Shown here: piece by piece, positions 1 to 64,000 of the stretch
How positions within the stretch are numbered: position 1 is the first letter of the stretch
How the letters are laid out: the number at the start of each line of letters is the position of its first letter
Program-made: the position numbers and the translations under genes
DNA from: Candidatus Saccharicenans sp.
GTDB lineage: Bacteria > Acidobacteriota > Aminicenantia > Aminicenantales > Saccharicenantaceae
Reading direction: 5' to 3'
Length of the DNA: 64,000 nt
NCBI GenBank assembly: GCA_030017715.1
Contig: JASEIU010000002.1
Coordinates: 1 to 64,000 of the forward strand
Notes under the pieces: generated by a model
Told to the model about the DNA's origin: nothing
The model's database searches: none
Seen by the model: the letters and a program-made list of their open reading frames with translations, nothing else

Positions 1-62
1 ACCTCTATCAAAAACTTTTCCCTCTGCCTGGATACCATGTATCTGCCAACGACCCGGCCGGA

Positions 63-213
63 TTGCCTGTCTGTTTCTGCGGGTAAAAGGCCTGTCACAG
101 CCCGCCTCCTGCCGTCCTCGTTCCACTCACCACCTGCGGGGATCAGTTGCACCTGCCGGCTCAAGGAGCTGCCCCGAGCCGCCGGGCTTCAAGCCAGGCC
201 GACCTTCAGGCAA
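63..213 (+). promoter_or_regulatory. possible degenerate cobalamin riboswitch / structured leader
   Basis: The leader of the importer operon has complementary ends, TTGCCTG at 63-69 and CAGGCAA at 207-213, which could form a closing P1 stem. Between them lie GGGTAAAAGG at 81-90 and AAGCCAGGCCGACC at 191-204, which resemble the conserved GGNTAAAAGGGAA and AAGCCAGGAGACCTGCC segments of cobalamin riboswitches. The B12 box (GCCACTG) is not recognisable, and a repeat-like segment (about 91-150) occupies the middle. It may be a decayed or repeat-interrupted riboswitch, or chance similarity. Confidence 0.28.
91..150 (-). repeat. degenerate copy of the CCTGTC/GACAGG interspersed repeat
   Basis: Read on the minus strand, this stretch matches the right half of the repeats at about 3604-3687 and 49845-49929: a GAGTGG/GGGTGG-type segment, then CGAGGACGG, AGGAGGCG and GTGACAGG. 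The left half is not clearly recognisable. No gene is supported in 1-417. A TATAAT-like -10 lies at 375-380, without a convincing -35. Confidence 0.5.
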
Positions 214-417
214 AGAGAGACTTCTCCCGGCCGGCGGGCATCAGTTCTGGAAAATAATAAGGTCGATTGGCCCCCAGCATTCAACGAAATTTGCCCTGCC
301 TTCATCCCATCCGGACCCGGCCGCCGATTCCGCCCTCCCCGGTCTTCAAAATAGCTAATCGGAGAAAATAAATCTATAATATTAGTTATTCAGTTCATCA
401 TAGAGGCAGCGGCGTCG

Positions 418-1260
418 ATGAAATTTCTGTCGGTTGAAAAACTCGAAGCCGGCTACTCAGAGCTTCCAGTCATTTCTGACATTTCTCTGGAAATAGAGCC
501 GGGAGAATTCCTGGCCGTCTGCGGTCCTAACGGCTCGGGCAAGAGCACTCTGGTAAGAGCCGTTCAAAAGCTGACCCCCTTTGTCCGGGGAAAAGTCATT
601 TTAAATAACAGGAGCCTGTTTGAGCTCAAGCCCCGGCAGGTTGCCTCTCTGCTGGCCTACGTCCCCCAGGTGTTTGAACCGGTCTTTGCTTTCAGCGTGG
701 AAGAAACTGTGGCCATGGCTCGCTATTACCGGCAGCCCGGGCGACTGGCGGGATTTACCGAGCGTGACAGAGCGGCCGTTGAAGAAGCGATGAGGCTGAC
801 CGATGTCTCGAGTTTGCGAGAAAAGAAGCTCAACGAATTGAGTGGTGGGGAACGGCAGCGGGTGTTGATCGCCAGAGCCCTGGCCCAGGACACCCCGGCG
901 CTTCTGATGGATGAACCAAGTTCCCATCTGGACCTTAATTTCCAGCTTCAGGTCTACTGGTTATTAAAGGAACTGCAGAAAAAACGGGGCAAGGCCATTC
1001 TGGTGGCTGAACATAATCTCAACCTGGCGGCTGCTTATTGCTCGAACCTCATTTTCATCAAAAACGGTAAAATCTTTGCCCGCGGACGGCCGGAAGAGCT
1101 TCTGGAAAAAGAAATAATCAGACAGATTTTCGGGGTGGAAGTGGAGGTCAGAACTAACAGGTCCACAGGCCTTCCTGAAATTTCCCTTGTTCATCCCGGT
1201 TCAGAACCCGGGATATTCCCGAAAGCAACCGTTCCCGGCCCCGGCGTAGAGAGCAGATGA
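418..1260 (+). CDS. ABC transporter ATP-binding protein (BtuD/FecE family)
   Basis: Cytoplasmic ATPase subunit of a metal-chelate (cobalamin, heme or ferric-siderophore) importer. The 280-residue protein has Walker A GPNGSGKST at 36-44, a Q-loop near YVPQ at 81-84, the ABC signature LSGGERQRV at 141-149, Walker B LLMDEP at 162-167 followed by the D-loop SSHLD, and an H-loop histidine in AEHNLN near residue 200. This is a complete nucleotide-binding domain plus a short C-terminal tail. The next gene starts inside its stop codon (ATGA), and substrate-binding and permease genes follow directly, so the three form one operon. The substrate cannot be decided from this subunit. Cobalamin is the slightly preferred guess because of the BtuF-like partner and the possible riboswitch remnants upstream. 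Confidence 0.93.
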   Translation: MKFLSVEKLEAGYSELPVISDISLEIEPGEFLAVCGPNGSGKSTLVRAVQKLTPFVRGKVILNNRSLFELKPRQVASLLAYVPQVFEPVFAFSVEETVAMARYYRQPGRLAGFTERDRAAVEEAMRLTDVSSLREKKLNELSGGERQRVLIARALAQDTPALLMDEPSSHLDLNFQLQVYWLLKELQKKRGKAILVAEHNLNLAAAYCSNLIFIKNGKIFARGRPEELLEKEIIRQIFGVEVEVRTNRSTGLPEISLVHPGSEPGIFPKATVPGPGVESR

Positions 1261-2321
1261 TGAGAGAAATGATGTTTTCGACCGAAACGACGACCGCCCT
1301 GACCAGTAAAACGGTTCGCCCCCGCTTTTGGCCGTCAGGTCGGCGCAGGGAACGTATATCAAGCCACAGCCTGGACAGCTATTTAAGTAGCCCAGACGCC
1401 GGCCGGCAGCCCCGGCTCCTGATTCTCCTTCCGTTTTTTCTTTTTCTGTCGGCAGCCGCGGCGCTCCACCCGCAAGTTAGGGAATTTCGAGACGACCTCG
1501 GCCACAGCATGCGTCTGGCTTCCTGCCCGCAGAGAATCGTCTCTCTGGCGCCTAACCTGACCGAAATACTTTTCGCCCTCGGTCTGGAAGACGAAATAGT
1601 CGGAGTTACCAGGTACTGCGATTATCCGGAAGGAGCCAGAAGCAAAGAAATCGTGGGCGGGCTGATTGACCTCAACCTCGAAAAGATCCGCAGCCTGAAA
1701 CCTGAACTGGTGCTCGGTTTCCGAGGAAATCCCAGGCGAGTGATAGATCGTCTCTACCGGCAAAAAATTCCGGTCTATGTCTTCGACTCCGGCCGAACCT
1801 TCGACGACCTGTTCGCCCTGATCGCCAGAATCGGCCAGCTCGCCTGCCGGCAGGAACAGGCAGCCACATTGATTGCCGGGTTGAAGCAGCAAATCGCGGA
1901 AACAGAAAAATTCCTGCCGCCTTCCGGCAGGCCAAAGAGAGTCTTCCTGACCATGTTCGGCCAGGGGTCTGGTCTCTGGACCTGCGGCCGCGACAGTTAT
2001 CTCAGCTACCTCCTCCGGAAAGCTAATGCTGAAAATGTGGCTGCCCGGCAGGAGGGGAACTGGCTGGTTTACAACCGGGAAAAACTTGTAAAGGATGACC
2101 CGGAGTTGATTCTGATTCTGAGCCGCAGCCGGAAAGACTTCGAACAGGCCGGGAACTGGTTTTCGGCCCAGCCGGCCTTTCGGAAAATATCGGCCCTCCG
2201 GGATGGCAGATTCTTCTTCCTGGACGAAAACCTGTTCAGCCGTTTCGCTCCCCGGTTGGTGGAAGCCTATCGCCAACTGGTTTTAACACTTTACCCGAAC
2301 CGGGAGGCCGGAAGACAATGA
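1257..2321 (+). CDS. ABC transporter periplasmic substrate-binding protein (BtuF-like)
   Basis: Helical-backbone metal-receptor family protein that would capture a metal chelate outside the cytoplasmic membrane and deliver it to the permease. The segment RIVSLAPNLTEILFALG (about residues 87-104) is typical of BtuF-type proteins, and the two-lobed length of about 270 residues after the signal region fits. The ATG at 1257 overlaps the preceding stop but gives an odd 50-residue hydrophilic extension before a hydrophobic segment (LLILLPFFLFLSAAAAL). That segment is probably the signal peptide or anchor. No in-frame start close to it was seen, so either the extension is real or a non-standard start is used. 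The permease gene overlaps the stop codon. Confidence 0.88.
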   Translation: MMREMMFSTETTTALTSKTVRPRFWPSGRRRERISSHSLDSYLSSPDAGRQPRLLILLPFFLFLSAAAALHPQVREFRDDLGHSMRLASCPQRIVSLAPNLTEILFALGLEDEIVGVTRYCDYPEGARSKEIVGGLIDLNLEKIRSLKPELVLGFRGNPRRVIDRLYRQKIPVYVFDSGRTFDDLFALIARIGQLACRQEQAATLIAGLKQQIAETEKFLPPSGRPKRVFLTMFGQGSGLWTCGRDSYLSYLLRKANAENVAARQEGNWLVYNREKLVKDDPELILILSRSRKDFEQAGNWFSAQPAFRKISALRDGRFFFLDENLFSRFAPRLVEAYRQLVLTLYPNREAGRQ

Positions 2322-3316
2322 AATCCGCCTCCCGTCTTAGAACCCTGCAGCTTGGCCTGCTGCTGTTGACGTCGCTGGGATTTCTGCTGTCGCTGATGCT
2401 GGGCCCGGTTAAGACCTCCCCTGCCGAAGTTATCGGGGCGATCTTTTCAGGCTCGGGCCAGCTGGCGGACATCATTTTGAGCCTTCGTCTCCCCCGGGCT
2501 CTGCTGGCCTATCTGGTCGGGGCCTGTCTTTCTCTTTCCGGAACCATACTCCAGGGTTATTTTCGCAACCCCCTGGCCGACCCCTTCATCTTAGGCGCTT
2601 CATCCGGAGCTTCGCTGGGAGCTGTGCTGAGTCTGCAACTGGGGCTGGCCGTCAACCTGGCCGGACTTTCGGCCCAGAGCCTGCTGGCCCTGTTGACCAG
2701 CCTGCTCCTGGTGAGCGGCGTTTACCTGATTTCAGAAAGGCGGCGCTTCCAGACCGGAGAGTCTCTGCTGCTGACCGGAATTGCCGCCGGAGCCCTGGCC
2801 TCGGCCCTGACTTCTTTCCTGCTTTTCCGCCGGCCTGACGCTTATGAACAGGCGGTCTTCTGGCTGCTGGGCAGCTTTTCGCTGGCCGACTGGCAACAGG
2901 TCTGGCTGATTTCGGTCTCTCTGGCGCTGGCCGCCTTCTTCGCCCAATACCTGGCCAGGGATATGAATTTGCTAAGTCTCGGCGATGAAACCGCCCGCTC
3001 GCTCGGCTGTCCCGTCCAGTCGGTAAGAAGAGTTTTTCTCGTCCTGGCCACGCTGCTGGCTTCCTTTTCGGTTTCAGTGGCCGGAATCATCGGATTTGTC
3101 GGCCTTATTGTCCCGCATGCTGTCAGACTCCTCATCGGGCCCGACCACCGCCGCCTGTTCCTGCATTCGGCCCTGGCCGGGGGCCTGTTTCTGCTCATCT
3201 CAGACCTTATAGCCAGGCTGGTGTTTTCGCCCTCCGAGCTTCCAGTCGGGGTGGTTACGGCCGCCTTTGGAGCCCCGTTTTTTATCTACCTATTAAACAG
3301 GCCCCGCCCCTCCTGA
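2318..3316 (+). CDS. FecCD/BtuC-family ABC transporter permease
   Basis: Integral membrane subunit, 332 residues, rich in hydrophobic helices (about ten expected for BtuC/FecCD). It contains the family segments SLSGTILQGYFRNPLADPF near residue 70 and GFVGLIVPHAVRL near residue 265, the latter being the usual coupling region near the ATPase. The start ATG overlaps the stop of the binding-protein gene, so translation is probably coupled. It is the last gene of the operon; a repeat-rich gap follows. Substrate range (cobalamin, heme, siderophore) is inferred only by family. Confidence 0.93.
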   Translation: MKSASRLRTLQLGLLLLTSLGFLLSLMLGPVKTSPAEVIGAIFSGSGQLADIILSLRLPRALLAYLVGACLSLSGTILQGYFRNPLADPFILGASSGASLGAVLSLQLGLAVNLAGLSAQSLLALLTSLLLVSGVYLISERRRFQTGESLLLTGIAAGALASALTSFLLFRRPDAYEQAVFWLLGSFSLADWQQVWLISVSLALAAFFAQYLARDMNLLSLGDETARSLGCPVQSVRRVFLVLATLLASFSVSVAGIIGFVGLIVPHAVRLLIGPDHRRLFLHSALAGGLFLLISDLIARLVFSPSELPVGVVTAAFGAPFFIYLLNRPRPS

Positions 3317-3455
3317 CCACCTATTATCTTAACCGCCACCCTTTTTCTCCTGCCCACAGCAATGATGGCAGATGCCTGGCGCGCTCCCACAGTTTTCTCC
3401 TTCCAGCCCGAGCCGGCGACGGAACAGAAAGGGATGGATTTACTTATGGCGGCGA

Positions 3456-3541
3456 GGCCTGTCTTCCGTTGGATGGAGCCGCAGGGTCTCCCTGCGGCGG
3501 AATCGGCGAGCGAGGCCGGCGGGGGCACGTTGCGACAGGCT
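3456..3541. repeat. interspersed hairpin repeat, unit A (CCTGTC...GACAGG)
   Basis: An 80-90 bp imperfect palindrome bounded by CCTGTC at 3458 and GACAGG at 3534, with an inner CCGCAGGG/CCCTGCGG stem. It lies in the 430-bp gap after the permease gene. It is related to unit B just downstream and to a copy near 49.85 kb, and is preceded or followed by the shared spacer AATCCGGGCCAATAAA. The short overlapping reading frames here look like chance ORFs. Confidence 0.6.
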
Positions 3542-3549
3542 CCTCCTGT

Positions 3550-3690
3550 TAATCCGGGCCAATAAATAATCGGCGATGAAAGGTTTTCAGAGGGTGGCAC
3601 TGCGTGTCTCCGAACCGCCCGCAGCGAAAGGGGTACCTCTCGGAGGGATGGGTAAAGCGAGGACGGGAGGAGGCGCGCCGTGACAGGCCC
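3550..3690. repeat. interspersed hairpin repeat, unit B
   Basis: Starts with the spacer AATCCGGGCCAATAAA (3551 on) and continues through AAAGGTTTTCAGAGGGTGGCA, CCGCCCGCAGCG and GATGGGT to GAGGACGGGAGGAGGCGCGC and GTGACAGG (3681-3687). Nearly the same series occurs at 49793-49929, which fixes the repeat boundaries well. It sits directly upstream of the promoter of the next gene. Confidence 0.75.
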
Positions 3691-3710
3691 CCCAGACAAA
3701 TTCTTTAAGA

Positions 3711-3740
3711 TTGACAAGCGCCTCCATTTTGCCTTAATGT
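3711..3740 (+). promoter_or_regulatory. sigma-70-type promoter for the DUF948/YtxH pair
   Basis: A perfect -35 TTGACA (3711-3716), an 18-bp spacer and -10 TAATGT (3735-3740). Transcription would start near 3747, only about 3 bases before the ATG at 3750, which also lacks a Shine-Dalgarno sequence. The message may therefore be leaderless. Confidence 0.6.
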
Positions 3741-3749
3741 AAAGATATC

Positions 3750-4121
3750 ATGCTGCTGACTTTCAACCAGGTTCTTTTCCTGATCCTGACTGTAGCTGCT
3801 GCGGTGCTGGTGGTATTTCTGGTTCTTTTCCTGGCCCAGCTCCGGCGAACGGCCAGGGAAGCCGAAAAATCGTTTCAGGACCTGCAGCTGGTGTTGCACA
3901 AGCTGGAAAAAATCGAGGACAAACTCGACCGGCGTCTGGATGAGGCGGGAGCCATCATCGACTCAACCAGAAAGACCCTTTCCGGGCTGTCGGAGCTGTC
4001 GCTGTTCATGACCACCAGGCTGGTCAAGCCGGCCTCGCGTTTCTGGCCGGTGCTCTTTCCCCTGCTGCGCCTCGGTTGGCAGCTAATGAAAAAAAGAAAG
4101 GAGAGAAAAAATGTCAGATAA
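3750..4121 (+). CDS. DUF948-like small membrane protein
   Basis: A 123-residue protein with one N-terminal transmembrane helix (about residues 6-28), followed by a charged, heptad-like cytoplasmic segment (RRTAREAEKSFQDLQ onward) and a basic C-terminus. This layout matches DUF948 proteins, which are often encoded beside YtxH proteins; their biochemical role is unknown, with envelope stress or general stress association suggested for Gram-positive relatives. The next gene starts inside this one (overlap about 11 bases), so the pair is co-translated. No enzymatic motif is visible. Confidence 0.75.
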   Translation: MLLTFNQVLFLILTVAAAVLVVFLVLFLAQLRRTAREAEKSFQDLQLVLHKLEKIEDKLDRRLDEAGAIIDSTRKTLSGLSELSLFMTTRLVKPASRFWPVLFPLLRLGWQLMKKRKERKNVR

Positions 4122-4437
4122 CAAAGGATCCTCTTTTGTTGACTATTTATTGACTTTTATGGCCGGCGCAGCCACCGGTTTCATCCTGGGAATCCTTTTT
4201 GCTCCGGCCAGTGGCAAGGAGACCAGACAGAAAATCAAAGAACAGGCCAAGAAAGGTCAACAACTGGCCGCTGAAGGCTATCAGAAGGTGGCCAGAGAAG
4301 CCGAGAAAGGCGTCAAAATTGCCAGGGAAAAAGCCGGGGAAGGAATCGAGGCCATAAAGGAATTCATCGAAAAGAAAAAGGGTGATTACGTTAGAAAAGA
4401 ACCTGAGTTCCCGGAAGATCTGGACACAGAAAAATAA
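4111..4437 (+). CDS. YtxH domain-containing protein
   Basis: A 108-residue protein with the classic YtxH layout: a hydrophobic helix rich in glycine (FMAGAATGFILGILFAPASG, about residues 17-36) followed by KETRQKIKE and a long lysine/glutamate amphipathic tail up to residue 108. YtxH proteins are membrane-anchored stress-associated proteins without a known enzymatic function. Translation overlaps the DUF948 gene upstream. The SD-like GGAGAG just before the ATG supports this start. Confidence 0.82.
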   Translation: MSDNKGSSFVDYLLTFMAGAATGFILGILFAPASGKETRQKIKEQAKKGQQLAAEGYQKVAREAEKGVKIAREKAGEGIEAIKEFIEKKKGDYVRKEPEFPEDLDTEK

Positions 4438-4482
4438 ACGATAAATTTTCTTAAACTGCTTTTATCGTCAGTAAGGGGGCGG

Positions 4483-5823
4483 GTGCATATGAGGAGCAGG
4501 ACCGTAAAATTAATATCAGGTTGCTTGCTGTCGGCGCTGGTGCTCTGGCCGTTTCAGGTGCCCGGCCAGCCCGTCATCGACCAGAAACTGGCCCGGACCA
4601 TCGACCAGGAAATTGAGAAGAACCGGGCCGAAATGATCAAGGTTAGGCGCTTCCTGCATATGAATCCCGAGCTCAGCAACCGCGAGTTTGAAACGGCCAG
4701 GCTGGTGGCCAGCAAATTGTCATCTCTCGGCCTGGAAGTTAAAACCGGGGTGGCTGGAACCGGAGTGGTCGGGCTGTTGCGTGGCGCCCAGCCTGGACCC
4801 ACAGTGGCCATCAGGGCCGACATGGATGCCCTGCCCGTTCAGGAATTAAACACTTTTCCCTATCGTTCGCTCAATCCCGGGGTGATGCACGCCTGCGGAC
4901 ATGATGTTCACATCACCATCGCCCTGGGCGCAGCCACCGTTTTATCAACGATCAAGAATAGAATCCAGGGCAACGTTAAGTTCATCTTCCAGCCGGCTGA
5001 AGAAGGCCTGCCGCCGGGAGAAGAAGGCGGGGCGGCTCTGATGATCAAGGAAGGGGTCCTGGACAATCCGCCCGTCCGGGCTATCTTTGCGCTTCATGTC
5101 TGGCCGGAACTGAGAGTGGGCCAGGTCGGTTATGCTGCCGGTTATCTGATGGCCAGCTCGGATAATTTCACCATTACCGTTGAGGGCAAGAGCGCTCATG
5201 CGGCCAGACCCCAGGAGGGCATAGATGCCGTGGTCCTGGCGGCTGAGATTATCAGCAATCTCCAGACCATAGTCAGCCGAGCCATCGACCCAACCGAACC
5301 TGCGGTCATCACCATCGGAAAAGTCCAGGGGGGCACCAGGGCCAACATCATTGCCGAAAAGGTCGAAATGGAAGGCACGGTTCGCACCCTGAATGACGCG
5401 GTCCGGGACAGGATGCCGGTGCTGATGGAAAATATCATCCGCGGCCTGACCGGCAGTTATGGAGCCGGCTACAGTTTCAAGTACGAAAAAGGCACCCCGC
5501 CGGTCTACAACCATCCGGACCTGGTCCAGGCCATGGTGCCGGTTCTGGAAAACGCCCTTAGTCCGGACCAGTTGGTTCCGGTCAAACCACAGATGGTAGC
5601 CGAAGACTTTGCCCTACTGGCCGAGAAAGTGCCGGCACTCATGTTTCTGCTCGGAGTCAGAAGTCCCGGCCAGAGCAGCGCCCCTCCGCTTCACAGCCCA
5701 TATTTCAATCCTGATGAAAGAGCCATTCCTGTGGGTATAAAGGCCATGTGTCACCTGGTGATATCCGCCCTGGAACAGCAGGCTTCTCTGAAAGGCGCCA
5801 ACCAGCCGGCCATCGTCAGATAG
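4483..5823 (+). CDS. secreted M20-family amidohydrolase/carboxypeptidase
   Basis: Zinc/manganese-dependent amidohydrolase of the M20D type (hippurate/IAA-amino-acid hydrolase, N-acyl-amino-acid deacylase relatives), 446 residues. An N-terminal signal peptide (about 1-28, ending VPGQP) predicts export. Metal-centre motifs are intact: RADMDALP at 111-117, HACGHDVH at 136-143 and FQPAEEG at 169-175, with a later LHVWPE histidine. The dimerisation (lid) domain lies between about 205 and 330. A second in-frame ATG at 4489 is an equally possible start. ComEC follows 3 bases after the stop and is likely co-transcribed, though functionally unrelated. The substrate is unknown. Confidence 0.9.
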   Translation: MHMRSRTVKLISGCLLSALVLWPFQVPGQPVIDQKLARTIDQEIEKNRAEMIKVRRFLHMNPELSNREFETARLVASKLSSLGLEVKTGVAGTGVVGLLRGAQPGPTVAIRADMDALPVQELNTFPYRSLNPGVMHACGHDVHITIALGAATVLSTIKNRIQGNVKFIFQPAEEGLPPGEEGGAALMIKEGVLDNPPVRAIFALHVWPELRVGQVGYAAGYLMASSDNFTITVEGKSAHAARPQEGIDAVVLAAEIISNLQTIVSRAIDPTEPAVITIGKVQGGTRANIIAEKVEMEGTVRTLNDAVRDRMPVLMENIIRGLTGSYGAGYSFKYEKGTPPVYNHPDLVQAMVPVLENALSPDQLVPVKPQMVAEDFALLAEKVPALMFLLGVRSPGQSSAPPLHSPYFNPDERAIPVGIKAMCHLVISALEQQASLKGANQPAIVR

Positions 5824-5826
5824 TAA

Positions 5827-8211
5827 ATGCCCGCTCCCCTGCTGCTGCCGGCCCTCAGTTTCATTTCCGGAATTATATTCTCAATTATCTTAAAGGCCGG
5901 TTTTTCCTGGCACCTGGTTCTGCTGACCGGGTCGCTCCTGGCCGCCGCCTGGTTTGGATACGGATTCAGGAAAGACCGGGCGGTTCATTGGTTGATAATA
6001 GGCGGCTTTTTCCTGGCCGGCTTCAGCCTGCACAGCCTGGAATACAGCCGGCATCAGAGTAACGAGCTGAGGCAACTCCGGTCAGAAGGTTATCTTGATT
6101 TCAGGGGCCGGGTGGTGCGTTCGCCGGACCGACGGCCGGACCGAGACCTCCTGACCATTAGAGTTGAAGCAGCCTGGGTGGCCGGGGCGGAAAAAAGAAT
6201 AAGCGGTAACCTTCGGCTGGCGGTGGCTCATTCCAGCACGGCCCAGGAACCGCTCGAATTTCTGGCCGGGGACCTGGTGGAATTTTCAGCCACCCTGAAT
6301 CCGGAGGAAAGCTTCAGGAATTTTTTCCCGGACTTTATGCCGCGATATCTTCGCAGCCAGAGAATCCAGGCCCGGGCTTTTACCAAGAGCCCGCTGCTGA
6401 TCAAGAAGCTGAACCGGAAGAATCTAACTGCGGCCGGCTTTTTTTCGGGTCTGAGAAGAAAACTGCAGCAGGGCATAGAAAAAGATTTTCCCGGCCCGGA
6501 CCGATTCAGCCTGTCCCCCGAAGGCGCGGTTCTGGAAGCTCTTCTCCTGGGCGCCGACGGACGGCTGACCAAAGAGACCGAGCTCAAGTTTCAGAAAACC
6601 GGGCTCTATCACCTGCTGGCCATTTCTGGAGCCCATGTGGCCGTGGTCACCCTTCTTTTTTATTCTTTTCTCGGCCTGTTAATCATCAGGAAAAGGACGA
6701 TCCATCTCATCCTGCTGGCCGCTCTGATTTTTTATGCCTTTCTGGTGGAGGGCCAGCCCTCGGTTTTCAGGGCGGTTATCATGGCTTCTCTTTTTCTGCT
6801 GGGCAAGCTGATCTCAGCCGACACCAACCTGCTCAACACTCTGTCGCTGTCGGCTCTGGTGCTTCTGGTGCTCAATCCTTTCAGCCTGGAAGACGTCGGT
6901 TTCCAGCTGACTTTTCTGGCCACTCTGAGTCTGGTTCTTTTCTTCAAGCCCATTTTTAATTTCCTGCCGAAGCTGCCGTTGCGGATTTCCGAGATGACCG
7001 CCCTGTCGCTGGCGGCGGTGGCCGGAACCATGCCGATTATAATCAGCAATTTTAACCGGGTGACCTTCGCCTCCCTGATTCTCAACCTGCCGGAAGCGCC
7101 GCTCATGGGCCTGATCATGGCTGTCGGCTATATCTACCTGGCGGCGAATTCCCTGCTGCCCGCCGCCGGCCATCTCCTGTCGCTGGCTCTCAAGTGGTTG
7201 ATAAAGCTTTTTTCCTGGATCGCCGTCTGGCTTGAGCCGCTGGACTCGCTTTCCTATCGGCTTCCGGCGCCGCCGACCCTGGTGGTTATCGGTTTTTATC
7301 TGTTCCTGCTGCTGCTTCTGATTAAGCCGCGTTTCCGTCTCCAGAAACTTTTCACAGCTGCCGGGCTGGCCGTTTTTTTTCTTATTATGATTACCTATCC
7401 CATCAGGCCGCGAGGCGACAGGCTGACCATAACTTTCCTGGACGTGGGTCAGGGGGACTCGGCAGTGGTTGAATTTCCCGGAAGGCAAGTCATGGTTATC
7501 GATGCCGGAGGCTTTATTCAGAGCAGCTTTGACCCGGGCGAAAGTCTGGTCTCCCCTTACCTCTGGCAACGCGGTTATAAAAAAATAGATTACCTGGTCT
7601 GCAGCCATTTTCATCCCGACCATGCCGGCGGCCTGCCGGCTCTGGCCCGGAATTTTCGGGTCGGCGAGTTCTGGTTTCCTGAAGAGCAAGGCGGCCGGCT
7701 GCAAGAAGAAATAATCCGGGCGCTTTCAAGAAAAACCGTGAAAAGAACGCTCAGGGCCGGTTTCAACCAGACAATCGACGGTTGCCGGATTGAGGTTCTT
7801 TACCCCGACGAACAGGCCCGGATTCTTTTCCGCCCGGGTAATGACCTGTCGGCAGTCCTCAAGATAGATTGCGGGGAGCAATCATTTCTTTTCGCGGCCG
7901 ACATCACCGCCCCGGCCGAAGAATACCTGATCAGCCGGCAAGCAGAAAAATTGGGAGCAATTGTCTTGAAGGTCCCCCATCATGGCAGCCGCTCTTCCAC
8001 CAGCCCCGGTTTCCTGGATAAAGTTTCTCCGTGCTGGGCGGTGATCACAGCCGGAAGAAACAACATTTACGGCTTTCCCGACAGCCAGGTTCTGGAAAGG
8101 CTGGAAGCGGCCGGGGTCGAGATACGAAGAACAGACCGCGACGGGGCTGTCAGATTTGAGCAGGGCCAGGCCGGCCTGGTCATCAGAACCGCAGCTTCAG
8201 TCGCCGATTAA
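5827..8211 (+). CDS. comEC: ComEC/Rec2 DNA-uptake channel protein
   Basis: Inner-membrane protein that moves transforming single-stranded DNA into the cytoplasm. The 794-residue length is typical. Order: N-terminal membrane helices and an OB-like DUF4131 segment (about 1-190), the Competence membrane domain (about 230-520, containing LLAISGAHVAVV), then a metallo-beta-lactamase-like domain starting with DVGQGDSAV at about 539 and with CSHFHPDHAGG near 592-602 and KVPHHGSRSS later. HxHxDH is conserved, so the proposed nuclease site is intact. With the type IV pilus genes at 30-38 kb this suggests natural competence, an inference only, since comEA and other genes are not in the window. Confidence 0.95.
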   Translation: MPAPLLLPALSFISGIIFSIILKAGFSWHLVLLTGSLLAAAWFGYGFRKDRAVHWLIIGGFFLAGFSLHSLEYSRHQSNELRQLRSEGYLDFRGRVVRSPDRRPDRDLLTIRVEAAWVAGAEKRISGNLRLAVAHSSTAQEPLEFLAGDLVEFSATLNPEESFRNFFPDFMPRYLRSQRIQARAFTKSPLLIKKLNRKNLTAAGFFSGLRRKLQQGIEKDFPGPDRFSLSPEGAVLEALLLGADGRLTKETELKFQKTGLYHLLAISGAHVAVVTLLFYSFLGLLIIRKRTIHLILLAALIFYAFLVEGQPSVFRAVIMASLFLLGKLISADTNLLNTLSLSALVLLVLNPFSLEDVGFQLTFLATLSLVLFFKPIFNFLPKLPLRISEMTALSLAAVAGTMPIIISNFNRVTFASLILNLPEAPLMGLIMAVGYIYLAANSLLPAAGHLLSLALKWLIKLFSWIAVWLEPLDSLSYRLPAPPTLVVIGFYLFLLLLLIKPRFRLQKLFTAAGLAVFFLIMITYPIRPRGDRLTITFLDVGQGDSAVVEFPGRQVMVIDAGGFIQSSFDPGESLVSPYLWQRGYKKIDYLVCSHFHPDHAGGLPALARNFRVGEFWFPEEQGGRLQEEIIRALSRKTVKRTLRAGFNQTIDGCRIEVLYPDEQARILFRPGNDLSAVLKIDCGEQSFLFAADITAPAEEYLISRQAEKLGAIVLKVPHHGSRSSTSPGFLDKVSPCWAVITAGRNNIYGFPDSQVLERLEAAGVEIRRTDRDGAVRFEQGQAGLVIRTAASVAD

Positions 8212-8488
8212 ATCCCGCCTCTTACCGGACAAAACATATTTTTTCATTATGCGGCGCAATCCGGCTTAAGTCCGACCGACCCGGCGGGCTCCAGATTTAT
8301 TACGGGCCCTGTTATAAATTCTCTCTCTTCTTTTATTAATCGTGAAACCTGAACATTTTTTTTAAATCCTCTTCCCTCGAAAAAGCTGCCTGTAAGAATA
8401 TCAGGCCCCGCCTCAATCTTTATGCTCTCCCGGATATGAAGCATCGCTGTTTCCGCGCCTAATGGCCAAGATATCAGGAGAGTGGCCC

Positions 8489-8550
8489 GGCCTGACTCCC
8501 GCCGCCCGCAGGGGAAGGGGTTCCCCTGATAAACTGGCAATTTGACAGCC
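8489..8550. repeat. degenerate copy of the CCTGTC/GACAGG repeat
   Basis: Within the 370-bp gap after comEC. GAGTGGCCCGGCCTGACTCC, then GCCGCCCGCAGGGGAAGGGG, then TTCCCC and a terminal GACAG (8544-8548) follow the order of the intact copy near 49.84-49.93 kb, but the second arm is shortened. The rest of the gap (8212-8480) shows no supported gene. Confidence 0.5.
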
Positions 8551-8570
8551 TCCACCCCGGGTTGTATTAT
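8542..8570 (+). promoter_or_regulatory. sigma-70-type promoter
   Basis: Perfect -35 TTGACA (8542-8547), 17-bp spacer, -10 TATTAT (8565-8570). Predicted transcription start about 8577, roughly 5 bases before the ATG at 8582. The -35 lies inside the end of the repeat copy, so the repeat may have supplied it. Confidence 0.6.
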
Positions 8571-8581
8571 TGTAAAGAGGG

Positions 8582-9211
8582 ATGAAAGTGCTTAAAAAGG
8601 TCATTTCTATTTTTCTGTTCTTCAGCTTCTGCGGACTGACCCTGGCCCTGGCCCAGGAAGAAAATCTGGCTGAACTGGCCCGAAAAGAGCGGGAACGGCG
8701 AGAAAGCCTCAAGGGCAAGAAAGTCCGGGTGATAACTAATAAAGACCTGGAGAAGCTGACCAAGACCGAGGCCCTTACCCTGCCCCCTCAAAACCCGGAG
8801 ACAGCCTCCTCCGCAGGCGCTATTCAGCCGGCCAGCCCGCAGGCCACCGAATCCCAGCCGCAGGCGCCGTCCACGGTTCACCGGGTCAATGTGGAGAAAC
8901 CGCCTCAGGGTTCGGCTGCCTTGTTCCCGGGCACAACCGGAGAGCAGGATACAGCCGGCGGCTCCCTGGAAGAAGCCTGGAAAAAGGCTAAGGAATACGT
9001 GGAATTGCTGACCTTAAAGCTTAACTCTCTCTGGGCTGAGTTCTACGGTCAGACTGATATGAAATCCAAAGATTACATTCAGATGCAGATCAGCGAAACC
9101 TACGAAAAGCTCACCAAAGCCCAGGAAGAAGAAGCCCGCCTGCGTCAGCAGTACGAGAATCAAATCAACCGCAAGAAGAGCGAATCCGCTTCTCCCATCT
9201 GGATTAAATAA
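8582..9211 (+). CDS. secreted coiled-coil protein of unknown function
   Basis: Unrecognised 209-residue protein. A signal peptide is evident (VISIFLFFSFCGLTLALAQ, cleavage near residue 24). The mature part begins with a charged helix (LAELARKERERRESLKGKK and VITNKDLEKL), then a proline/alanine-rich linker (about 75-115) and a C-terminal helical coiled coil (about 125-195) rich in Glu, Gln and Lys. It is probably periplasmic. No catalytic motif is visible. It converges with the lipoprotein gene at an 8-base gap. The ATG is favoured because it begins the signal peptide; a GTG two codons later is possible. Confidence 0.75.
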   Translation: MKVLKKVISIFLFFSFCGLTLALAQEENLAELARKERERRESLKGKKVRVITNKDLEKLTKTEALTLPPQNPETASSAGAIQPASPQATESQPQAPSTVHRVNVEKPPQGSAALFPGTTGEQDTAGGSLEEAWKKAKEYVELLTLKLNSLWAEFYGQTDMKSKDYIQMQISETYEKLTKAQEEEARLRQQYENQINRKKSESASPIWIK

Positions 9212-9219
9212 ATCAAGCC

Positions 9220-10104
9220 TCAACGAAAATAAACCCGGTCAACCCTGACTCCGACCCGGGAGTTTTCCTGGCAGTCAGGATAGATCTCATTGAGAGTTAT
9301 GGTTTTGTCCACCGCAATCGTCAGATAAATCTCCGGATCGGTAGTTAAAGGAAATGGTCCGACGGGATAGATTTTTCGGAATTCGCCGGGCCCAAGCTGG
9401 AATTCTTCCAGCAGACCTTCATCCAGGTACAGGGAAACGGTAACCCGGTCTGCATAGTTCCGGCCCTTTATCATCAGCAGAGCCGGACGGCCGGTATTCT
9501 TCAGCAGACAGACGGCTCGTTCTGTGGTCCAGTATTCGCTCCGCGGCCTAGCGGAAGCCTCAGCCGGCCGGATGAGCCTTTCCCAGCCTTCCAGAAAAAC
9601 CACGTCCGGGGAATCGGCCGGACGGGGCAGCAACTTGATTTCTCTGGAAAAGAGCCTGACCGATTCGCTGCCGGAGCCGTTTTCCAGGACTATCTTAAAT
9701 TCTATCTTTATCCCGGAAGACATCCTGCGGTTGAAAGGGTCGATAACTTCCGGGAAATACAGATATTTTTCAACTTCGTAAACCCGGCCGGCCTGCCATT
9801 TAACGGGGGGAGTCTCCGGGTCAAGGGTTTCCCTGAATAGAATTTTATCCCGCCAGGAAGCCAGGGCCACGACCCGGTAATCTTTATCAAAAGGCCGAAA
9901 AGCAGCGGTGGTGATGTATTTGACCTTTAATCCGGTCACCAGGTCGTCAGTCAGGGCCCTGTCGGATAGAATGGCATTAACCGCCAGTCCCCTGACCGGC
10001 TGTTTTTCGATACAGGCCGGCAGAAAGAGGCAGAGGGCCATCAGCGGCAGAAGGGCGGTGAAAAAACGGAGTCTATTCCTCATCCTCAATTGAGTAAGTT
10101 CCAT
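9220..10104 (-). CDS. predicted lipoprotein of unknown function
   Basis: A 294-residue protein whose N-terminus has a basic region, a hydrophobic core (LLPLMALCLFLPAC) and a lipobox LPAC with the cysteine at about residue 31, so it is probably lipid-anchored. The mature part looks beta-rich (RYSEY-type segments, VSLYLDEGLLEEF, EIYLTIAV), without a family I can name. A start at the ATG 10083 (MRNRLRFF) would give a more normal signal peptide; the first ATG at 10104 is closer to a strong promoter. It diverges from RNase PH. Confidence 0.72.
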   Translation of the reverse strand: MELTQLRMRNRLRFFTALLPLMALCLFLPACIEKQPVRGLAVNAILSDRALTDDLVTGLKVKYITTAAFRPFDKDYRVVALASWRDKILFRETLDPETPPVKWQAGRVYEVEKYLYFPEVIDPFNRRMSSGIKIEFKIVLENGSGSESVRLFSREIKLLPRPADSPDVVFLEGWERLIRPAEASARPRSEYWTTERAVCLLKNTGRPALLMIKGRNYADRVTVSLYLDEGLLEEFQLGPGEFRKIYPVGPFPLTTDPEIYLTIAVDKTITLNEIYPDCQENSRVGVRVDRVYFR

Positions 10105-10129
10105 CTTAAAGGCCCGAAATTAATTACCA

Positions 10130-10158
10130 ATTATAATTGAATACAGCCGCTTTATCAA
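10130..10158 (-). promoter_or_regulatory. sigma-70-type promoter for the lipoprotein gene
   Basis: On the minus strand: -35 TTGATA (10158-10153), 17-bp spacer, perfect -10 TATAAT (10135-10130). Start point expected near 10123, about 19 bases before the ATG at 10104. Confidence 0.65.
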
Positions 10159-10234
10159 AATTCGCCTTGTGCCCGAGGATTGCAGACGCCCTCAATTCGC
10201 ATCTTCAGAACCGGCCAGGCAATCCGGCGGCCGG

Positions 10235-10263
10235 TTGAAAAACCCGGGTATCTGTCATATGAT
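10235..10263 (+). promoter_or_regulatory. sigma-70-type promoter for rph
   Basis: -35 TTGAAA (10235-10240), 17-bp spacer, -10 TATGAT (10258-10263). It diverges from the lipoprotein promoter. The predicted leader is about 40 bases and includes an AAGGAG Shine-Dalgarno at 10297-10302. Confidence 0.6.
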
Positions 10264-10309
10264 TAGGGGAAATGGAATTCTCGCACTTTAAGGTTTTAAG
10301 GAGAAAAGG

Positions 10310-11098
10310 GTGAACGCCAGGAAAACCCGAAAGGAGCCGGCTAAGCAGCAGACCTTCAAGAGACCTTCCGGCCGGGATTACTATGAGCTGAGACCCATCA
10401 TCATCAAGCTCGACTACATGGATTTTGCCGAAGGTTCGGCATACCTGGAGATGGGTAAGACCAGAGTGGTGGCCACGGCCACCATTGAAGAAAAAGTGCC
10501 CCAGTTTCTTAAGGGCACCGGCTCCGGCTGGATAACGGCCGAATATTCCATGCTGCCCAGGTCGACCGAAAAAAGAACTCCTCGCGAGAGAACCCAGGGC
10601 AAGATTTCAGGCCGCACCCAGGAAATCCAGCGACTGATCGGACGGGCCCTCCGGACGACCACCGACCTGAACCTCATTGGCGAAAGGACCATCATCATAG
10701 ACTGCGACATCATCCAGGCCGACGGCGGAACCAGGACAGCCTCGGTCAACGCCGGCTGCCTCGCCCTGGCCATGTGCTTCAAGAAACTGCTGGATGAGGG
10801 TCTGCTGTCAACTTTCCCCCTCCGCCACCTGGTGGCCGCAGTCAGTGTCGGCCTGGTTGAAGGGCAGAGGCTCCTGGACCTGGATTACCTTGAAGACTCC
10901 CGGGCTGAGGTTGATATGAATGTCGTCCAGACCGACGACGGCCGGCTGGTTGAAGTCCAGGCCGCAGCCGAAAAGATATCTTTCTCCAAACAGGAACTTA
11001 ACCAGCTTCTGAAGCTGGCTGATAAAGGTCTTAAGGAAATTCTGGCCGCCCAGAAGGCGGTCCTGAAGAAAATTCACCCGGTGTTTATCGCCTATTAA
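10310..11098 (+). CDS. rph: ribonuclease PH
   Basis: Phosphate-dependent 3'-5' exoribonuclease that trims tRNA 3' ends. The 262-residue protein carries the family core: RPSGRDYYELRPI near the N-terminus, GKTRVVATATIEEKVP, GWITAEYSMLPRST, the arginine-rich EIQRLIGRALR and the TIIIDCDIIQADGGTRTASV active-site stretch. It starts at a GTG 7 bases after a good AAGGAG, which gives a lysine/arginine-rich extension of about 15 residues compared with usual RNase PH (about 240). The 3' end overlaps the convergent HD-GYP gene by 14 bases. Confidence 0.95.
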   Translation: MNARKTRKEPAKQQTFKRPSGRDYYELRPIIIKLDYMDFAEGSAYLEMGKTRVVATATIEEKVPQFLKGTGSGWITAEYSMLPRSTEKRTPRERTQGKISGRTQEIQRLIGRALRTTTDLNLIGERTIIIDCDIIQADGGTRTASVNAGCLALAMCFKKLLDEGLLSTFPLRHLVAAVSVGLVEGQRLLDLDYLEDSRAEVDMNVVQTDDGRLVEVQAAAEKISFSKQELNQLLKLADKGLKEILAAQKAVLKKIHPVFIAY

Positions 11099-12473
11099 AA
11101 CTGTAGCCCTTCTGTTTGAATAATTCCAGGCATACCCGGGCTACTTCCTGGTCGTACAGAATTCCGCTGTTTCGCTCAATTTCGTCCATGGTTTCTTCTA
11201 TGGAATGAGCTTCGCGGTAAGGGCGGTGGGAAGACATGGCCTCAACCGCATCAGCCACCGCCAGAATCCGGGCTTCGATCATTATCTGCTCGCCTCTCAG
11301 TCCCCGGGGATAACCCGAGCCGTTCAACCTTTCATGGTGCTGGTAGATGATTTCGGCCACCGGCCAGGGAAATTCAATATCCTTAAGCAATTCATAGCCA
11401 ATTTTGACATGATTTTTCACCAGACCCCACTCGCTCTCGCTGATCGGGCCAGGCTTGCTCAGGATTTCCGAGGGAACGATTATTTTCCCGATATCATGAA
11501 TTTCAGCCGCCAGCCTTAACCCGTCGATCTGCTCCGCGGACAATTTCATTTCAGCGGCTATGGTCCTGGCCAGCTCGGCCACTCTTTTCTGATGGCCCCC
11601 GGTGTATGGGTCCTTGGCTTCGACCAGGTTGTTAAGCACTTTTATAGTGGCTCCGAAGGCTGCCCTGATTTTAGCCAGCGCCCCGACCTGGAAAGCCTCC
11701 ATCTCCTTCCTGGCGGTGATATCATGCATGACCACTATCTCAGCCGGAGCCCCGTCATAGGACACCAGGTTGACCTCAATCTCCACCACCACCCGGCGGC
11801 CGCTTTTGTGCTTCAAACCCATTTCAAATCGTTTCTCGATCGGTCTGCGGGTTAACCTCTCCCGGTACAGTTCCAGAATTCGGTCTTTCTCATCTTCCGC
11901 CAGGTAGCGGTCTATGCCGGTTCCGATCAGCTCTTCCGGACGGTAGCCAAAGACTTCTAACACCACTTTATTGGCAAATCGGATTCTACCGTCCTGGATG
12001 ATAAAAACCGGGGTGCTGGCTTCATCAATCATTCCGGCCAGAATTCTGTCCTTCTCCTGAAGACGGAGGTGGCAATTGGAAAGTTCGGTGACGTCACGGG
12101 CGAGAATAATCATCCGTTCTTTTTTGCCGTCGACGGCATTTAACCTCAAGGCCAGGCTCCGGCCGGACCTGGAAAGAAGCCTGACCGGGCTTAAAGAAAC
12201 AGGTCTCTGTGATTCTTTTCTGCTTCTGTTCCAGTCTTCAACCTTCTCCCTGTCTTCCGGCTGCAGGTCGCGCCAGATGACTTCCCAGGCCCCTTTCCCG
12301 ACCTCTTCTGCCCTCAGGCCCATCAAGTTTAAGAAAGCAGGATTACAATACTCAACCTTTCCGTCTGTCAGCAGGCAAAGGCCATCGACCGACTCCTCCA
12401 CCAGGAGCCGGCACAACTCTTCCTTGAGCCCGAAAAGTATCTTCCTGTCGCTCGTTTGTTTTTTTCTGTCCAA
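11085..12473 (-). CDS. PAS-PAS-HD-GYP protein, predicted cyclic-di-GMP phosphodiesterase
   Basis: A 462-residue cytoplasmic signalling protein with two PAS sensor domains (about 18-130 and 145-255) and a C-terminal HD-GYP domain (about 270-455). Metal and catalytic residues are present: HDIGK at 326-330, HH at 379-380 and GSGYP at 385-389. HD-GYP domains hydrolyse cyclic di-GMP; the PAS ligands are unknown. A related, shorter PAS-HD-GYP protein is encoded at 38263, with nearly identical signature blocks, so the two are paralogues. No partner gene is adjacent. No promoter could be called in the AT-rich 12474-12700 stretch. Confidence 0.92.
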   Translation of the reverse strand: MDRKKQTSDRKILFGLKEELCRLLVEESVDGLCLLTDGKVEYCNPAFLNLMGLRAEEVGKGAWEVIWRDLQPEDREKVEDWNRSRKESQRPVSLSPVRLLSRSGRSLALRLNAVDGKKERMIILARDVTELSNCHLRLQEKDRILAGMIDEASTPVFIIQDGRIRFANKVVLEVFGYRPEELIGTGIDRYLAEDEKDRILELYRERLTRRPIEKRFEMGLKHKSGRRVVVEIEVNLVSYDGAPAEIVVMHDITARKEMEAFQVGALAKIRAAFGATIKVLNNLVEAKDPYTGGHQKRVAELARTIAAEMKLSAEQIDGLRLAAEIHDIGKIIVPSEILSKPGPISESEWGLVKNHVKIGYELLKDIEFPWPVAEIIYQHHERLNGSGYPRGLRGEQIMIEARILAVADAVEAMSSHRPYREAHSIEETMDEIERNSGILYDQEVARVCLELFKQKGYSFNRR

Positions 12474-12913
12474 TTTTCTCCTCAGCCCTCACTATCGCTT
12501 CCTGAGTTTCGCCTGGCAGAGCCAGCCGGCGCCTCGGTTCTATTTCCATTAGCCTGCACCGAGCCAACCGGGTCCGGGTCAGACCATTTTGTTAATCAAT
12601 AAAACAAAATAATGACAAAATCAAGCATTTTTTGTTAACCGGGTGACTTTTTTTCAATGCCTGATTTACAAGCCGAGGGGTCTGTTTTCGCCTTTCAGAT
12701 TTTTCTTTTCATTTTTCAATTTCAGGGGCATTAGATGAGGCTCAGGACCTGGCAACCTCTCCCCTCTTTATCAGTCCGGCCTTTTCCTGCCTGCAGGGGC
12801 AGCTAATTTAATCCCCGGTCAGGGCCTCAGCCCTCTCCGACGCCCGGGAAAAGCCGGCGGCCCGAAGGGTTATTTTCCCCGGGACAACCTTCCGGCCGGT
12901 CCGCAAATTCGGC
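12474..12913. other. intergenic region without a supported gene
   Basis: Divergent region between the HD-GYP and flotillin genes. It has an AT-rich part (12580-12660, GTTAATCAATAAAAC and TTTTTTGTTAAC blocks) and a GC-rich part with several possible GC stems (12780-12900). No coding sequence, riboswitch or repeat could be identified. Confidence 0.5.
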
Positions 12914-12942
12914 TTGACTTTGATTATGGGAAGAATTAATAT
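12914..12942 (+). promoter_or_regulatory. sigma-70-type promoter for the flotillin gene
   Basis: -35 TTGACT (12914-12919), 17-bp spacer, -10 TAATAT (12937-12942). Start point near 12949, which gives a leader of about 157 bases before the ATG at 13106, much longer than the other leaders inferred here. Confidence 0.65.
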
Positions 12943-13105
12943 CTATCCTTGAAAAAAAAGACCTGTCAAGATAGCCTGAAAAGGGTAAGTCCGAAGACCA
13001 TGACCGGAAGCAAAGGTGTTTCTTTTTTCCGCGGTCAAGCTGTGCCCTGCCTCAGGCCGGTTCCCTTATTTATCATAAAATCATCATAATTGGAGGGAGG
13101 TTATC

Positions 13106-14542
13106 ATGCCTTTTACCACCTGGCTTATCATCATCGGGGCTATCGTTGTTTTTCTGGTCCTTGTCGGGGTTATTCTGGCCACCCATTACCGGAAAGTCGG
13201 ACCTAATGAGGCTCTGATCATCGCCGGCGGCCGGAAAAGAACCATTACCCTGTCCGATGGAACGAAAAAGAAAGTCGGTTACAGATATAAACTCGGCGGC
13301 GGCACCTTTGTCTGGCCGTTCATAGAAAAAGTCTATGTTCTGCCGCTTGAAGTAATCACCCTTTACATCAAGACCCCGGAAGTCCTGACCCACGGCGGCA
13401 TTCCCATTCTGGCTGAAGCTTCAGCCCAGGTTAAGGTCGACTCCACCGACCTGGCCATCCGGCTGGCAGCCGAACAATTTCTCGGAACCGGAAAAGAAGG
13501 AATCCGGGACGTGGCCATGAACGTCCTGGAAGGCAAGGTTCGAGAAGTTATCGGCACCATGACGGTTGAGGAAATCTACCGCGGCCGGCAGGAATTCTCA
13601 AAGCGGGTGGCCCAGGCCACCAAAGAAGATTTCGCCAACATGGGGCTGGTGCTGCTGTCCTTTTCGCTAAAAGACATCAGCGACACCCAGGGTTACATCG
13701 ACGCTCTGAGCAAGCCGGTTATCGCCGCGGCCAAAAGAGATGCGGCCATCGCCCAGGCTGAAACCGAAAAAGAGGCAATAATCAAATCATCTCAGGCCAG
13801 AAAAGAAGCCGAGGTGGCCAGGCTGCAGGCCGAAGCCCTGATCGCCAAAGCTCAGTGGGAAAACGAAGCCAAGAAAGCCGAGTCGCAGACTTTCGTCAAT
13901 CAGAAAAAAGCTCAGGCTGATTTTTCCTATGAGCTGGAAAGAACCCGGGTCAGCCAGGAAATAAAGAAAGAAGAAGCCAGGGTCAAGCAGATTGAAAAGG
14001 AAGAAGCCATAAAAATCGAAGAGCTGGAAATCAGGCGCAAGGAGAAGGAACTCGAAGCCAACGTCCTGAAACCGGCTGACGCCCGCAAATATCAGATTCA
14101 GGCCGAAGCCGAGGCCGAGGAGACCCGTCTGATGGCTGAAGGCAAAGGCAAGGCAGAGGCCCTGCGGCTGGAAGCCCAGGTTAAAGCCGAAGAAATCAAA
14201 CTGCGCGGACTGGCCGAAGCTGAAGCCATGCTGAAGAAAGCCCAGGCCTGGGAAAGATACAACGAGGCCGCAATGCTGGAAAGCTTCATCAAGGTGCTGC
14301 CCGAGCTGGCCAGAGCTGTGGCCGAGCCCCTGAGCAAGGTGGACAAAATCGTGGTTATCGGTGGCGATAAGGGGCTGGGGACCAATCAGATTACCGGTCA
14401 GGTAACCCAGATTCTGGCCCAGATGCCGGAAGTGGTTAAGGCTCTGACCGGAGCCGACCTGGCCAGATTCCTGAGAGACAAGCTGGGGACAACCGTTGAA
14501 GCCAAAGCTGAACCTCAGGAAAAGAAACCCGAGAAGAAATAA
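13106..14542 (+). CDS. flotillin-like SPFH/band-7 membrane scaffold protein
   Basis: A 478-residue membrane-microdomain scaffold. Layout: one N-terminal transmembrane helix (about 5-28), the SPFH domain (about 30-205, beginning [15 protein letters not shown]), then a long coiled coil with many Glu-Ala repeats (about 210-380, for example [20 protein letters not shown]), and a C-terminal tail ending in a lysine-rich segment. This matches bacterial flotillins (FloT/YuaG), which organise detergent-resistant membrane patches. A strong GGAGGGAGG precedes the ATG. The aminotransferase fusion starts 21 bases downstream, so the two may be co-transcribed; no NfeD partner was seen. Confidence 0.92.
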
Positions 14543-14563
14543 CATCCAAAAAGCAGGCAAGCC

Positions 14564-16888
14564 ATGGTTTCAGAAAGAGTAACCAAAATAGGAGCTTCTC
14601 CCACCTTAAAGATATCGGCCAAGGCCAGAGCCATGAGGGCCGAGGGGATCGATGTCATTGATTTGAGCGTGGGCGAGCCCGATTTCCCGACGCCGGAAAA
14701 TGTCAAGGCCGCAGCCATCAAGGCCATCGAGCAGAACTTCACCAAATACACCGAAAACGACGGCCTCCCCGAGCTGAGAAAAGCAGTTTGCAAGAGGCTG
14801 AAAGAAGATTACGGGCTGGAATACAAACCGAATGAAGTTCTGGTGTCGTCAGGAGCCAAGAGCTCTCTGTATCATCTGATTCAGGCTATCGTCAACGAGG
14901 GGGACGAGGTTATCATTCCGGCGCCTTACTGGGTGACCTATCCCGAGTGTGTAAATCTGGCCAGGGGCAAGCCGGTGATCGTTGAAACCCGGGAAGAGGA
15001 TGGTTTTCTGCTGACCCCGGAGCAGCTCCGGGCGGTCATCTCTCCATCCACCCGGGCGCTGGTGCTGAACAACCCGAGCAATCCGACCGGCGCCGCCTAC
15101 ACTAAGGACCAGCTCCTGGCGCTGGCTGAGGTGCTCCGCAAGGAAGATATCTACATCATCGCCGACGAGATTTACAGCCGGCTGGTTTACGACGGCTTTC
15201 AGTTTGTCAGCTTCGCCGCCCTGGGCGACGACCTGAAAAAGAAGACCATAATTGTTAACGGAGTTTCCAAGAGTTATTCCATGACCGGCTGGCGAATCGG
15301 CTTTGCGGCCGGACCGGCCGACATCATCGGCGCCATGTCCAAGATCCAGAGCCATACCACCTCCAACGCCTGCTCCATCTCCCAGAAAGCCAGCGTCGAA
15401 GCCTTAGCCGGGCCGCAGTACGAAGTGAACCGGATGGCCGCCGAGTTTCAGAGAAGACGAAACTATATGCTGATGCGGCTGCAGCAGCTTCCGGGCATTT
15501 CGTGTTTCAAGCCGCAGGGAGCTTTTTATCTATTCCCGAACGTGAGCTCTTATTACGGCAAGGAGGCCGGCGGCATTCAAATCAGAAATTCCTACGGGCT
15601 GGCTTACTATCTGCTGAGGGAGGCCAGGGTGGCCATAGTTCCCGGAGACGCTTTCGGGGCTGACAATTACATCCGCCTTTCCTACGCCACCTCGATGGAA
15701 AACCTGGAAAAGGGAATGGACCGCATCGCCGAGGCCATGTCGAAGCTGAAAACCGCGAAAAAGGTCAAGAAGATATACCTGCAGAATTATGTGACCCGGG
15801 TGAAGAAATCGGTGCCGTTCGAGGTAGTGGCTGACAGCAAGCTGCGCGACGCCCTGGTGGCCGAGATGGAAAGCCATCTGGGCTACGAGAATTATTACGA
15901 GTGGAACGCCAACCTCAACGGCACGATCGTCCAGCTCCGGACCAACGTCGGACATCTTTACGACTTCTGGGTGGAAAACTGGTTCCCGGGTCAGATTGAG
16001 TCCGGGCTGGAACCCCATGCCGTCATCTACGCGGTGGACAATGTCCCCGGAAGAGAGCCCAGGGCTTATTACCATCCAGAAACCAGAACCGGAATCCTGG
16101 TTAATACAGACAACTACGGGCCGCTCAGAAAACTGGCCCTGAGCATGGTGCTGGATTCCTCGGAACATCTGGGCATAAACGCCGTGCGGGGAATGGCTGT
16201 CAGCTCGGGCGGCAACGGGCTCGTTCTGGTGGGACAGCCCGGAACGAAGAAAACCGACCTGTTTTTCGAGCTGCTGAAAATGCCCGGTCTCCAGGCCCAG
16301 ACCAACGAGATTCTTTTCCTGCGCTTTTCGGGCCATAGAGCCGTGGCCGACGCCGTCGAGCGAAAATTCTACATCCCGACCAATACGGTTGAGCTCCACG
16401 ATAAGCTGGCCAGACTTTTTGACCACAGCAAGTGCGAGAATGTTGTTACCAGGCGCGAGGACTGCACCGACCGCAGCTGCCCCATTCAGGATGAATGCCG
16501 GCTGGACAAGGGAGCGCCTTATTGCTTCCGGGCTTCGAGCGAATCGCAGGCCATGCTCGACCCGAACTGGATTGCCGGACCTCAGGGTTACGCCAGACGG
16601 TCCAATCTGAAGGTCCTGGTGATCCTGAGGAATGACCAGGTCTCTCCGGCGCTGGTCGAGCTGAGCAAGGAAGAGACCCTTCGGATTCTGGAAAGCGGTG
16701 AACCGTCGGGAGCGGTCAAGTCGATCTCGGGCAAAGCCCAGCCGTTTTTCAATCCATACCTGCTGGTGATGAACGAAGATAAGATAGCCATGCAGCGGAT
16801 GTTTTTCAGCCGGCTGCTTGACCAGGTGAAGTGCTATCTGTTTAACAGCGGGGTGGCCGGCGCCGACCAGCTCAAACCCCTCTTATAA
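14564..16888 (+). CDS. class I aminotransferase fused to a C-terminal P-loop (HprK/PEPCK-like) domain
   Basis: A 774-residue two-part protein. Residues 1 to about 400 form a complete PLP-dependent aspartate-type aminotransferase: NNPSNPTGA, the PLP lysine at 236 in SKSYSMTGWRIGF, and a C-terminal RLSYATS arginine segment. Residues about 405-774 form a second domain not found in ordinary aminotransferases. It has a P-loop-like GQPGTKKT at 557-564, resembling the GxSGTGKT loop of PEP carboxykinase and HPr kinase but with Lys in the second Gly position, and a cysteine-rich stretch (C-x10-C-x4-C-x5-C-x9-C) near 625-660 that could bind metal. No stop or frameshift separates the parts. The second domain's function is unknown; kinase-like activity is inference. 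Its stop codon abuts a MITE. Confidence 0.85.
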   Translation: MVSERVTKIGASPTLKISAKARAMRAEGIDVIDLSVGEPDFPTPENVKAAAIKAIEQNFTKYTENDGLPELRKAVCKRLKEDYGLEYKPNEVLVSSGAKSSLYHLIQAIVNEGDEVIIPAPYWVTYPECVNLARGKPVIVETREEDGFLLTPEQLRAVISPSTRALVLNNPSNPTGAAYTKDQLLALAEVLRKEDIYIIADEIYSRLVYDGFQFVSFAALGDDLKKKTIIVNGVSKSYSMTGWRIGFAAGPADIIGAMSKIQSHTTSNACSISQKASVEALAGPQYEVNRMAAEFQRRRNYMLMRLQQLPGISCFKPQGAFYLFPNVSSYYGKEAGGIQIRNSYGLAYYLLREARVAIVPGDAFGADNYIRLSYATSMENLEKGMDRIAEAMSKLKTAKKVKKIYLQNYVTRVKKSVPFEVVADSKLRDALVAEMESHLGYENYYEWNANLNGTIVQLRTNVGHLYDFWVENWFPGQIESGLEPHAVIYAVDNVPGREPRAYYHPETRTGILVNTDNYGPLRKLALSMVLDSSEHLGINAVRGMAVSSGGNGLVLVGQPGTKKTDLFFELLKMPGLQAQTNEILFLRFSGHRAVADAVERKFYIPTNTVELHDKLARLFDHSKCENVVTRREDCTDRSCPIQDECRLDKGAPYCFRASSESQAMLDPNWIAGPQGYARRSNLKVLVILRNDQVSPALVELSKEETLRILESGEPSGAVKSISGKAQPFFNPYLLVMNEDKIAMQRMFFSRLLDQVKCYLFNSGVAGADQLKPLL

Positions 16889-17164
16889 AAATTGGGGACA
16901 CAATCTATATTTCCTGATTTTTTAACGATGGCCTTTTCCCCCGAGCCGATGACTCCAACCATCGCCGCGGGCCAAAAGCTCTGATATTCAGCCATTCGTC
17001 TTTTGCCCATTTGCACCGGGCGAGAACCAACCAAAAGGCGAAGATTTAAAATGGCATCGTTAATAAAAGAGCCTCTTAGCTGTTTGGCAAAAGCGAAAGG
17101 GCTCAACAATCAGCGAAATTCAAACCCTCGAAAATCGGGGAATGAGTATCGTGTCCCCCGTTTT
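16887..17164. mobile_element. MITE-like element 1 (terminal inverted repeat GGGGACAC)
   Basis: Fills the whole gap between two convergent genes. Left end AAAAATTGGGGACACAATC and right end (read on the minus strand) AAAACGGGGGACACGATAC are inverted repeats. The interior (GATGACTCCAACCATCGCCG and CATTTGCACCGGGCGAG) is homologous to element 3, for example at 22568-22650. No transposase frame is open. Each end contributes the last two bases of a TAA stop codon of the flanking gene. Confidence 0.75.
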
Positions 17165-18353
17165 AATAGATGGGCCAGCGGCGCTCGACAAAGCCGTTGC
17201 GGATTGCCCGCCAGTCGCCAAGCACCTCGTCGGCAATTTTCTTTATCTTATCCCGAACCTTGCTGACCTCTAAGCCCCAGAGTTCGACATTCAGAGCCTG
17301 CGGTTCGGTAATGGGCTCGTTGATCTGGCTGACCATATAGACATAAACCTGGGTGGTTTCCGGCAGGGTGGCCACAATCCGGTCGGCAATCAATTGACTC
17401 ATGATGCTGTAAATCTTTCCCACATGGCTGACCGGATTCTTTCCGGCCACAGCTTCCAGACTCATCGGGCGGTAGGGGGTTATCAGGCCGTTGGCCCGGT
17501 TGCCGCGGCCGACCTGACCGTCGTCGCCGGCCTCGGCGCTGGTGCCGGTTACGGTCAGATAAACCGAATCGGCAGTGTCGGCATGGTTGATAACAATTTC
17601 CACCGGCCGGGTGGTATATTGCTGAACAAATCCTTGCTTGAGATAATTGACGATTTCTCGTTTCACCGATTCGTAGGTTGTCCGGTCTTTAATTTCAGAA
17701 GCTACAAAAGCCGCGGCTATGGTGAGATTTATGGCCTGGCCCTTGCGAACTCCCATAACTTTTATGTCCTCGCCCAGAGCCGGAAATTTCTCCTTTCCAG
17801 CCGGGCTGTTCAGAAACTTTTCGGTCTCCAGGACGAGCCTTTCGAGCTGACTCAGCGGGGCGTATCCGACGGCCAGGGAAGTGTCGTTGGCCATGGGCGG
17901 GACGTCATTATCGGAAAAGATGTTGGTCAGGTCTTTGCTGCCCGACCGGATTAAAAGCTTAACCTCAAGGTGTTCTTTTCTTAGATGGGGCAGTTGCCCC
18001 ATCATCCAGTCTTTTATCCGGGTTTCCAGCCCGGGTCTGTCGATCAGGTACTTGCCCTGGATGTCCCCGGTCGCCCGGCCGACTATGTACAGCAGGGCCG
18101 GGTCAATTACCTTGCCGCCACCAAAATCAGCCTCGGAGCTGCCGCCGACCAGAACGGCTTTATCGACGTTATGATGCAGGATGCGCCCGGTCTCCCGGCG
18201 ATATATTTCAGAAAGAGCCACAGAAAGTTCTTCCGATGCTCCGTCGCATAGAGAATCTGGATGCCCTTTCCCCTTTCTTTCGACAATTTCCACCGGCATT
18301 TCTTCGGCTAAGAAATCCCGGCCCTCGCGAACCTCAAAATAGAATTCAGACAT
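17163..18353 (-). CDS. mat: archaeal-type S-adenosylmethionine synthetase
   Basis: Makes S-adenosylmethionine from methionine and ATP. The 396-residue sequence is of the archaeal MAT family, not bacterial MetK: it begins FYFEVREGRDFLAEEMPVEI, and shows VERKGKGHPDSLCDG, HHNVDKAVLVGG, FGGGKVIDP, GTSAEAGDDGQVGRGNR and the C-terminal DWRAIRNGF. Catalytic His and Asp (GHPDS) and the glycine-rich substrate loops are intact. GGAGG lies 5 bases before the ATG. A SAM-I riboswitch sits in the leader, confirming that the gene responds to its own product. The stop codon is formed with the terminal bases of a MITE. Archaeal MAT occurs in some bacteria, probably by transfer. Confidence 0.95.
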   Translation of the reverse strand: MSEFYFEVREGRDFLAEEMPVEIVERKGKGHPDSLCDGASEELSVALSEIYRRETGRILHHNVDKAVLVGGSSEADFGGGKVIDPALLYIVGRATGDIQGKYLIDRPGLETRIKDWMMGQLPHLRKEHLEVKLLIRSGSKDLTNIFSDNDVPPMANDTSLAVGYAPLSQLERLVLETEKFLNSPAGKEKFPALGEDIKVMGVRKGQAINLTIAAAFVASEIKDRTTYESVKREIVNYLKQGFVQQYTTRPVEIVINHADTADSVYLTVTGTSAEAGDDGQVGRGNRANGLITPYRPMSLEAVAGKNPVSHVGKIYSIMSQLIADRIVATLPETTQVYVYMVSQINEPITEPQALNVELWGLEVSKVRDKIKKIADEVLGDWRAIRNGFVERRWPIY

Positions 18354-18541
18354 TTCTACCTCCAGAAATTACAGTAATTAAGGGGAACGGCAACCGGGCG
18401 GGAGTATCTGTCGGTAGGATATAAGGTCTGCCGGAGTAACAACCAGCCCACCGCGGTCTCCGCTCCACTATCTCTGGCGAGGCGCCTCTCTTCTGCTCGA
18501 GAGGAGCGGGACCTGGTGGCGACGATCGCTTTCGCCCCACT

Positions 18542-18661
18542 CCTCTCATCTTTCGTTCCGACCGAAGCCGGAACTCAACGCTTTTGGCACCTTGCTTCAC
18601 CGGGAAGCAGGTTGCCGGGCTTCTTCGGGCGCGTTAACCCTCTGCCTCTCTGGATGAGAGG
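18542..18661 (-). promoter_or_regulatory. SAM-I (S-box) riboswitch upstream of mat
   Basis: Read on the minus strand the leader shows the full S-box core: P1 arm CCTCTCATC (18661-18653) and partner GATGAGAGG (18550-18542), then AGAGAGGCAGAGGG, GAAGCCCGGCAACC, AAGGTGCCAAAAGC and GGAACGAAAGATGAG in the canonical order. It ends about 190 bases before the ATG. Downstream, CCACC...GGTC...GCTCC and GGAGC...GACC...GGTGG arms could form a long stem, but no U-run follows, so the switch may act on translation or by a terminator not evident here. Confidence 0.93.
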
Positions 18662-18684
18662 ATGAGAACGCCAGCGCCATAATT

Positions 18685-18690
18685 ATTATA
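18685..18690 (-). promoter_or_regulatory. -10 element of the mat/riboswitch promoter
   Basis: On the minus strand a perfect TATAAT (18690-18685) lies about 24 bases upstream of the riboswitch P1. Seventeen bases further upstream the sequence is TTGTGT, which is part of MITE 2's terminal repeat, so the element's insertion seems to define the -35 region. Confidence 0.5.
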
Positions 18691-18698
18691 GTTAAAAA

Positions 18699-19173
18699 AA
18701 ACGGGGGACACAATACATATTCCCCATTTTTCCAGCATGCATTAAAATTTCCATCAATCATTTAACGCCGCAAATTGATAAATAACTGCTTTTTTCAAAC
18801 ATTCAGGCAAATCAATTATGAGCTCAATACTTTTTCGCACCGTCAGGCTCTGGCTGACATTATTTATTCTAATCATACTTCTTAACTGTCGGGATTCTTT
18901 GCTTCTCTTCTTATTATTATTCCCGCTTCATCTCATGGAATGATTTCCGCCTTTATCTATCTACAAATAATGTACCTGTCTTAAAATGTTTTTTCCCGAC
19001 AAGTCTTCAGGTCTCATCAAAGTAAAACAAAACGGGGACACCTTGATTGGGTGTAAATTCTTTTTTAATTCTGCTGATTCTGGCTTTTCTGCCTATTTTC
19101 CAACCATAATTTCCCAATCACAGACTGCAGCTAATCCTCGAAAATAGGTGAATATGTATTGTGTCCCCCGTTT
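18699..19173. mobile_element. MITE-like element 2 (terminal inverted repeat AAACGGGGGACACAATACAT)
   Basis: About 475 bp bounded by inverted repeats identical over about 24 bases: AAACGGGGGACACAATACAT at 18699 and its complement ending at 19173. An internal half-site, AAAACGGGGACACCTTGATT, lies near 19027. The interior is AT-rich, with no open transposase frame. Right-end flanking bases form the stop codon of the amidohydrolase on the minus strand. Confidence 0.75.
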
Positions 19174-20554
19174 AGAAGACGTGCTTGACGCGGGTGCGGT
19201 AATCGAGCGGATGGCCGCTGAAAATCACCAGCCTGGCTTCCTTTCCGGGCGCAATGCTTCCAATTCTGTCAGCAACTCCCAGCACTTCAGCCGCGTTGAT
19301 GGTGATGGCTTTAAGAGCCTCTTCTTCCGGTAAACCGCCGCGCACCGCCAGGGCGGCAACGAGCGGCAGCTCCTCTAAGTTGCCGAGTCCATACTGGACT
19401 TCACTCTGCAGCACGACCTTAACGCCGGCGGTGTGCAGACGGGCGGCGTTGCTTATTTCCACCTTCTCTGTCTCTGTCCTTTTCGGCCCGATGCTCATCG
19501 GCCCGACAATCACCGGAATTTTTCTTCGGGCAATTTCCTCAGCCAGCAGATAGCCTTCGGCGCAGCCGACCAGAACCGCCCTCAGCCCGAACTCATCCAC
19601 CAGCCTCAGTGCGGCGCCAATATCGTCCATCCGGTAGCACTCGATAAAGGCCGGGATTTCGCCGCGGATAACCTTAGCCAGGGCTTCCAGCTTGAGGTCC
19701 TTCTTTGGCTGCTGGATTTCATCCGACTTTTTCTTAGCTTTCGCGGCTTCGGCTCGCTCTTTTTCATATTTTGCCAGTTTATCGGCGTACTCCCGGGCTT
19801 CCAGCAGCGCCTGCCTGATTACGTAGACATTACCCATCCGCGTTGATGGTAACCTCCCCTTCTCGCCAAAAGCCTGCTTCGGCCCTTCGCCGATCGAAAA
19901 CTTGATTCCGGCCGGAGCCAGCATCACCATTTCCTCAACTGTGCGGCCCTGGAGGCGAACCACAGCCATCTGACCGCCGATGACCGACCGCCGGCCAGGT
20001 GTGATCAGCGCCGCCGCAATGCCGGCTGCCCGCGCCTGGGCGATTCTCTTATCAAACGGATAAAAGCCGTCAACGACGCTCAACTGGGCCACATTCGGCT
20101 CCGAAAGCTCTTCATTCTCGCTGCGGCCGGTTTCATCCGTCAGTCCGAGAGAAGAATGGGCGTCAATCAATCCGGGGAGAACCCAGCCTTCGGGTTCATC
20201 GATGATTTCAGCCCCTTCTGGAATGAAAAGCTCTCTGCCCACAGCTTTTATCAGTCTGTTTTCAACCAGGATCATTCCGTTCTCAAGCGCCGGGCCGGCC
20301 ATGGTGAGAATCCTGCCGGCTTTTATGACCAGAGGGCGGGCGGCAGCCTTTTGGCCGGGCTCTGTCTGCCCGCCGGTAACAGCGGATGTCTCAACCGACC
20401 AGGCGTTAAAAGTTACCAGCAGGAATAAAATCAACAGAACGGCCCGGCCCGCAAAAAAGCCCTTAAGCGGCTTTCCCGGGTAATAAGAATTAAGACTGGA
20501 ATCTGCCGTATCTCTGACCTTCACTGTGGTTTTTATTTTTTTTATGAAGTCCAT
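19172..20554 (-). CDS. amidohydrolase-family protein, altered metal motif, C-terminally shortened
   Basis: Imidazolonepropionase-like amidohydrolase, 460 residues, paralogue of the next gene upstream. A hydrophobic N-terminal segment (VLLILFLLVTFNAWSV) suggests membrane anchoring or export. Its N-terminal metal motif reads DAHSSLG instead of DAHSHLG, so one HxH histidine is missing. The protein stops at RTRVKHVF, whereas the paralogue continues for 17 more residues (VFIDGREVYRAP...). The stop codon is built from the terminus of MITE 2, so insertion probably cut the tail. Loss of the histidine makes ordinary zinc hydrolase activity doubtful; the protein may be a degraded or repurposed paralogue. 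Confidence 0.82.
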   Translation of the reverse strand: MDFIKKIKTTVKVRDTADSSLNSYYPGKPLKGFFAGRAVLLILFLLVTFNAWSVETSAVTGGQTEPGQKAAARPLVIKAGRILTMAGPALENGMILVENRLIKAVGRELFIPEGAEIIDEPEGWVLPGLIDAHSSLGLTDETGRSENEELSEPNVAQLSVVDGFYPFDKRIAQARAAGIAAALITPGRRSVIGGQMAVVRLQGRTVEEMVMLAPAGIKFSIGEGPKQAFGEKGRLPSTRMGNVYVIRQALLEAREYADKLAKYEKERAEAAKAKKKSDEIQQPKKDLKLEALAKVIRGEIPAFIECYRMDDIGAALRLVDEFGLRAVLVGCAEGYLLAEEIARRKIPVIVGPMSIGPKRTETEKVEISNAARLHTAGVKVVLQSEVQYGLGNLEELPLVAALAVRGGLPEEEALKAITINAAEVLGVADRIGSIAPGKEARLVIFSGHPLDYRTRVKHVF

Positions 20555-20568
20555 CTTTTCCTCCCCTT

Positions 20569-20593
20569 AAATAAAAGCCCTCCGGAGAGCTTT
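20569..20593 (-). terminator. hairpin with U-rich tail between the two amidohydrolase genes
   Basis: On the minus strand, AAAGCTCTCC/GGAGGGCTTT forms a tight stem followed by TTATTT. It looks like a Rho-independent terminator for the upstream amidohydrolase or an attenuator, as it lies only about 15 bases before the next ATG. The remaining 20594-20879 gap has no supported gene. Confidence 0.45.
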
Positions 20594-20879
20594 ATATTCG
20601 AGTTTTGCCTGGAAGAAGGCCATGGCCATGTTTTTACATCTTCCCTTCTATTTTTCTTTGAAGATATAAACACCCCGCTATTTAATCCATCTGCAATGAA
20701 AATGATCGGTGGCCTGAAATATTTCCGGAAAGTTTTTCTTTCAAACATATCATCTGAAATCCATTGAAATCCGGTCGGACCATACGAAGAATTTTCACCA
20801 TCCATAAAACACATCCTGGCGCCATTTTTTCTGCATATATTTTTCTGATTTGAATCTCCCCGGAAAATATTTCCTCTCC

Positions 20880-22253
20880 TCACTCCGCCGAAAGTCCGGG
20901 CGCTCTGTATACCTCCCGCCCATCGATAAAAACGCGAAGGGCCCGCTGCCTGATATCGAACAGATCCCCGCTCCAGACAACCAGGTCGGCGTCCTTGCCT
21001 TTTTCCAGGCTTCCAAGACGGTCAGCCACTCCGGCCAGTTCGGCGGGATTTATCGTTATCGCCCGCAAAGCAGCTTCCGGGTCCATCCCGTACTTTACGG
21101 CAATGGCCGCCTGGGTTCTCAGAAACGGCTGCTGAATCACATCGGCATCGGTCATAATCGATACTTCAATCCCGCGTCGGTGGAGATAATCAGCCAGGTT
21201 GACCAGCCGGTTCTGGTCGTCATAGGTAATCATTCGCGGGCCGACGACCACTTTCACCCGGTGACGGGCAAGCTCCTCAGCCACTTTGTAAGCTTCCTCA
21301 GCATGGGCTAACGACAATTCTTTAAAACCGAACTCCTCAGCCAGACGCACCGCGGTCATGATATCGTCAGCCGAGCCGACGTGAATATGAACCGGAATTT
21401 TCTTGTCGAGCACCAGAAGAAGGGCTTCTTTCTTGAGGTCGCGCGGGGGCGGGCCGGCGGCCGGATTTTTCTTTTTCTCCCGCTCATAATTTTCGAGCGC
21501 TTTTTTGTACTCGGCCGCTTCCAGCATCGCCTGGCGCACAAGATATGTCGTTCCCATCTTGGTCATCGGCATCTGGCCCTTGGTGGCATAAAAGCTCTTG
21601 CGTCCGAGGGCCATCTTCATGTCGGCCGGGAACTTGATGCACATCTCGTCCACTGTCCGACCGCGGAGCTTAAGCACCGCCGATTGTCCCCCGATGACGT
21701 TGCCAGAACCGGGATGGACCAGCGCCGCCGTCACGCCTTCAGCTACCGCGTGCAGGAATTGATTTTTATCGGGCCCGACTCCCTCGGGGTGGATTGAATC
21801 AATGATGCGCAGTTGAGGCGTAATCGGATCGGTCATCTCGTTATCTTCGGTAACCCCGCCGCTCGGCCCGAGGCCCAGGTGAGAATGCGCGTCGACCAGT
21901 CCCGGGGTGATCAGGCCGCCGGAAGCGTCGACGACGCGGGCACCAGCAGGAATTTTAAGCTCCGCCCCGATATCCAGAATCTTGCCGTCTTTGATGATGA
22001 TCGTCCCGCAGTCATAGCTCTGGCCGGCAGCAGTTAGAATTCGAGCCCCGGTGATGACTGTTATTTCGCCGCTCTGACTTTCCGCCGGGACGGCTACGAA
22101 AAACAACGAAATCAGCGCAACACAGAAGATAAGCCTGGCGCTCAGAAGCAGCCGGTTTTTTGAGGCTTTGCTGTCGCTGCCGGGCTGCCGCTCTAATAAC
22201 CCTGCCCATGAGAATTTTTCGCCGGATTTCCTCATGCTCTCTCCCGAACTCAA
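20880..22253 (-). CDS. amidohydrolase-family protein, secreted, intact metal motif
   Basis: A 457-residue imidazolonepropionase-like amidohydrolase with an N-terminal hydrophobic segment (LLLSARLIFCVALISLFFVAV), so probably exported. The HxH metal motif DAHSHLG (about residue 121) is intact, followed by ALVHPGSGNVIGGQSA, which resembles its paralogue. The C-terminal part has HIHVG and LAHAEEAYKVAEE histidines, then SIMTDADV as the usual later aspartate and ends VFIDGREVYRA. The substrate is unknown; dipeptide or hydantoin-type amides are family-level guesses. It is followed by its metal-motif-altered paralogue. Confidence 0.87.
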   Translation of the reverse strand: MSSGESMRKSGEKFSWAGLLERQPGSDSKASKNRLLLSARLIFCVALISLFFVAVPAESQSGEITVITGARILTAAGQSYDCGTIIIKDGKILDIGAELKIPAGARVVDASGGLITPGLVDAHSHLGLGPSGGVTEDNEMTDPITPQLRIIDSIHPEGVGPDKNQFLHAVAEGVTAALVHPGSGNVIGGQSAVLKLRGRTVDEMCIKFPADMKMALGRKSFYATKGQMPMTKMGTTYLVRQAMLEAAEYKKALENYEREKKKNPAAGPPPRDLKKEALLLVLDKKIPVHIHVGSADDIMTAVRLAEEFGFKELSLAHAEEAYKVAEELARHRVKVVVGPRMITYDDQNRLVNLADYLHRRGIEVSIMTDADVIQQPFLRTQAAIAVKYGMDPEAALRAITINPAELAGVADRLGSLEKGKDADLVVWSGDLFDIRQRALRVFIDGREVYRAPGLSAE

Positions 22254-22283
22254 AGTTCAGCTTTCTAATATACTACAAAACAA

Positions 22284-22785
22284 AACGGGGGACACAATAC
22301 ATATTCCCCAATTTTTATCGGGGACACCTTCTACCTTTCCATATTTTTCCCGCCTCAAGCTATCAAATAATTATTATCCTCAGCTTTCAATACAAAATGC
22401 CAGTTTTATTGACACAGGCCATTTTTTTAATGAAGGTTTCATCTACCGTCAGGAGAAGCCCAGAAAGATCATATCTGTCAAAAAGAGGTACACAAGGTAT
22501 ACTTTCCGATCTTTTAATCATGTTTCCCGGTTTTTTCTCTATCTAAATGCGGGCCTTCCCCCGGACTGATGACACCAACCATCACCGCGGGCGAAATTTT
22601 CTGATCATTCAGCCCTTCGCCCTTTGGACATTTGCATCGACCGAGAAATGACCGGAAGAGGAAGATCTAAAAATCGAATTGTTTATAAAATAGTTTCTTA
22701 GCTTTTTTGCCAAAGCAAAACGGCTCAGTATTAAACAAAAGCCGGGCCTCAAAAATTGGGAAATGAGTATTGTGTCCCCCGTTTT
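22284..22785. mobile_element. MITE-like element 3 (terminal inverted repeat AAAACGGGGGACACAATAC)
   Basis: About 500 bp with left end AAAACGGGGGACACAATAC (22283) and right end the complement (ending 22785). The interior shares GACACCAACCATCACCGCGGGC and GGACATTTGCATCGACCGAG with element 1. An extra half-site GGGGACACCTTCTACC lies at 22320. The right end shares two bases with the plsC stop TAA. No transposase frame is open. Confidence 0.75.
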
Positions 22786-23485
22786 AAGAGGAGGCGATAG
22801 CCTGGCGGACTGCTTCAAGCAGCGCTGGAATGTCCTCTGCAGTGTGGCCGGCTGTCTCCACCGGCGGGTGAAAAATAACCCGGATGAGCCCGCGCCGCGG
22901 AAAAATTCTCCCCTTTGGCATCAGCTCGAACGTGCCTTTAATGGTAATCGGAATGATAGGCGCCTGGGCGGCCAGCGCCAGAAAGAAACCGCCCCGCTTG
23001 AAAGGCTGCAGTTTTCCCGTTCGACTTCTGGTTCCTTCGGGAAAGATCAGGAAGGAATATCCTCTTTCCTTCATCATCCGGGCGGCTTCATCTATGCTAC
23101 GCTTCCCGCCGCTGGCCCGCTTGCGGTCAACCGGCACGAATCCGACAAAACGCATCCCCGGCCCGACAATAGGGATGCGGAAGATGCTCTTCTTAAGGAT
23201 GACCCGCACCCGCTGCGGGATAACATAGAAAAGGAGAGGCCCGTCCAGGAAGCTCAGGTGGTTAGCCATAAAAACATAGCCTCTGCCCGGATCAACATTT
23301 TCCAGCCCGAGGACCTCAATTTTAAGCCTGAGCAGATGGCGGCTGACAGCCATCGCCCATTTGCCCACCAGGAGAAGCGGCTCCCTTATCCCCAGCGGCC
23401 AGAAAACCAGCAGCACCGGTGTCAGTAGTACCACCAGCACCACATAAAAAACGAGCAGAATTACCGTCCTTATCACCGCCATCAC
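22784..23485 (-). CDS. plsC: 1-acyl-sn-glycerol-3-phosphate acyltransferase
   Basis: Membrane acyltransferase making phosphatidic acid from lysophosphatidic acid in phospholipid synthesis. The 233 residues include an N-terminal hydrophobic segment (about 6-30) and all family motifs: NHLSFLD at 75-81 (NHxxxxD, catalytic His and Asp), then VPVDRKRASGG near 118 and FPEGTRS at 148-154. The reading frame ends RQAIASS, and the TAA stop is completed by the terminal repeat of MITE 3. A GGAG precedes the ATG at 23485. It sits alone between MITE 3 and the AT-rich island. Confidence 0.93.
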   Translation of the reverse strand: MMAVIRTVILLVFYVVLVVLLTPVLLVFWPLGIREPLLLVGKWAMAVSRHLLRLKIEVLGLENVDPGRGYVFMANHLSFLDGPLLFYVIPQRVRVILKKSIFRIPIVGPGMRFVGFVPVDRKRASGGKRSIDEAARMMKERGYSFLIFPEGTRSRTGKLQPFKRGGFFLALAAQAPIIPITIKGTFELMPKGRIFPRRGLIRVIFHPPVETAGHTAEDIPALLEAVRQAIASS

Positions 23486-23673
23486 TCCAAAATTTTACCA
23501 CACCTAATGAGAAAAAATTTCAATTTCAGATTTTTTTGACGCTCGGCGGATATGCGCCGCGGCTTGCTGCGGGGAGCCGATCGTCGGGGGTTCCAAGGGG
23601 GTATGACCACTTGGTCGCAGGGCCTCGGTTTCATGCCCCACCATAGAATGGGAGCCAGGGAGCTAAGCGAACG

Positions 23674-23710
23674 TTGGAAGGGGGAACGCAAAACGGTTCC
23701 CCCCTCCAAG
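23674..23710. repeat. long perfect-stem hairpin
   Basis: TTGGAAGGGGGAAC (23674-23687), loop GCAAAACG, then GTTCCCCCCTCCAAG. The stem is about 14 base pairs with one bulge. No T-run follows, so it is not an ordinary terminator. It lies in the gap between plsC and the Xre gene, where nothing else was recognised. Confidence 0.6.
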
Positions 23711-23852
23711 TTGACTGCTAAACATTTTCATTCCTCTGAGAATTATAACTTTCCTCAAGCGTCATTCTTTTTGAAATCCTTTAAGGGGATGCAAGTGGAA
23801 CCAACTCATATTCAATAAATACAGTCAGAAACAATAGAGGCAGAGTTTTTAG

Positions 23853-23881
23853 TTGACTTTTTATCAAATGTGGTATATATT
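23853..23881 (+). promoter_or_regulatory. promoter of the Xre/ImmA operon
   Basis: -35 TTGACT (23853-23858), 17-bp spacer, -10 TATATT (23876-23881). Start point near 23888, upstream of the AAGGAGG at 23892-23898. The promoter also shows that the TTG at 23853 cannot be the start of the regulator. Confidence 0.65.
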
Positions 23882-23888
23882 TACCACA
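23869..23888. promoter_or_regulatory. perfect inverted-repeat operator over the -10 box
   Basis: TGTGGTA-TATATT-TACCACA, arms of 7 identical bases around the -10 hexamer. Likely the autoregulatory site of the Xre-type protein encoded immediately downstream. Confidence 0.65.
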
Positions 23889-23909
23889 GATAAGGAGGCA
23901 AAAAAAAGA

Positions 23910-24269
23910 ATGAAAACCTTTGGAGAACATGTCAGAGAGCTTCGCCTCAGGAACCACCTTACCTTGCGCCGTTTCTGCGAACTTACCAGGTTGGACCCGA
24001 GCAACTGGAGCAAAATTGAAAGAGGTTTAATGCCCCCACCAAAAAGCTCTGCTCTTCTTATGGAAATCTCTAAGATTCTTAATCTCAAGGAGGGATCTGA
24101 AGATTACAATACTCTCTTCGATCTGGCGGCGATAGGACATATACCAGCTAACCTCCTCTCGACTCCGCGAGTGATGGAAAAACTTCCTGTATTCTTCCGT
24201 ACTATCAGGGGCGATAAACCTGCAAGAAAAGAGTTAGAGGAATTGATAAATATCCTGAGCGAAGAATAA
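23910..24269 (+). CDS. Xre-family helix-turn-helix regulator (antitoxin-like)
   Basis: A 119-residue protein from ATG 23910, preceded by AAGGAGG. The N-terminal helix-turn-helix (about residues 4-60) includes FGEHVRELRLRNHLTLRRF and LDPSNWSKIERG, typical of Xre regulators. The C-terminal half (PRVMEKLPVFFRTIRG) matches no family I can name. An operator-like inverted repeat covers its promoter. The ImmA-type gene starts right at its stop (TAAATG), so the two are translated as a pair. Such pairs act as phage or mobile-element switches or as toxin-antitoxin-like modules; which applies here cannot be told. Confidence 0.85.
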   Translation: MKTFGEHVRELRLRNHLTLRRFCELTRLDPSNWSKIERGLMPPPKSSALLMEISKILNLKEGSEDYNTLFDLAAIGHIPANLLSTPRVMEKLPVFFRTIRGDKPARKELEELINILSEE

Positions 24270-24902
24270 ATGACCAGCCCCCGGGAAAAACAGAGCCCTA
24301 TAAGCCCGCCTCGCCTTACATGGGAATATATTCGCAATCAGGCAGAACAATTCCGGCAGAAATATGTCAAACCCCCAGATTTAATTCCTGTGCCGATCGA
24401 TAAAATAATCGAAATGGACCTCCGGCTTTATATAATCCCCATCGCTAATCTCAAAGAAAAAATCGACATGGATGGCTTTCTGACAAACGACCTTACCGGT
24501 ATTTGTGTTGATTGTGCTCTCTATATGGATGATAGAAGATCAAATCGATGTCGTTTTACCCTTGCCCATGAGGTCGGCCATCTAATCCTGCACGAGAAAG
24601 AAATAAAACGGTGCCGCTTTAGAAGGCCCGAGGAATGGATCCATTTCAGAGAAGACTTCGAAGAAGAAGATTTGGCCTGGTTTGAAAATCAGGCGAATGA
24701 GTTTGCCGGACGGTTACTGGTGCCAAAAGATAAATTACTAAAAGAAGTCGATGGATTAAAAGACAAAATTGCTAAATTCAAGAAAATGAGTCCTGAATGG
24801 CCGGAGCTTTCCGAGGTTATCTCAAGATTGCTGTCTGGAAAGTTTGGCGTCTCCTGGGAAGTAATTCAAAAGCGGATATTAAAAGAAAGAATTAGCATCT
24901 GA
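24270..24902 (+). CDS. ImmA/IrrE-family metallopeptidase
   Basis: A 210-residue COG2856-type protein with the zinc motif HEVGH (His100, Glu101, His104) and a likely third ligand in NEFAGRLLVP (near residue 143-150). The TLAHEVGHLILHE segment is typical. ImmA/IrrE proteases cleave their partner Xre-type repressor to relieve repression, and this gene lies directly behind such a repressor. Sequence is AT-richer than neighbours outside the island, which suggests transfer. A role as toxin or as derepressor is not distinguishable. Confidence 0.85.
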   Translation: MTSPREKQSPISPPRLTWEYIRNQAEQFRQKYVKPPDLIPVPIDKIIEMDLRLYIIPIANLKEKIDMDGFLTNDLTGICVDCALYMDDRRSNRCRFTLAHEVGHLILHEKEIKRCRFRRPEEWIHFREDFEEEDLAWFENQANEFAGRLLVPKDKLLKEVDGLKDKIAKFKKMSPEWPELSEVISRLLSGKFGVSWEVIQKRILKERISI

Positions 24903-25063
24903 TATATCTTATCCCACCGACCGTTTCCAAATAAAATCAATCAATGATTTAATAAGCGAAGCATACGAAGATTTTCCTCCTGATTCATATTATGATTAGC
25001 TTTTTTGTTCAAAGCCTTTTTAATTAAAGGCAGTATTGAAAAACGCATTTTTTATTTAATAGA

Positions 25064-27037
25064 ATGTTTTCAATGAGCAATCGGGAGGAAACAAAAAAGA
25101 TATCCCTTGTGGTTTTTCTTCTGGCACTGCTTGCATTAGGCGGTTCATCGATTCTATCAGAGCTACTGTTTGCCAGATCTCCATTTATACATGACGAATT
25201 CGGATATATATTCCAGTCAAAAATATTTCTGTCAGGCAAACTTTATGCCCCCTCTCCCTGCCCGAGAGAAGCGTTCGATTTTCCCCATATCATAAATAAC
25301 GGCAGATGGTACAGCCAGTACCCGCCCGGTTTCCCGATGTTGCTCATGCCATTTGTATTTTTAGGAGTCCCCTGGCTCCTTAATCCCCTTCTGGCCGCCC
25401 TTTCAGTAATAGTAATATATTTTCTCGCCCTGGAATTATTTGGAAAGCGGGTAGCGCTTCTCTCTTCATTGCTGTGCGCGTTATCAATCTGGTTTCTTGT
25501 GACTTCCGCCACCTACCTGTCGCATACGGCCAATCTGTTTTTCTTTTCTCTGTTCCTTCTGTTCATATTTCGCTCCATAAAATCGCCCACGATATTATCT
25601 GGTATTCTGGCCGGGGCCAGCCTCGGTTTTGCTTTTCTCGTCAGGCCCTATGAAACTGCCTGGGCAAGTTTGCCGGTCGTCATTTATTATTTGATAAAAT
25701 TCTTAAAAGCTCCCGGGGAGTATTTAAAGAATATTATTGCTTTTACCTTTTCAGCAGGCTTCTTTTTGTTTCTTTTCCTTACCTATAATTTCCTGACGAA
25801 CGGGCATCCACTGATTACGGGTTATGAGGTCCGCTACGGTCCTGAACACGGAATTGGCTTCGGTAAAAAAGGATATACTGACACACCTCATACCCCATTC
25901 CGCGGAGCGCTTCTTCTCGGAGATAATTTCAAGGCTATCAATGACTACCTTTTTGGCTGGCCGCTCTCTTCTCTATTCCCATTAATTTTTATATTTTTAC
26001 ATAAAAAGGATAAAAAAAGTAAGGTATCTGAGATTAGGCTTTTTTTTATTACAATAGCAAGTTTGAGTTTCGGGCTGTTTTTTTACTGGGGATCTGTTGT
26101 TTTTCTTGGTCCAAGGCAGTTTTTTACCGTCCTCCCCTGCCTAATTGTTCTTTGTGGCTATGGCCTGTCCAGAATGGAAGATCTTTTACCTCAAGTTATA
26201 CGAATACCTAAAGTTGGCACTTCAATAAACAAAAGGGTTCTGCTGGGCTTGATGCTCATCTTGTTGTTTTCCTATTCTTTCTTATTCGTTTTGCCAACGG
26301 AAGCGCAGCCTAAAGGGCCAGGCATTCTAATCACCTTCACCGGTCATCCTTTTCGATCTGATTATTTTATAAACACCTTTCAGAAGATAAATCTGACAAA
26401 CTCATTAGTTGTCCTTAAATTCTTAAATACAAACTTAAAAGAGTTCCCGGCTGGCGATTGGGGGCCGGGCTTTTATTTTAATGATCCTTGGATGCGTAAC
26501 TCAATCATCTTTGCACGAAAAGATGAGATACCATATTATGAATTTTTCAGGCATTTTCCCCAAAGGAAGATTTTTCTCTACTGGGGAACCTACAAAAAAG
26601 GTTTCTTAGTTGAAGTAAAATTAGCAAATAGCGATTTTGTATATGGCAATCCTATTATAAAGTGCTCAGATGAGTCTAAATCATTCGTTGCGCTTGTTTC
26701 ATCCCCAGAAGAAGTCTTCTTTCATTACAGCGACGATTTCCGCAAGTTTCTTCAAGAACTTTTCCAAAATAGGCCTTTTGATTCTGTGGATGCTGCCTGG
26801 TTAGAAGAGCAGGCAAGGAGCTCCTATAAGACTCATGATTATAAAAGGGCGACCTATTTTCTTGAAGCTGCCCTGCAGATTGAAAACAATTATGAAGCCC
26901 GTTACCGGATGCTGATAATTCTGGCCGGTCTCTATCGTGGTCTTAATCTTGACAGCCTGAGCGATAAGATTTTACAGCGAGTAAACGAGGCCAACTTTAA
27001 GGACGTTTACGATGTAATACCAGAAAGGGGTTTTTAA
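25064..27037 (+). CDS. polytopic membrane glycosyltransferase-like protein (GT39/ArnT-type)
   Basis: A 657-residue protein with many membrane helices in its first 420 residues and a hydrophilic C-terminus that resembles a TPR region (RATYFLEAALQIENNYEARY). HDEFGY near residue 43-48 is in the place of the catalytic acidic residues of GT39/ArnT-like lipid-linked-sugar transferases, and GRWYSQYPPGFPML is like the WYSQYPPG stretch seen in such proteins. Transfer of a sugar from polyprenyl phosphate to a target outside the membrane is inferred. The downstream FAD gene overlaps its stop by one base, so they form an operon. No close match is claimed. Confidence 0.7.
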   Translation: MFSMSNREETKKISLVVFLLALLALGGSSILSELLFARSPFIHDEFGYIFQSKIFLSGKLYAPSPCPREAFDFPHIINNGRWYSQYPPGFPMLLMPFVFLGVPWLLNPLLAALSVIVIYFLALELFGKRVALLSSLLCALSIWFLVTSATYLSHTANLFFFSLFLLFIFRSIKSPTILSGILAGASLGFAFLVRPYETAWASLPVVIYYLIKFLKAPGEYLKNIIAFTFSAGFFLFLFLTYNFLTNGHPLITGYEVRYGPEHGIGFGKKGYTDTPHTPFRGALLLGDNFKAINDYLFGWPLSSLFPLIFIFLHKKDKKSKVSEIRLFFITIASLSFGLFFYWGSVVFLGPRQFFTVLPCLIVLCGYGLSRMEDLLPQVIRIPKVGTSINKRVLLGLMLILLFSYSFLFVLPTEAQPKGPGILITFTGHPFRSDYFINTFQKINLTNSLVVLKFLNTNLKEFPAGDWGPGFYFNDPWMRNSIIFARKDEIPYYEFFRHFPQRKIFLYWGTYKKGFLVEVKLANSDFVYGNPIIKCSDESKSFVALVSSPEEVFFHYSDDFRKFLQELFQNRPFDSVDAAWLEEQARSSYKTHDYKRATYFLEAALQIENNYEARYRMLIILAGLYRGLNLDSLSDKILQRVNEANFKDVYDVIPERGF

Positions 27038-28449
27038 TGACTGAATCAAATAGAGCGATCATCATTGGCGCCGGGCCGGCCGGTCTGACCGCAGCATACG
27101 AGCTCATCAAATCAGGTTATGAAGTAATCGTCGTCGAAAAAGATAAACAGGTCGGAGGGATTTCAAAAACAATTAATTACAAAGGTTACTTATTCGACCT
27201 TGGAGGGCACCGCTTTTTCACCAAATATCCCGAAGTAAAAAAAATCTGGGAAGAAGTTCTTCCCGGAGATTTTTTCCTAAGGCCCCGTCTTTCGAGAATT
27301 TATTATAAAGGGAAGTTTTTTTATTATCCCCTGCGGCCATTTAACGCTTTCTGGAATCTGGGCCCGCTCATTTCAGCTCAGGCCTTTATCAGTTATTTGA
27401 AAGCCAGAATAAGGCCCTACCGGCAACCAGTTAACTTCGAACAATGGGTAATAAATCAATTCGGCAGGAAATTGTATGAAATATTCTTCAAAACCTACAC
27501 TGAAAAGATCTGGGGAATCCCCTGTACTGAAATCAGCGCTGACTGGGCAGCCCAGAGGATTAAGGGGCTTTCTCTGGGAAAAGCTATGTTGAACGCCTTC
27601 GGCTTAAAAGGAAAAGAAACAGTCAGGACGTTAATTGATCGATTTCATTATCCCAGGCGGGGACCCGGCCAATTCTGGGATAAGATGGCCGAAATCATAG
27701 TCCGGCGGGGCGGGAAGCTTATCCTTGAAGCCGAAGCCATAGAAATAATAATACAAGCCGATGGAGGCTTCAGGGTAAAGCTAAGAACGGAAGATAGAGT
27801 AGAAGAAATTTCGGCCGGAGTAATAATCTCATCCATGCCGCTTTCAGAACTCATCCAATGGCTTCGCCCCCACCCGCCTGAGGAGGTATTAAAGGCCGCC
27901 CGTCGCCTGAGTTACCGGGACTTTTACACCGCGGGCCTAGTGATAAACAAAGAAAAGATCTTACCGGACAACTGGATTTACATACATTCTATTGAAATTC
28001 AGGCAGGCCGCCTCCAAAATTTTAAAAACTGGAGTCCCGAAATGGTGCCGGACCCAAAAAAAACCATGCTCGGCCTGGAATATTTTTGCTTTTTTACAGA
28101 TCCGATCTGGTCCTTACCCGATAAAGAATTAATTCAAATCGCTATCGATGATTTAGAAAAGCTAAAGTTTGCCAGAAAAGAAGAGGTCCTTGACGGTTCG
28201 ATTGTAAGAATTCCAAAGGCTTATCCCGTTTATTTGCCGGGCTACCAAAAGAACGTTTCGGCCATTAAAGAATTTCTCGAGACAATAAAAAATCTGCAAA
28301 CGATAGGTCGCAACGGGCTCCACCGCTACAACAATCAGGATCATTCAATGTTATCAGGCATTCTGGCTGCTAAATGTGTGCTTGGCGAAAATTGTTCCCC
28401 CTGGCAGGTTAATTTTGAGGATGAATATCATGAAATAGCTCAAAGATAA
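27037..28449 (+). CDS. FAD-dependent oxidoreductase (UDP-galactopyranose-mutase/protoporphyrinogen-oxidase-like)
   Basis: A 470-residue flavoprotein with the dinucleotide-binding motif GAGPAG (11-16) and an acidic end to the second strand (VVVEKDKQVGGISK), then GGHRFFTKY. It is close to the amine-oxidase/UGM-like group found in polysaccharide clusters, which act on nucleotide or lipid-linked sugars rather than on porphyrins. Lying in an operon with a GT39-type protein and before a methyltransferase, it probably modifies a glycan. The C-terminus includes GRNGLHRYNNQDHSM, usual for the FAD-facing region of the family. The exact substrate is unknown. Confidence 0.8.
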   Translation: MTESNRAIIIGAGPAGLTAAYELIKSGYEVIVVEKDKQVGGISKTINYKGYLFDLGGHRFFTKYPEVKKIWEEVLPGDFFLRPRLSRIYYKGKFFYYPLRPFNAFWNLGPLISAQAFISYLKARIRPYRQPVNFEQWVINQFGRKLYEIFFKTYTEKIWGIPCTEISADWAAQRIKGLSLGKAMLNAFGLKGKETVRTLIDRFHYPRRGPGQFWDKMAEIIVRRGGKLILEAEAIEIIIQADGGFRVKLRTEDRVEEISAGVIISSMPLSELIQWLRPHPPEEVLKAARRLSYRDFYTAGLVINKEKILPDNWIYIHSIEIQAGRLQNFKNWSPEMVPDPKKTMLGLEYFCFFTDPIWSLPDKELIQIAIDDLEKLKFARKEEVLDGSIVRIPKAYPVYLPGYQKNVSAIKEFLETIKNLQTIGRNGLHRYNNQDHSMLSGILAAKCVLGENCSPWQVNFEDEYHEIAQR

Positions 28450-28510
28450 GTTCGGACGAAATGAGCCTTATTAGATATCAATTCTATCGGCATTATTATT
28501 AACATCATCC

Positions 28511-29032
28511 ATGAAAAAGCAACCATTGATCAGTGAGCTTTCAAGAAGGGAGAAACTAAAGCTTTTATTAAAGCATCTTAAACCACAATCATTATTACTT
28601 GAGGTGGGGGCTGGAGATGGTTGGTTTTCGATCAGGTTGAGACAACGCGGATATCAAGTTGTCACTCTTGACCTTAAGGAGCCTGCTGACTTTGTCGGTG
28701 ACATAATGAATTGGAAATTCCTCGGACTTCAAGAACAATCATTCGATGTGGTAGTGGCGCTTGAAGTTATTGAGCACGTTGACTGCCTTGAGGCTCTTTG
28801 CACCCTTTGTAAAAAAAACGGGCTGATCATGCTTTCATCACCGCATCCAAAATGGGACTGGCTGATGAAAATCCTAGAATCGCTGAAACTAACTCAGAAA
28901 AGGACATCCGAACACATTAATCTTATAGATTTTCATAAGATAAACCTTAAACCTCTAATTATCAAACGGCCTCTTTATATCCATCAAATAGGAATTTTCA
29001 TTAACAGGCAGAAAAACAACTGCGCAAATTAA
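28511..29032 (+). CDS. class I SAM-dependent methyltransferase
   Basis: A 173-residue methyltransferase with motif I LLEVGAGDGWF (29-39), an acidic motif II (VVTLDLKEPADF) and motif IV/V segments (DVVVALEVIEHVD, LIMLSSPHPKWDW). It is of the Methyltransf_11 type, shorter than usual because the C-terminal accessory part is missing or reduced. It is 61 bases downstream of the FAD gene and probably belongs to the same glycan-modifying group. Substrate unknown. Confidence 0.82.
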   Translation: MKKQPLISELSRREKLKLLLKHLKPQSLLLEVGAGDGWFSIRLRQRGYQVVTLDLKEPADFVGDIMNWKFLGLQEQSFDVVVALEVIEHVDCLEALCTLCKKNGLIMLSSPHPKWDWLMKILESLKLTQKRTSEHINLIDFHKINLKPLIIKRPLYIHQIGIFINRQKNNCAN

Positions 29033-29089
29033 GAATTTTTCCATTGCGAAGAAATAAAAGAAAAATTTTTTAGACCTCTCGCAGTTAGA

Positions 29090-29498
29090 CATTAAGAGGG
29101 TGCTGGCAAAAAAGGCCGCTTTTCTCGAAAGACCGTAAGCTTTAGCCAGAAGAAACATACTCAACCAGCCGATAACCGGATGAATAAAATAATGAACTTT
29201 GAAAGCAATGAAAAACGGCAGAATTAAATAAAGCCAGCTGGTCGGATAGAAAATGGCCTTTTTTTGGATTGGCCAGATATGGTTGCCCGTTCCCATGAGC
29301 GTCAGTCCAGAGGGCAAAGTTGCCTTCCTTCAACAATTGAACCGTGTGCATTCTCAAGGGCGTTTCTAAAAGAGTCGAATCCCTTTCGTAAAAAGTATTG
29401 GCCTTGAAAAAGAATGATGAAAATATTAACAAAAACGTGGCCAGGAAAATCAAAAGGCAAATCGTATCTTTTCTGTCGAAGGATATCCGGCTCCACAA
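29090..29498 (-). pseudogene. frameshifted, truncated YfhO-like membrane protein remnant
   Basis: Two frames carry consecutive parts of one protein. Frame 1 (29498 downward, TTG start behind GGAGG) gives a membrane helix and LLETPLRMHTVQLLKEGNF...YLANPKK. Frame 2 continues with AIFYPTSWLYLILPFF and further hydrophobic segments. The junction lies at a run of seven A (29259-29265 on the plus strand as T). Family members have more than 600 residues, while homology ends near 29095, so the remnant is also truncated. It could partly be a sequencing error, but truncation is independent of that. Confidence 0.65.
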
Positions 29499-29578
29499 TT
29501 TTCCCCCTCCTAATCAAAGGCTTAGATGAGGTATTCTAAAGGATATTTTCAAACACGAAAAGTTAAATTTTTAAAATT

Positions 29579-29606
29579 AAAAGGGGCGGCCGAAGCCGCC
29601 CCTTTT
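29579..29606 (-). terminator. Rho-independent terminator of pilA
   Basis: On the minus strand AAAAGGGGCGGC-TTCG-GCCGCCCCTTTT, followed by AATTTTAAAAATT. It is located 27 bases after the pilA stop. The run of complementary A before the stem would also give a terminator-like structure in the opposite direction. Confidence 0.85.
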
Positions 29607-29632
29607 GGGATCAGCAACTACAATAAATCCTA

Positions 29633-30223
29633 TCAGCTTCCGGTGCCAGCGGTGCCAGCGGCAGTGCGAGGACCGATGACGATGCTGCCGTTCCAGTTGA
29701 CGATATCATTATTGAAATCAGCCATTTTATTCACATCATACAGGCCCGCAGCTGGATTGGACATATCATAAGTGGGTGTACCCGCAGTTGCATCTCTTCC
29801 GGCAGAACCCACAAGAAAATCATCAGCCGCAAATGTCTCGGACGGATCTGCGATACTCCAATCATTTCCGGAACAACCCTCAGGTCCTGTATAAATATAA
29901 AATCCGGTTCCCCATTGATCTTTGATTGGGAAAACCTTCAAATAGAAACCCTGCAAATCGGCAATAACGGCATCTCCAGACGCCAGAGGGGCAAAGGAAT
30001 AGCCTCCGGTCCCATCATCAGCAACTCCGGGCGCTTTGCCTTTATCGGTCACGTAATCCATCAGACCTGTGGCAATGGTATTGATATCTTTCACCGTGCC
30101 CTTCTGTTTTGCCTTCTGCAGAGCGCTCATAGCGTTGGGGATAAGCAGAGCGGCCAGAATGCCGATGATGGCCACCACGATGAGCATTTCGATGAGGGTG
30201 AATCCTCTCATCTTTTTTAACAT
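29633..30223 (-). CDS. pilA: type IV major pilin / pseudopilin
   Basis: A 196-residue prepilin with the class-a leader MLKKMRG, cleavage before FTLIEM (F1, E5), and a hydrophobic N-terminal helix LIVVAIIGILAALLIPNAM. The globular part includes KGTVKDINTIATGLMDY and aspartate/glycine-rich stretches. It is the structural subunit of the pilus fibre assembled by PilB and PilC. Strong evidence for regulation: a sigma-54 promoter at 30289-30304 with PilR encoded nearby. SD GGAGG precedes ATG 30223. It is expressed alone, ending at a terminator. Confidence 0.92.
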   Translation of the reverse strand: MLKKMRGFTLIEMLIVVAIIGILAALLIPNAMSALQKAKQKGTVKDINTIATGLMDYVTDKGKAPGVADDGTGGYSFAPLASGDAVIADLQGFYLKVFPIKDQWGTGFYIYTGPEGCSGNDWSIADPSETFAADDFLVGSAGRDATAGTPTYDMSNPAAGLYDVNKMADFNNDIVNWNGSIVIGPRTAAGTAGTGS

Positions 30224-30288
30224 TTTAAACCTCCTTAATTCTCGCCGACTATCCGCCGGTCGAGATGTTATTTACTCCCTTTATATAA

Positions 30289-30304
30289 AGCAATATTCGT
30301 GCCA
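30289..30304 (-). promoter_or_regulatory. sigma-54 promoter of pilA
   Basis: On the minus strand TGGCACG-AATA-TTGCT, matching the -24/-12 consensus TGGCACG-N4-TTGC(A/T) exactly (30304-30289). Start point near 30278, about 55 bases before the ATG. Confidence 0.9.
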
Positions 30305-30378
30305 GATAGGACCGTTCTCACAAGTTATTGTAAATGCATAAGATACAGCAATGAGCGCATTAAAATTCCTTATTACAG

Positions 30379-30425
30379 GACAATTATTGTCAAGAGTTGT
30401 CCCGGCCCTGTGACATAATTTGTCA
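30379..30425. promoter_or_regulatory. candidate PilR enhancer sites
   Basis: GACAATTATTGTC (30379-30391) is a perfect palindrome, and TGACATAATTTGTCA (30411-30425) is a second one. They lie 75-120 bases upstream of the sigma-54 -24 box, the usual distance for an NtrC-type activator. A similar GACAAAATTTGTC is found before pilB. Confidence 0.55.
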
Positions 30426-30479
30426 ACTCTGTTTTTTAATTCCTTCCTATTTTCTTTCATCTTCTCTTTCATCAGCGTC

Positions 30480-30958
30480 TTCTCTATATTACTTTAGCCA
30501 ATCTTAACCAATTTTTCCCATCTTAAACCAATTTCAGATGGCCAGCTTACGAACGTAATTTCTTCTTTTCGAATGATTTTTCGCCACCGGCGGCCCTTAT
30601 ACTTCTTTTTATCCTTTTCTCTTTATCCTTCCTCATTAATTCCAGACGCCTTCTTATCAACAATATCCTCCGCACCTTCAAGCTCAATCATTAAGTTATG
30701 CCTCTATCTCTTCCAGCAGATCCTTTTCCGATGCCACTGCCCTGTTACTCAGGAACAGTGAGCTTCCGCCTCTCCTTCATCCCCTGCAGGCTGCGATGAC
30801 CGCTCAATTCCCGGGTCTCAGGCCCGCAGACGGTACTTCAGCTGGGATCAATCACCGTGCCCGCTTGCCCTGATTATTCGCAGTGGCATTATATCACAAA
30901 AGAAACCTTATCGAGCCCTGACCGGGCCGCCTCTACGCCTCTCTACCTCTCTGCTTCT
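30480..30958. other. intergenic region with hairpins, no gene supported
   Basis: Downstream of pilR. It has a pronounced stem CACTGCCCTG...CAGGAACAGTG at about 30731-30756 and GC-rich blocks at 30800-30860. No reading frame or known RNA family was recognised on either strand. Confidence 0.4.
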
Positions 30959-32380
30959 CTACCTTTCGCTTTCCCCGGCATTGAGCTGGTTGTTCTCTTC
31001 CTCCCCCTCCCTTATCCTCGTCTTCAGATCATACTTATCAATGAGATAGCGCAACGTCCGGTAGCTCACTCCCAGAAGAGGCGCAGCTTTCTTCATCCGC
31101 CCCCCGCTTTTTTCCAGCGCCTTGATGATATATTTTTTGGCCAGATCGTCGAGATGCCGGTTGAGGTCAAACCCCGGTCCCAGCTCGACCATTTTCTCTT
31201 CCCTCTTCACCATTCCCAGCATCTCGGGCGGAAGACAGGCCGGCGTTATGGTCTCCCGGTCTTCAATGGCCACAATCCGTTCTATCACATTCTCTAACTC
31301 CCTGATATTCCCGGGCCAGGGATACTGTTCAAAGATTCCCACCACTTCCGGAGCCAGTCTCTTCATCTTCTTCCCCATCTGCTGGCAGTACTTCTGGAGA
31401 AAATGATGCGTCAGGAGCGGAAGGTCCTCAACCCGGCTCCTCAGCGGCGGCATCTCAAAAGAAATTACGTTCAGCCGGTAATAGAGGTCTTCCCTGAATT
31501 TCCCCTCCTCAATGCGCTTTTTCAAATCCTGGTTGGTGGCGGCAATCACCCGGACATCGACCTGAATTTCCTCGGTCCCGCCGACCCGTCGGATTTTCCT
31601 CTCCTGCAGGGCTCGCAGCAGCTTTACCTGGGTCCAGGGCGACATCTCGCCAATTTCATCCAGAAACAGCGTCCCTTTGTGAGCCACCTCAAACATTCCT
31701 TTTTTATCCGAAATGGCCCCGGTAAATGAGCCTTTGGTATGGCCGAACAGCTCGCTCTCCAGCAAATTCTCCGGCAGGGCAGCGCAGTTAATGGTCACGA
31801 ACGGTTTGTCCTTTCTCCGGCTCAAACTGTGAATGGCCCTGGCCGCCATCTCCTTGCCGGTGCCGCTCTCGCCCGTGACCAGGACCGTGCTGTCGGTGCC
31901 GGCCACCTTGTCTATCAGCAGGTAAATTTCCTGCATCAGCCGGCTTTTGCCAATCATATTATCGAATTTGTATTTTTCCTTGAGGTCCTTCTTCAGCAGA
32001 ATGTTTTCCTGCTCTAAGTGCTTCCTCTCCAGTCCCCTGGCCACCAGAATCTTCAGCTCCTCAACATCAAAGGGCTTGACGATGTAGTCCAGCGCCCCGG
32101 CCTTCAGGGCTTCCACCGCCTGGGCAATGCTGCCGTAGGCGGTGATGACGATCACCGGGATCTCGGGGTGATTTTCTTTCACATATCTCAGGACTTCCAT
32201 TCCGCTGATATGGGGCATCCGGATATCGGTAATCACCAGGTCCACCGCCCTGTTGTTGAGTATATCCAGTCCCTCAGCCCCGGAAGTTGCGGTTTTGACT
32301 TCATAGCCTTCTTTCCTGAAGACCACATTAAGAACTTCCAGCAGCCCTTTTTCGTCGTCGATTATCAACAAGGTGTCCAT
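30959..32380 (-). CDS. pilR: sigma-54-dependent response regulator (PilR-like)
   Basis: NtrC-family activator of pilin transcription, 473 residues: receiver domain with phospho-acceptor Asp52 (DLVITDIRMP), AAA+ domain with Walker A GESGTGKE (170-177), sigma-54 contact loop GSFTGA (217-222, a variant of GAFTGA), Walker B TLFLDEIGEM, and a C-terminal Fis-type helix-turn-helix (KKAAPLLGVSYRTLRYL). It is encoded 21 bases after the histidine kinase PilS and lies next to the pilA sigma-54 promoter, so the pair probably forms the pilin control circuit. Confidence 0.93.
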   Translation of the reverse strand: MDTLLIIDDEKGLLEVLNVVFRKEGYEVKTATSGAEGLDILNNRAVDLVITDIRMPHISGMEVLRYVKENHPEIPVIVITAYGSIAQAVEALKAGALDYIVKPFDVEELKILVARGLERKHLEQENILLKKDLKEKYKFDNMIGKSRLMQEIYLLIDKVAGTDSTVLVTGESGTGKEMAARAIHSLSRRKDKPFVTINCAALPENLLESELFGHTKGSFTGAISDKKGMFEVAHKGTLFLDEIGEMSPWTQVKLLRALQERKIRRVGGTEEIQVDVRVIAATNQDLKKRIEEGKFREDLYYRLNVISFEMPPLRSRVEDLPLLTHHFLQKYCQQMGKKMKRLAPEVVGIFEQYPWPGNIRELENVIERIVAIEDRETITPACLPPEMLGMVKREEKMVELGPGFDLNRHLDDLAKKYIIKALEKSGGRMKKAAPLLGVSYRTLRYLIDKYDLKTRIREGEEENNQLNAGESER

Positions 32381-32401
32381 TTTCGTCTTCCTTTTCTTAT
32401 T

Positions 32402-33682
32402 TCATTCCCTTTCAGCCCTCTTCTCATTCAACAGCGGCAGGGTGATGATAACCTCGGTTCCCCGGCCGACTTCGGAGTTCACCTGAATCTTCCCTTCGTA
32501 ATCCTCAACCAGCTTTCTGACAGTGGCCAGCCCCAGTCCCCGGCCCTCCCCGAAGCCAGAATAAAACGGGACAAAAAGGTTCTCCTTATCTTTTTCGCTC
32601 ATACCGATTCCGGTATCGGCAATGACTATCTTCAGGCCGTCGCGGCGGGAGTTGTAAAAATTGAGGCTTAGCTTGCCGCCCTCAGGCATCGCCTTCAGGG
32701 CGTTCTTGACCAGATTCCAGAAAATCTGCTTGAAATGGTTGGGATTGCCGAAATAGACAATCCGCCTGAAAAGATAGTTGCCGTCGATTCGAACCTTCTC
32801 GCCGTCCAGCTCTCCGCTCGACCTGAGCATCTCTAAGGTTTCGTTAAGCAACATCCCCAGGTCAATCTCGCTGAACATCTTCTTGGAAGGCGCGGAAAAA
32901 TCAAGAAACTGTTCGAGAAGCTGGGAAACCCGGTTGGATTCCCTGACGATTATTTCCATCATCCGGCCGACATCGCCGTTTCCGGTGTATTCGGATTTCA
33001 AGACCTGGACGGCGCTGGAAATGGCCGCCAGCGGATTTCTGATCTCATGGGCCAGGGTGGCAGAAACCCGTCCGGCCTCTGCCAGCCTTTCACGCAGAAT
33101 CAGCTCCTTCTGCGCCTTTTCCAGTTCCTGCCTGGCCCCGCGCAGGCTGCGGGAAAGATAACTCATAAAGAAAGCCACGGCAAAAAACACTGCCCAGGCC
33201 AGCATCAGGTTGAAAAGCACCGAGCCAAAATCCTGTTTGATCGCCTGGTCAGGATGGAAATAAGGGATCAGGCCAAAATAGGTGGCATCCACCAAAAAAC
33301 CGAATAGAACGGCCGACAGACCGGCCGCCAGATAAGTGGCTTTCTCGGAAATCACCAGGCTGGCGGCGATGATGGCAAAAATATAAAGAAAATAGGTAGA
33401 GGTGGTCATGCCGCCAGAGAGGTAGACCAGCCAGGTGATCAGAATCAGGTCTATAATCAACTGAAGGTAAGCCTGGAAAACCAGCAGCTTCCCCCACAGG
33501 TAAAGCAGGAAATAAATCAGCGACAGCCCGTAAAAAACAATTATCCCCAGTATGAAGATCAGCGGGAAATCAGTTCCCGTGGAGTACTGAATGATAAAAG
33601 CGGCAATCAGGATGGAGGTGATAATGAGCAGTCTTATCAGGATGTATCGCAGAAGGTCTTTTCTTTCGATTTTTTCTTTCAT
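32402..33682 (-). CDS. pilS: sensor histidine kinase (PilS-like)
   Basis: A 426-residue membrane kinase. Six helices are apparent in residues 10-175, then the phospho-acceptor His212 in LAHEIRNPLAA, and the ATP-binding core with N-box NLVKNALKAMPEGG, G1 DTGIGM and G2 GRGLGLATVR. It fits PilS, which phosphorylates PilR in response to pilin or surface signals. No separate PAS domain was seen between the membrane part and the H-box. The cognate regulator follows 21 bases downstream. Confidence 0.92.
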   Translation of the reverse strand: MKEKIERKDLLRYILIRLLIITSILIAAFIIQYSTGTDFPLIFILGIIVFYGLSLIYFLLYLWGKLLVFQAYLQLIIDLILITWLVYLSGGMTTSTYFLYIFAIIAASLVISEKATYLAAGLSAVLFGFLVDATYFGLIPYFHPDQAIKQDFGSVLFNLMLAWAVFFAVAFFMSYLSRSLRGARQELEKAQKELILRERLAEAGRVSATLAHEIRNPLAAISSAVQVLKSEYTGNGDVGRMMEIIVRESNRVSQLLEQFLDFSAPSKKMFSEIDLGMLLNETLEMLRSSGELDGEKVRIDGNYLFRRIVYFGNPNHFKQIFWNLVKNALKAMPEGGKLSLNFYNSRRDGLKIVIADTGIGMSEKDKENLFVPFYSGFGEGRGLGLATVRKLVEDYEGKIQVNSEVGRGTEVIITLPLLNEKRAERE

Positions 33683-33814
33683 GGCCTTCTTCTCTACCAG
33701 ACCGCTTTCGCCCCTTGCGCCCCCAAACCCTGTTTCTATCTAAGCCCGACCTTATGAGCGGGCAAAGGTTAGCGCTTCCGGAAGCCCGCCCGCTCGGCCG
33801 GCGTTTTGCCTTTC

Positions 33815-35023
33815 TTAGAACTGCTGGATCAGGTTAAACAGCGGCAGGTACATGGAAATAACCAGCCCGCCGACAATACCGCCGACAAAGATCAGCACCA
33901 TCGGTTCCAGAGCCGCCAGCAACGAGGTCACCGCATCATCGACTTCGTCGTCAAAGAAGTTGGCCAGCTTGCTCAGCATTTCATCCAGGGTGCCGGTTGA
34001 TTCACCGACATTAACCATCTGGATCATCATCGGCGGAAACTGTCCCTGACCGGCTTCTTTCAGGGCATCATTCAGGCTCTTGCCTTCAGATACCAGTTGC
34101 CTGGCCTGCAGAATCTGGCCCTCGATGATCACGTTGCCGGTGGTGGTGGAGGCTATTTTCAGGCTTTCCAGCATCGGCACGCCGCCGGAAATCAGGGTGC
34201 TGAGGGTTCTGGTGAACCGGGACAGAGCAATCTTTTTCATCAGGTTGCCCATAACCGGAAACTTTATCATCCCCCGGTCAACTGCCTGCCGGCCGGGAGG
34301 CGTGTTTCTCCAGTACCTGAAACCCACCACCAGAGCTACCAGACCAATGAATATGATTACGATAAATTTCTGCACGAACCGGCTCAGAGTCAGAACAAAG
34401 GCTGTCAGCGCCGGCAGCTGCGCTCCCAGTTCCTGGTAGATGCTGCCGAAAACCGGAATGACCTTCCACAGCATGAAGATGGCCACCACTATAGCGAAAG
34501 TGATGATGGCCGTCGGATAAATCATGGCCTGCCGCACCTTAGCCCGCAATTTAATCATGCTCTCCTGATAATCAGCCAGTCTTCTGAGCATGGTATCCAG
34601 CGAACCGCTCTGCTCGCCCGAAGCCACTAAGTTGCAGTACAGGTCGTCGAACACCTTGGGGTGCTTCCTCAACGCCTGGTACAGGGCCGAGCCGGCTTCA
34701 ATGTCTTCCTTAACCTCGGTTATAACCCGGGTGAAATACTTATTCTTCTGCTGTTCGGCCAGCAATCCCAGACTCTGGATGAGCGGCAGTTCGGCATCGA
34801 TCAGAACTGAAAGCTGCCGGCTGAAAAAGGCCAGTTCTTTTAACCTTACCTTTTCCCTCTTGAGGAAAGGAATAGACGGTATGGCTCTCTTCGGTTTTAT
34901 GCTGATGACCGCAATCTGGTCTTTCTGAAGAGCCCTGGTCAGTTCTTCAGCTGATTCAGCCACCCTTTCCCCGCCGACCATGTCGCCGTATCGGTTTTTT
35001 CCTGTCCAGATATAAACTGGCAT
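33815..35023 (-). CDS. pilC: type IV pilus inner-membrane assembly protein
   Basis: Polytopic inner-membrane protein of the pilus machine, 402 residues, with two homologous T2SSF domains: about 70-195 (SRQLSVLIDAELPLIQSL onwards) and about 270-400 (RFTRTLSTLISGGVPMLESL). The hydrophobic segments fall around 170-195, 220-235 and 370-395. It works with ATPase PilB for extension and with PilT for retraction. It is the third gene of the pilB-T-C operon (33-base gap to pilT) and is followed by pilS after 130 bases. Confidence 0.95.
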   Translation of the reverse strand: MPVYIWTGKNRYGDMVGGERVAESAEELTRALQKDQIAVISIKPKRAIPSIPFLKREKVRLKELAFFSRQLSVLIDAELPLIQSLGLLAEQQKNKYFTRVITEVKEDIEAGSALYQALRKHPKVFDDLYCNLVASGEQSGSLDTMLRRLADYQESMIKLRAKVRQAMIYPTAIITFAIVVAIFMLWKVIPVFGSIYQELGAQLPALTAFVLTLSRFVQKFIVIIFIGLVALVVGFRYWRNTPPGRQAVDRGMIKFPVMGNLMKKIALSRFTRTLSTLISGGVPMLESLKIASTTTGNVIIEGQILQARQLVSEGKSLNDALKEAGQGQFPPMMIQMVNVGESTGTLDEMLSKLANFFDDEVDDAVTSLLAALEPMVLIFVGGIVGGLVISMYLPLFNLIQQF

Positions 35024-35057
35024 CGCCCTTCTCCTTATTTATTTCTCGTTCTCAAAT

Positions 35058-36170
35058 CTATTTGCCGGTATAAGAACCGGTTCCTCTTTTGACCATCGTT
35101 CCTTCATGCCTCTGGATGATATCGATCAACTCTTCCTGATTGGAGGTGACGGCCATGGCCGTATCCAGAGTAATAAGCCTCCTGAAATATAAACTGGCCA
35201 GGCTCTGATTCATCGTCTGCATGCCGAATTTTTCCTGCCCCATCTGCATGGCGGAATAGATCTGGTGAATTTTGTTCTCCCGGATCAGGTTTCTGATGGC
35301 CGGGTTGGGAATCAGGATCTCCATCGCCAGAACCCGCCCCTTGCCGTCGGCCCGGGGCAGCAGGGCCTGAGTCAGAACGGCTTCCAGAATCATCGACAGG
35401 GTGACCCTGACCTGAGCCTGATACTGACTGGGGAAAATATCGATAATTCTCGATATCGATTCACAGGCGGAATTGGTGTGCAGGGTGGAGAAAGTTAAAT
35501 GGCCTGTCTCAGCTACCCGCATGGTGGCTTCCACCGTCTCCAGGTCTCTCATCTCTCCCACCAGGACCACGTCCGGGTCTTCTCGCAGCACCGACCGCAG
35601 AGCGTTGGCGTAGGACAGGGTGTCGGTGAACAGCTCCCGCTGGTTGATAATGGCTCGCTTCGGCGTGAAATAATATTCTATGGGGTCTTCAACCGTGACG
35701 ATATGGACATCCCTTTCATGGTTGATATGGTCCAGCATGCAGGCTAAGGTGGTCGATTTGCCGCAGCCGGTGGGCCCGGTCACCAGAATTAGGCCTCGCG
35801 GCAGGTAGCAGAGCTGAGCCACCCGCTGCGGAATGCCCAGCTGGGCAAAACTCCACATGGTCGGCAAAAACCGCCTGAATGCCGCGGCCACCGAACCCTT
35901 TTGCCTGAAAACATTGACCCGGAATCGACCGAGCTCTTTTATCCCAAAAGACAGGTCCAGTTCCAACTTTTCTTCAAAGATCTTTCTCTGCTTGTCATTG
36001 AGGATGCCGTAGATCAGGTCCTGGGTCTCGCCCGGCTGAAGGGGCGGATGGTCGATGTTCTTCAGCCTGCCGTGGACTCTGATCCGCGGAGGTACATAAG
36101 CTGTGATATGGAGGTCGCTGGCGTCCTCCTCCACCGCGATTTTCAACAACTCATAGATTGGTTTTGCCAT
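35058..36170 (-). CDS. pilT: type IV pilus retraction ATPase
   Basis: A 370-residue hexameric ATPase that depolymerises the pilus. It has Walker A GPTGCGKST at 132-140, an Asp box (EDPIEYYF), Walker B region VLVGEMRDLET and the His-box HTNSACESISRIIDIFP. The AIRNLIRENKIHQI stretch typical of PilT is present near residue 280. It lies 9 bases after pilB and before pilC. The C-terminus is short compared with some PilT, without change to the active site. Confidence 0.95.
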   Translation of the reverse strand: MAKPIYELLKIAVEEDASDLHITAYVPPRIRVHGRLKNIDHPPLQPGETQDLIYGILNDKQRKIFEEKLELDLSFGIKELGRFRVNVFRQKGSVAAAFRRFLPTMWSFAQLGIPQRVAQLCYLPRGLILVTGPTGCGKSTTLACMLDHINHERDVHIVTVEDPIEYYFTPKRAIINQRELFTDTLSYANALRSVLREDPDVVLVGEMRDLETVEATMRVAETGHLTFSTLHTNSACESISRIIDIFPSQYQAQVRVTLSMILEAVLTQALLPRADGKGRVLAMEILIPNPAIRNLIRENKIHQIYSAMQMGQEKFGMQTMNQSLASLYFRRLITLDTAMAVTSNQEELIDIIQRHEGTMVKRGTGSYTGK

Positions 36171-36179
36171 TTAAACCTC

Positions 36180-37916
36180 CTAATCCCAATCCCTGACGGT
36201 TTCTCTCAGGACTTCCTCGACCGAGGTAATCCCGTTCTTGATTTTGATCAACCCGCTTCTTCTCAGGGTAATCATGCCGTTCTCTAAAGCCCGGCGCTTG
36301 ATTTCCCTGGTGGTCGAGCGGTTCAAGATCATCTCTTTTATTTCGTCGGTTATCTTCATCACTTCAAACAAAGCGGTCCGGCCCTTGTAGCCGGTGTTGT
36401 TGCAGGCATCGCAGCCACGAGCTTTGAAAATGTGGAGGTCGTCAACCTCGTTCTCCTCGAAGCCCATATCCAGAAGCGCCCTTTTGGGCAGGCCCTGAGG
36501 TTCGCAGCACTTTTTGCACAGGCGGCGGACCAGTCTCTGGGCCACTATCAGGACCACTGAATCAGCTATCAGGAAGGGTTCCACGTTCATGTTGATCAAA
36601 CGGCTGATGGTGCTGGGAGCGTCGTTGGTGTGAACCGTGGAAAAAACCAGGTGGCCGGTCAGGGCCGCTTTGATGGCCACGTCTATGGTGTCGAAGTCGC
36701 GGATTTCTCCGACCAGCATGATGTCCGGGTCCTGGCGCAGGAAGGACCTCAGGGCGTTGGCAAAAGTCAGCCCGATTTCCTCCTTGATCTGAACCTGGTT
36801 AATCCCGGGAATGTAGAATTCCACCGGGTCTTCGGCGGTCATGATATTGACATCAGGGGTGTTCAGGGTGGAAATGGCCGAATACAGAGTGTTGGTCTTG
36901 CCGCTTCCGGTCGGTCCGGTAACCAGGACGATTCCCCATGGCCGGTGAATGGCTTCCTGGAAAATTTCCAGCGACTCCGGCTCAAAGCCCAGCTGAGTCA
37001 GGTCCAGGCGGAGCATTTCCTTATCTAAGATACGAGCCACGATCTTCTCGCCGAACATGGTGGGCAGCGAGCTAACACGCATGTCCACTTCTTTCTTCTT
37101 GCCGTTTTCCAGCTTGACCCTCATTTTGATACGGCCGTCCTGGGGCAGACGCTTTTCGGCAATGTCCATGTTGGCCAGGATTTTCACCCTGGACAGGACA
37201 GGATTCTTGAACTTCATCGGCAGGTCGGCAATCTCATAAAGGTCGCCGTCGATGCGATATCGAATGCGGAACTGCTGTTCGTAAGGCTCAAAATGAACGT
37301 CGCTGGCGCCCCTCTTGATGGCGTCAATGAAGGTCTGGTTAACCAGGGTGATGATGGGAGCTTCATTGCTGGCCTGCTCCAGTTCGGTGATGTCGTAATC
37401 ATCCTTGAGTTCGGTTTCATCTATGACGTTAATCCGACCCTCGTCAGCCAGCTCGATATCTTCGATAAGTTTCTTCACCTTCAGGGCATCGCTGACGCCG
37501 TAATACTTATTGATGGCATTCATGACCCCGGCTTCAGTGGAAATGACCGGCTGAATGCTCAGGGATGTCCGGAACCTGATGTCCTCTATAACTTCCAGGT
37601 CGGTGGGGTCAACCATGGCCAGGGTGAGGAAGCTCTTGATCTTGTGGATGGGCATGACCATGTATTTTTTGGCCACGTCGGCTGGAATCAAGCTTATGAC
37701 TTCGGGAAAAACCTCGAACTGGTCCAGGTCGATGTAAGGATAGCCCAGCTGTCGGCTCAGTGCCTGAGCAATTTCTTCCTCGGTAACGAAGCCCAGGGCC
37801 ACCAGAGCCGAACTGACCGGCAGATTATTCTTCTTTTGGTAGTCCAGGGCCTGCTTTAGCTGGTTGGAATCAATAATCTTTTCCCTCAGCAGGATGTCGC
37901 CAAGCTTGGATGCCAT
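36180..37916 (-). CDS. pilB: type IV pilus extension ATPase
   Basis: A 578-residue ATPase that drives pilus assembly. It contains an N-terminal MshEN-type domain (about 1-140), ATPase core with Walker A GPTGSGKT at 334-341, Asp box (MTAEDPVEF), Walker B (DIMLVGEIRDFD) and the His box (VHTNDAPS). A C4 zinc motif is visible in CKKC...CDAC near residues 460-500. It is the first gene of the operon with pilT, pilC. The ATG is only about 5 bases downstream of the predicted transcription start. Confidence 0.95.
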   Translation of the reverse strand: MASKLGDILLREKIIDSNQLKQALDYQKKNNLPVSSALVALGFVTEEEIAQALSRQLGYPYIDLDQFEVFPEVISLIPADVAKKYMVMPIHKIKSFLTLAMVDPTDLEVIEDIRFRTSLSIQPVISTEAGVMNAINKYYGVSDALKVKKLIEDIELADEGRINVIDETELKDDYDITELEQASNEAPIITLVNQTFIDAIKRGASDVHFEPYEQQFRIRYRIDGDLYEIADLPMKFKNPVLSRVKILANMDIAEKRLPQDGRIKMRVKLENGKKKEVDMRVSSLPTMFGEKIVARILDKEMLRLDLTQLGFEPESLEIFQEAIHRPWGIVLVTGPTGSGKTNTLYSAISTLNTPDVNIMTAEDPVEFYIPGINQVQIKEEIGLTFANALRSFLRQDPDIMLVGEIRDFDTIDVAIKAALTGHLVFSTVHTNDAPSTISRLINMNVEPFLIADSVVLIVAQRLVRRLCKKCCEPQGLPKRALLDMGFEENEVDDLHIFKARGCDACNNTGYKGRTALFEVMKITDEIKEMILNRSTTREIKRRALENGMITLRRSGLIKIKNGITSVEEVLRETVRDWD

Positions 37917-37927
37917 GTTTTAAAACC

Positions 37928-37956
37928 TTTCTACCATCAAAGACAAAATTTGTCAA
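37928..37956 (-). promoter_or_regulatory. pilB promoter overlapping the palindrome GACAAAATTTGTC
   Basis: On the minus strand, -35 TTGACA (37956-37951), 17-bp spacer, -10 TAGAAA (37933-37928). A perfect palindrome GACAAAATTTGTC (37942-37954) overlaps the -35 and is like the site upstream of pilA, so a pilus regulator may bind here. The predicted leader before ATG 37916 is about 5 bases. Confidence 0.5.
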
Positions 37957-38039
37957 AGAGAATTTTGCCCTTTACCATCGACGCACCAAGTCTCTGCTTG
38001 TTATGACGGACGGTCAATCCTCAATCAAGACTATTCCGG

Positions 38040-38068
38040 GGGTGAAAATAACATTTTTTGTCTCACCC
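38040..38068. repeat. small inverted repeat
   Basis: GGGTGA...TCACCC arms separated by about 17 bases, in the 345-base gap between pilB and the HD-GYP gene. Nothing else was recognised in the gap beyond the pilB promoter. Confidence 0.4.
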
Positions 38069-38262
38069 TTGCGGGAGCATAAAAGGGCTATTCTCGAACA
38101 ATCCCTGTTATCCATAAGCCTCAACCCTTCTGCGTCATACTTTTAACCGGCTCGTTTGATAATAATAATCCGGCCGGGTAATTTTTTCAAGATTTCGAAT
38201 AAATTTCTCAACTTTTGTCGTTCCTGACCGACTAAATCCTCGGAAGCGGGAGAATATTTAAT

Positions 38263-39264
38263 ATGACCGCAGATGATATCAAGAATAACAGCCGCGAGAT
38301 AATCAAGGCCATCATAGACAACACCAGAGACAGCATCTATGTGGTCTCTTCCCGAGGATTTGAATTCGTCAACCAGGCCTTTGAAAAGCTTACCGGCTAC
38401 GCCGAGAAAGAAATTTTGTCCAATTCATTTAATCTGTTAAAGCTTGTTCACCCGGAAGACCGGCACCTTTTTTCCCACAGGAGAGCCTCGCTGGCCAGAC
38501 CCAATCTGCCGGCTGATTCAGGCCTGATAGAGTTCCGGCTTATTACCCGCAGCGGTGAACTCAGATACGTGGAGGCCAGCACTTCCCGGCTGAAAGAAAA
38601 TCCTGACCAGACTCTGACCATCTTACGAGACATTACCTCCCGAAAGCAGGCTCAACAGGAACTAAACCAGACCCTGGAAAAACTGAGAAAGACCATGTCG
38701 GCCACCATCCAGGCCATCTCCCTGACGGTGGAATCTCGCGACCCTTACACCGCCGGGCATCAGCGCCGGGTTTCCGACCTGGCCCGTTCGATTGCCACCA
38801 GGTTATTGTTGCCGACCGAGCAGATTGATGAAATCAGGCTGGCCGCCCTGGTCCACGACCTTGGCAAAATTTCGGTGCCGGCGGAGATTCTGAACAAGCC
38901 CGGCCGCCTGAACGAACATGAATACAGCCTGATAAAGGACCATCCAAGGGTCGGCTATGAAATAATCAAAACTATCGACTTTCCCTGGCCGGTGGCTGAA
39001 ATCATCTACCAGCACCACGAGCGGCTGGACGGCTCGGGCTATCCCCTGGGCCTGAAGGACGGTCAGATTCATCCTATGGCCAGAATCTTAGCCGTGGCCG
39101 ACGTGGTGGAAGCCATGCTCTCCCACCGTCCATACCGTTCTGCTTTCAGCCCCCAGGAAGTCATCCGGGAAATAACAGATAATAGCGGTCTAACCTATGA
39201 CCCTCCGGCAGTCGACGCCTGCGTTGACCTGCTGCGAGAGAAATATCAGCTGTCGCAGAAATGA
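38263..39264 (+). CDS. PAS-HD-GYP protein, predicted cyclic-di-GMP phosphodiesterase
   Basis: A 333-residue paralogue of the PAS-PAS-HD-GYP protein at 11 kb. One PAS domain (about 15-128) precedes the HD-GYP domain (about 150-325) with HDLGK at 198-202, HH at 251-252 and GSGYP at 257-261. Cyclic-di-GMP hydrolysis is predicted. It sits next to the pilus operon, and c-di-GMP commonly controls pili, but this position is only suggestive. Confidence 0.9.
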   Translation: MTADDIKNNSREIIKAIIDNTRDSIYVVSSRGFEFVNQAFEKLTGYAEKEILSNSFNLLKLVHPEDRHLFSHRRASLARPNLPADSGLIEFRLITRSGELRYVEASTSRLKENPDQTLTILRDITSRKQAQQELNQTLEKLRKTMSATIQAISLTVESRDPYTAGHQRRVSDLARSIATRLLLPTEQIDEIRLAALVHDLGKISVPAEILNKPGRLNEHEYSLIKDHPRVGYEIIKTIDFPWPVAEIIYQHHERLDGSGYPLGLKDGQIHPMARILAVADVVEAMLSHRPYRSAFSPQEVIREITDNSGLTYDPPAVDACVDLLREKYQLSQK

Positions 39265-39474
39265 CCGCCTTTCCCCTTTCTTCAGCTCCGCCCCAGCGAC
39301 CCTGTCTCCCTTTCAGCGTTAATGGAGATTGGCTTTATTCCCGCCTTATCAATAATATAATTCGCCACGTCGACGGCCGTGCCGGTCATAAAATCTTCTA
39401 AACCCGGTCCTGAAGGTCGGTGATGAGTCCGCCCGCTCCAACCACCCCCGCCCGACCGACAGAGAAGTTTTCCC

Positions 39475-39502
39475 GATATATGAACAGGCGTTCATATATA
39501 TC
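39475..39502. repeat. AT-rich inverted repeat
   Basis: GATATATGAAC-AGGC-GTTCATATATATC, a near-perfect 11-base stem with a 4-base loop, in the gap before the tRNAs. A weaker stem (CTTTTA...TAAAAG) follows at about 39507-39528. Rest of 39265-39722 holds no supported gene. Confidence 0.5.
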
Positions 39503-39722
39503 AGGGCACTTTTAAGCCTAAAAGCACCCACAAGAATATCCGCTGAGCCAAATTAAATAAGAGCTTGCCTTAAAACACGTGCCTAATCCGGGCTGATTCC
39601 TCTATGCGCTATCTTTCCGGCAGGCCAGGAGGATTCTTATAAGAGCTGTTTTTTATGGACATGAAAATCATTACCGCGACATCATTTTTGATATTTTCTA
39701 AATTCAGGTAAAAAATAAAAAG

Positions 39723-39796
39723 CGCGCCTGGAGGGATTCGAACCCCCGACCCGCTGCTTAGAAGGCAGCTGCTCTATCCTACTGAGCTACAGGCGC
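39723..39796 (-). tRNA. tRNA-Arg (anticodon UCU)
   Basis: Cloverleaf on the minus strand: acceptor GCGCCTG/CAGGCGC, D arm with AGCTCAGTAGGATAGAGCA, anticodon stem loop CTGCCTTCTAAGCAG (TCT), T arm GGGGGTTCGAATCCC. The 3' CCA is not encoded. Confidence 0.95.
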
Positions 39797-39818
39797 ACAG
39801 CTCTTGCGTATCAGAAAA

Positions 39819-39893
39819 TCGGGGAGATCGGATTTGAACCGACGACCTCCTGCTCCCAAGGCAGGCGCGCTAACCAGGCTGCGCCACTCCCCG
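39819..39893 (-). tRNA. tRNA-Pro (anticodon UGG)
   Basis: Cloverleaf on the minus strand: acceptor CGGGGAG/CTCCCCG, D arm with GTGGCGCAGCCTGGTTAG, anticodon loop CTGCCTTGGGAGCAG (TGG), T arm with GGTTCAAATCC. CCA is not encoded. It is upstream of tRNA-Arg and shares its promoter. Confidence 0.95.
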
Positions 39894-39952
39894 TTTCCGG
39901 GTCAGAAAATCAAAGAACAGGCCGGCATTCCTGCCCCGATTTTGAGCTAAAA

Positions 39953-39981
39953 TGTTAACAGAAAGGCCCTTACATTGTCAA
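39953..39981 (-). promoter_or_regulatory. tRNA operon promoter
   Basis: On the minus strand, -35 TTGACA (39981-39976), 17-bp spacer, -10 TTAACA (39958-39953). Start point near 39946, about 53 bases before tRNA-Pro. Confidence 0.55.
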
Positions 39982-40091
39982 TTTAAGGAGAATCCGCCAG
40001 GCTGCAGCCGGAGGAGACTGAGGTGGCCCGGCCGGCGCCGGCGCCAACCCCTAACTGAGGAAACAGAGAGGCTTCCCGGCAGGCCAGGCTA

Positions 40092-41873
40092 TCACTCAGT
40101 CGGCCGTCCCAGAGTTTTTTCTATCTTTGACCTGTCCAGCCGGATAACCACCGGGCGACCATGCGGGCAGAGGCCCGGATTGGGCGTCGCCAGGAGCTCA
40201 GAAGCCAGGAACTCCATTTCCTCCGGCGAAAGAGGCTGACCGGCCTTGACTGCCGCTTTGCAGGCCATGGTGGCCATCATTTTTTCCCGCCGGCTCCGGA
40301 ACTTCCCTTCTTCTTCGTCTCCCAGCAGAGACAGCAGGATGCCGGCGGCTTCATCCTCCCGGAAAACATCCGGGTATTCCTTCAGGGCAAAGCTGAGACT
40401 GCCCATCGGTTCCAGCCTGAATCCCAGCTCTTCCAGCTCGGGCCGGCGCTCCTGGTAATTAACCTGTTGTTTTGGGGTAAGTTCCAGCACCGCGGGAAAA
40501 AGCATCTGCTTTGAAATCCAGGCCCGCGCCCCCTCCAGCTGTTTGAATTTTTCGAACAGTATCCGCTCGTGGGCATTGTGCTGGTCGATGATAAAAACTG
40601 CCTCTTCGGTAACCGCAATCAGATACGAGTCAAGATACTGTCCCAGAACCCTGACCGTCGCCTTCCGCTCCCCGGATTGCGGCCCGGCCGCCGGCCCGAC
40701 TCTGAAAGCAGCCGGTTCTTCGGCGGCCGCAAGAAGAACCGGCTGGCCATCAGCAGCCTCTTTCGGCCAGCCAGCCCCGGGAGCCTTAAGGCCAGTCTCC
40801 GCATCCCGGGTGGTTCCCCCCACCGGGATCAGCGTTTCTTTTTCCTCCCCCCTTTCCCCGCTTACGATTATCGGCTTGACCAGGCTTTCCTCCCGGGCAG
40901 ACATTTCCACCGCTCTTAGAATCAGCCGGAAAACTTTTTGCGGCTCCCGGAATCTTACCTCAGACTTGGCCGGATGGACGTTGACGTCGACCTGTTCGGC
41001 GGGAATTTCCAGGAAGATAAAACCTTCGGGCTGCTTCTGCTTTTCCAGGAGGCCCAGATAGGCCTGAGTCAGGGCCACCCCCAGCATCCGGTCTTTAACC
41101 GGCCTGCGGTTGACAAAGAAGAACTGGTGCTGGCGGTCGAGCCGACCGGCAAAAGGCCTGGAGCTTAACCCGCAGATCCTGTAATTCTCCTCCTCGTAAT
41201 CCAGGCTCATCAGGCTGTCCAGAACCTTCTTTCCGAACAGTTGATAAACCCGCTCTCCAGGGGAGGAGACGATCGGGCAGTTAATCAATTCTTTCTGGTT
41301 GTGAATCAGGAGAAATTTCACTTCCGGAAAGGCCAGGGCGGTCGTGGTCAGATAACCGACCACCAGGCTCAGCTCGGAACGGTCTGACCTGAGAAATTTT
41401 CGCCTGGCCGGAAGGTTGAAAAACAGGTCCCGAACTTCAACCGACGTTCCTCGCGGAAAGGCGCTTTCTACAAAGCGCAGCAGCTTTTCGCCCTCCCTCT
41501 CCACCTGAAAGCCTTTTTCTCCCGAACCGTCGCTGGTCTTCAGGGTTACCCGGGAAACCGCCGAAATGCTGGCCAGGGCTTCTCCCCGGAAGCCGAGGGT
41601 GGAAATCCTCTCCAGGTCAGCCTCGGTGGCTATCTTGCTGGTAGCATGACGCTTAAAGCACAGGGCGGCATCTTCCTGGGACATGCCGCTGCCATTATCC
41701 TGAACCCTGACCAGTTTTTTGCCGCCCTCCAGCAGTTCAACTTTGATTTCCGTGGCTCCGGCATCCAGAGAATTTTCGACCAGCTCTTTAACCACCGATA
41801 CCGGACGTTCCACCACCTCTCCGGCCGCAATCTTGCTGGCCACCTCTGCCGCCAGAACCCTTATTCTGCCCAT
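40092..41873 (-). CDS. mutL: DNA mismatch repair protein MutL
   Basis: A 593-residue GHKL ATPase that links MutS to downstream repair. N-terminal ATPase motifs: ELVENSLDAGA, DNGSGM, TLGFRGEALASI. The C-terminal part has DQHNAHERILFE, like the endonuclease metal motif DQHAx2Ex4E but with N in place of A; CPHGRP at the end is also typical. So strand-nicking activity is plausible. It overlaps the upstream mtaB by one base (TGATG), so they are co-translated. Confidence 0.95.
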   Translation of the reverse strand: MGRIRVLAAEVASKIAAGEVVERPVSVVKELVENSLDAGATEIKVELLEGGKKLVRVQDNGSGMSQEDAALCFKRHATSKIATEADLERISTLGFRGEALASISAVSRVTLKTSDGSGEKGFQVEREGEKLLRFVESAFPRGTSVEVRDLFFNLPARRKFLRSDRSELSLVVGYLTTTALAFPEVKFLLIHNQKELINCPIVSSPGERVYQLFGKKVLDSLMSLDYEEENYRICGLSSRPFAGRLDRQHQFFFVNRRPVKDRMLGVALTQAYLGLLEKQKQPEGFIFLEIPAEQVDVNVHPAKSEVRFREPQKVFRLILRAVEMSAREESLVKPIIVSGERGEEKETLIPVGGTTRDAETGLKAPGAGWPKEAADGQPVLLAAAEEPAAFRVGPAAGPQSGERKATVRVLGQYLDSYLIAVTEEAVFIIDQHNAHERILFEKFKQLEGARAWISKQMLFPAVLELTPKQQVNYQERRPELEELGFRLEPMGSLSFALKEYPDVFREDEAAGILLSLLGDEEEGKFRSRREKMMATMACKAAVKAGQPLSPEEMEFLASELLATPNPGLCPHGRPVVIRLDRSKIEKTLGRPTE

Positions 41874-43120
41874 CAGACCACTTCCCCTTTTGACAGCGCC
41901 GGGCCGACCTCGATAATCCTCACCCGGACAGCTTGACCGGGCCTCAAATCCCGGCCGTCTTCAACCATGATTTTGATATAATTGCCGGTCAGGACCTCAA
42001 ATCTGGAGCCTCTTTTTTTGATCACGACGCCCGCAAGCGTCCGGCCGACGAATCCAGTCCTGAAGGCCAGGTTCTTTTCTCTCGAAAGTTTCCGCAACTC
42101 CTCAGACCTCTTTTTCTTTACGTTTTCCGGAACCTGCTTCCAGCCGGCAGCCGGAGTGCCCGCCCTGGGAGAATATGAAAACACGTGAAAATAATTCAGG
42201 GGCGAGTCTCTGAGGAAATCCCTCATAAACTCAAAATCGGCTTCTTCCTCCCCCGGGAAACCGACGATGATATCGGCACCCAGACCGGCTTCGGGTCTAT
42301 TGGCTCTGAGAAAACTTAAAATTTCCAGATACTCGGCCGGAGTGCTTTTCCGGCCCATTTTTCTGAGCACCGGTTCGGAGGCATGCTGCAGCGAAAGGTG
42401 AAAATGCGGGCAGATTTTTTCTTCTTTCGCCAGATAGTCAAGAAGAGGCCCCGGAAGAAGCCGCGGGTCGAGGGAGCTAAGCCTGACCAGCCTGAGTTCC
42501 TTTATGGCCGCCAGCGCCCGGAGCAGGTCGAGCAGAGATCCGGGGGGATTAAAATCCTGTCCGTAGGCACAGAGGTGAATCCCGGCCAGAACCACTTCGC
42601 TGTAACCGTGTTCCGCCGCCGCTCTGGTCCGTTCGACTACTTCATCCTGGGGCCGGCTCCGGCTCTTTCCCCGGAGCGACGGAATTATACAAAAGGTGCA
42701 ATGGGAATTGCAGCCGTCCTGGACTTTAATCAGGGCCCTCGACCGGAAAAATCTTTTTTCCGCCTGACCGTCGCCGGCCCCGGTTAACTTCAAAAGTTCG
42801 CCAACCAGATTGTCTTTCAGTGAGTTCGGAATAATCCGGTAGAGCGCGCTGTTTCCGGCCAGTTCTTCCCGTGTTTTATCAGCCAGGCAGCCGGTGACCA
42901 CTATTTTTGTCCCCGGGGATTCCCTCCGGACTCTTTTCAGAAACTGCCTGACATCGGCCTCGGCCCTGGCGGTCAGGGCGCAGGCATTGACCACTACCCA
43001 GTCGGCCTGACGCCAGTCGCGGGCTACGGCTATTCCGGCTTCTCCCAGCCGGTAGGACCAGTCAAAAGCTTCGGCCTGGTTGACCCGGCAGCCGAAGTTG
43101 TGGATAAAGACCGATGTCAT
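41873..43120 (-). CDS. mtaB: tRNA N6-threonylcarbamoyladenosine methylthiotransferase (MtaB-type)
   Basis: Radical SAM methylthiotransferase, 415 residues, that adds a 2-methylthio group to t6A37 of tRNAs. It has the N-terminal UPF0004 cluster cysteines (11, 47, 78) and the radical SAM cluster C137, C141, C144 in CNSHCTFC. The C-terminal TRAM-like region ends near residue 405. MtaB is preferred over MiaB/RimO on the pattern GCRVNQAE and GCLADKTREEL, with moderate certainty. It overlaps purE by an ATGA and mutL by one base. Confidence 0.87.
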   Translation of the reverse strand: MTSVFIHNFGCRVNQAEAFDWSYRLGEAGIAVARDWRQADWVVVNACALTARAEADVRQFLKRVRRESPGTKIVVTGCLADKTREELAGNSALYRIIPNSLKDNLVGELLKLTGAGDGQAEKRFFRSRALIKVQDGCNSHCTFCIIPSLRGKSRSRPQDEVVERTRAAAEHGYSEVVLAGIHLCAYGQDFNPPGSLLDLLRALAAIKELRLVRLSSLDPRLLPGPLLDYLAKEEKICPHFHLSLQHASEPVLRKMGRKSTPAEYLEILSFLRANRPEAGLGADIIVGFPGEEEADFEFMRDFLRDSPLNYFHVFSYSPRAGTPAAGWKQVPENVKKKRSEELRKLSREKNLAFRTGFVGRTLAGVVIKKRGSRFEVLTGNYIKIMVEDGRDLRPGQAVRVRIIEVGPALSKGEVV

Positions 43121-43608
43121 AATTTCTCTTTGAGCTTTTTCGAGCTCTCCTCCACCTTCTCAGCCATCTTCTTCCGGTAGGCGAGTAGCTTCTGGTAAAG
43201 CCCGGGTTCAGAAATAGCCAGCATCGAAACGGCCAGCAGGGCAGCGTTGGCCCCGCCGGTTTTCCCCAGGGCCACCGTGGCCACCGGAATACCCTTCGGC
43301 ATCTGGACGATCGACAGCAAGGCATCCAGGCCGGCCAGGGCCTGACTTTCCACCGGCACCCCGATAACCGGCAGCACGGTCTGGGCGGCCACCACCCCCG
43401 GAAGGTGGGCAGCCTTCCCGGCCACGGCGATAAATACCTTTGTCCCCTGTTCTTCGGCTTCTTTAATCAACCTGACCGTTCTTTCGGGCGAGCGATGGGC
43501 CGAAGTCACCTCCAGATTGGCGGCCACTCCAAACTCTTTAAGGATATCCAGGGCTTCCTTGACCACCTCAAAATCGGAGTCACTCCCCAGAAAAATCGTC
43601 ACTCTCAT
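43117..43608 (-). CDS. purE: N5-carboxyaminoimidazole ribonucleotide mutase
   Basis: Purine-synthesis mutase, 163 residues, that converts N5-CAIR to CAIR. Motifs: GSDSDFE at 8-14 with phosphate-binding serines, SAHRSPER at 36-43 and AGKAAHLPGVVAA with the catalytic His. It needs PurK for its substrate, which is not in this window. It overlaps purD upstream (ATGA). Confidence 0.93.
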   Translation of the reverse strand: MRVTIFLGSDSDFEVVKEALDILKEFGVAANLEVTSAHRSPERTVRLIKEAEEQGTKVFIAVAGKAAHLPGVVAAQTVLPVIGVPVESQALAGLDALLSIVQMPKGIPVATVALGKTGGANAALLAVSMLAISEPGLYQKLLAYRKKMAEKVEESSKKLKEKL

Positions 43609-44882
43609 CTTGCCTCCTTCATGGCTCCGATGTCTTTTCTATAAAACATGCCATCAAAATTAATCATCGGAATGGCGTCGTAGATTTTTTTCATAGTCTG
43701 CGGCAGGTTTTCATCGGTGGCGCAGATGTTAAGCACCCGGCCGCCGTTGGTGTAAAACTGCCCGTTGGCAAAACTGGTGCCGGCATGGAAAATTACCAGG
43801 CCCGGAACCTTCTCGGCTTCTTCCAGACCGCTGATCAACTTGCCTTTCTCGTAACTGCCCGGGTAGCCGCCCGAAGCCACCACCACGCAGCCGGCAACTT
43901 TCGGGCTCCATTTAATTTCTTCCTTCAACAGGTCCTCGGTCACGGCCGACATCAGGACTTCAACCAGGTCGCTCTCCAGCCTGAGCATCTGAACCTGGGT
44001 CTCCGGGTCGCCGAAGCGGCAGTTGTATTCCAGGACTTTCGGGCCCTCGGAAGTCAACATCAACCCGGCATAGAGGATTCCCTTGAAACGCCGCCCTTCT
44101 TCCAGCAGCCTGGTGACCGTCGGGAAGATGATGGTATCCATTATCTGGGCATAGAGCTTTTCTGAAATAAAGGGCGACGGCGAAACGGCCCCCATGCCGC
44201 CGGTATTGGGTCCCCTGTCGCCGTCGTAGGCGGCCTTATGGTCCATGGTGGTTACCAGAGGTTGAACCCTGGCCCCGTCGGTCAGGACAATAAACGACAG
44301 TTCGCGGCCCTTGAGAAATTCTTCTATGACCACCCGTTCGCCCGAGGTTCCGAATTTTTTCTTGACCATTATCTCACTGACGGCGTCTTCGGCCCGTTTG
44401 ATGTTAGCGCAGACCATCACTCCTTTGCCCGCGGCCAGCCCGTCGGCCTTAATGACCACCGGAAATTCGAACTCTCCGGAATTTAAAATCTTCAGGGCTT
44501 CTTCGGCACTGCCGGCCACTTTGAACCGGCCGGTCGGAATGCGGTGCCGTTCCATGAATTCCTTGGCAAAGACCTTGCTCTTTTCTATTTCGGCCGCTTT
44601 TTTATTGGGTCCATAAATCTTTAGCCCTCGCCGCTCAAATTCATCCACGATTCCGAGAGCCAGCGGCACCTCCGGCCCGACCACCGTCAGGTCGATTTTC
44701 TTTTCTTCGGCAAATCTGGCCAGAAGGGAAATGTTGGTATCCTCAATCGGGACCACTTCGGCAATCCTGGCCATCCCTCCGTTGCCCGGGGCGCAGTAGA
44801 GTTTTTTGCAATGCGAGCTCTGAACAATTTTCCAGGCCAGGGCATGTTCCCGGCCGCCCGACCCGACTAACAGTATTTTCAT
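43605..44882 (-). CDS. purD: phosphoribosylamine-glycine ligase
   Basis: ATP-grasp enzyme of purine synthesis, 425 residues, that joins glycine to phosphoribosylamine. It starts MKILLVGSGGREHALAWK, has GADGLAAGKGV-like PVVIKADGLAAGKGVMV at about 148, HKAAYDGDRGPNTGGMGA in the middle and EYNCRFGDPETQ in the active site. It belongs to a minus-strand cluster with purE and the glycine-producing SHMT. The next gene is 10 bases upstream. Confidence 0.95.
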   Translation of the reverse strand: MKILLVGSGGREHALAWKIVQSSHCKKLYCAPGNGGMARIAEVVPIEDTNISLLARFAEEKKIDLTVVGPEVPLALGIVDEFERRGLKIYGPNKKAAEIEKSKVFAKEFMERHRIPTGRFKVAGSAEEALKILNSGEFEFPVVIKADGLAAGKGVMVCANIKRAEDAVSEIMVKKKFGTSGERVVIEEFLKGRELSFIVLTDGARVQPLVTTMDHKAAYDGDRGPNTGGMGAVSPSPFISEKLYAQIMDTIIFPTVTRLLEEGRRFKGILYAGLMLTSEGPKVLEYNCRFGDPETQVQMLRLESDLVEVLMSAVTEDLLKEEIKWSPKVAGCVVVASGGYPGSYEKGKLISGLEEAEKVPGLVIFHAGTSFANGQFYTNGGRVLNICATDENLPQTMKKIYDAIPMINFDGMFYRKDIGAMKEAR

Positions 44883-44892
44883 CAGCCCTCCT

Positions 44893-46344
44893 TCAGGCGC
44901 TCAATTCTCTGGCCCTTCTGGCCATGTTCTCAGCCAGACCGGCGGCCAGCGCCGGAGAAGGCAGAAGGCTCAGCAGCAACCGGCCGGCCAGCTCCAGGGC
45001 CTGTTTCTCGGGCAGACAGTAGCACATCTCCAGGAAATTCCGGCGGTAGCGGCTCACCTCCTCCCCGACTTTTTTATTGCGGATTATAACCTCGGCTATC
45101 AAGCCGGCCAGCACCTCAAAATCCTTTTCTTTCATCCCGAACCGGGTCATCTCCTGCACGCCCATCCTTATTCCGGAAGAGTCTAAGAAGGTGGCGTCAT
45201 CGGGCAGCGCCTGGTAGTTGGTCAGCAGGTTGTTGTCTTCCAGGCGGCGGGCGATTTCCTGTCCGTTTCCAAACTGCTTAACTCTGATCAACACCTGGTG
45301 GGTTTCGGTGAAGCCGTCCGCCTCCTCGCCTTCGACCGGAATCCCGGCCTCCTTGAGATAACGGGCAAAAGCCCTGGCGTTCCGGCAAACCTGGGACTGG
45401 TATTCTTCCTTGAACTCGTTCATCTCGATGGCCGACAGCAACAGCCCCAGCAGCGTTCCCAGGTGGTGGTTAGAAGTTGAACCGGGGAAGGCCCGGCCCT
45501 GAATGTCGGTCCAGAGCTGCTTGAAGGGGCTGTCGGCTGAAAAATTCCCGGCCACCAGTCCGCGCTGGGTGCCGAAGAAAGTTTTATGAGTGCTGCCGGT
45601 AACCAGGTCGGCCCCTTCGGCAAACGGCGCCTGGAACGCGCCATACAGGCCGAGAACATGGGCCATGTCATACATCAACACCGGTCTGTCCGGCCAGTCT
45701 TTCACCAGGTCATGGACAAAGCTGACCGGTTCCCGGTAGATGAACATGCTCTTGCCAAAGACCACCAGCTCCGGCCGGTGTTTTTTCAACAACTCGGCCA
45801 GGCGGTCGAGGTCGGCCCGGTAGGGATTATCCTGGCGGACGGGAATGTTGACCACATTTTCCTTGCCGCTGGCCGGATCCTCTTCCACCAGGTTAAACAG
45901 CGCCCCCATCGGCTGGGAACTGAGATGCCCGCCCTTGTTCAGGTCGTTGTTCATCACCAGCCGCAACCGGCGGAAAGGCTGACCGGCGACTCTCTTTCTG
46001 TTGACGAACTTCACCAGCCCTTTGAAAACCACTTCGTTGGCCATCTGGCCACTGACTGGCCTCAGCTCGACATCGGTGCAGCCAAAATACCGGCCCAGCT
46101 CTTTTCTGGCCTCCAGTTCCACGTCCCGGATGAAATCGGTTCCCTGGTAAAAATATACTTCCTGGCCTTTCATTGTCCGGTGTTCGGCATAGCGGCCCGA
46201 AGGGTCGGCAATTTCGGCCAGCTTGACCAGGAGAGAGGGCGTGTTTTCCGACGGAATCAGGTTAAAACATTTTTTTTGCCGCCAGATATTATTTTGTTCG
46301 ATACGGTCACACCAGGCGGAAATCTTATCGGCAAATTCTATCAT
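44893..46344 (-). CDS. glyA: divergent serine hydroxymethyltransferase
   Basis: PLP enzyme interconverting serine and glycine with tetrahydrofolate. From ATG 46344 (GGAG 7 bases before) the protein has 483 residues, against about 420 usual; the longer frame up to 46464 would overlap rpiB by 35 bases and begins with an arginine-rich nonsense segment, so it was rejected. Motifs are recognisable but changed: LIPSENTPS for LIASENFTS, YAEHRTMKGQEVYFYQ for the usual tight glycine-rich loop, and TGSTHKTFFGTQRG with the PLP lysine, after DMAHVLGLYGA. The C-terminus carries an extra 60-residue helical part. It may differ in its folate partner or be an SHMT-like enzyme; position beside purDE favours SHMT. 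Confidence 0.8.
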   Translation of the reverse strand: MIEFADKISAWCDRIEQNNIWRQKKCFNLIPSENTPSLLVKLAEIADPSGRYAEHRTMKGQEVYFYQGTDFIRDVELEARKELGRYFGCTDVELRPVSGQMANEVVFKGLVKFVNRKRVAGQPFRRLRLVMNNDLNKGGHLSSQPMGALFNLVEEDPASGKENVVNIPVRQDNPYRADLDRLAELLKKHRPELVVFGKSMFIYREPVSFVHDLVKDWPDRPVLMYDMAHVLGLYGAFQAPFAEGADLVTGSTHKTFFGTQRGLVAGNFSADSPFKQLWTDIQGRAFPGSTSNHHLGTLLGLLLSAIEMNEFKEEYQSQVCRNARAFARYLKEAGIPVEGEEADGFTETHQVLIRVKQFGNGQEIARRLEDNNLLTNYQALPDDATFLDSSGIRMGVQEMTRFGMKEKDFEVLAGLIAEVIIRNKKVGEEVSRYRRNFLEMCYCLPEKQALELAGRLLLSLLPSPALAAGLAENMARRARELSA

Positions 46345-46429
46345 CAGAAAGCTCCTTTCATTATAATAGCAATCACGATTTCTTTCCCGACGCCGGGCTG
46401 GAGCCGGTCGGACCGGCCCCCTCTCCGAC

Positions 46430-46885
46430 CTACTTCGATTTATGGAGTTCTTCCTCCAGGGCAAAGATCTTTTTTATCCGGCGCTCGTGCCGGCCGCCCT
46501 CAAAATCCTTCTCCAGCCAGATTTTGACGATTTTGATCGCCTGTTCGGAAGACAGCACCCTTCCCCCCAGGGCCAGGCAGTTGGAATTGTTATGGGTCCG
46601 GCTGACGGTAGCCGTGAATTCATCCCAGCAGGGGGTGGCTATTATTCCCGGAAATTTATTGGCCACCACGGCCATGCCCAGGCCAGTCCCGCAGAACAGA
46701 ATGGCCCGGTCGAATTCGCCGCTCACCACCCGGCTGACGGCTTCGGCTCCGTAATCGACGTAGTCCACGCTTTCGCCGGGGCCGCAGCCAAAATCGGTAA
46801 AAGCTATTCCCGCCGATTGAAGATAAGCGACAACTTCTTTTTTTAATTCGTATCCGGCATGGTCGGAAGCGATGGCCAGCTTCAT
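46430..46885 (-). CDS. rpiB: ribose-5-phosphate isomerase B
   Basis: Interconverts ribose-5-phosphate and ribulose-5-phosphate, 151 residues. Motifs: SDHAGYELK at 7-15, the catalytic Cys65 in FCGTGLG, and SRTHNNSNCLALGGR with His98. Supplies ribose phosphate for the purine genes downstream. It is 85 bases upstream of glyA. Confidence 0.94.
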   Translation of the reverse strand: MKLAIASDHAGYELKKEVVAYLQSAGIAFTDFGCGPGESVDYVDYGAEAVSRVVSGEFDRAILFCGTGLGMAVVANKFPGIIATPCWDEFTATVSRTHNNSNCLALGGRVLSSEQAIKIVKIWLEKDFEGGRHERRIKKIFALEEELHKSK

Positions 46886-46933
46886 TGCCGACTCCTCAGG
46901 TCATTTTATGCGGACGGCCGAACTGAAATCCGG

Positions 46934-48523
46934 TCAGCGGTTGTTCCGGACGAACTTCGCGGCTTCGGGCATGACTTCGACCGCTTTAAGCACCACCGGG
47001 TCGGTCTGCCTGAAGGCCCTGATTCCCTCTTCCAGGCTGAAAACTGCCGAAAAAATCTCGCGTCTGAGTTCGTTTTTTATTTCAGCTTCGGCCTCGCCCA
47101 GCTTGCTCAGGTCATACTTGATTCCGGTCGTGCCGACAAATTCCAGAAAATCTTTGACCACTTCCGGCCCGACCTCAAAACTCTCGTCCAAAATCCGGCG
47201 CCCGGACGGAGGCGTCCCGTTTTTCAGCTCCTGGGGAAAAACATAACCGGCCGACAGCCGGGTCTGGTGCAGACTGAATTTCCGGCCGTAGCTGAAAAAG
47301 GCGCCCCGGATCAGAAATTCCACCGTCAGGGGCTTATAACTGGTCTTGACTTCATAGTCCGGACTGATGCCGCCCTGGCCGAGCACCTTTCGGCCCTTTA
47401 CCGTATATTTGATTTCTCGTTTCTCTTCCGGCGCTCTCCTGGCCAGGAGATAATCCTCAAGGTGAGAATAATCTCTCTGGATCTCGCGGCCGCTGGGAGT
47501 GAGGTACTTGGCCGTGGTGATGGCCACCGCCATGTCGGCGGCCAGAGGAAAAACTGTCTGAACCAGTCCTTTGCCCCAGGAATCGTCGCCGACGATCAGG
47601 CCGCGGTCGTTGTCCATGATGGCTCCGGCCACGATCTCAGAAGCGCTGGCCGTGCCGGTATTGATGAGAATTACCAGCGGCAGGTCTTCATACTGGTTAT
47701 CCTGGCTGGCAAAGAAATCCCGGTTGTAAGCACTATTGCGGCCTCTCATGGCCACAATTTTGGTTCCTCTCGGCAGGAACAGGTCGGCCATGTCCACCGC
47801 CTGGAAAACAGGTCCGCCGGTATTGCCTCTGAGGTCCAGGATCAGGCTTTCCATTCCTTTTTCAGAAAGCTCTTCCAGGGCCGCTTCCAGTTCTCCGACG
47901 GTCTGGCGACCAAAATTGCGGACAAAGACGTAGCCAATTTTTCTTTTGCCATCCAGCAGAAATGCATAGGGGACGCTTTTCAGCGGAATTTCCTCCCGGG
48001 TGATGGTCAGGTCGAAAGGTTTGTCCAGTCCTTCTCTCTGGATGGTGATGGTAACTCTGGTGCCCTTCTCTCCCCGCAATTTCAGCATGGCTTCGGTGCT
48101 GCTCAGGGGTTTGGTGCTTTCGCCGTCAATGTGGGTGATGACGTCTCCGGGTTGAATGCCCAGTCTCCAGGCCGGGGTGCCTTCGATCGGAGCTATCACC
48201 ACCAGCCGGTCCTCCTGCTTCTGAATCTGGATGCCCAGGCCGTAATATTTGCCGGTGTAATCCTCGGTAAAGGTCCGGGCCCCTTCCGGGTCCAGAAAAT
48301 AGGAATGCGGGTCCAGGGTGTCCAGCATGCCTCTGATGGCCGAGAAAGTCAGCTTGCGGGCGTCTTTCTCTTCAAAGTATTCCTTCTGGACCAGCCCGGT
48401 GAGATTCAGCACCTTGTTCACACCCTGCTGCCAGGGGTCGACGGCTACCGAAGAGCGGCAGACCAGGAACAGCAGGGGAAATAAAACTATAAGGAGCGAA
48501 AACCGCTTTGAAGTCTGGTTCAT
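46934..48523 (-). CDS. ctpA: carboxy-terminal processing protease (S41)
   Basis: Exported serine protease with a PDZ domain, 529 residues. N-terminal signal peptide (LLIVLFPLLFLVCRSSVAV), S41 helical start, PDZ segment with GTPAWRLGIQPGDVITHI near residue 115, and the catalytic pair Ser295 (ASASEIVAG) and Lys318 (SWGKGLV). Trims the C-termini of periplasmic proteins. C-terminal extension of about 150 residues beyond the core is longer than minimal CtpA. It diverges from tatA with its own promoter. Confidence 0.93.
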   Translation of the reverse strand: MNQTSKRFSLLIVLFPLLFLVCRSSVAVDPWQQGVNKVLNLTGLVQKEYFEEKDARKLTFSAIRGMLDTLDPHSYFLDPEGARTFTEDYTGKYYGLGIQIQKQEDRLVVIAPIEGTPAWRLGIQPGDVITHIDGESTKPLSSTEAMLKLRGEKGTRVTITIQREGLDKPFDLTITREEIPLKSVPYAFLLDGKRKIGYVFVRNFGRQTVGELEAALEELSEKGMESLILDLRGNTGGPVFQAVDMADLFLPRGTKIVAMRGRNSAYNRDFFASQDNQYEDLPLVILINTGTASASEIVAGAIMDNDRGLIVGDDSWGKGLVQTVFPLAADMAVAITTAKYLTPSGREIQRDYSHLEDYLLARRAPEEKREIKYTVKGRKVLGQGGISPDYEVKTSYKPLTVEFLIRGAFFSYGRKFSLHQTRLSAGYVFPQELKNGTPPSGRRILDESFEVGPEVVKDFLEFVGTTGIKYDLSKLGEAEAEIKNELRREIFSAVFSLEEGIRAFRQTDPVVLKAVEVMPEAAKFVRNNR

Positions 48524-48558
48524 AATTTATCCGGTTAAACTCTGTTTACAGACAATAA

Positions 48559-48587
48559 ATCTTACCAGAGGGCTATCTTAAAGTAAA
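48559..48587 (-). promoter_or_regulatory. ctpA promoter
   Basis: On the minus strand -35 TTTACT (48587-48582), 17-bp spacer, -10 TAAGAT (48564-48559). Located 36-65 bases before ATG 48523. Confidence 0.5.
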
Positions 48588-48599
48588 GCCGAATCTGGC

Positions 48600-48628
48600 T
48601 TGACTGCCCTTCGGTTAAAGGCTATAGT
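48600..48628 (+). promoter_or_regulatory. tatAC promoter
   Basis: -35 TTGACT (48600-48605), 17-bp spacer, -10 TATAGT (48623-48628). Start near 48635, about 9 bases before ATG 48644; no normal Shine-Dalgarno fits in such a leader. Confidence 0.6.
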
Positions 48629-48643
48629 TTAAGTGGCGGAAAA

Positions 48644-48949
48644 ATGTTTGGATCAATCGGCGTTCCGGAATTAATCGTCATTTTCATCATCGCTCTGCTG
48701 GTGTTCGGGCCGAAAAAGCTGCCCGAGGTCGGCAAATCGGTAGGCCGCGCCATCAGAGAATTCAAGAAAGCCTCCGACGAACTGCGCAACAAGGTGGAAG
48801 AAGAAATCAACGCCAGCGAGATTAAGTCCGAAATCAACGAGGTCAAATCCAACCTGACCGAGTTTAAGGACGACTTGAACGAGTTCCAGGACAACATCAA
48901 AAAGGACCTGAAAACCGATGAGCCCGGGGAAGGCCAGAAAGTCACCTGA
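48644..48949 (+). CDS. tatA: twin-arginine translocase subunit TatA/TatB
   Basis: A 101-residue Tat subunit: an N-terminal hydrophobic helix beginning [23 protein letters not shown], the FGPKKLP hinge, then an amphipathic, highly charged helix ([19 protein letters not shown]). It oligomerises to form the pore for folded proteins. TatA and TatB functions cannot be distinguished; no second copy lies in the window. tatC overlaps its end. Confidence 0.93.
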
Positions 48950-49715
48950 CGAGATGACCTTCCTTGAACATCTCGAGGACCTGCGCAAAAGACTGTTCTA
49001 TTCTTTCCTGGCCATCATAGTGGCCGTTATCCCGGCCTGGATGTTCAGCCGCCAGCTCTATGCCATCTTAGCCCGGCCGGTCACCCAGTATCTGCCGGAA
49101 GGGACGAAACTGGCCTTTACCACCCTGACCGCTCCCTTCATGCTCTACCTGAAGGTTTCATTCCTGGCCGCTCTGTTCGCCACCTCGCCTTTTGTCTTTT
49201 ACCAGCTTTGGATGTTCGTCTCTCCCGGACTTTATCAGAAGGAAAAAAAATACGTTATTCCCTTCGTCTTTTTTACCAGCTTCTTCTTTACTCTGGGGGC
49301 GCTTTTTGGCTATTTCATCGTCTTTCCCTGGGCCTGCCGGTTCTTCCTGACTCTGGGCAGAGACTTCCAGCCGGTCATAACCGTCGACCAGTACTTCAGC
49401 TTCGCCCTCAAAGTGCTACTCGGAATCGCCCTGGTCTTCGAACTGCCGACCCTGGTTTATTTTCTTTCTAAAATAGGCATTCTGACCTCACGCTGGATGG
49501 TCAAAAATTTTCAGTACGCCGTCCTGGCTGCCTTTGTTATCGCTGCCGTCATCACCCCGACTCCGGATATGATCACCCAGAGTATCGTGGCCGTGCCGAT
49601 GATAGCCCTATATGGAATAAGCATCCTGATCGCCATGGTGGTCGGCCGCAACAAAGAAAAACGCAGGAAGAAGGAAGCCGCAGAGGCCGCCGGCCCCGAC
49701 AACCTGGCCGGCTAA
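48918..49715 (+). CDS. tatC: twin-arginine translocase subunit TatC
   Basis: A 265-residue polytopic protein with six transmembrane helices that binds the twin-arginine signal. It contains [14 protein letters not shown] and [16 protein letters not shown], the usual TatC landmarks. The frame opens at 48918, overlapping tatA by 32 bases, but [10 protein letters not shown] from ATG 48954, 5 bases after the tatA stop, is an equally good start. It ends with a basic tail ([11 protein letters not shown]). Confidence 0.94.
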
Positions 49716-49792
49716 TCCGCCCCGCAACCCTCTCTGCTTCCATTATTGAGGCCGATGGCGGCCCCGGCACAGCCAGATAGCAATTTCTTTCC

Positions 49793-50030
49793 AATCCGGG
49801 CCAATAAAGAACCGATAAATAAAGGTTTTCTGAGGGTGGCACGGCCTGTCTCCTAACCGCCCGCAGCGGAAGGGGTTCCCCGCGGGGGGATGGGTGGAGC
49901 GAGGACGGGAGGAGGCGCGCCGTGACAGGACCCTCCCAAATACAAGAGCCAATAAAGAAGCGGCAAGAAATCGATTTCAGGAGGCTGGCGCGCCGAGACG
50001 GGCCCCTCTTAGAAATACGGGTCCATCGCG
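49793..50030. repeat. interspersed hairpin repeat, intact copy plus a partial second unit
   Basis: AATCCGGGCCAATAAAG at 49793, TGAGGGTGGCACGGCCTGTC at 49831-49850, CCGCCCGCAGCGGAAGG, GGGGTTCCCCGCGGGG, GAGGACGGGAGGAGGCGCGC and GTGACAGG up to 49929. A second partial unit (AGGAGGCTGGCGCGCCGAGACGGGC) follows. The inner part folds CCGC...GCGG. The copy at 3550-3690 is the closest relative. Confidence 0.75.
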
Positions 50031-50034
50031 GTAA

Positions 50035-50060
50035 CATAGAGGACACAATCTCCCCTTTGA
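50035..50060. mobile_element. isolated GGACACAATCT half-site of the MITE family
   Basis: TAGAGGACACAATCTCCCCTTTGAA matches the left end of element 1 (GGGGACACAATCTATATTTCC) in 11 consecutive positions, but no partner end is near. It may be a remnant. Confidence 0.35.
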
Positions 50061-50112
50061 ATTTTCCCGGAGTTAGGATATATTCTTAATTTCAGGACCC
50101 GGTCCTAAAATC

Positions 50113-50667
50113 ATGCTGAAAAAAAAGAAACTCACTGATTACAAATTGATCGGCTTGACCGGAACCAACGGCGCCGGCAAGGGCGAGGTGGCCAATTTTC
50201 TGAAAAGAAAAGGCTACGGTTATGTTTCTCTTTCTGACGTCATCCGGGAGGAGTTGCGGTCGAGAGGTCTGGATGCCAGCCGCGACCACCTGATAGCCTG
50301 CGGCAACGAGCTGCGAGAAAAATTCGGACCGGACGTCCTGGCCCGCCGGGCGGCGGCCGGAATCCGGGGGCCGACGGTTATCGACAGCATCCGCAATCCG
50401 GCCGAGGTGGCCTTTCTCAAAAGCCTGGGCAATTTCGTTCTGGTGGCGGTGGACGCCCCGATCCAGGTCCGTTTCGAGAGGGCCAGAAAACGCGGCCGAA
50501 ACGAATCGGCCTCCACCCTGGAGGAATTCAGGCGGAAAGAAGAGCAGGAAAAAACCCGGGAAGAAACCGGGCAGCAGCTTGACCTCTGTCTGAATCTGGC
50601 TGATCTGACTATCATCAACGACGGTTCGCTTGAGGACCTGTGGCAAAAACTGGAGGAACTTGGATGA
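50113..50667 (+). CDS. P-loop nucleotide/nucleoside-kinase-like protein
   Basis: A 184-residue cytoplasmic P-loop protein: LTGTNGAGKGEVANFL at 15-30 (Walker A GTNGAGKG at 17-24), a probable lid with arginines (ERARKRGRNE) and an LSDVIREELR substrate helix near 39, like adenylate kinases and dephospho-CoA kinases. In fungi a similar kinase-like domain is fused to dCMP deaminase, and here a dCMP deaminase follows in an ATGA overlap, so it may act in pyrimidine deoxynucleotide metabolism. Substrate is inference only. Confidence 0.75.
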   Translation: MLKKKKLTDYKLIGLTGTNGAGKGEVANFLKRKGYGYVSLSDVIREELRSRGLDASRDHLIACGNELREKFGPDVLARRAAAGIRGPTVIDSIRNPAEVAFLKSLGNFVLVAVDAPIQVRFERARKRGRNESASTLEEFRRKEEQEKTREETGQQLDLCLNLADLTIINDGSLEDLWQKLEELG

Positions 50668-51272
50668 ACGGAAAAAAGCTCGACCGGACAACAAAGGCCG
50701 GGACCAGGAAGCCTCGGACTGTGGGCCGAACCCCACTCCGGGTTTCAAAAGACGAATATTACCTGGGCATCGCCCGGGAAGTTTCGCTCCGCAGCACCTG
50801 CTTTCGCCGCTCCCTCGGGGCCATCATCGTCCGCGACGACCAGATCATTTCCACCGGCTACGTCGGCGCTCCCCGGAAAACCAGGGACAGCCTGGAACAC
50901 GGGTTCTGTTTGCGCGACCGGCTGGGAATTCCGCACGGCCAGCGCTACGAGCTCTGCCGCTCGGTTCACGCCGAGCAGAACGCCATCATCAACGCCGCCC
51001 GGGCCGGAGTCAGCCTGCTGGGGGGCGACATGTTTATCTACGGCCGCGACCCGCGAACCGGGCAGGAAATAGACGCCTTCCCCTGTTTCATCTGCAAGAA
51101 AATGATAATCAATGCCGGTCTAAACCGGGTGGTCTGTTCCACAGCCTCGGGCGGGCTCCAGGTTTTTCTGGTGGCTGACTGGATTAGAGACTGGCAGACA
51201 AACGACATTTTAGACGATACCCATCAGTATGGAAAACCAAATGAAAATGACCAAACCGGAAAAAAAAGATAG
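50664..51272 (+). CDS. deoxycytidylate (dCMP) deaminase
   Basis: Zinc-dependent enzyme making dUMP from dCMP for thymidylate. Length 202 residues from ATG 50664, which overlaps the kinase-like gene's stop (ATGA). Motifs: HAEQNAI with zinc-binding His and catalytic Glu (CRSVHAE), and PCFICKK, which supplies PCxxC zinc ligands. STGYVGAPRKTRD is family-typical. The N-terminus carries a short basic extension (GKKLDRTTKAGTRKPR). Confidence 0.9.
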   Translation: MNGKKLDRTTKAGTRKPRTVGRTPLRVSKDEYYLGIAREVSLRSTCFRRSLGAIIVRDDQIISTGYVGAPRKTRDSLEHGFCLRDRLGIPHGQRYELCRSVHAEQNAIINAARAGVSLLGGDMFIYGRDPRTGQEIDAFPCFICKKMIINAGLNRVVCSTASGGLQVFLVADWIRDWQTNDILDDTHQYGKPNENDQTGKKR

Positions 51273-53451
51273 GCCGCGGGCCGCTCGGGCGGCCGGGCTG
51301 TTAGTAATTCCTACTATTTTAGTAGTAATTCTGCTGGCCGGCGAGCCGGGCCGGCTGGAACAGCAGACCCCGGCACATTCCGGCCTGCTGCCGCTTCTGG
51401 GCCTGGAAGTATCGGCCGAGTCGCTCGATTACCTTCAGAACAAAACCCAGTTCCAGCTTCACACTCTGCTGACCGAACAGCGCCACCCGAAGACCTGGAA
51501 CCTCAGCGAAAGAATCAAAACTGATATTCCAGCCGCCCTGCACATGTTGTTTTCGGTCGACGAGGATATTGCCAGCCGGCTGGAAGAGCTGGCCGCCGAG
51601 CCGCGGGACCTGTTGCTCCTGGCCTCGGAAATCAAGCAGTCGATCCTGGCCGGCCGAAAAATCTATATTTACGGCTGCGGGGCTACCGGCCGCCTGGCCA
51701 AACAGATGGAAAGCACCTTCTGGCGTCCCTTCTGGAAATCCCTCCGCCGGGACAGGACCCTCTGGTCAAAGGTGGAAAAAAACCTGGGGCCGGACATTGT
51801 CGACAGGCTGATAGGAGAAATGACCGGCGCCGACCGGGCGCTGATTTCTTCTCTGGAGGGTTTTGAAGATTTGCAGCTCATTGGTCGGCTGCAGCTTCAG
51901 GACCACGGGATAAAAAAGGGCGACCTGGTAATCTGCGTCACCGAGGGCGGAGAGACCTCCTCGGTCATCGGCACCATCCTGGCCGCCCTGGAGCAGTGGA
52001 AAGAAAGCCCGGGTTACAGCCCGGAAGAAAGTCGCCGGAAACTTTATTTTATCTATAACAATCCCGACGACCGTCTGAGACCCTTCGACCGGAGCCGGGC
52101 GGTAATCGAAGAACCGGGCATCACCAGGATCAATCTGACCACCGGACCGATGGCCATAACCGGCTCCACCAGAATGCAGGCCACCACCATTGAAACCTAT
52201 GTGGTGGGAGCAGCTCTTCAGTCGGCGGTTTATGAATTGCTGTCCGGCTTTCTCAGCCCCGGGGAACTGCAGCGGGCGGGGTTCAGCCACCGGTATGACC
52301 CGGTGGCAACTCTCCGCGATTTCAACCAGATTTTATCCAGGGTAAAAAATGCTGTGCCCAGGATAGCGGCCTGGACAGAACTGGAGGCTGACACCTACGC
52401 CGGGAATCATTATTCAACCTACTTTGCCGAAGAGGCCCTGATCACCGTTTTTATCGACAGCACCGAGCGCAGCCCGACTTTCAGGCTTTATCCGCTGGAC
52501 ACCGTCCACGAACCGACCCGTCGCTGCTGGATTCAGGTCTGGACCCCGGCCCGGGACAGGCATCAGGCCTGGCTGAATTTCCTGGGACGTCCTTTCAGGG
52601 GACTGCAGGAAGACTTTTACCGTTCGCCTTTCGAAGAACAGGTGGACGACCCCTATCTGCGCCGGGCGGCCCTGGACAGCCTGAAGAAAGCCGGTGACAA
52701 CCAGCGGGAACTTTACGATTTTTCCTTTTCGGAATTCAACCTGACGAAACGGGGTCCTCAACCAGGAGACCTGGGAGTTGTGGTTTGTCTGACGCCAGAA
52801 GAGAACAAACTGCTCGACCCCTCCTCCGCCTTCAGCCGCTTTATGGGCTTGTTTCTGGAAAAACAGGCCGGGCTGGTTCTGGTCAGCGTCAGCGACCTCA
52901 ACGAAAAGCAGACCGCGGCCCTGGAAAAGGAAATCCAGGCTTATAGCCGGAAATTTTTGAAGTCAGGTCAAGCCGAAACCATCCAGGTTTTCCTCAGTCT
53001 CGATCGCCGGAACGACCCCTTCCTGCTGAAACAGAACACCGGCCTGAAGATGGTGCTGAACGCCCATTCGACGGCCGTCATGGCCAGGCTGGGCCGGGTC
53101 ATCGGCAACACCATGACCAATGTCAGTCCCAGCAACCTCAAGCTGATCGGCCGGGCTACCTACCTGATTCAATCGCACGTCAACGACTGCCTTAAAAAAC
53201 CGGAGTGGATAAAAAAATACGGATACCGTTCGGAAATCAGCTACGGCGAGGCCAACGCTGTTCTTTTCGACTCGATTGAGTTCCTCAGGGATAAACAGGC
53301 GGTGGCCGGGCAGACCGCCGAGGTAGCCCTGTCAATAATCAGAATTCTGGAGGCGCTGCGCCAGAAAAAAGCCGTCAGCAACGAGGAAGCCCTGGCTATT
53401 CTGCAGCAGGTCGGCCTGGCCGAATACCTCCGCCAGTCCCAGCAGCCGTAG
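51229..53451 (+). CDS. membrane-anchored double-SIS-domain protein (MurQ/GCKR-like)
   Basis: A 740-residue protein with an N-terminal membrane helix (about 22-38) and two SIS sugar-isomerase domains. In the first, GCGATGRLAKQMEST near 145 corresponds to the MurQ loop GAGTSGRLGVLDASE, and LISSLEGFEDL corresponds to the MurQ VEGAED motif. The second half (about 490-740) is more divergent. The protein is similar in layout to glucokinase regulatory protein (GCKR), which is a non-catalytic double-SIS protein, and to MurQ. Substrate binding of a phosphosugar is likely, but catalysis is not assured. It overlaps the dCMP deaminase gene by 44 bases. Confidence 0.82.
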   Translation: MENQMKMTKPEKKDRPRAARAAGLLVIPTILVVILLAGEPGRLEQQTPAHSGLLPLLGLEVSAESLDYLQNKTQFQLHTLLTEQRHPKTWNLSERIKTDIPAALHMLFSVDEDIASRLEELAAEPRDLLLLASEIKQSILAGRKIYIYGCGATGRLAKQMESTFWRPFWKSLRRDRTLWSKVEKNLGPDIVDRLIGEMTGADRALISSLEGFEDLQLIGRLQLQDHGIKKGDLVICVTEGGETSSVIGTILAALEQWKESPGYSPEESRRKLYFIYNNPDDRLRPFDRSRAVIEEPGITRINLTTGPMAITGSTRMQATTIETYVVGAALQSAVYELLSGFLSPGELQRAGFSHRYDPVATLRDFNQILSRVKNAVPRIAAWTELEADTYAGNHYSTYFAEEALITVFIDSTERSPTFRLYPLDTVHEPTRRCWIQVWTPARDRHQAWLNFLGRPFRGLQEDFYRSPFEEQVDDPYLRRAALDSLKKAGDNQRELYDFSFSEFNLTKRGPQPGDLGVVVCLTPEENKLLDPSSAFSRFMGLFLEKQAGLVLVSVSDLNEKQTAALEKEIQAYSRKFLKSGQAETIQVFLSLDRRNDPFLLKQNTGLKMVLNAHSTAVMARLGRVIGNTMTNVSPSNLKLIGRATYLIQSHVNDCLKKPEWIKKYGYRSEISYGEANAVLFDSIEFLRDKQAVAGQTAEVALSIIRILEALRQKKAVSNEEALAILQQVGLAEYLRQSQQP

Positions 53452-53800
53452 CCAATCCCCTGCTTTCGTCCGGAAAAATTCCAGCCGGCTTAGAAATAAC
53501 CCTCTGTGAATCTTATTTTTTTCTGATTCCGGCCGATTCTCAAAGCTTGCAGTTCCTAAAACCCGGCTTCCGCCATTTCATCCCGGACCCGAGTTATCAA
53601 CCCCAACGGGACAACTTATTCCAAAACCCGAATCCCGGACCAGGCGGTGACACCGCCCCGGGAGAGAATGGCCATGATGACGCCGATAAAAAAATTAGAA
53701 ACCTCCTGGCCGTCGGCACGGCCAGCAAGAATCTAGAATTAAGCCGCTCTAAAGAAAGAGAGGGTTCTTCCTGGCTCACCTTCAACCGGCTGAAGCGCGG
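53452..53800. other. intergenic gap between convergent genes, no feature seen
   Basis: About 350 bases with T-rich stretches (53513-53523) and no reading frame that resembles a protein. No repeat family or tRNA was recognised. Confidence 0.4.
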
Positions 53801-54904
53801 TTAAAGCTGCTGGCTGGGAGCCGCGTAACAGGGCGGCTGCACCCGGGGCCTTCTCTTTCTCGGACTCTTGACCTGAGGATAGACATAGACTTCCCCGGCG
53901 TAGTTCCTCAGCACCACCTTTTCATCGGAGATAGACTGCACGTATTCCGGAATCAACGGAATCTTGCCGCCGCCGCCCGGGGCGTCGATCACATACTGGG
54001 GAACGGCCAGGCCCGAAGTCCAGCCTCTAAGCCCCTGATAAATTTCCAGCCCTTTCTCCACGGTCGTCCGGAAATGGTCCGTGCCCTTAACATAATCCGC
54101 TTGATAGATATAGTAGGGACGCACCCTGACCGTCAGCAGCTTCTGCATCAACCTCCTCATGACCGGGACGTCGTCGTTTATCCCCTTGAGAAGGACTGTC
54201 TGGTTGCCGAGAGGAATGCCGGCGTCGGCCAGCAGATTGAGGGCCCGAGCCGCCTCCGGCGTTATTTCGTCGGGATGGTTGAAGTGAACATTCAGATAGA
54301 GCGGGTGGTATTTTTTGAGCCTGCCGGCCAGTTTCTCGGTGATTCTCTGCGGCAGAAAGCAGGGCACCCGGCTGCCGAGGCGGATTATTTCCACATGGGG
54401 GATTGAACGCACCTGACTCAAAATGGCTTCCAGCTTGTCGTCGCTCAGGATAAGCGGGTCGCCACCAGAGATGATAACATCGCGAACTTCAGCATGGTCT
54501 TTGATGTAGTTTATTCCGTCTTCGATGTAGCGGGGATGGATCTTGCCGGGGTCTCCGACCTTTCTTTTCCTGGTGCAGAAGCGACAGTAGGCAGCGCAGC
54601 TGTGAGAAACCAGAAACAGCACCCGGTCGGGATAGCGATGGACGATGCTGGGAACCGGAGAGTCCAGGTCTTCTTCCAGCGGGTCTTCCTGGCCGGAGTT
54701 TTCGGCCAGTTCAGCCAGGTCCGGCACCACCTGTTTATAGAGGGGATCGCCTTTTTTCTTGATCAAGCTCGCATAATAAGGAGTAATCTGAATCTTGAAG
54801 GCCCGGCCAATTTTCCGGACTTCTTCCAGATCCAGGCCGAAGTGCTCGGCGATGTCTTCGGGCGTGCGCAGGCTGTCGCGTAAGATTCGTTGCCAGTCTT
54901 CCAT
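53801..54904 (-). CDS. kamA: lysine 2,3-aminomutase family radical SAM enzyme
   Basis: A 367-residue enzyme that would convert L-lysine to beta-lysine using SAM, a 4Fe-4S cluster and PLP. CxxxCxxC is C103, C107, C110 (CAAYCRFC). The PLP lysine is K314 in PGGGGK. Asp270 (YQADYVKG) and Asp307 (IDAPGG) keep the 37-residue spacing of the two lysine-binding aspartates (293 and 330) of the clostridial enzyme, which argues for a lysine substrate rather than glutamate. It is shorter than the clostridial protein (416) and near the size of EpmB, so EF-P lysine beta-lysylation is an alternative. It is the last gene of an operon with a GNAT and two ATP-grasp ligases. Confidence 0.88.
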   Translation of the reverse strand: MEDWQRILRDSLRTPEDIAEHFGLDLEEVRKIGRAFKIQITPYYASLIKKKGDPLYKQVVPDLAELAENSGQEDPLEEDLDSPVPSIVHRYPDRVLFLVSHSCAAYCRFCTRKRKVGDPGKIHPRYIEDGINYIKDHAEVRDVIISGGDPLILSDDKLEAILSQVRSIPHVEIIRLGSRVPCFLPQRITEKLAGRLKKYHPLYLNVHFNHPDEITPEAARALNLLADAGIPLGNQTVLLKGINDDVPVMRRLMQKLLTVRVRPYYIYQADYVKGTDHFRTTVEKGLEIYQGLRGWTSGLAVPQYVIDAPGGGGKIPLIPEYVQSISDEKVVLRNYAGEVYVYPQVKSPRKRRPRVQPPCYAAPSQQL

Positions 54905-54916
54905 GGTCTCCTTTTC

Positions 54917-55423
54917 TCACTCCTTTGAGCAAAAATATTTTCCGAAGATTACCCGGTCGTCTCCGGGGCGGTAAAAATCCCGGATACGGGCCACTTCGGT
55001 ATATCCGAGTTTTTCATAGAATTTTCTGGTCGGCTGATACTTGGGCTGGGATGAAGTTTCTATCAGCACCAGGCGGCCGGCATTCTTTTGCACCTGGTCT
55101 TCCAGGAAGTTAACCAGCTGGCGGCCGTACCCTTTTCCCTGAACCCGGGGCGAAACGGCGATCCAGTAAAGGTCCCAGGTGCCCTCGGCGAGCGGCGTCG
55201 GTCCGTAAGTCATGTAGCCGGCAATCTGTCCTTCTTCATTTTCAATCACCACAATGTAATAGTCGCGCTGCTCCGGATGGTTAAGATAAATATCTATCAA
55301 TTCCTCGGCCACCTGGATTTCGCCTGCGGTGAAAAAGCCGGTCTCGCGGATCAAATCCAGAACCGGCTGGCGGTCAACTTTTGCCATTGGTCGCAACACT
55401 GCCTTCCTTCCTTCGCCTGGCAT
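54917..55423 (-). CDS. GNAT-family acetyltransferase
   Basis: A 168-residue N-acetyltransferase with the GNAT acetyl-CoA loop VSPRVQGKGYGRQLVNF (Q/RxxGxG/A) near residue 92-108 and a preceding beta strand (YWIAVS). It lies between kamA (12-base gap) and the ATP-grasp genes (overlap about 50 bases). In acetyl-beta-lysine synthesis, AblA (aminomutase) works with the acetyltransferase AblB; this protein is shorter than AblB, so the parallel is only suggestive. The substrate is unknown. Confidence 0.85.
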   Translation of the reverse strand: MPGEGRKAVLRPMAKVDRQPVLDLIRETGFFTAGEIQVAEELIDIYLNHPEQRDYYIVVIENEEGQIAGYMTYGPTPLAEGTWDLYWIAVSPRVQGKGYGRQLVNFLEDQVQKNAGRLVLIETSSQPKYQPTRKFYEKLGYTEVARIRDFYRPGDDRVIFGKYFCSKE

Positions 55424-56405
55424 TATTGATCATCAATTTCCAGAAATCCGAATAGCTGATTCTGGCCGCCCTGAGCGCCCGGGCATAACCGGCATCCAGG
55501 CTGATATCGGGGTTGGGATTGACTTCCAGGATGAAAACCTCGCCCCGGTCGTTCATCCGGAAATCCACCCGGGCATAATCCCGGCAGCCCATCGCTTTGA
55601 AAGCACTGACCGCCATCTCCTGAAGTTTCTGGCTGAGGAGTTCATCAATTTGCGCCGGACAGACAGGAACCGTGGTTTTATAGAGAATATGGTCCGGGTG
55701 CCACTTGGCTTCATAACTGCAGATCCGCGGGTAACCTTCAGGCATGGCAGAAAAATCTATTTCGGAGACCGGCAGAGCCCTGGGTTCGTCGTCTTCCAGG
55801 ACAGCTACGTTGAACTCCCGGCCATCGATATACTCTTCAACAATGGCCGGCTGGTTATAAGTCCTGACGATTTTCTCTACCCTGACCGCCAGAGACTTCT
55901 GGTCGTGGACGACCGATTCCGGATGGACCCCGATGCTGGCATCTTCGGAGTTTGGTTTGACGATCACCGGAAATCTGAGGTCAATCATTTCTTCGGCCGA
56001 AGTGATAAGCTGGCTTGAAGCCACCGGCAGATTGAAGGAGCTGAGCACAGCCTTGGCCTGATGTTTATCCTGGCAGAGGGCCAGCGTCCGGGAACCGTTT
56101 CCGGTAAAGGGAATATGCAGCATTTCCATCACCGCGGCCACGTTGGCTTCCCACTGAGGATTGCCGAAAAAGCCCTCACACAGGTTGATCACCACTTCCA
56201 CGTTCAATTCTTTGAGGCGCCGCAGAAAGGTGAACATGCTCCGCTGCAGCGGAATCACCACCGCCTCCACCCCGGCCTGATTCAGGGATTCGCAGACCAC
56301 TTCGGCCACTTTAGCCACCGAGTCTTCGGAAACTTTCTCCGGCCGGTAGATGAAGGGCTCGTAAGTATTGAAAGCCACTCCGACTTTCGGACTGTCAGCG
56401 GCCAT
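55374..56405 (-). CDS. D-Ala-D-Ala-ligase-like ATP-grasp enzyme B
   Basis: ATP-grasp carboxylate-amine ligase, 343 residues from ATG 56405, which has GGAGG 5 bases upstream; the longer reading frame begins with an arginine-rich segment overlapping the preceding gene and was rejected. Features: NEGFFGNP-type loop VINLCEGFFGNP, IPFTGNGSRTLALCQDK, VIVKPNSEDASIGV and the metal motif DFRMNDRGEVFILEVNPNPD. Residues differ from true Ddl at the substrate pocket, so another amino acid or peptide is likely. It is paralogous to enzyme A immediately upstream and ends overlapping the GNAT gene. Confidence 0.85.
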   Translation of the reverse strand: MAADSPKVGVAFNTYEPFIYRPEKVSEDSVAKVAEVVCESLNQAGVEAVVIPLQRSMFTFLRRLKELNVEVVINLCEGFFGNPQWEANVAAVMEMLHIPFTGNGSRTLALCQDKHQAKAVLSSFNLPVASSQLITSAEEMIDLRFPVIVKPNSEDASIGVHPESVVHDQKSLAVRVEKIVRTYNQPAIVEEYIDGREFNVAVLEDDEPRALPVSEIDFSAMPEGYPRICSYEAKWHPDHILYKTTVPVCPAQIDELLSQKLQEMAVSAFKAMGCRDYARVDFRMNDRGEVFILEVNPNPDISLDAGYARALRAARISYSDFWKLMINNARRRKEGSVATNGKS

Positions 56406-57513
56406 CAGTTCCTCCGAGACCCGGCATGACGGCCGCCGGCCGGGAATACTCCCGGTATGGTTCAACCGACAGACCATATCGTCGACAGGCCTCACAGACC
56501 ACCCGGTTGATCAACTGGTCGTAGCTGTAACCGGCAGCCCGGGCCGCTTTCGGCAGGCAGGAATTCTCTTCGGGGTTAGGCAGGATTCCCGGCAGAGGAT
56601 TTATCTCCAGAATGTTGGGCACTCCCCGCTCGTCAAGCCGGACGTCAATCCGGGCCCAGTCCCGTATTCTTAACAGGCGACAGGTGTCTCTGATTACCTT
56701 CTCAATGGCGTTCTTCAGTTCTTCCGAGAGGTCGGCCGGGCAGCAGAAAATTTCCAGCGGTCGGTCGGGAGTATCCCAGACCCATTTGGCTTCGTAAGAA
56801 TAAATCGGCCTGGCTCCGGCCGGAAGCTGCGAATGGTCGATCTCCACGATCGGCAGAATTTCCAGGTCGGGATAATTGCCCAGTACCCCGACCGTAAATT
56901 CCCTTCCGGTCAGAAACTTTTCCACTATGGCCGGCTGGTCGTATAATTTTTTTATTTCAACAATTTTGGCTTTAAGTTCCCGGCGGTTGTTGACGACCGA
57001 GTTATCCTTGATGCCTTTGCTGGAACCTTCATACAGGGGCTTAACTATCAGCGGGTATTTCAGCCTGGCCGGAATATCATCCGGGTTTTCTATCACCCGG
57101 AAGTCGGGATTGGGTATCCGGTGATAACTCAAAATTTCTTTGGCCCGGGATTTGTCCAAACAGATCGCCAGAGTCAGCGGGTCGGAGCCGGTGTAAGGGA
57201 TATTCAGCATCTCGCAAATGGTCGGGATGTGAGATTCGCGGTTGGGGCCGAAAAGTCTTTCGGCGATGTTGAAAACCAGGTCCGGCTTCTCTTCCATCAA
57301 GCGCAGGTAGGCCTGCTCGTCGGATTCAATCATGATTACCTGGTGAAACTTCTGGAGGGCCTGCTGAACGGCGGTGATGGTTTCATCGCTGTCACATTCA
57401 GCCAGCAAATCAGGTGGAGGCTCTTCGCCTTCTTCCACCCGGTCTTCAAAAAGAAAAGGAGCCAGGGCTCTGGCCATCCCCCGCTTGGAACTGAAAAGCA
57501 ATGCGATTTTCAT
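56395..57513 (-). CDS. D-Ala-D-Ala-ligase-like ATP-grasp enzyme A
   Basis: ATP-grasp ligase, 372 residues, paralogue of enzyme B. Features: DLVFNIAERLFGPNRESHIP, IPYTGSDPLTLAICLDK, LIVKPLYEGSSKGI and DVRLDERGVPNILEINPLPG with metal-binding Asp/Glu/Asn. A long N-terminal insertion (EDRVEEGEEPPP) distinguishes it. Two adjacent, diverged copies with a lysine mutase and a GNAT suggest sequential ligation steps on a non-standard amino acid or peptide, an inference. No promoter consensus was seen in 57514-57698, where an AT-rich stretch (57600-57680) lies. Confidence 0.85.
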   Translation of the reverse strand: MKIALLFSSKRGMARALAPFLFEDRVEEGEEPPPDLLAECDSDETITAVQQALQKFHQVIMIESDEQAYLRLMEEKPDLVFNIAERLFGPNRESHIPTICEMLNIPYTGSDPLTLAICLDKSRAKEILSYHRIPNPDFRVIENPDDIPARLKYPLIVKPLYEGSSKGIKDNSVVNNRRELKAKIVEIKKLYDQPAIVEKFLTGREFTVGVLGNYPDLEILPIVEIDHSQLPAGARPIYSYEAKWVWDTPDRPLEIFCCPADLSEELKNAIEKVIRDTCRLLRIRDWARIDVRLDERGVPNILEINPLPGILPNPEENSCLPKAARAAGYSYDQLINRVVCEACRRYGLSVEPYREYSRPAAVMPGLGGTDGR

Positions 57514-57698
57514 TTTTGTTTTTTCACTCTTGGCAAAAAAATTTTTAAATGCCTTCCCCCAAAATTTTTCTAATCGCCGCTTTCAGTTTCATTCCTGTTT
57601 CTCTTTTTCAATTTTATATATACAGCATTTTTCCCGGATGTCAATACTTTTTTGGCTTTTTTATACTTTTTTTTGTGTAAAGGAATTTTAGGCCACTA

Positions 57699-58310
57699 TT
57701 AGTGGTGGCGGACAATCTCCTTCACCCGCATCAGCTGAACCTGGTAGGAACGCTCGATTTCTTCCAGGCGGGAGGAGATGGAGTGGATGGTCTCCTTGAG
57801 GCTGGGAATTAAAATGTATTCCAGGGCATTGACCCTTCTTCTGGTCACTTCTATTTCGTGAGCCAGGAGTTCCAGTTTTTTCCAGAGGCTGCAGAACTCC
57901 AGGAGCTCCGGCAGAATTTTCTGGAAATGCTTTATGGCCACATCCAGTTCGCTTTCGGTGAGAAACAGGTCGTAAGCTCCCGGTTGAAAACTGGTCAGCC
58001 GGAATTCCGGAACGACCAGATTTAAGAGCCGGCCTTTTTCCACGGAAAATTCCAGGTCGCCCTCTCCCAGCAGTTCATCTATTTCCGAAGCCGGCTGGGC
58101 TGCCCGCACAGCCGCCGTGGCCCCGGTGATGATTTCAAATTCCCGGTCGACCTTCTGGTGAAGCTCGGCCAGCCGACGGGAAGCTTCCAGCAACTGCCGC
58201 ATCAGTTCTTCGAGTTTATCCTTCAGCAGCTTGTGTCCCCTTTCGGCCAGAGACAGACGGCGGCGAAGCCGCAGCAGCTCCATCCGGTTGGGGTTGACCT
58301 TAAGCTTCAT
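57699..58310 (-). CDS. ntpD: V-type ATPase subunit D
   Basis: Central-stalk subunit, 203 residues, that rotates within the AB hexamer. It begins MKLKVNPNRMELLRLRRRL, typical of subunit D, with coiled-coil heptads at both ends. Last gene of the V-ATPase operon, 33 bases after subunit B. Confidence 0.93.
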   Translation of the reverse strand: MKLKVNPNRMELLRLRRRLSLAERGHKLLKDKLEELMRQLLEASRRLAELHQKVDREFEIITGATAAVRAAQPASEIDELLGEGDLEFSVEKGRLLNLVVPEFRLTSFQPGAYDLFLTESELDVAIKHFQKILPELLEFCSLWKKLELLAHEIEVTRRRVNALEYILIPSLKETIHSISSRLEEIERSYQVQLMRVKEIVRHH

Positions 58311-58343
58311 CTTCTCTCCTGCTGCTCCTGGAATATTGAGCCG

Positions 58344-59723
58344 TCAATAATATTTTTCCAGAAACTCCGGCCTGATTCTCTTCAGTTCTTTCTTCGGCAA
58401 CTTACGCATCAGTTTCCAGCCGAGTTCAATCGTCTCCTCAATCGTCCGGGCTTCGAACTCGCCCTGGCGGACAAACTCGGTTTCAAACAGGTCGGCAAAT
58501 TTCAGGTACAGCCGGTCCAGGTCGCTGAGGGCGGCTTCTCCCAGGATCAGGGCCAGCTCCCTGGCTTCCTTGCCGCGGGCATAACAGGCAAACAATTGAT
58601 TCAGAACGTCGGCATGGTCCTCTCGGGTCTTGCCGGCGCCTATTCCTTTATCTTTTAATCGCGACAGGCTGGGCAGAACGTCAATGGGTGGATAAATTCC
58701 CTTGCGATGCAGTTCCCGGCTCAGGATGACCTGCCCTTCGGTAATATAACCGGTCAGGTCGGGAATGGGATGAGTCTTGTCGTCTTCGGGCATGGTCAGA
58801 ATGGGAATCATGGTGATTGAGCCCTTTTTGTCCTTGATTCTTCCGGCCCTCTCGTACATGGTGGCCAGGTCGGTATAGAGATAGCCGGGATAGCCGCGGC
58901 GCCCCGGGATTTCTTTTCTGGCGGCAGAAATCTCGCGCAGAGCTTCGGCGTAGAAGGTCATGTCGACCAGAATCACCAGGACATGCATATCCAGTTCAAA
59001 GGCCAGGTATTCGGCACAGGTCAGGGCCAGGCGCGGGGTGGCGATTCTTTCGATGGCCGGCTCGTTGGCCAGGTTAAGAAAAAGCACCGCCCGCTCCAGG
59101 GCCCCGGTGTTGCGAAAATCCTCGATGAAGAAATTGGCTTCCTCAAAGGTGATACCCATGGCCGCAAAAACCACGGCGAACTTTTCTTCCTTGCCCAGAA
59201 CCTTAGCCTGGCGGGCGATCTGGGCGGCAATCCGGGGATGTGGCAATCCGCTTCCGGAAAAAATCGGCAGCTTCTGGCCGCGGACCAGCGGGTTCATACC
59301 GTCGATGGAGGAAATTCCGGTCTGGATGAATTCGGAAGGATAATCGCGGGCGTCGGGGTTGATGGGACTGCCGTTGATGTCCAGCCGTCGCCGGGCGATG
59401 ATCTGTGGGCCGTTATCGCGTGGCCGGCCAGAGCCGTCAAACACCCGACCGATAATCTCTTCGGAAACCGGAAGCTGCTGGGAGCGGCCGAGAAATCTGA
59501 CCCGGGACTGGTTGATGTCCAGGCCGACCGTGCCCTCAAACACCTGAACCACGGCCTGGTCGGTGGAAACTTCCAGCACCGTCCCGCGACGCAGGTGGCC
59601 GCGGGAGTCTTCTATTTCCACCAGCTCATTGTATTTGACGTCGGCAATCTTCTCCACGATGACCAGAGGTCCAACAATGTTGGAAACCGTTAAGTATTCT
59701 TTATGCATGGGACTCACCTTCAA
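58344..59723 (-). CDS. ntpB: V-type ATPase subunit B
   Basis: Non-catalytic nucleotide-binding subunit of the AB hexamer, 459 residues. It shows [40 protein letters not shown] and [13 protein letters not shown]-like regions of the family. No Walker A of the catalytic type, as expected. The start overlaps the stop of subunit A (ATGA). Confidence 0.95.
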
Positions 59724-61471
59724 ACCTGAAGTGCCTTAAAAGAAGCGTCCACTTCCTTTTCCACCTGAAGCAGCGCCTCTTCATCCTCGGGCAGGTATTT
59801 CAGCTTGGAAATCCGGTCGCGAACTTCCAGAGAAACGATAGCGCTGAATTCACGGCCTTCATCCAGAGCCTGGCTGGCCCGGTGATGAAAATGGAGAATC
59901 GCCCGCAGCATCAGATACTGCTTACGCATGGAGGTATAGGTGTCCTGCGGATGGAAAGCGTTCTGATGCAGGAAATCTTCGCGGATTGAGCGGGCGGTTT
60001 CCAGAATCAACCTTTCCTTGTAGGAGAGCGACTCCAGACCGATCAACCTGGCGATCTCCTGGAGTTCGGCTTCGAGCTCCAGCAGCTTCATCGCTTCCTG
60101 GCTGAGTTCAACGAAATCCTCGGCCACTTTTTCGGCGAAATATTTTTTCAGAGAATCGCGGTAGAGAGAATAACTCTGCAGCCAGTTGATGGCCGGGAAA
60201 TGTCTCATATTGGCCAGACGGTCGTCGAGAGCCCAGAAAACCTTGACCACCTTCAAGGTGGCCTGGACTACCGGGTCGGACAGGTCGCCTCCGGGAGGGC
60301 TGACCGCGCCGATGACGCTCAGGGCTCCTATCCTTTCTTCCGAACCCGGGCAGATGACCTTGCCGGCTCGTTCATAAAATTCAGCCAGGCGGCTGGCCAG
60401 ATAGGCCGGGTAACCTTCATCGCCCGGCATTTCCTCCATCCGGCCGCCAATTTCCCTCAGGGCTTCAGCCCAGCGGGAAGATGAGTCGGCCATCAGAGCC
60501 ACCGAATAGCCCATGTCGCGAAAATACTCGGCAATGGTCATGCCGGTGTAGATGGAGGCTTCGCGGGCAGCCACCGGCATGTTGGAGGTGTTGGCAATGA
60601 TGACCGTTCTTTCCAGCAGCGGCCGGCCGGTGTTGGGGTCTTTCAATTCAGGAAAGCTCAGCAGCAGGTCGGCCACTTCGTTGCCGCGTTCGCCGCAGGC
60701 CACATAAACAATAATCTGGGCGTCCGACCACTTGGCCAGCTGATGCTGAACGACGGTCTTGCCGCTGCCGAAAGGACCGGGCACGCAGGCCGTCCCGCCT
60801 TTGGCCAGGGGAAACAGGGTGTCGAGTATTCTCTGGCCGGTGACCAGCGGCTCAAAGGGCATTAACCTTTCTTTAACCGGGCGCTGTTTTCTGACCGGCC
60901 AGACCTGAAAAAGGTTCAACTCCCTGACCTGGCCCGAATCCTTCTTAATCCGGCAGACAATTTCGTCGACCGGAAATTCTCCTTCTTTGATCTCCAGGAT
61001 TTCGCCGTCGCCGTTTTCCGGGACCATGATCCGATGCTGGATGAGCGGCGTTTCCTGGACGTGGCCGATGATATCCCCGGCCAGAACTCTGTCCCCCGGC
61101 TTTTTTACCGGCTTAAAAAGCCAGCGCTTTTCCCGGTCGAGAGCCGGAACTTCGATTCCGCGGGAAACGAATTCGCCGTGCCGGGCCCTGATGACGTCCA
61201 GCGGCCGCTGGATGCCGTCATAGATTGAGCCCAGAATTCCCGGACCAAGTTCCACCGACAGCGGCTTCTCAGTCAGGACTACCGGTTCCCCGGGCCCGAC
61301 ACCGGTGGTGTCTTCGTACACCTGGATGTAGGCCTGGTCGTTATTGAGTTCGATTATTTCTCCGATCAATCCCAGGTGCCCGACCTTGACCATGTCGTAC
61401 ATCTTGGCGCCGAGACACTCGGCCGCCACCACCAGGGGACCGGCCACGCGGATTATCTTACCTTGTCTCAT
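59720..61471 (-). CDS. ntpA: V-type ATPase catalytic subunit A
   Basis: Catalytic subunit, 583 residues, with Walker [12 protein letters not shown] near residue 233-241, Walker [23 protein letters not shown] further on, and the family non-homologous insert around 100-190. It hydrolyses or synthesises ATP. The start of subunit F's product lies just upstream; its stop overlaps subunit B. Bulge-region residues [10 protein letters not shown] are conserved. Confidence 0.95.
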
Positions 61472-61817
61472 TTTCTTTCCTTCCTCTGGTAAAGAGTGCG
61501 TCCGAACCGATGGCTTTGATTGACAGCTCCCTCATCAGGTTTTCCACCGATTCCGAGCTGGCCCGGAAATCGGAAAAGCCGACGCAGACCGGAGCGAATT
61601 TATTACTGAGCTCGGCCACTTCGGGCTTCAGGACCTCCAGCCAGGTTTCCTGAATCAGGCAGACGGCGTACTTTTCCTGAACCACCCGGGCCAGCATCGT
61701 CCGGGCCTGGTCAGGATTTTCGGGGGTCAGCACACTCAAGCCCAGGACTTTAAAAGGAGCGCAGAAATTGCGGTCTCCGATCACAGCCATCCGTCCGACT
61801 TCAGACATAGGTCTCAC
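61458..61817 (-). CDS. ntpF: V-type ATPase subunit F
   Basis: Small central-stalk subunit, up to 119 residues, with MAVIGDRNFCAPFKVLGL and an alternating alpha/beta pattern typical of subunit F. Start is either the GTG at 61817 (AAGGA about 4 bases before) or the ATG at 61808; both lie inside the end of subunit C. It overlaps subunit A at its 3' end by 14 bases. Confidence 0.87.
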   Translation of the reverse strand: MRPMSEVGRMAVIGDRNFCAPFKVLGLSVLTPENPDQARTMLARVVQEKYAVCLIQETWLEVLKPEVAELSNKFAPVCVGFSDFRASSESVENLMRELSIKAIGSDALFTRGRKENETR

Positions 61818-62589
61818 TTATCCTTTCTCTAAGGATCGAGGCCGGAAGCTGCAGAAATTTTCCGGCCAGGACTATTCGCACCAGCTTCAGCTCGTGCCTG
61901 CGGGCCAGGCCGTAAGCGAAGAGCGGCTCAGGCCCGAAGGTAATCTGTTTAGCCTGCCTGAGATAAGCCAGCAGCAGGTTCTCCGTCTCCTTTTCCAGCG
62001 CTATCAGGCTCTCGGTTGAGGTCAGAAAATCAGTGGCCCGTTTCCAAAGCTCTCCGAACCGGCCCGACCGGATCAGCTGGTAAAACTCATCAAAACCGGA
62101 CCCGTAATTTTCAAGAAATAGATTTTTTTCCAGGGAGCTGCCCGGAAGAAAATTCTCGGCCAGCCTTTCTACGGGCAACTCCAGATAGCTGCAGCGCAGA
62201 AAAAGCTTCAGGTTGGCCAGGTCAAGGCGCAGGCGGAAGTAATCCCGGATAAAACGATTGGTCGAAATCCCCAGCCGTCGGGAAATCTCGGCCGGATTTT
62301 CGGCGGCCAGGTAATCATGATAGAGCGACCTTTCCAGGAAAAGTTCTTCCAGGTTAAAGTCCAGGGTCATCCTCTCCTTGAGCAGAACCCGGTCCAGTCG
62401 GTCGGCATTGTCGACCAGCAACAGGTCTTCGCCGAATTTGCCGGCGTCGGAGATTAATTCCAGGGCTCTGGCCGGAGTTTCCGCCTCGGCTGCTTCCCGG
62501 AAAACCTGATATGGAATCAAATAATTTTCCAGGGCCCGGACCCGTCCGACGGCAAAGGCATAATCCAGGGCAGCTATCTTGGTGGTCAT
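61801..62589 (-). CDS. ntpC: V-type ATPase subunit C
   Basis: Funnel-shaped subunit that links the central stalk to the membrane ring, 262 residues. It begins with YAFAVGRVRALENYL and contains ENPAEISRRLG and the DVVQLIYRAR-like helices. Smaller than the about 330-380 residues of other C subunits, but the sequence has no gap; it is intermediate. It is separated from subunit E by one base. Confidence 0.85.
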   Translation of the reverse strand: MTTKIAALDYAFAVGRVRALENYLIPYQVFREAAEAETPARALELISDAGKFGEDLLLVDNADRLDRVLLKERMTLDFNLEELFLERSLYHDYLAAENPAEISRRLGISTNRFIRDYFRLRLDLANLKLFLRCSYLELPVERLAENFLPGSSLEKNLFLENYGSGFDEFYQLIRSGRFGELWKRATDFLTSTESLIALEKETENLLLAYLRQAKQITFGPEPLFAYGLARRHELKLVRIVLAGKFLQLPASILRERISETYV

Positions 62590-62590
62590 C

Positions 62591-63007
62591 TCAGATTTTC
62601 AACCACTCCAGAATTTCGTTCTCCACTTCCTGGGAGAGTTCCTCGAGCAGCTTCTCCGGCGGCAGAGCTTCCTGCTTGAGTCCTTCCCGGGAGACGATTT
62701 CTTTCTTCAGCCTGACCTTTTTCAACTCCTCTTTCTGCAGGGCGGCAGCCAGGACTTTATTGATCAGCGCCCGCCTGGTTTTCAGCAACTCCATTCTCTT
62801 CTGCAGCTGGGCCTGGGTCAGGATCCGGCTGGCCTCCAGGCGGCCTTCGGCCTCGGCCTGGAGCAGTATGTTTTCAGCCTGCTTCCTGGCTTCCTGCTCG
62901 CTTTCCTTTTTTATCTGGTCCGCTTTCTGCCGGGCTTCGGCCAGGATTTTTTCCGCTTCCTGCCGGGCTTCCAGCTCAATTTTTTCCAGAATTTTTTCCA
63001 GACTCAT
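62591..63007 (-). CDS. ntpE: V-type ATPase subunit E
   Basis: Peripheral-stalk subunit, 138 residues, largely coiled coil with a Glu/Lys/Ala-rich N-terminal helix (LEKILEKIELEARQEAEKIL). It is shorter than the usual 190-200 residues of NtpE, lacking the globular C-terminal part, which may be reduced. No G (NtpG/H) stalk gene was seen in the window. Confidence 0.8.
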   Translation of the reverse strand: MSLEKILEKIELEARQEAEKILAEARQKADQIKKESEQEARKQAENILLQAEAEGRLEASRILTQAQLQKRMELLKTRRALINKVLAAALQKEELKKVRLKKEIVSREGLKQEALPPEKLLEELSQEVENEILEWLKI

Positions 63008-63024
63008 CTTGACCCTGATAGGCG

Positions 63025-64000
<976 letters not shown>

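Follow-up and report, generated by a model that had tools for sequence, protein, structure and literature searches.

Two adjacent amidohydrolase-like genes

The window, by which we mean the whole stretch of 64,000 nucleotides that was analysed, carries two adjacent paralogous genes on its minus strand, here called A and B. Gene A (positions 19172–20554, minus strand) encodes a protein of 460 residues and lies downstream of B (20880–22253, minus strand), whose 457 residues are those of an ORF listed from a TTG codon, the true start being uncertain. Hydropathy revealed a hydrophobic N-terminal stretch in both proteins, suggesting that A and B are exported. REP repeats are found around the genes. 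One copy overlaps the stop codon of A (19136–19179, minus strand), and another, at 18699–18738 on the plus strand, is inverted relative to it. Upstream of B is a copy at 22278–22315 (plus strand), with an inverted counterpart at 22747–22790 (minus strand).

Both proteins score above the Pfam cut-off for the amidohydrolase family, A reaching 60.9 bits against PF01979 (Amidohydro_1; cut-off 25). By this homology, A belongs to the amidohydrolase superfamily fold of a TIM barrel with a β-sandwich. The closest solved relative of either protein is 3ooq from Thermotoga maritima (237 bits for A, 275 bits for B). A structure model of A (mean pLDDT 75.2) superposed on 3ooq_F with a Z-score of 46.6 and an rmsd of 2.2 over 371 aligned residues, so the whole fold is predicted to be kept. 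The window belongs to a genome related to Candidatus Saccharicenans (Aminicenantes), with an 89% identical protein at the nearest named locus. Neither protein reached the cut-off of any NCBIfam model among the best 25 of 58 matches for A and the best 25 of 75 for B. These included the equivalogs for imidazolonepropionase (A 55.9 bits, B 72.7 bits; cut-off 298.15) and Xaa-Pro dipeptidase (A 60.9 bits, B 72.0 bits; cut-off 500).

The metal site of A is lost

A catalytic metal-dependent amidohydrolase carries an HxH motif, a His on β-5, a His on β-6 and an Asp on β-8, and we take the five positions of 3ooq aligned to these to be its metal ligands. All five are kept in B, whereas A retains one of five, the first His of HxH. 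In the alignments, the second His is replaced by S135 (codon at 20150–20152, minus strand), the β-5 His by E305 (19640–19642, minus strand) and the β-6 His by G330 (19565–19567, minus strand), while S384 and E385 (19400–19405, minus strand) surround the place of the β-8 Asp. The preliminary description of this locus had noted DAHSSLG in A against DAHSHLG in B, and a stop at KHVF where B continues. The ORFs do read this way, A ending in RVKHVF* and B continuing as VFIDGREVYRAPGLSAE. That description saw the loss of one metal His, which is correct for the Ser at the second His but understates the change, as four of the five ligands are gone. Its suggestion of a pseudo-enzyme is supported and extends to all four: judged from the alignments, A is a pseudoenzyme with a preserved fold that would be unable to build the usual metal centre.

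Gene A is conserved and constrained

Of the 18 other genomes of the genus that we searched, 12 have an orthologue of A with at least 74% identity. More distant copies (48–65% identity) were found in 4 of 15 genomes from other genera of the family, and in 1 of 26 from elsewhere in the order. Counting the source genome, A is present in 13 of 19 genomes of the genus, and the same 13 have an orthologue of B. The order of A and B is kept in all 12 other loci. Beyond A lies a metK-like gene in eight of these and just upstream of B a plsC-like gene in nine, with names assigned by eye and several loci cut by contig ends.

The altered metal site is shared by these orthologues. Ser replaces the second His in all 12 copies of the genus in which the motif could be read, source included, so the homologue alignment proposed in the preliminary description shows the serine to be fixed in the genus. 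The first His is a Gln in two same-genus copies (G007 and G015). Outside the genus, the second His is absent from all four readable copies and from five further named loci (L087, L088, L089, L092 and L094). The β-5 place holds Glu and the β-6 place Gly in all 23 A-type rows of the named loci. As the β-8 place is still Asp in 5 of these 23 rows, loss of this ligand is not general. Residues E305, C306, R308, D310 and D311 of A are invariant in 16 orthologues.

The preliminary description had also proposed that A may be a decaying copy, and a comparison of dN/dS was to inform on this. By the NG86 method, dN/dS in the closest pair (source and G014) was 0.162 (A) and 0.167 (B). Of the 66 same-genus pairs, 37 were listed (pS of A below 0.72), and in these A ranged from 0.059 to 0.241, well under 1 and in most pairs close to B; the comparison is rough, with many dS values above 1. 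In one close pair, G004 and G011, A was looser than B (0.241 versus 0.082). On these sequence comparisons, gene A is old and under purifying selection. Decay of a duplicate of B, shortened by a repeat insertion, would explain the ligand change in A and its looser evolution in that one pair. It is at odds with a state that is fixed across genera (the second His being missing in nine of nine orthologues elsewhere) and with the low dN/dS of all 37 pairs.

A repeat at the stop codon of A

The short end of A and its partly repeat-made stop codon would also fit decay, and the preliminary description attributed the stop to a MITE. The repeat is about 34 bp long with the core GGGGGACACAATAC, which has 34 exact copies in the genome against none for the same pattern read backwards, so it recurs more than by chance. 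In the 33 copies that were read, the core is always preceded by AAA at −4 to −2, with A (n = 29), T (n = 3) or G (n = 1) at −5. The TAA stop of A (19172–19174) consists of base −5 and the first two bases of this AAA, placing two of its three bases within the repeat. To this extent the attribution stands; the MITE itself does not. The 491-bp stretch at 18690–19180 recurred in the genome through its ends of about 40 bp only, and the stretch between the inverted REPs (18699–19173) had no further copy, in both cases with 40 of 67 first-look candidates scored. We therefore rejected this MITE as a unit, since its interior had no repeat among the candidates scored, and regard the element as a REP. 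In the region upstream of B (22270–22800; 40 of 68 candidates scored), a part of about 234 bp recurs once at 76% identity. This part, which has a REP at its end (copies at 16936–17169 and 22556–22790), might be a longer non-autonomous unit.

In known systems, REP-associated transposases are bracketed by two inverted REPs, according to PMC2817692. The source genome has the same arrangement: an open frame for a Y1 transposase (C10:430161–430940) lies between inverted REP copies at 429435 (plus strand) and 431013 (minus strand). It differs in scale, with two transposase genes and the 34 exact core copies here against usually more than 100 copies in PMC2817692. Translated in frame, the REP yields a tail KTGDTIL: the transposase frame closes with KTGDTILVH and a neighbouring ORF with KTGDTILFP (L113, G000:C10:429100–431400). 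REPs may thus contribute C-terminal tails in addition to stops.

To see how far the repeat shaped the end of A, we measured the tail that follows the last aligned Val (Leu in G002) in each of the 13 same-genus orthologues. The tail is one residue long in the source genome (KHVF) and G014 (KRVF), four in G017 and G001, five in G004, G011, G015, G010 and G002, seven in G012 and G013, and twelve in G005 and G007. In five copies outside the genus it measures twelve to sixteen residues. A REP-like repeat overlaps the stop of A or lies within about 10 bases of it in 7 of the 13 (the source genome, G014, G004, G011, G007, G017 and G001), the one in G007 being degenerate and judged by eye. Among these repeats (19136–19179 in the window, and L036, L038, L039, L040, L045 and L046), at least two types can be told apart by eye, which suggests that the end of this gene was captured more than once.

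The six same-genus orthologues with no REP at the stop (G015, G010, G002, G012, G013 and G005) end 4–11 residues later than A. The preliminary description reasoned that repeat-free orthologues with the same short end would show the length to be normal. In part they do: their lengths vary, but five of the six are well short of paralogue B. The exact end KxVF*, however, is restricted to the source genome and G014, both of which have a REP-like repeat at the stop. The truncation is hence real relative to B and amounts to 4–11 residues relative to repeat-free orthologues. From the tail lengths and REP positions, the short end is largely a trait of the genus, and copies in which a REP came to supply the stop have lost a few residues more. 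An end that is short in most of the genus is not what decay of a single copy would give, and the catalytic loss does not stem from the short C-terminus.

One intact domain in nearly every cluster

We next looked at how ligand-less and intact domains are distributed among related loci. Domains were read in 40 stretches, one of them the window itself and 39 from 59 relatives and the source genome, as well as in 27 named loci, 8 of which were not already covered and entered the cluster count. A sample of 149 genomes from the phylum contained 69 with a match, and 30 loci and 40 stretches were drawn from it. Each of the 69 is represented by one or more loci, and several of them have further loci outside the count. 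Domains were detected by phmmer (A or B as query, cut-off 1e-8) in the relatives and by HMM searches in the named loci and the phylum sample. Fragments below 150, 120 and 80 residues, respectively, were dropped, and rows gapped at a ligand column were left out of the ligand counts.

Among the 110 clusters in which two or more domains were fully readable, 108 (70 of 72 and 38 of 38) had exactly one domain with all five ligands. When labels were shuffled over the 72 clusters, at most 52 had exactly one complete domain in 10,000 trials. The set of 72 is without the pair of G002 (one intact, one ligand-less), which binning had split into two. The set of 38 leaves out stretches below 100 bits, such weak rows existing in L179 and L192, and excludes L187 and L190 (of 40 loci), where a cut domain lies beside a ligand-less one. 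Loci of the phylum sample were picked by similarity to the intact domain, with up to 10 candidates scored per genome, and those of the relatives by similarity to A. One kind of domain is therefore present by construction, but the other is not. Of the two exceptions, G050.C15 combines two intact domains with three ligand-less ones. G041.C120 has none intact and lies at a contig edge; contig C476 of the same genome ends in an intact domain. In the first of these (L053, G050:C15:9169–15559), the five domains stand in a row, with an active-dead fusion on either side of a single ligand-less gene.

In all, 281 domains were read, of which 114 were complete and 167 ligand-less. The latter keep zero (n = 96), one (n = 57), two (n = 12) or three (n = 2) of the five ligands, and none keeps four. 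Two ligand-poor domains that keep three (R H R H D; L128 and L130) are possible intermediates or other metal binders. A further conserved place is Lys in 113 of the 114 complete domains; our guess from the sequences is that this is possibly a bridging ligand. Gly occupies the β-6 place in 122 of the 167 ligand-less domains, and the residues at the former ligand places vary widely among them. This bears on the idea that A is another kind of catalyst, with a pocket rebuilt around E305, C306, R308, D310 and D311 and no standard metal site. The invariance of these residues in 16 orthologues implies that the pocket is under selection, but the wide variation at the former ligand places speaks against it, and we know of no such chemistry. 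We consider it quite unlikely.

Fusions of an intact and a ligand-less domain were found in both orders, and a dead-active-dead fusion at least once (L182, a single open frame of 1419 codons). Similar pairs occur in one Thermoanaerobaculia, one Proteobacteria and one Sphingomonadaceae locus. In a Clostridiales locus (L100), no ligand-less partner was recognised within 13 kb of an intact member, which indicates that the intact enzyme can occur without one. It stands outside the cluster counts, its second row (HHKGD) being by eye a misaligned intact amidohydrolase of another kind. That ligand-less domains are nearly always beside or fused to one intact enzyme suggests that they act as its non-catalytic partners.

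Origin of the metal-less line

We built three trees without the ligand columns. In each, one branch parts complete from ligand-less rows, with an SH-aLRT of 95 (92 rows), a local support of 96 (183 rows), and a bootstrap/SH-aLRT of 98/95 (64 rows thinned from the 92; recovered in 98% of 200 bootstrap trees). This well-supported branch indicates that the metal-less line is probably old and of single origin. The trees of 92 and 183 rows carry long branches (flagged by warnings), and ligand-less rows might group artificially because they have all lost the same constraint. A single origin is hence favoured but not proven. A and B as sisters were rejected (p-AU 0.00115, for a group named after the tree was seen), and with this a recent duplication of B as the origin of A. 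Together with the evidence from selection and gene ends, this leaves a decaying duplicate of B extremely improbable.

The likely role of A

We propose that A is a conserved pseudoenzyme of an old ligand-less line and a structural or regulatory partner of B, a reading to which we give a probability of roughly 70%. The ligand-less and ligand-complete lines would have parted before the divergence of the families studied here. Once exported, A and B would associate in a hetero-oligomer whose only active site is that of B, and A may supply a subunit interface, stabilise B or shape its substrate entrance. As far as sequence can tell, a structural or regulatory subunit of such a hetero-oligomer is the most likely role. 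The adjacency of A and B also fits co-regulation only. A could instead act on its own as a sensor or a binding protein that recognises the substrate or product of B, making no stable contact with B. Its conserved pocket, the hydrophobic N-terminal segments of both proteins and their separate genes in this genus are consistent with this, but the fusions that join an intact to a ligand-less domain in relatives favour a built-in partner, and we consider the sensor unlikely.

If A is a subunit partner of B, the arrangement may be general. We rate as slightly better than even the broader proposal that Acidobacteriota, and at least some Proteobacteria, have exported amidohydrolase assemblies built by a fixed rule, in which one metal-bearing domain is combined with one or two metal-less domains of ancient origin, encoded separately or in one chain (dead-active, active-dead or dead-active-dead). 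The metal-less line would have arisen once and been an obligate partner since, and many proteins of this kind annotated as 'amidohydrolase family' would be non-catalytic subunits. If so, 167 of the 281 domains of this group cannot be ordinary metal enzymes despite their family match, and their role would be to build or tune a partner. The separate, two-domain and three-domain forms would then be a large natural series for asking why enzymes keep inactive homologues for so long.

Comparison with known systems

Our search of the open-licence PMC literature found no description of amidohydrolase pseudoenzyme pairs of the A–B kind, which does not imply their absence from print. The closest solved relative, 3ooq, is a structural genomics amidohydrolase that differs from A in keeping all five ligands, as B does. 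The CRMPs are, like A, ligand-poor members of the superfamily: according to PMC4051505, CRMP-4 keeps two of six metal residues, and CRMPs lack DHPase activity and form heterotetramers. They differ from A in being related to dihydropyrimidinase. The best sequence match of A to them spans at most its residues 72–144, and the best stretches lie within residues 70–144, as given by phmmer, which reports local stretches only. To our knowledge, CRMPs are not tied to one intact enzyme. Inactive dihydroorotases offer a second likeness, as amidohydrolase-fold subunits or domains that are kept with a partner. An inactive dihydroorotase is required for assembly of the Pseudomonas putida ATCase, according to the title of a reference in PMC4581275, and that paper describes an inactive dihydroorotase domain kept in fungal CAD-like proteins. 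There the partner is a transcarbamylase, whereas none of the ORFs neighbouring A is transcarbamylase-like by eye, and the partner of A would be its own intact homologue.
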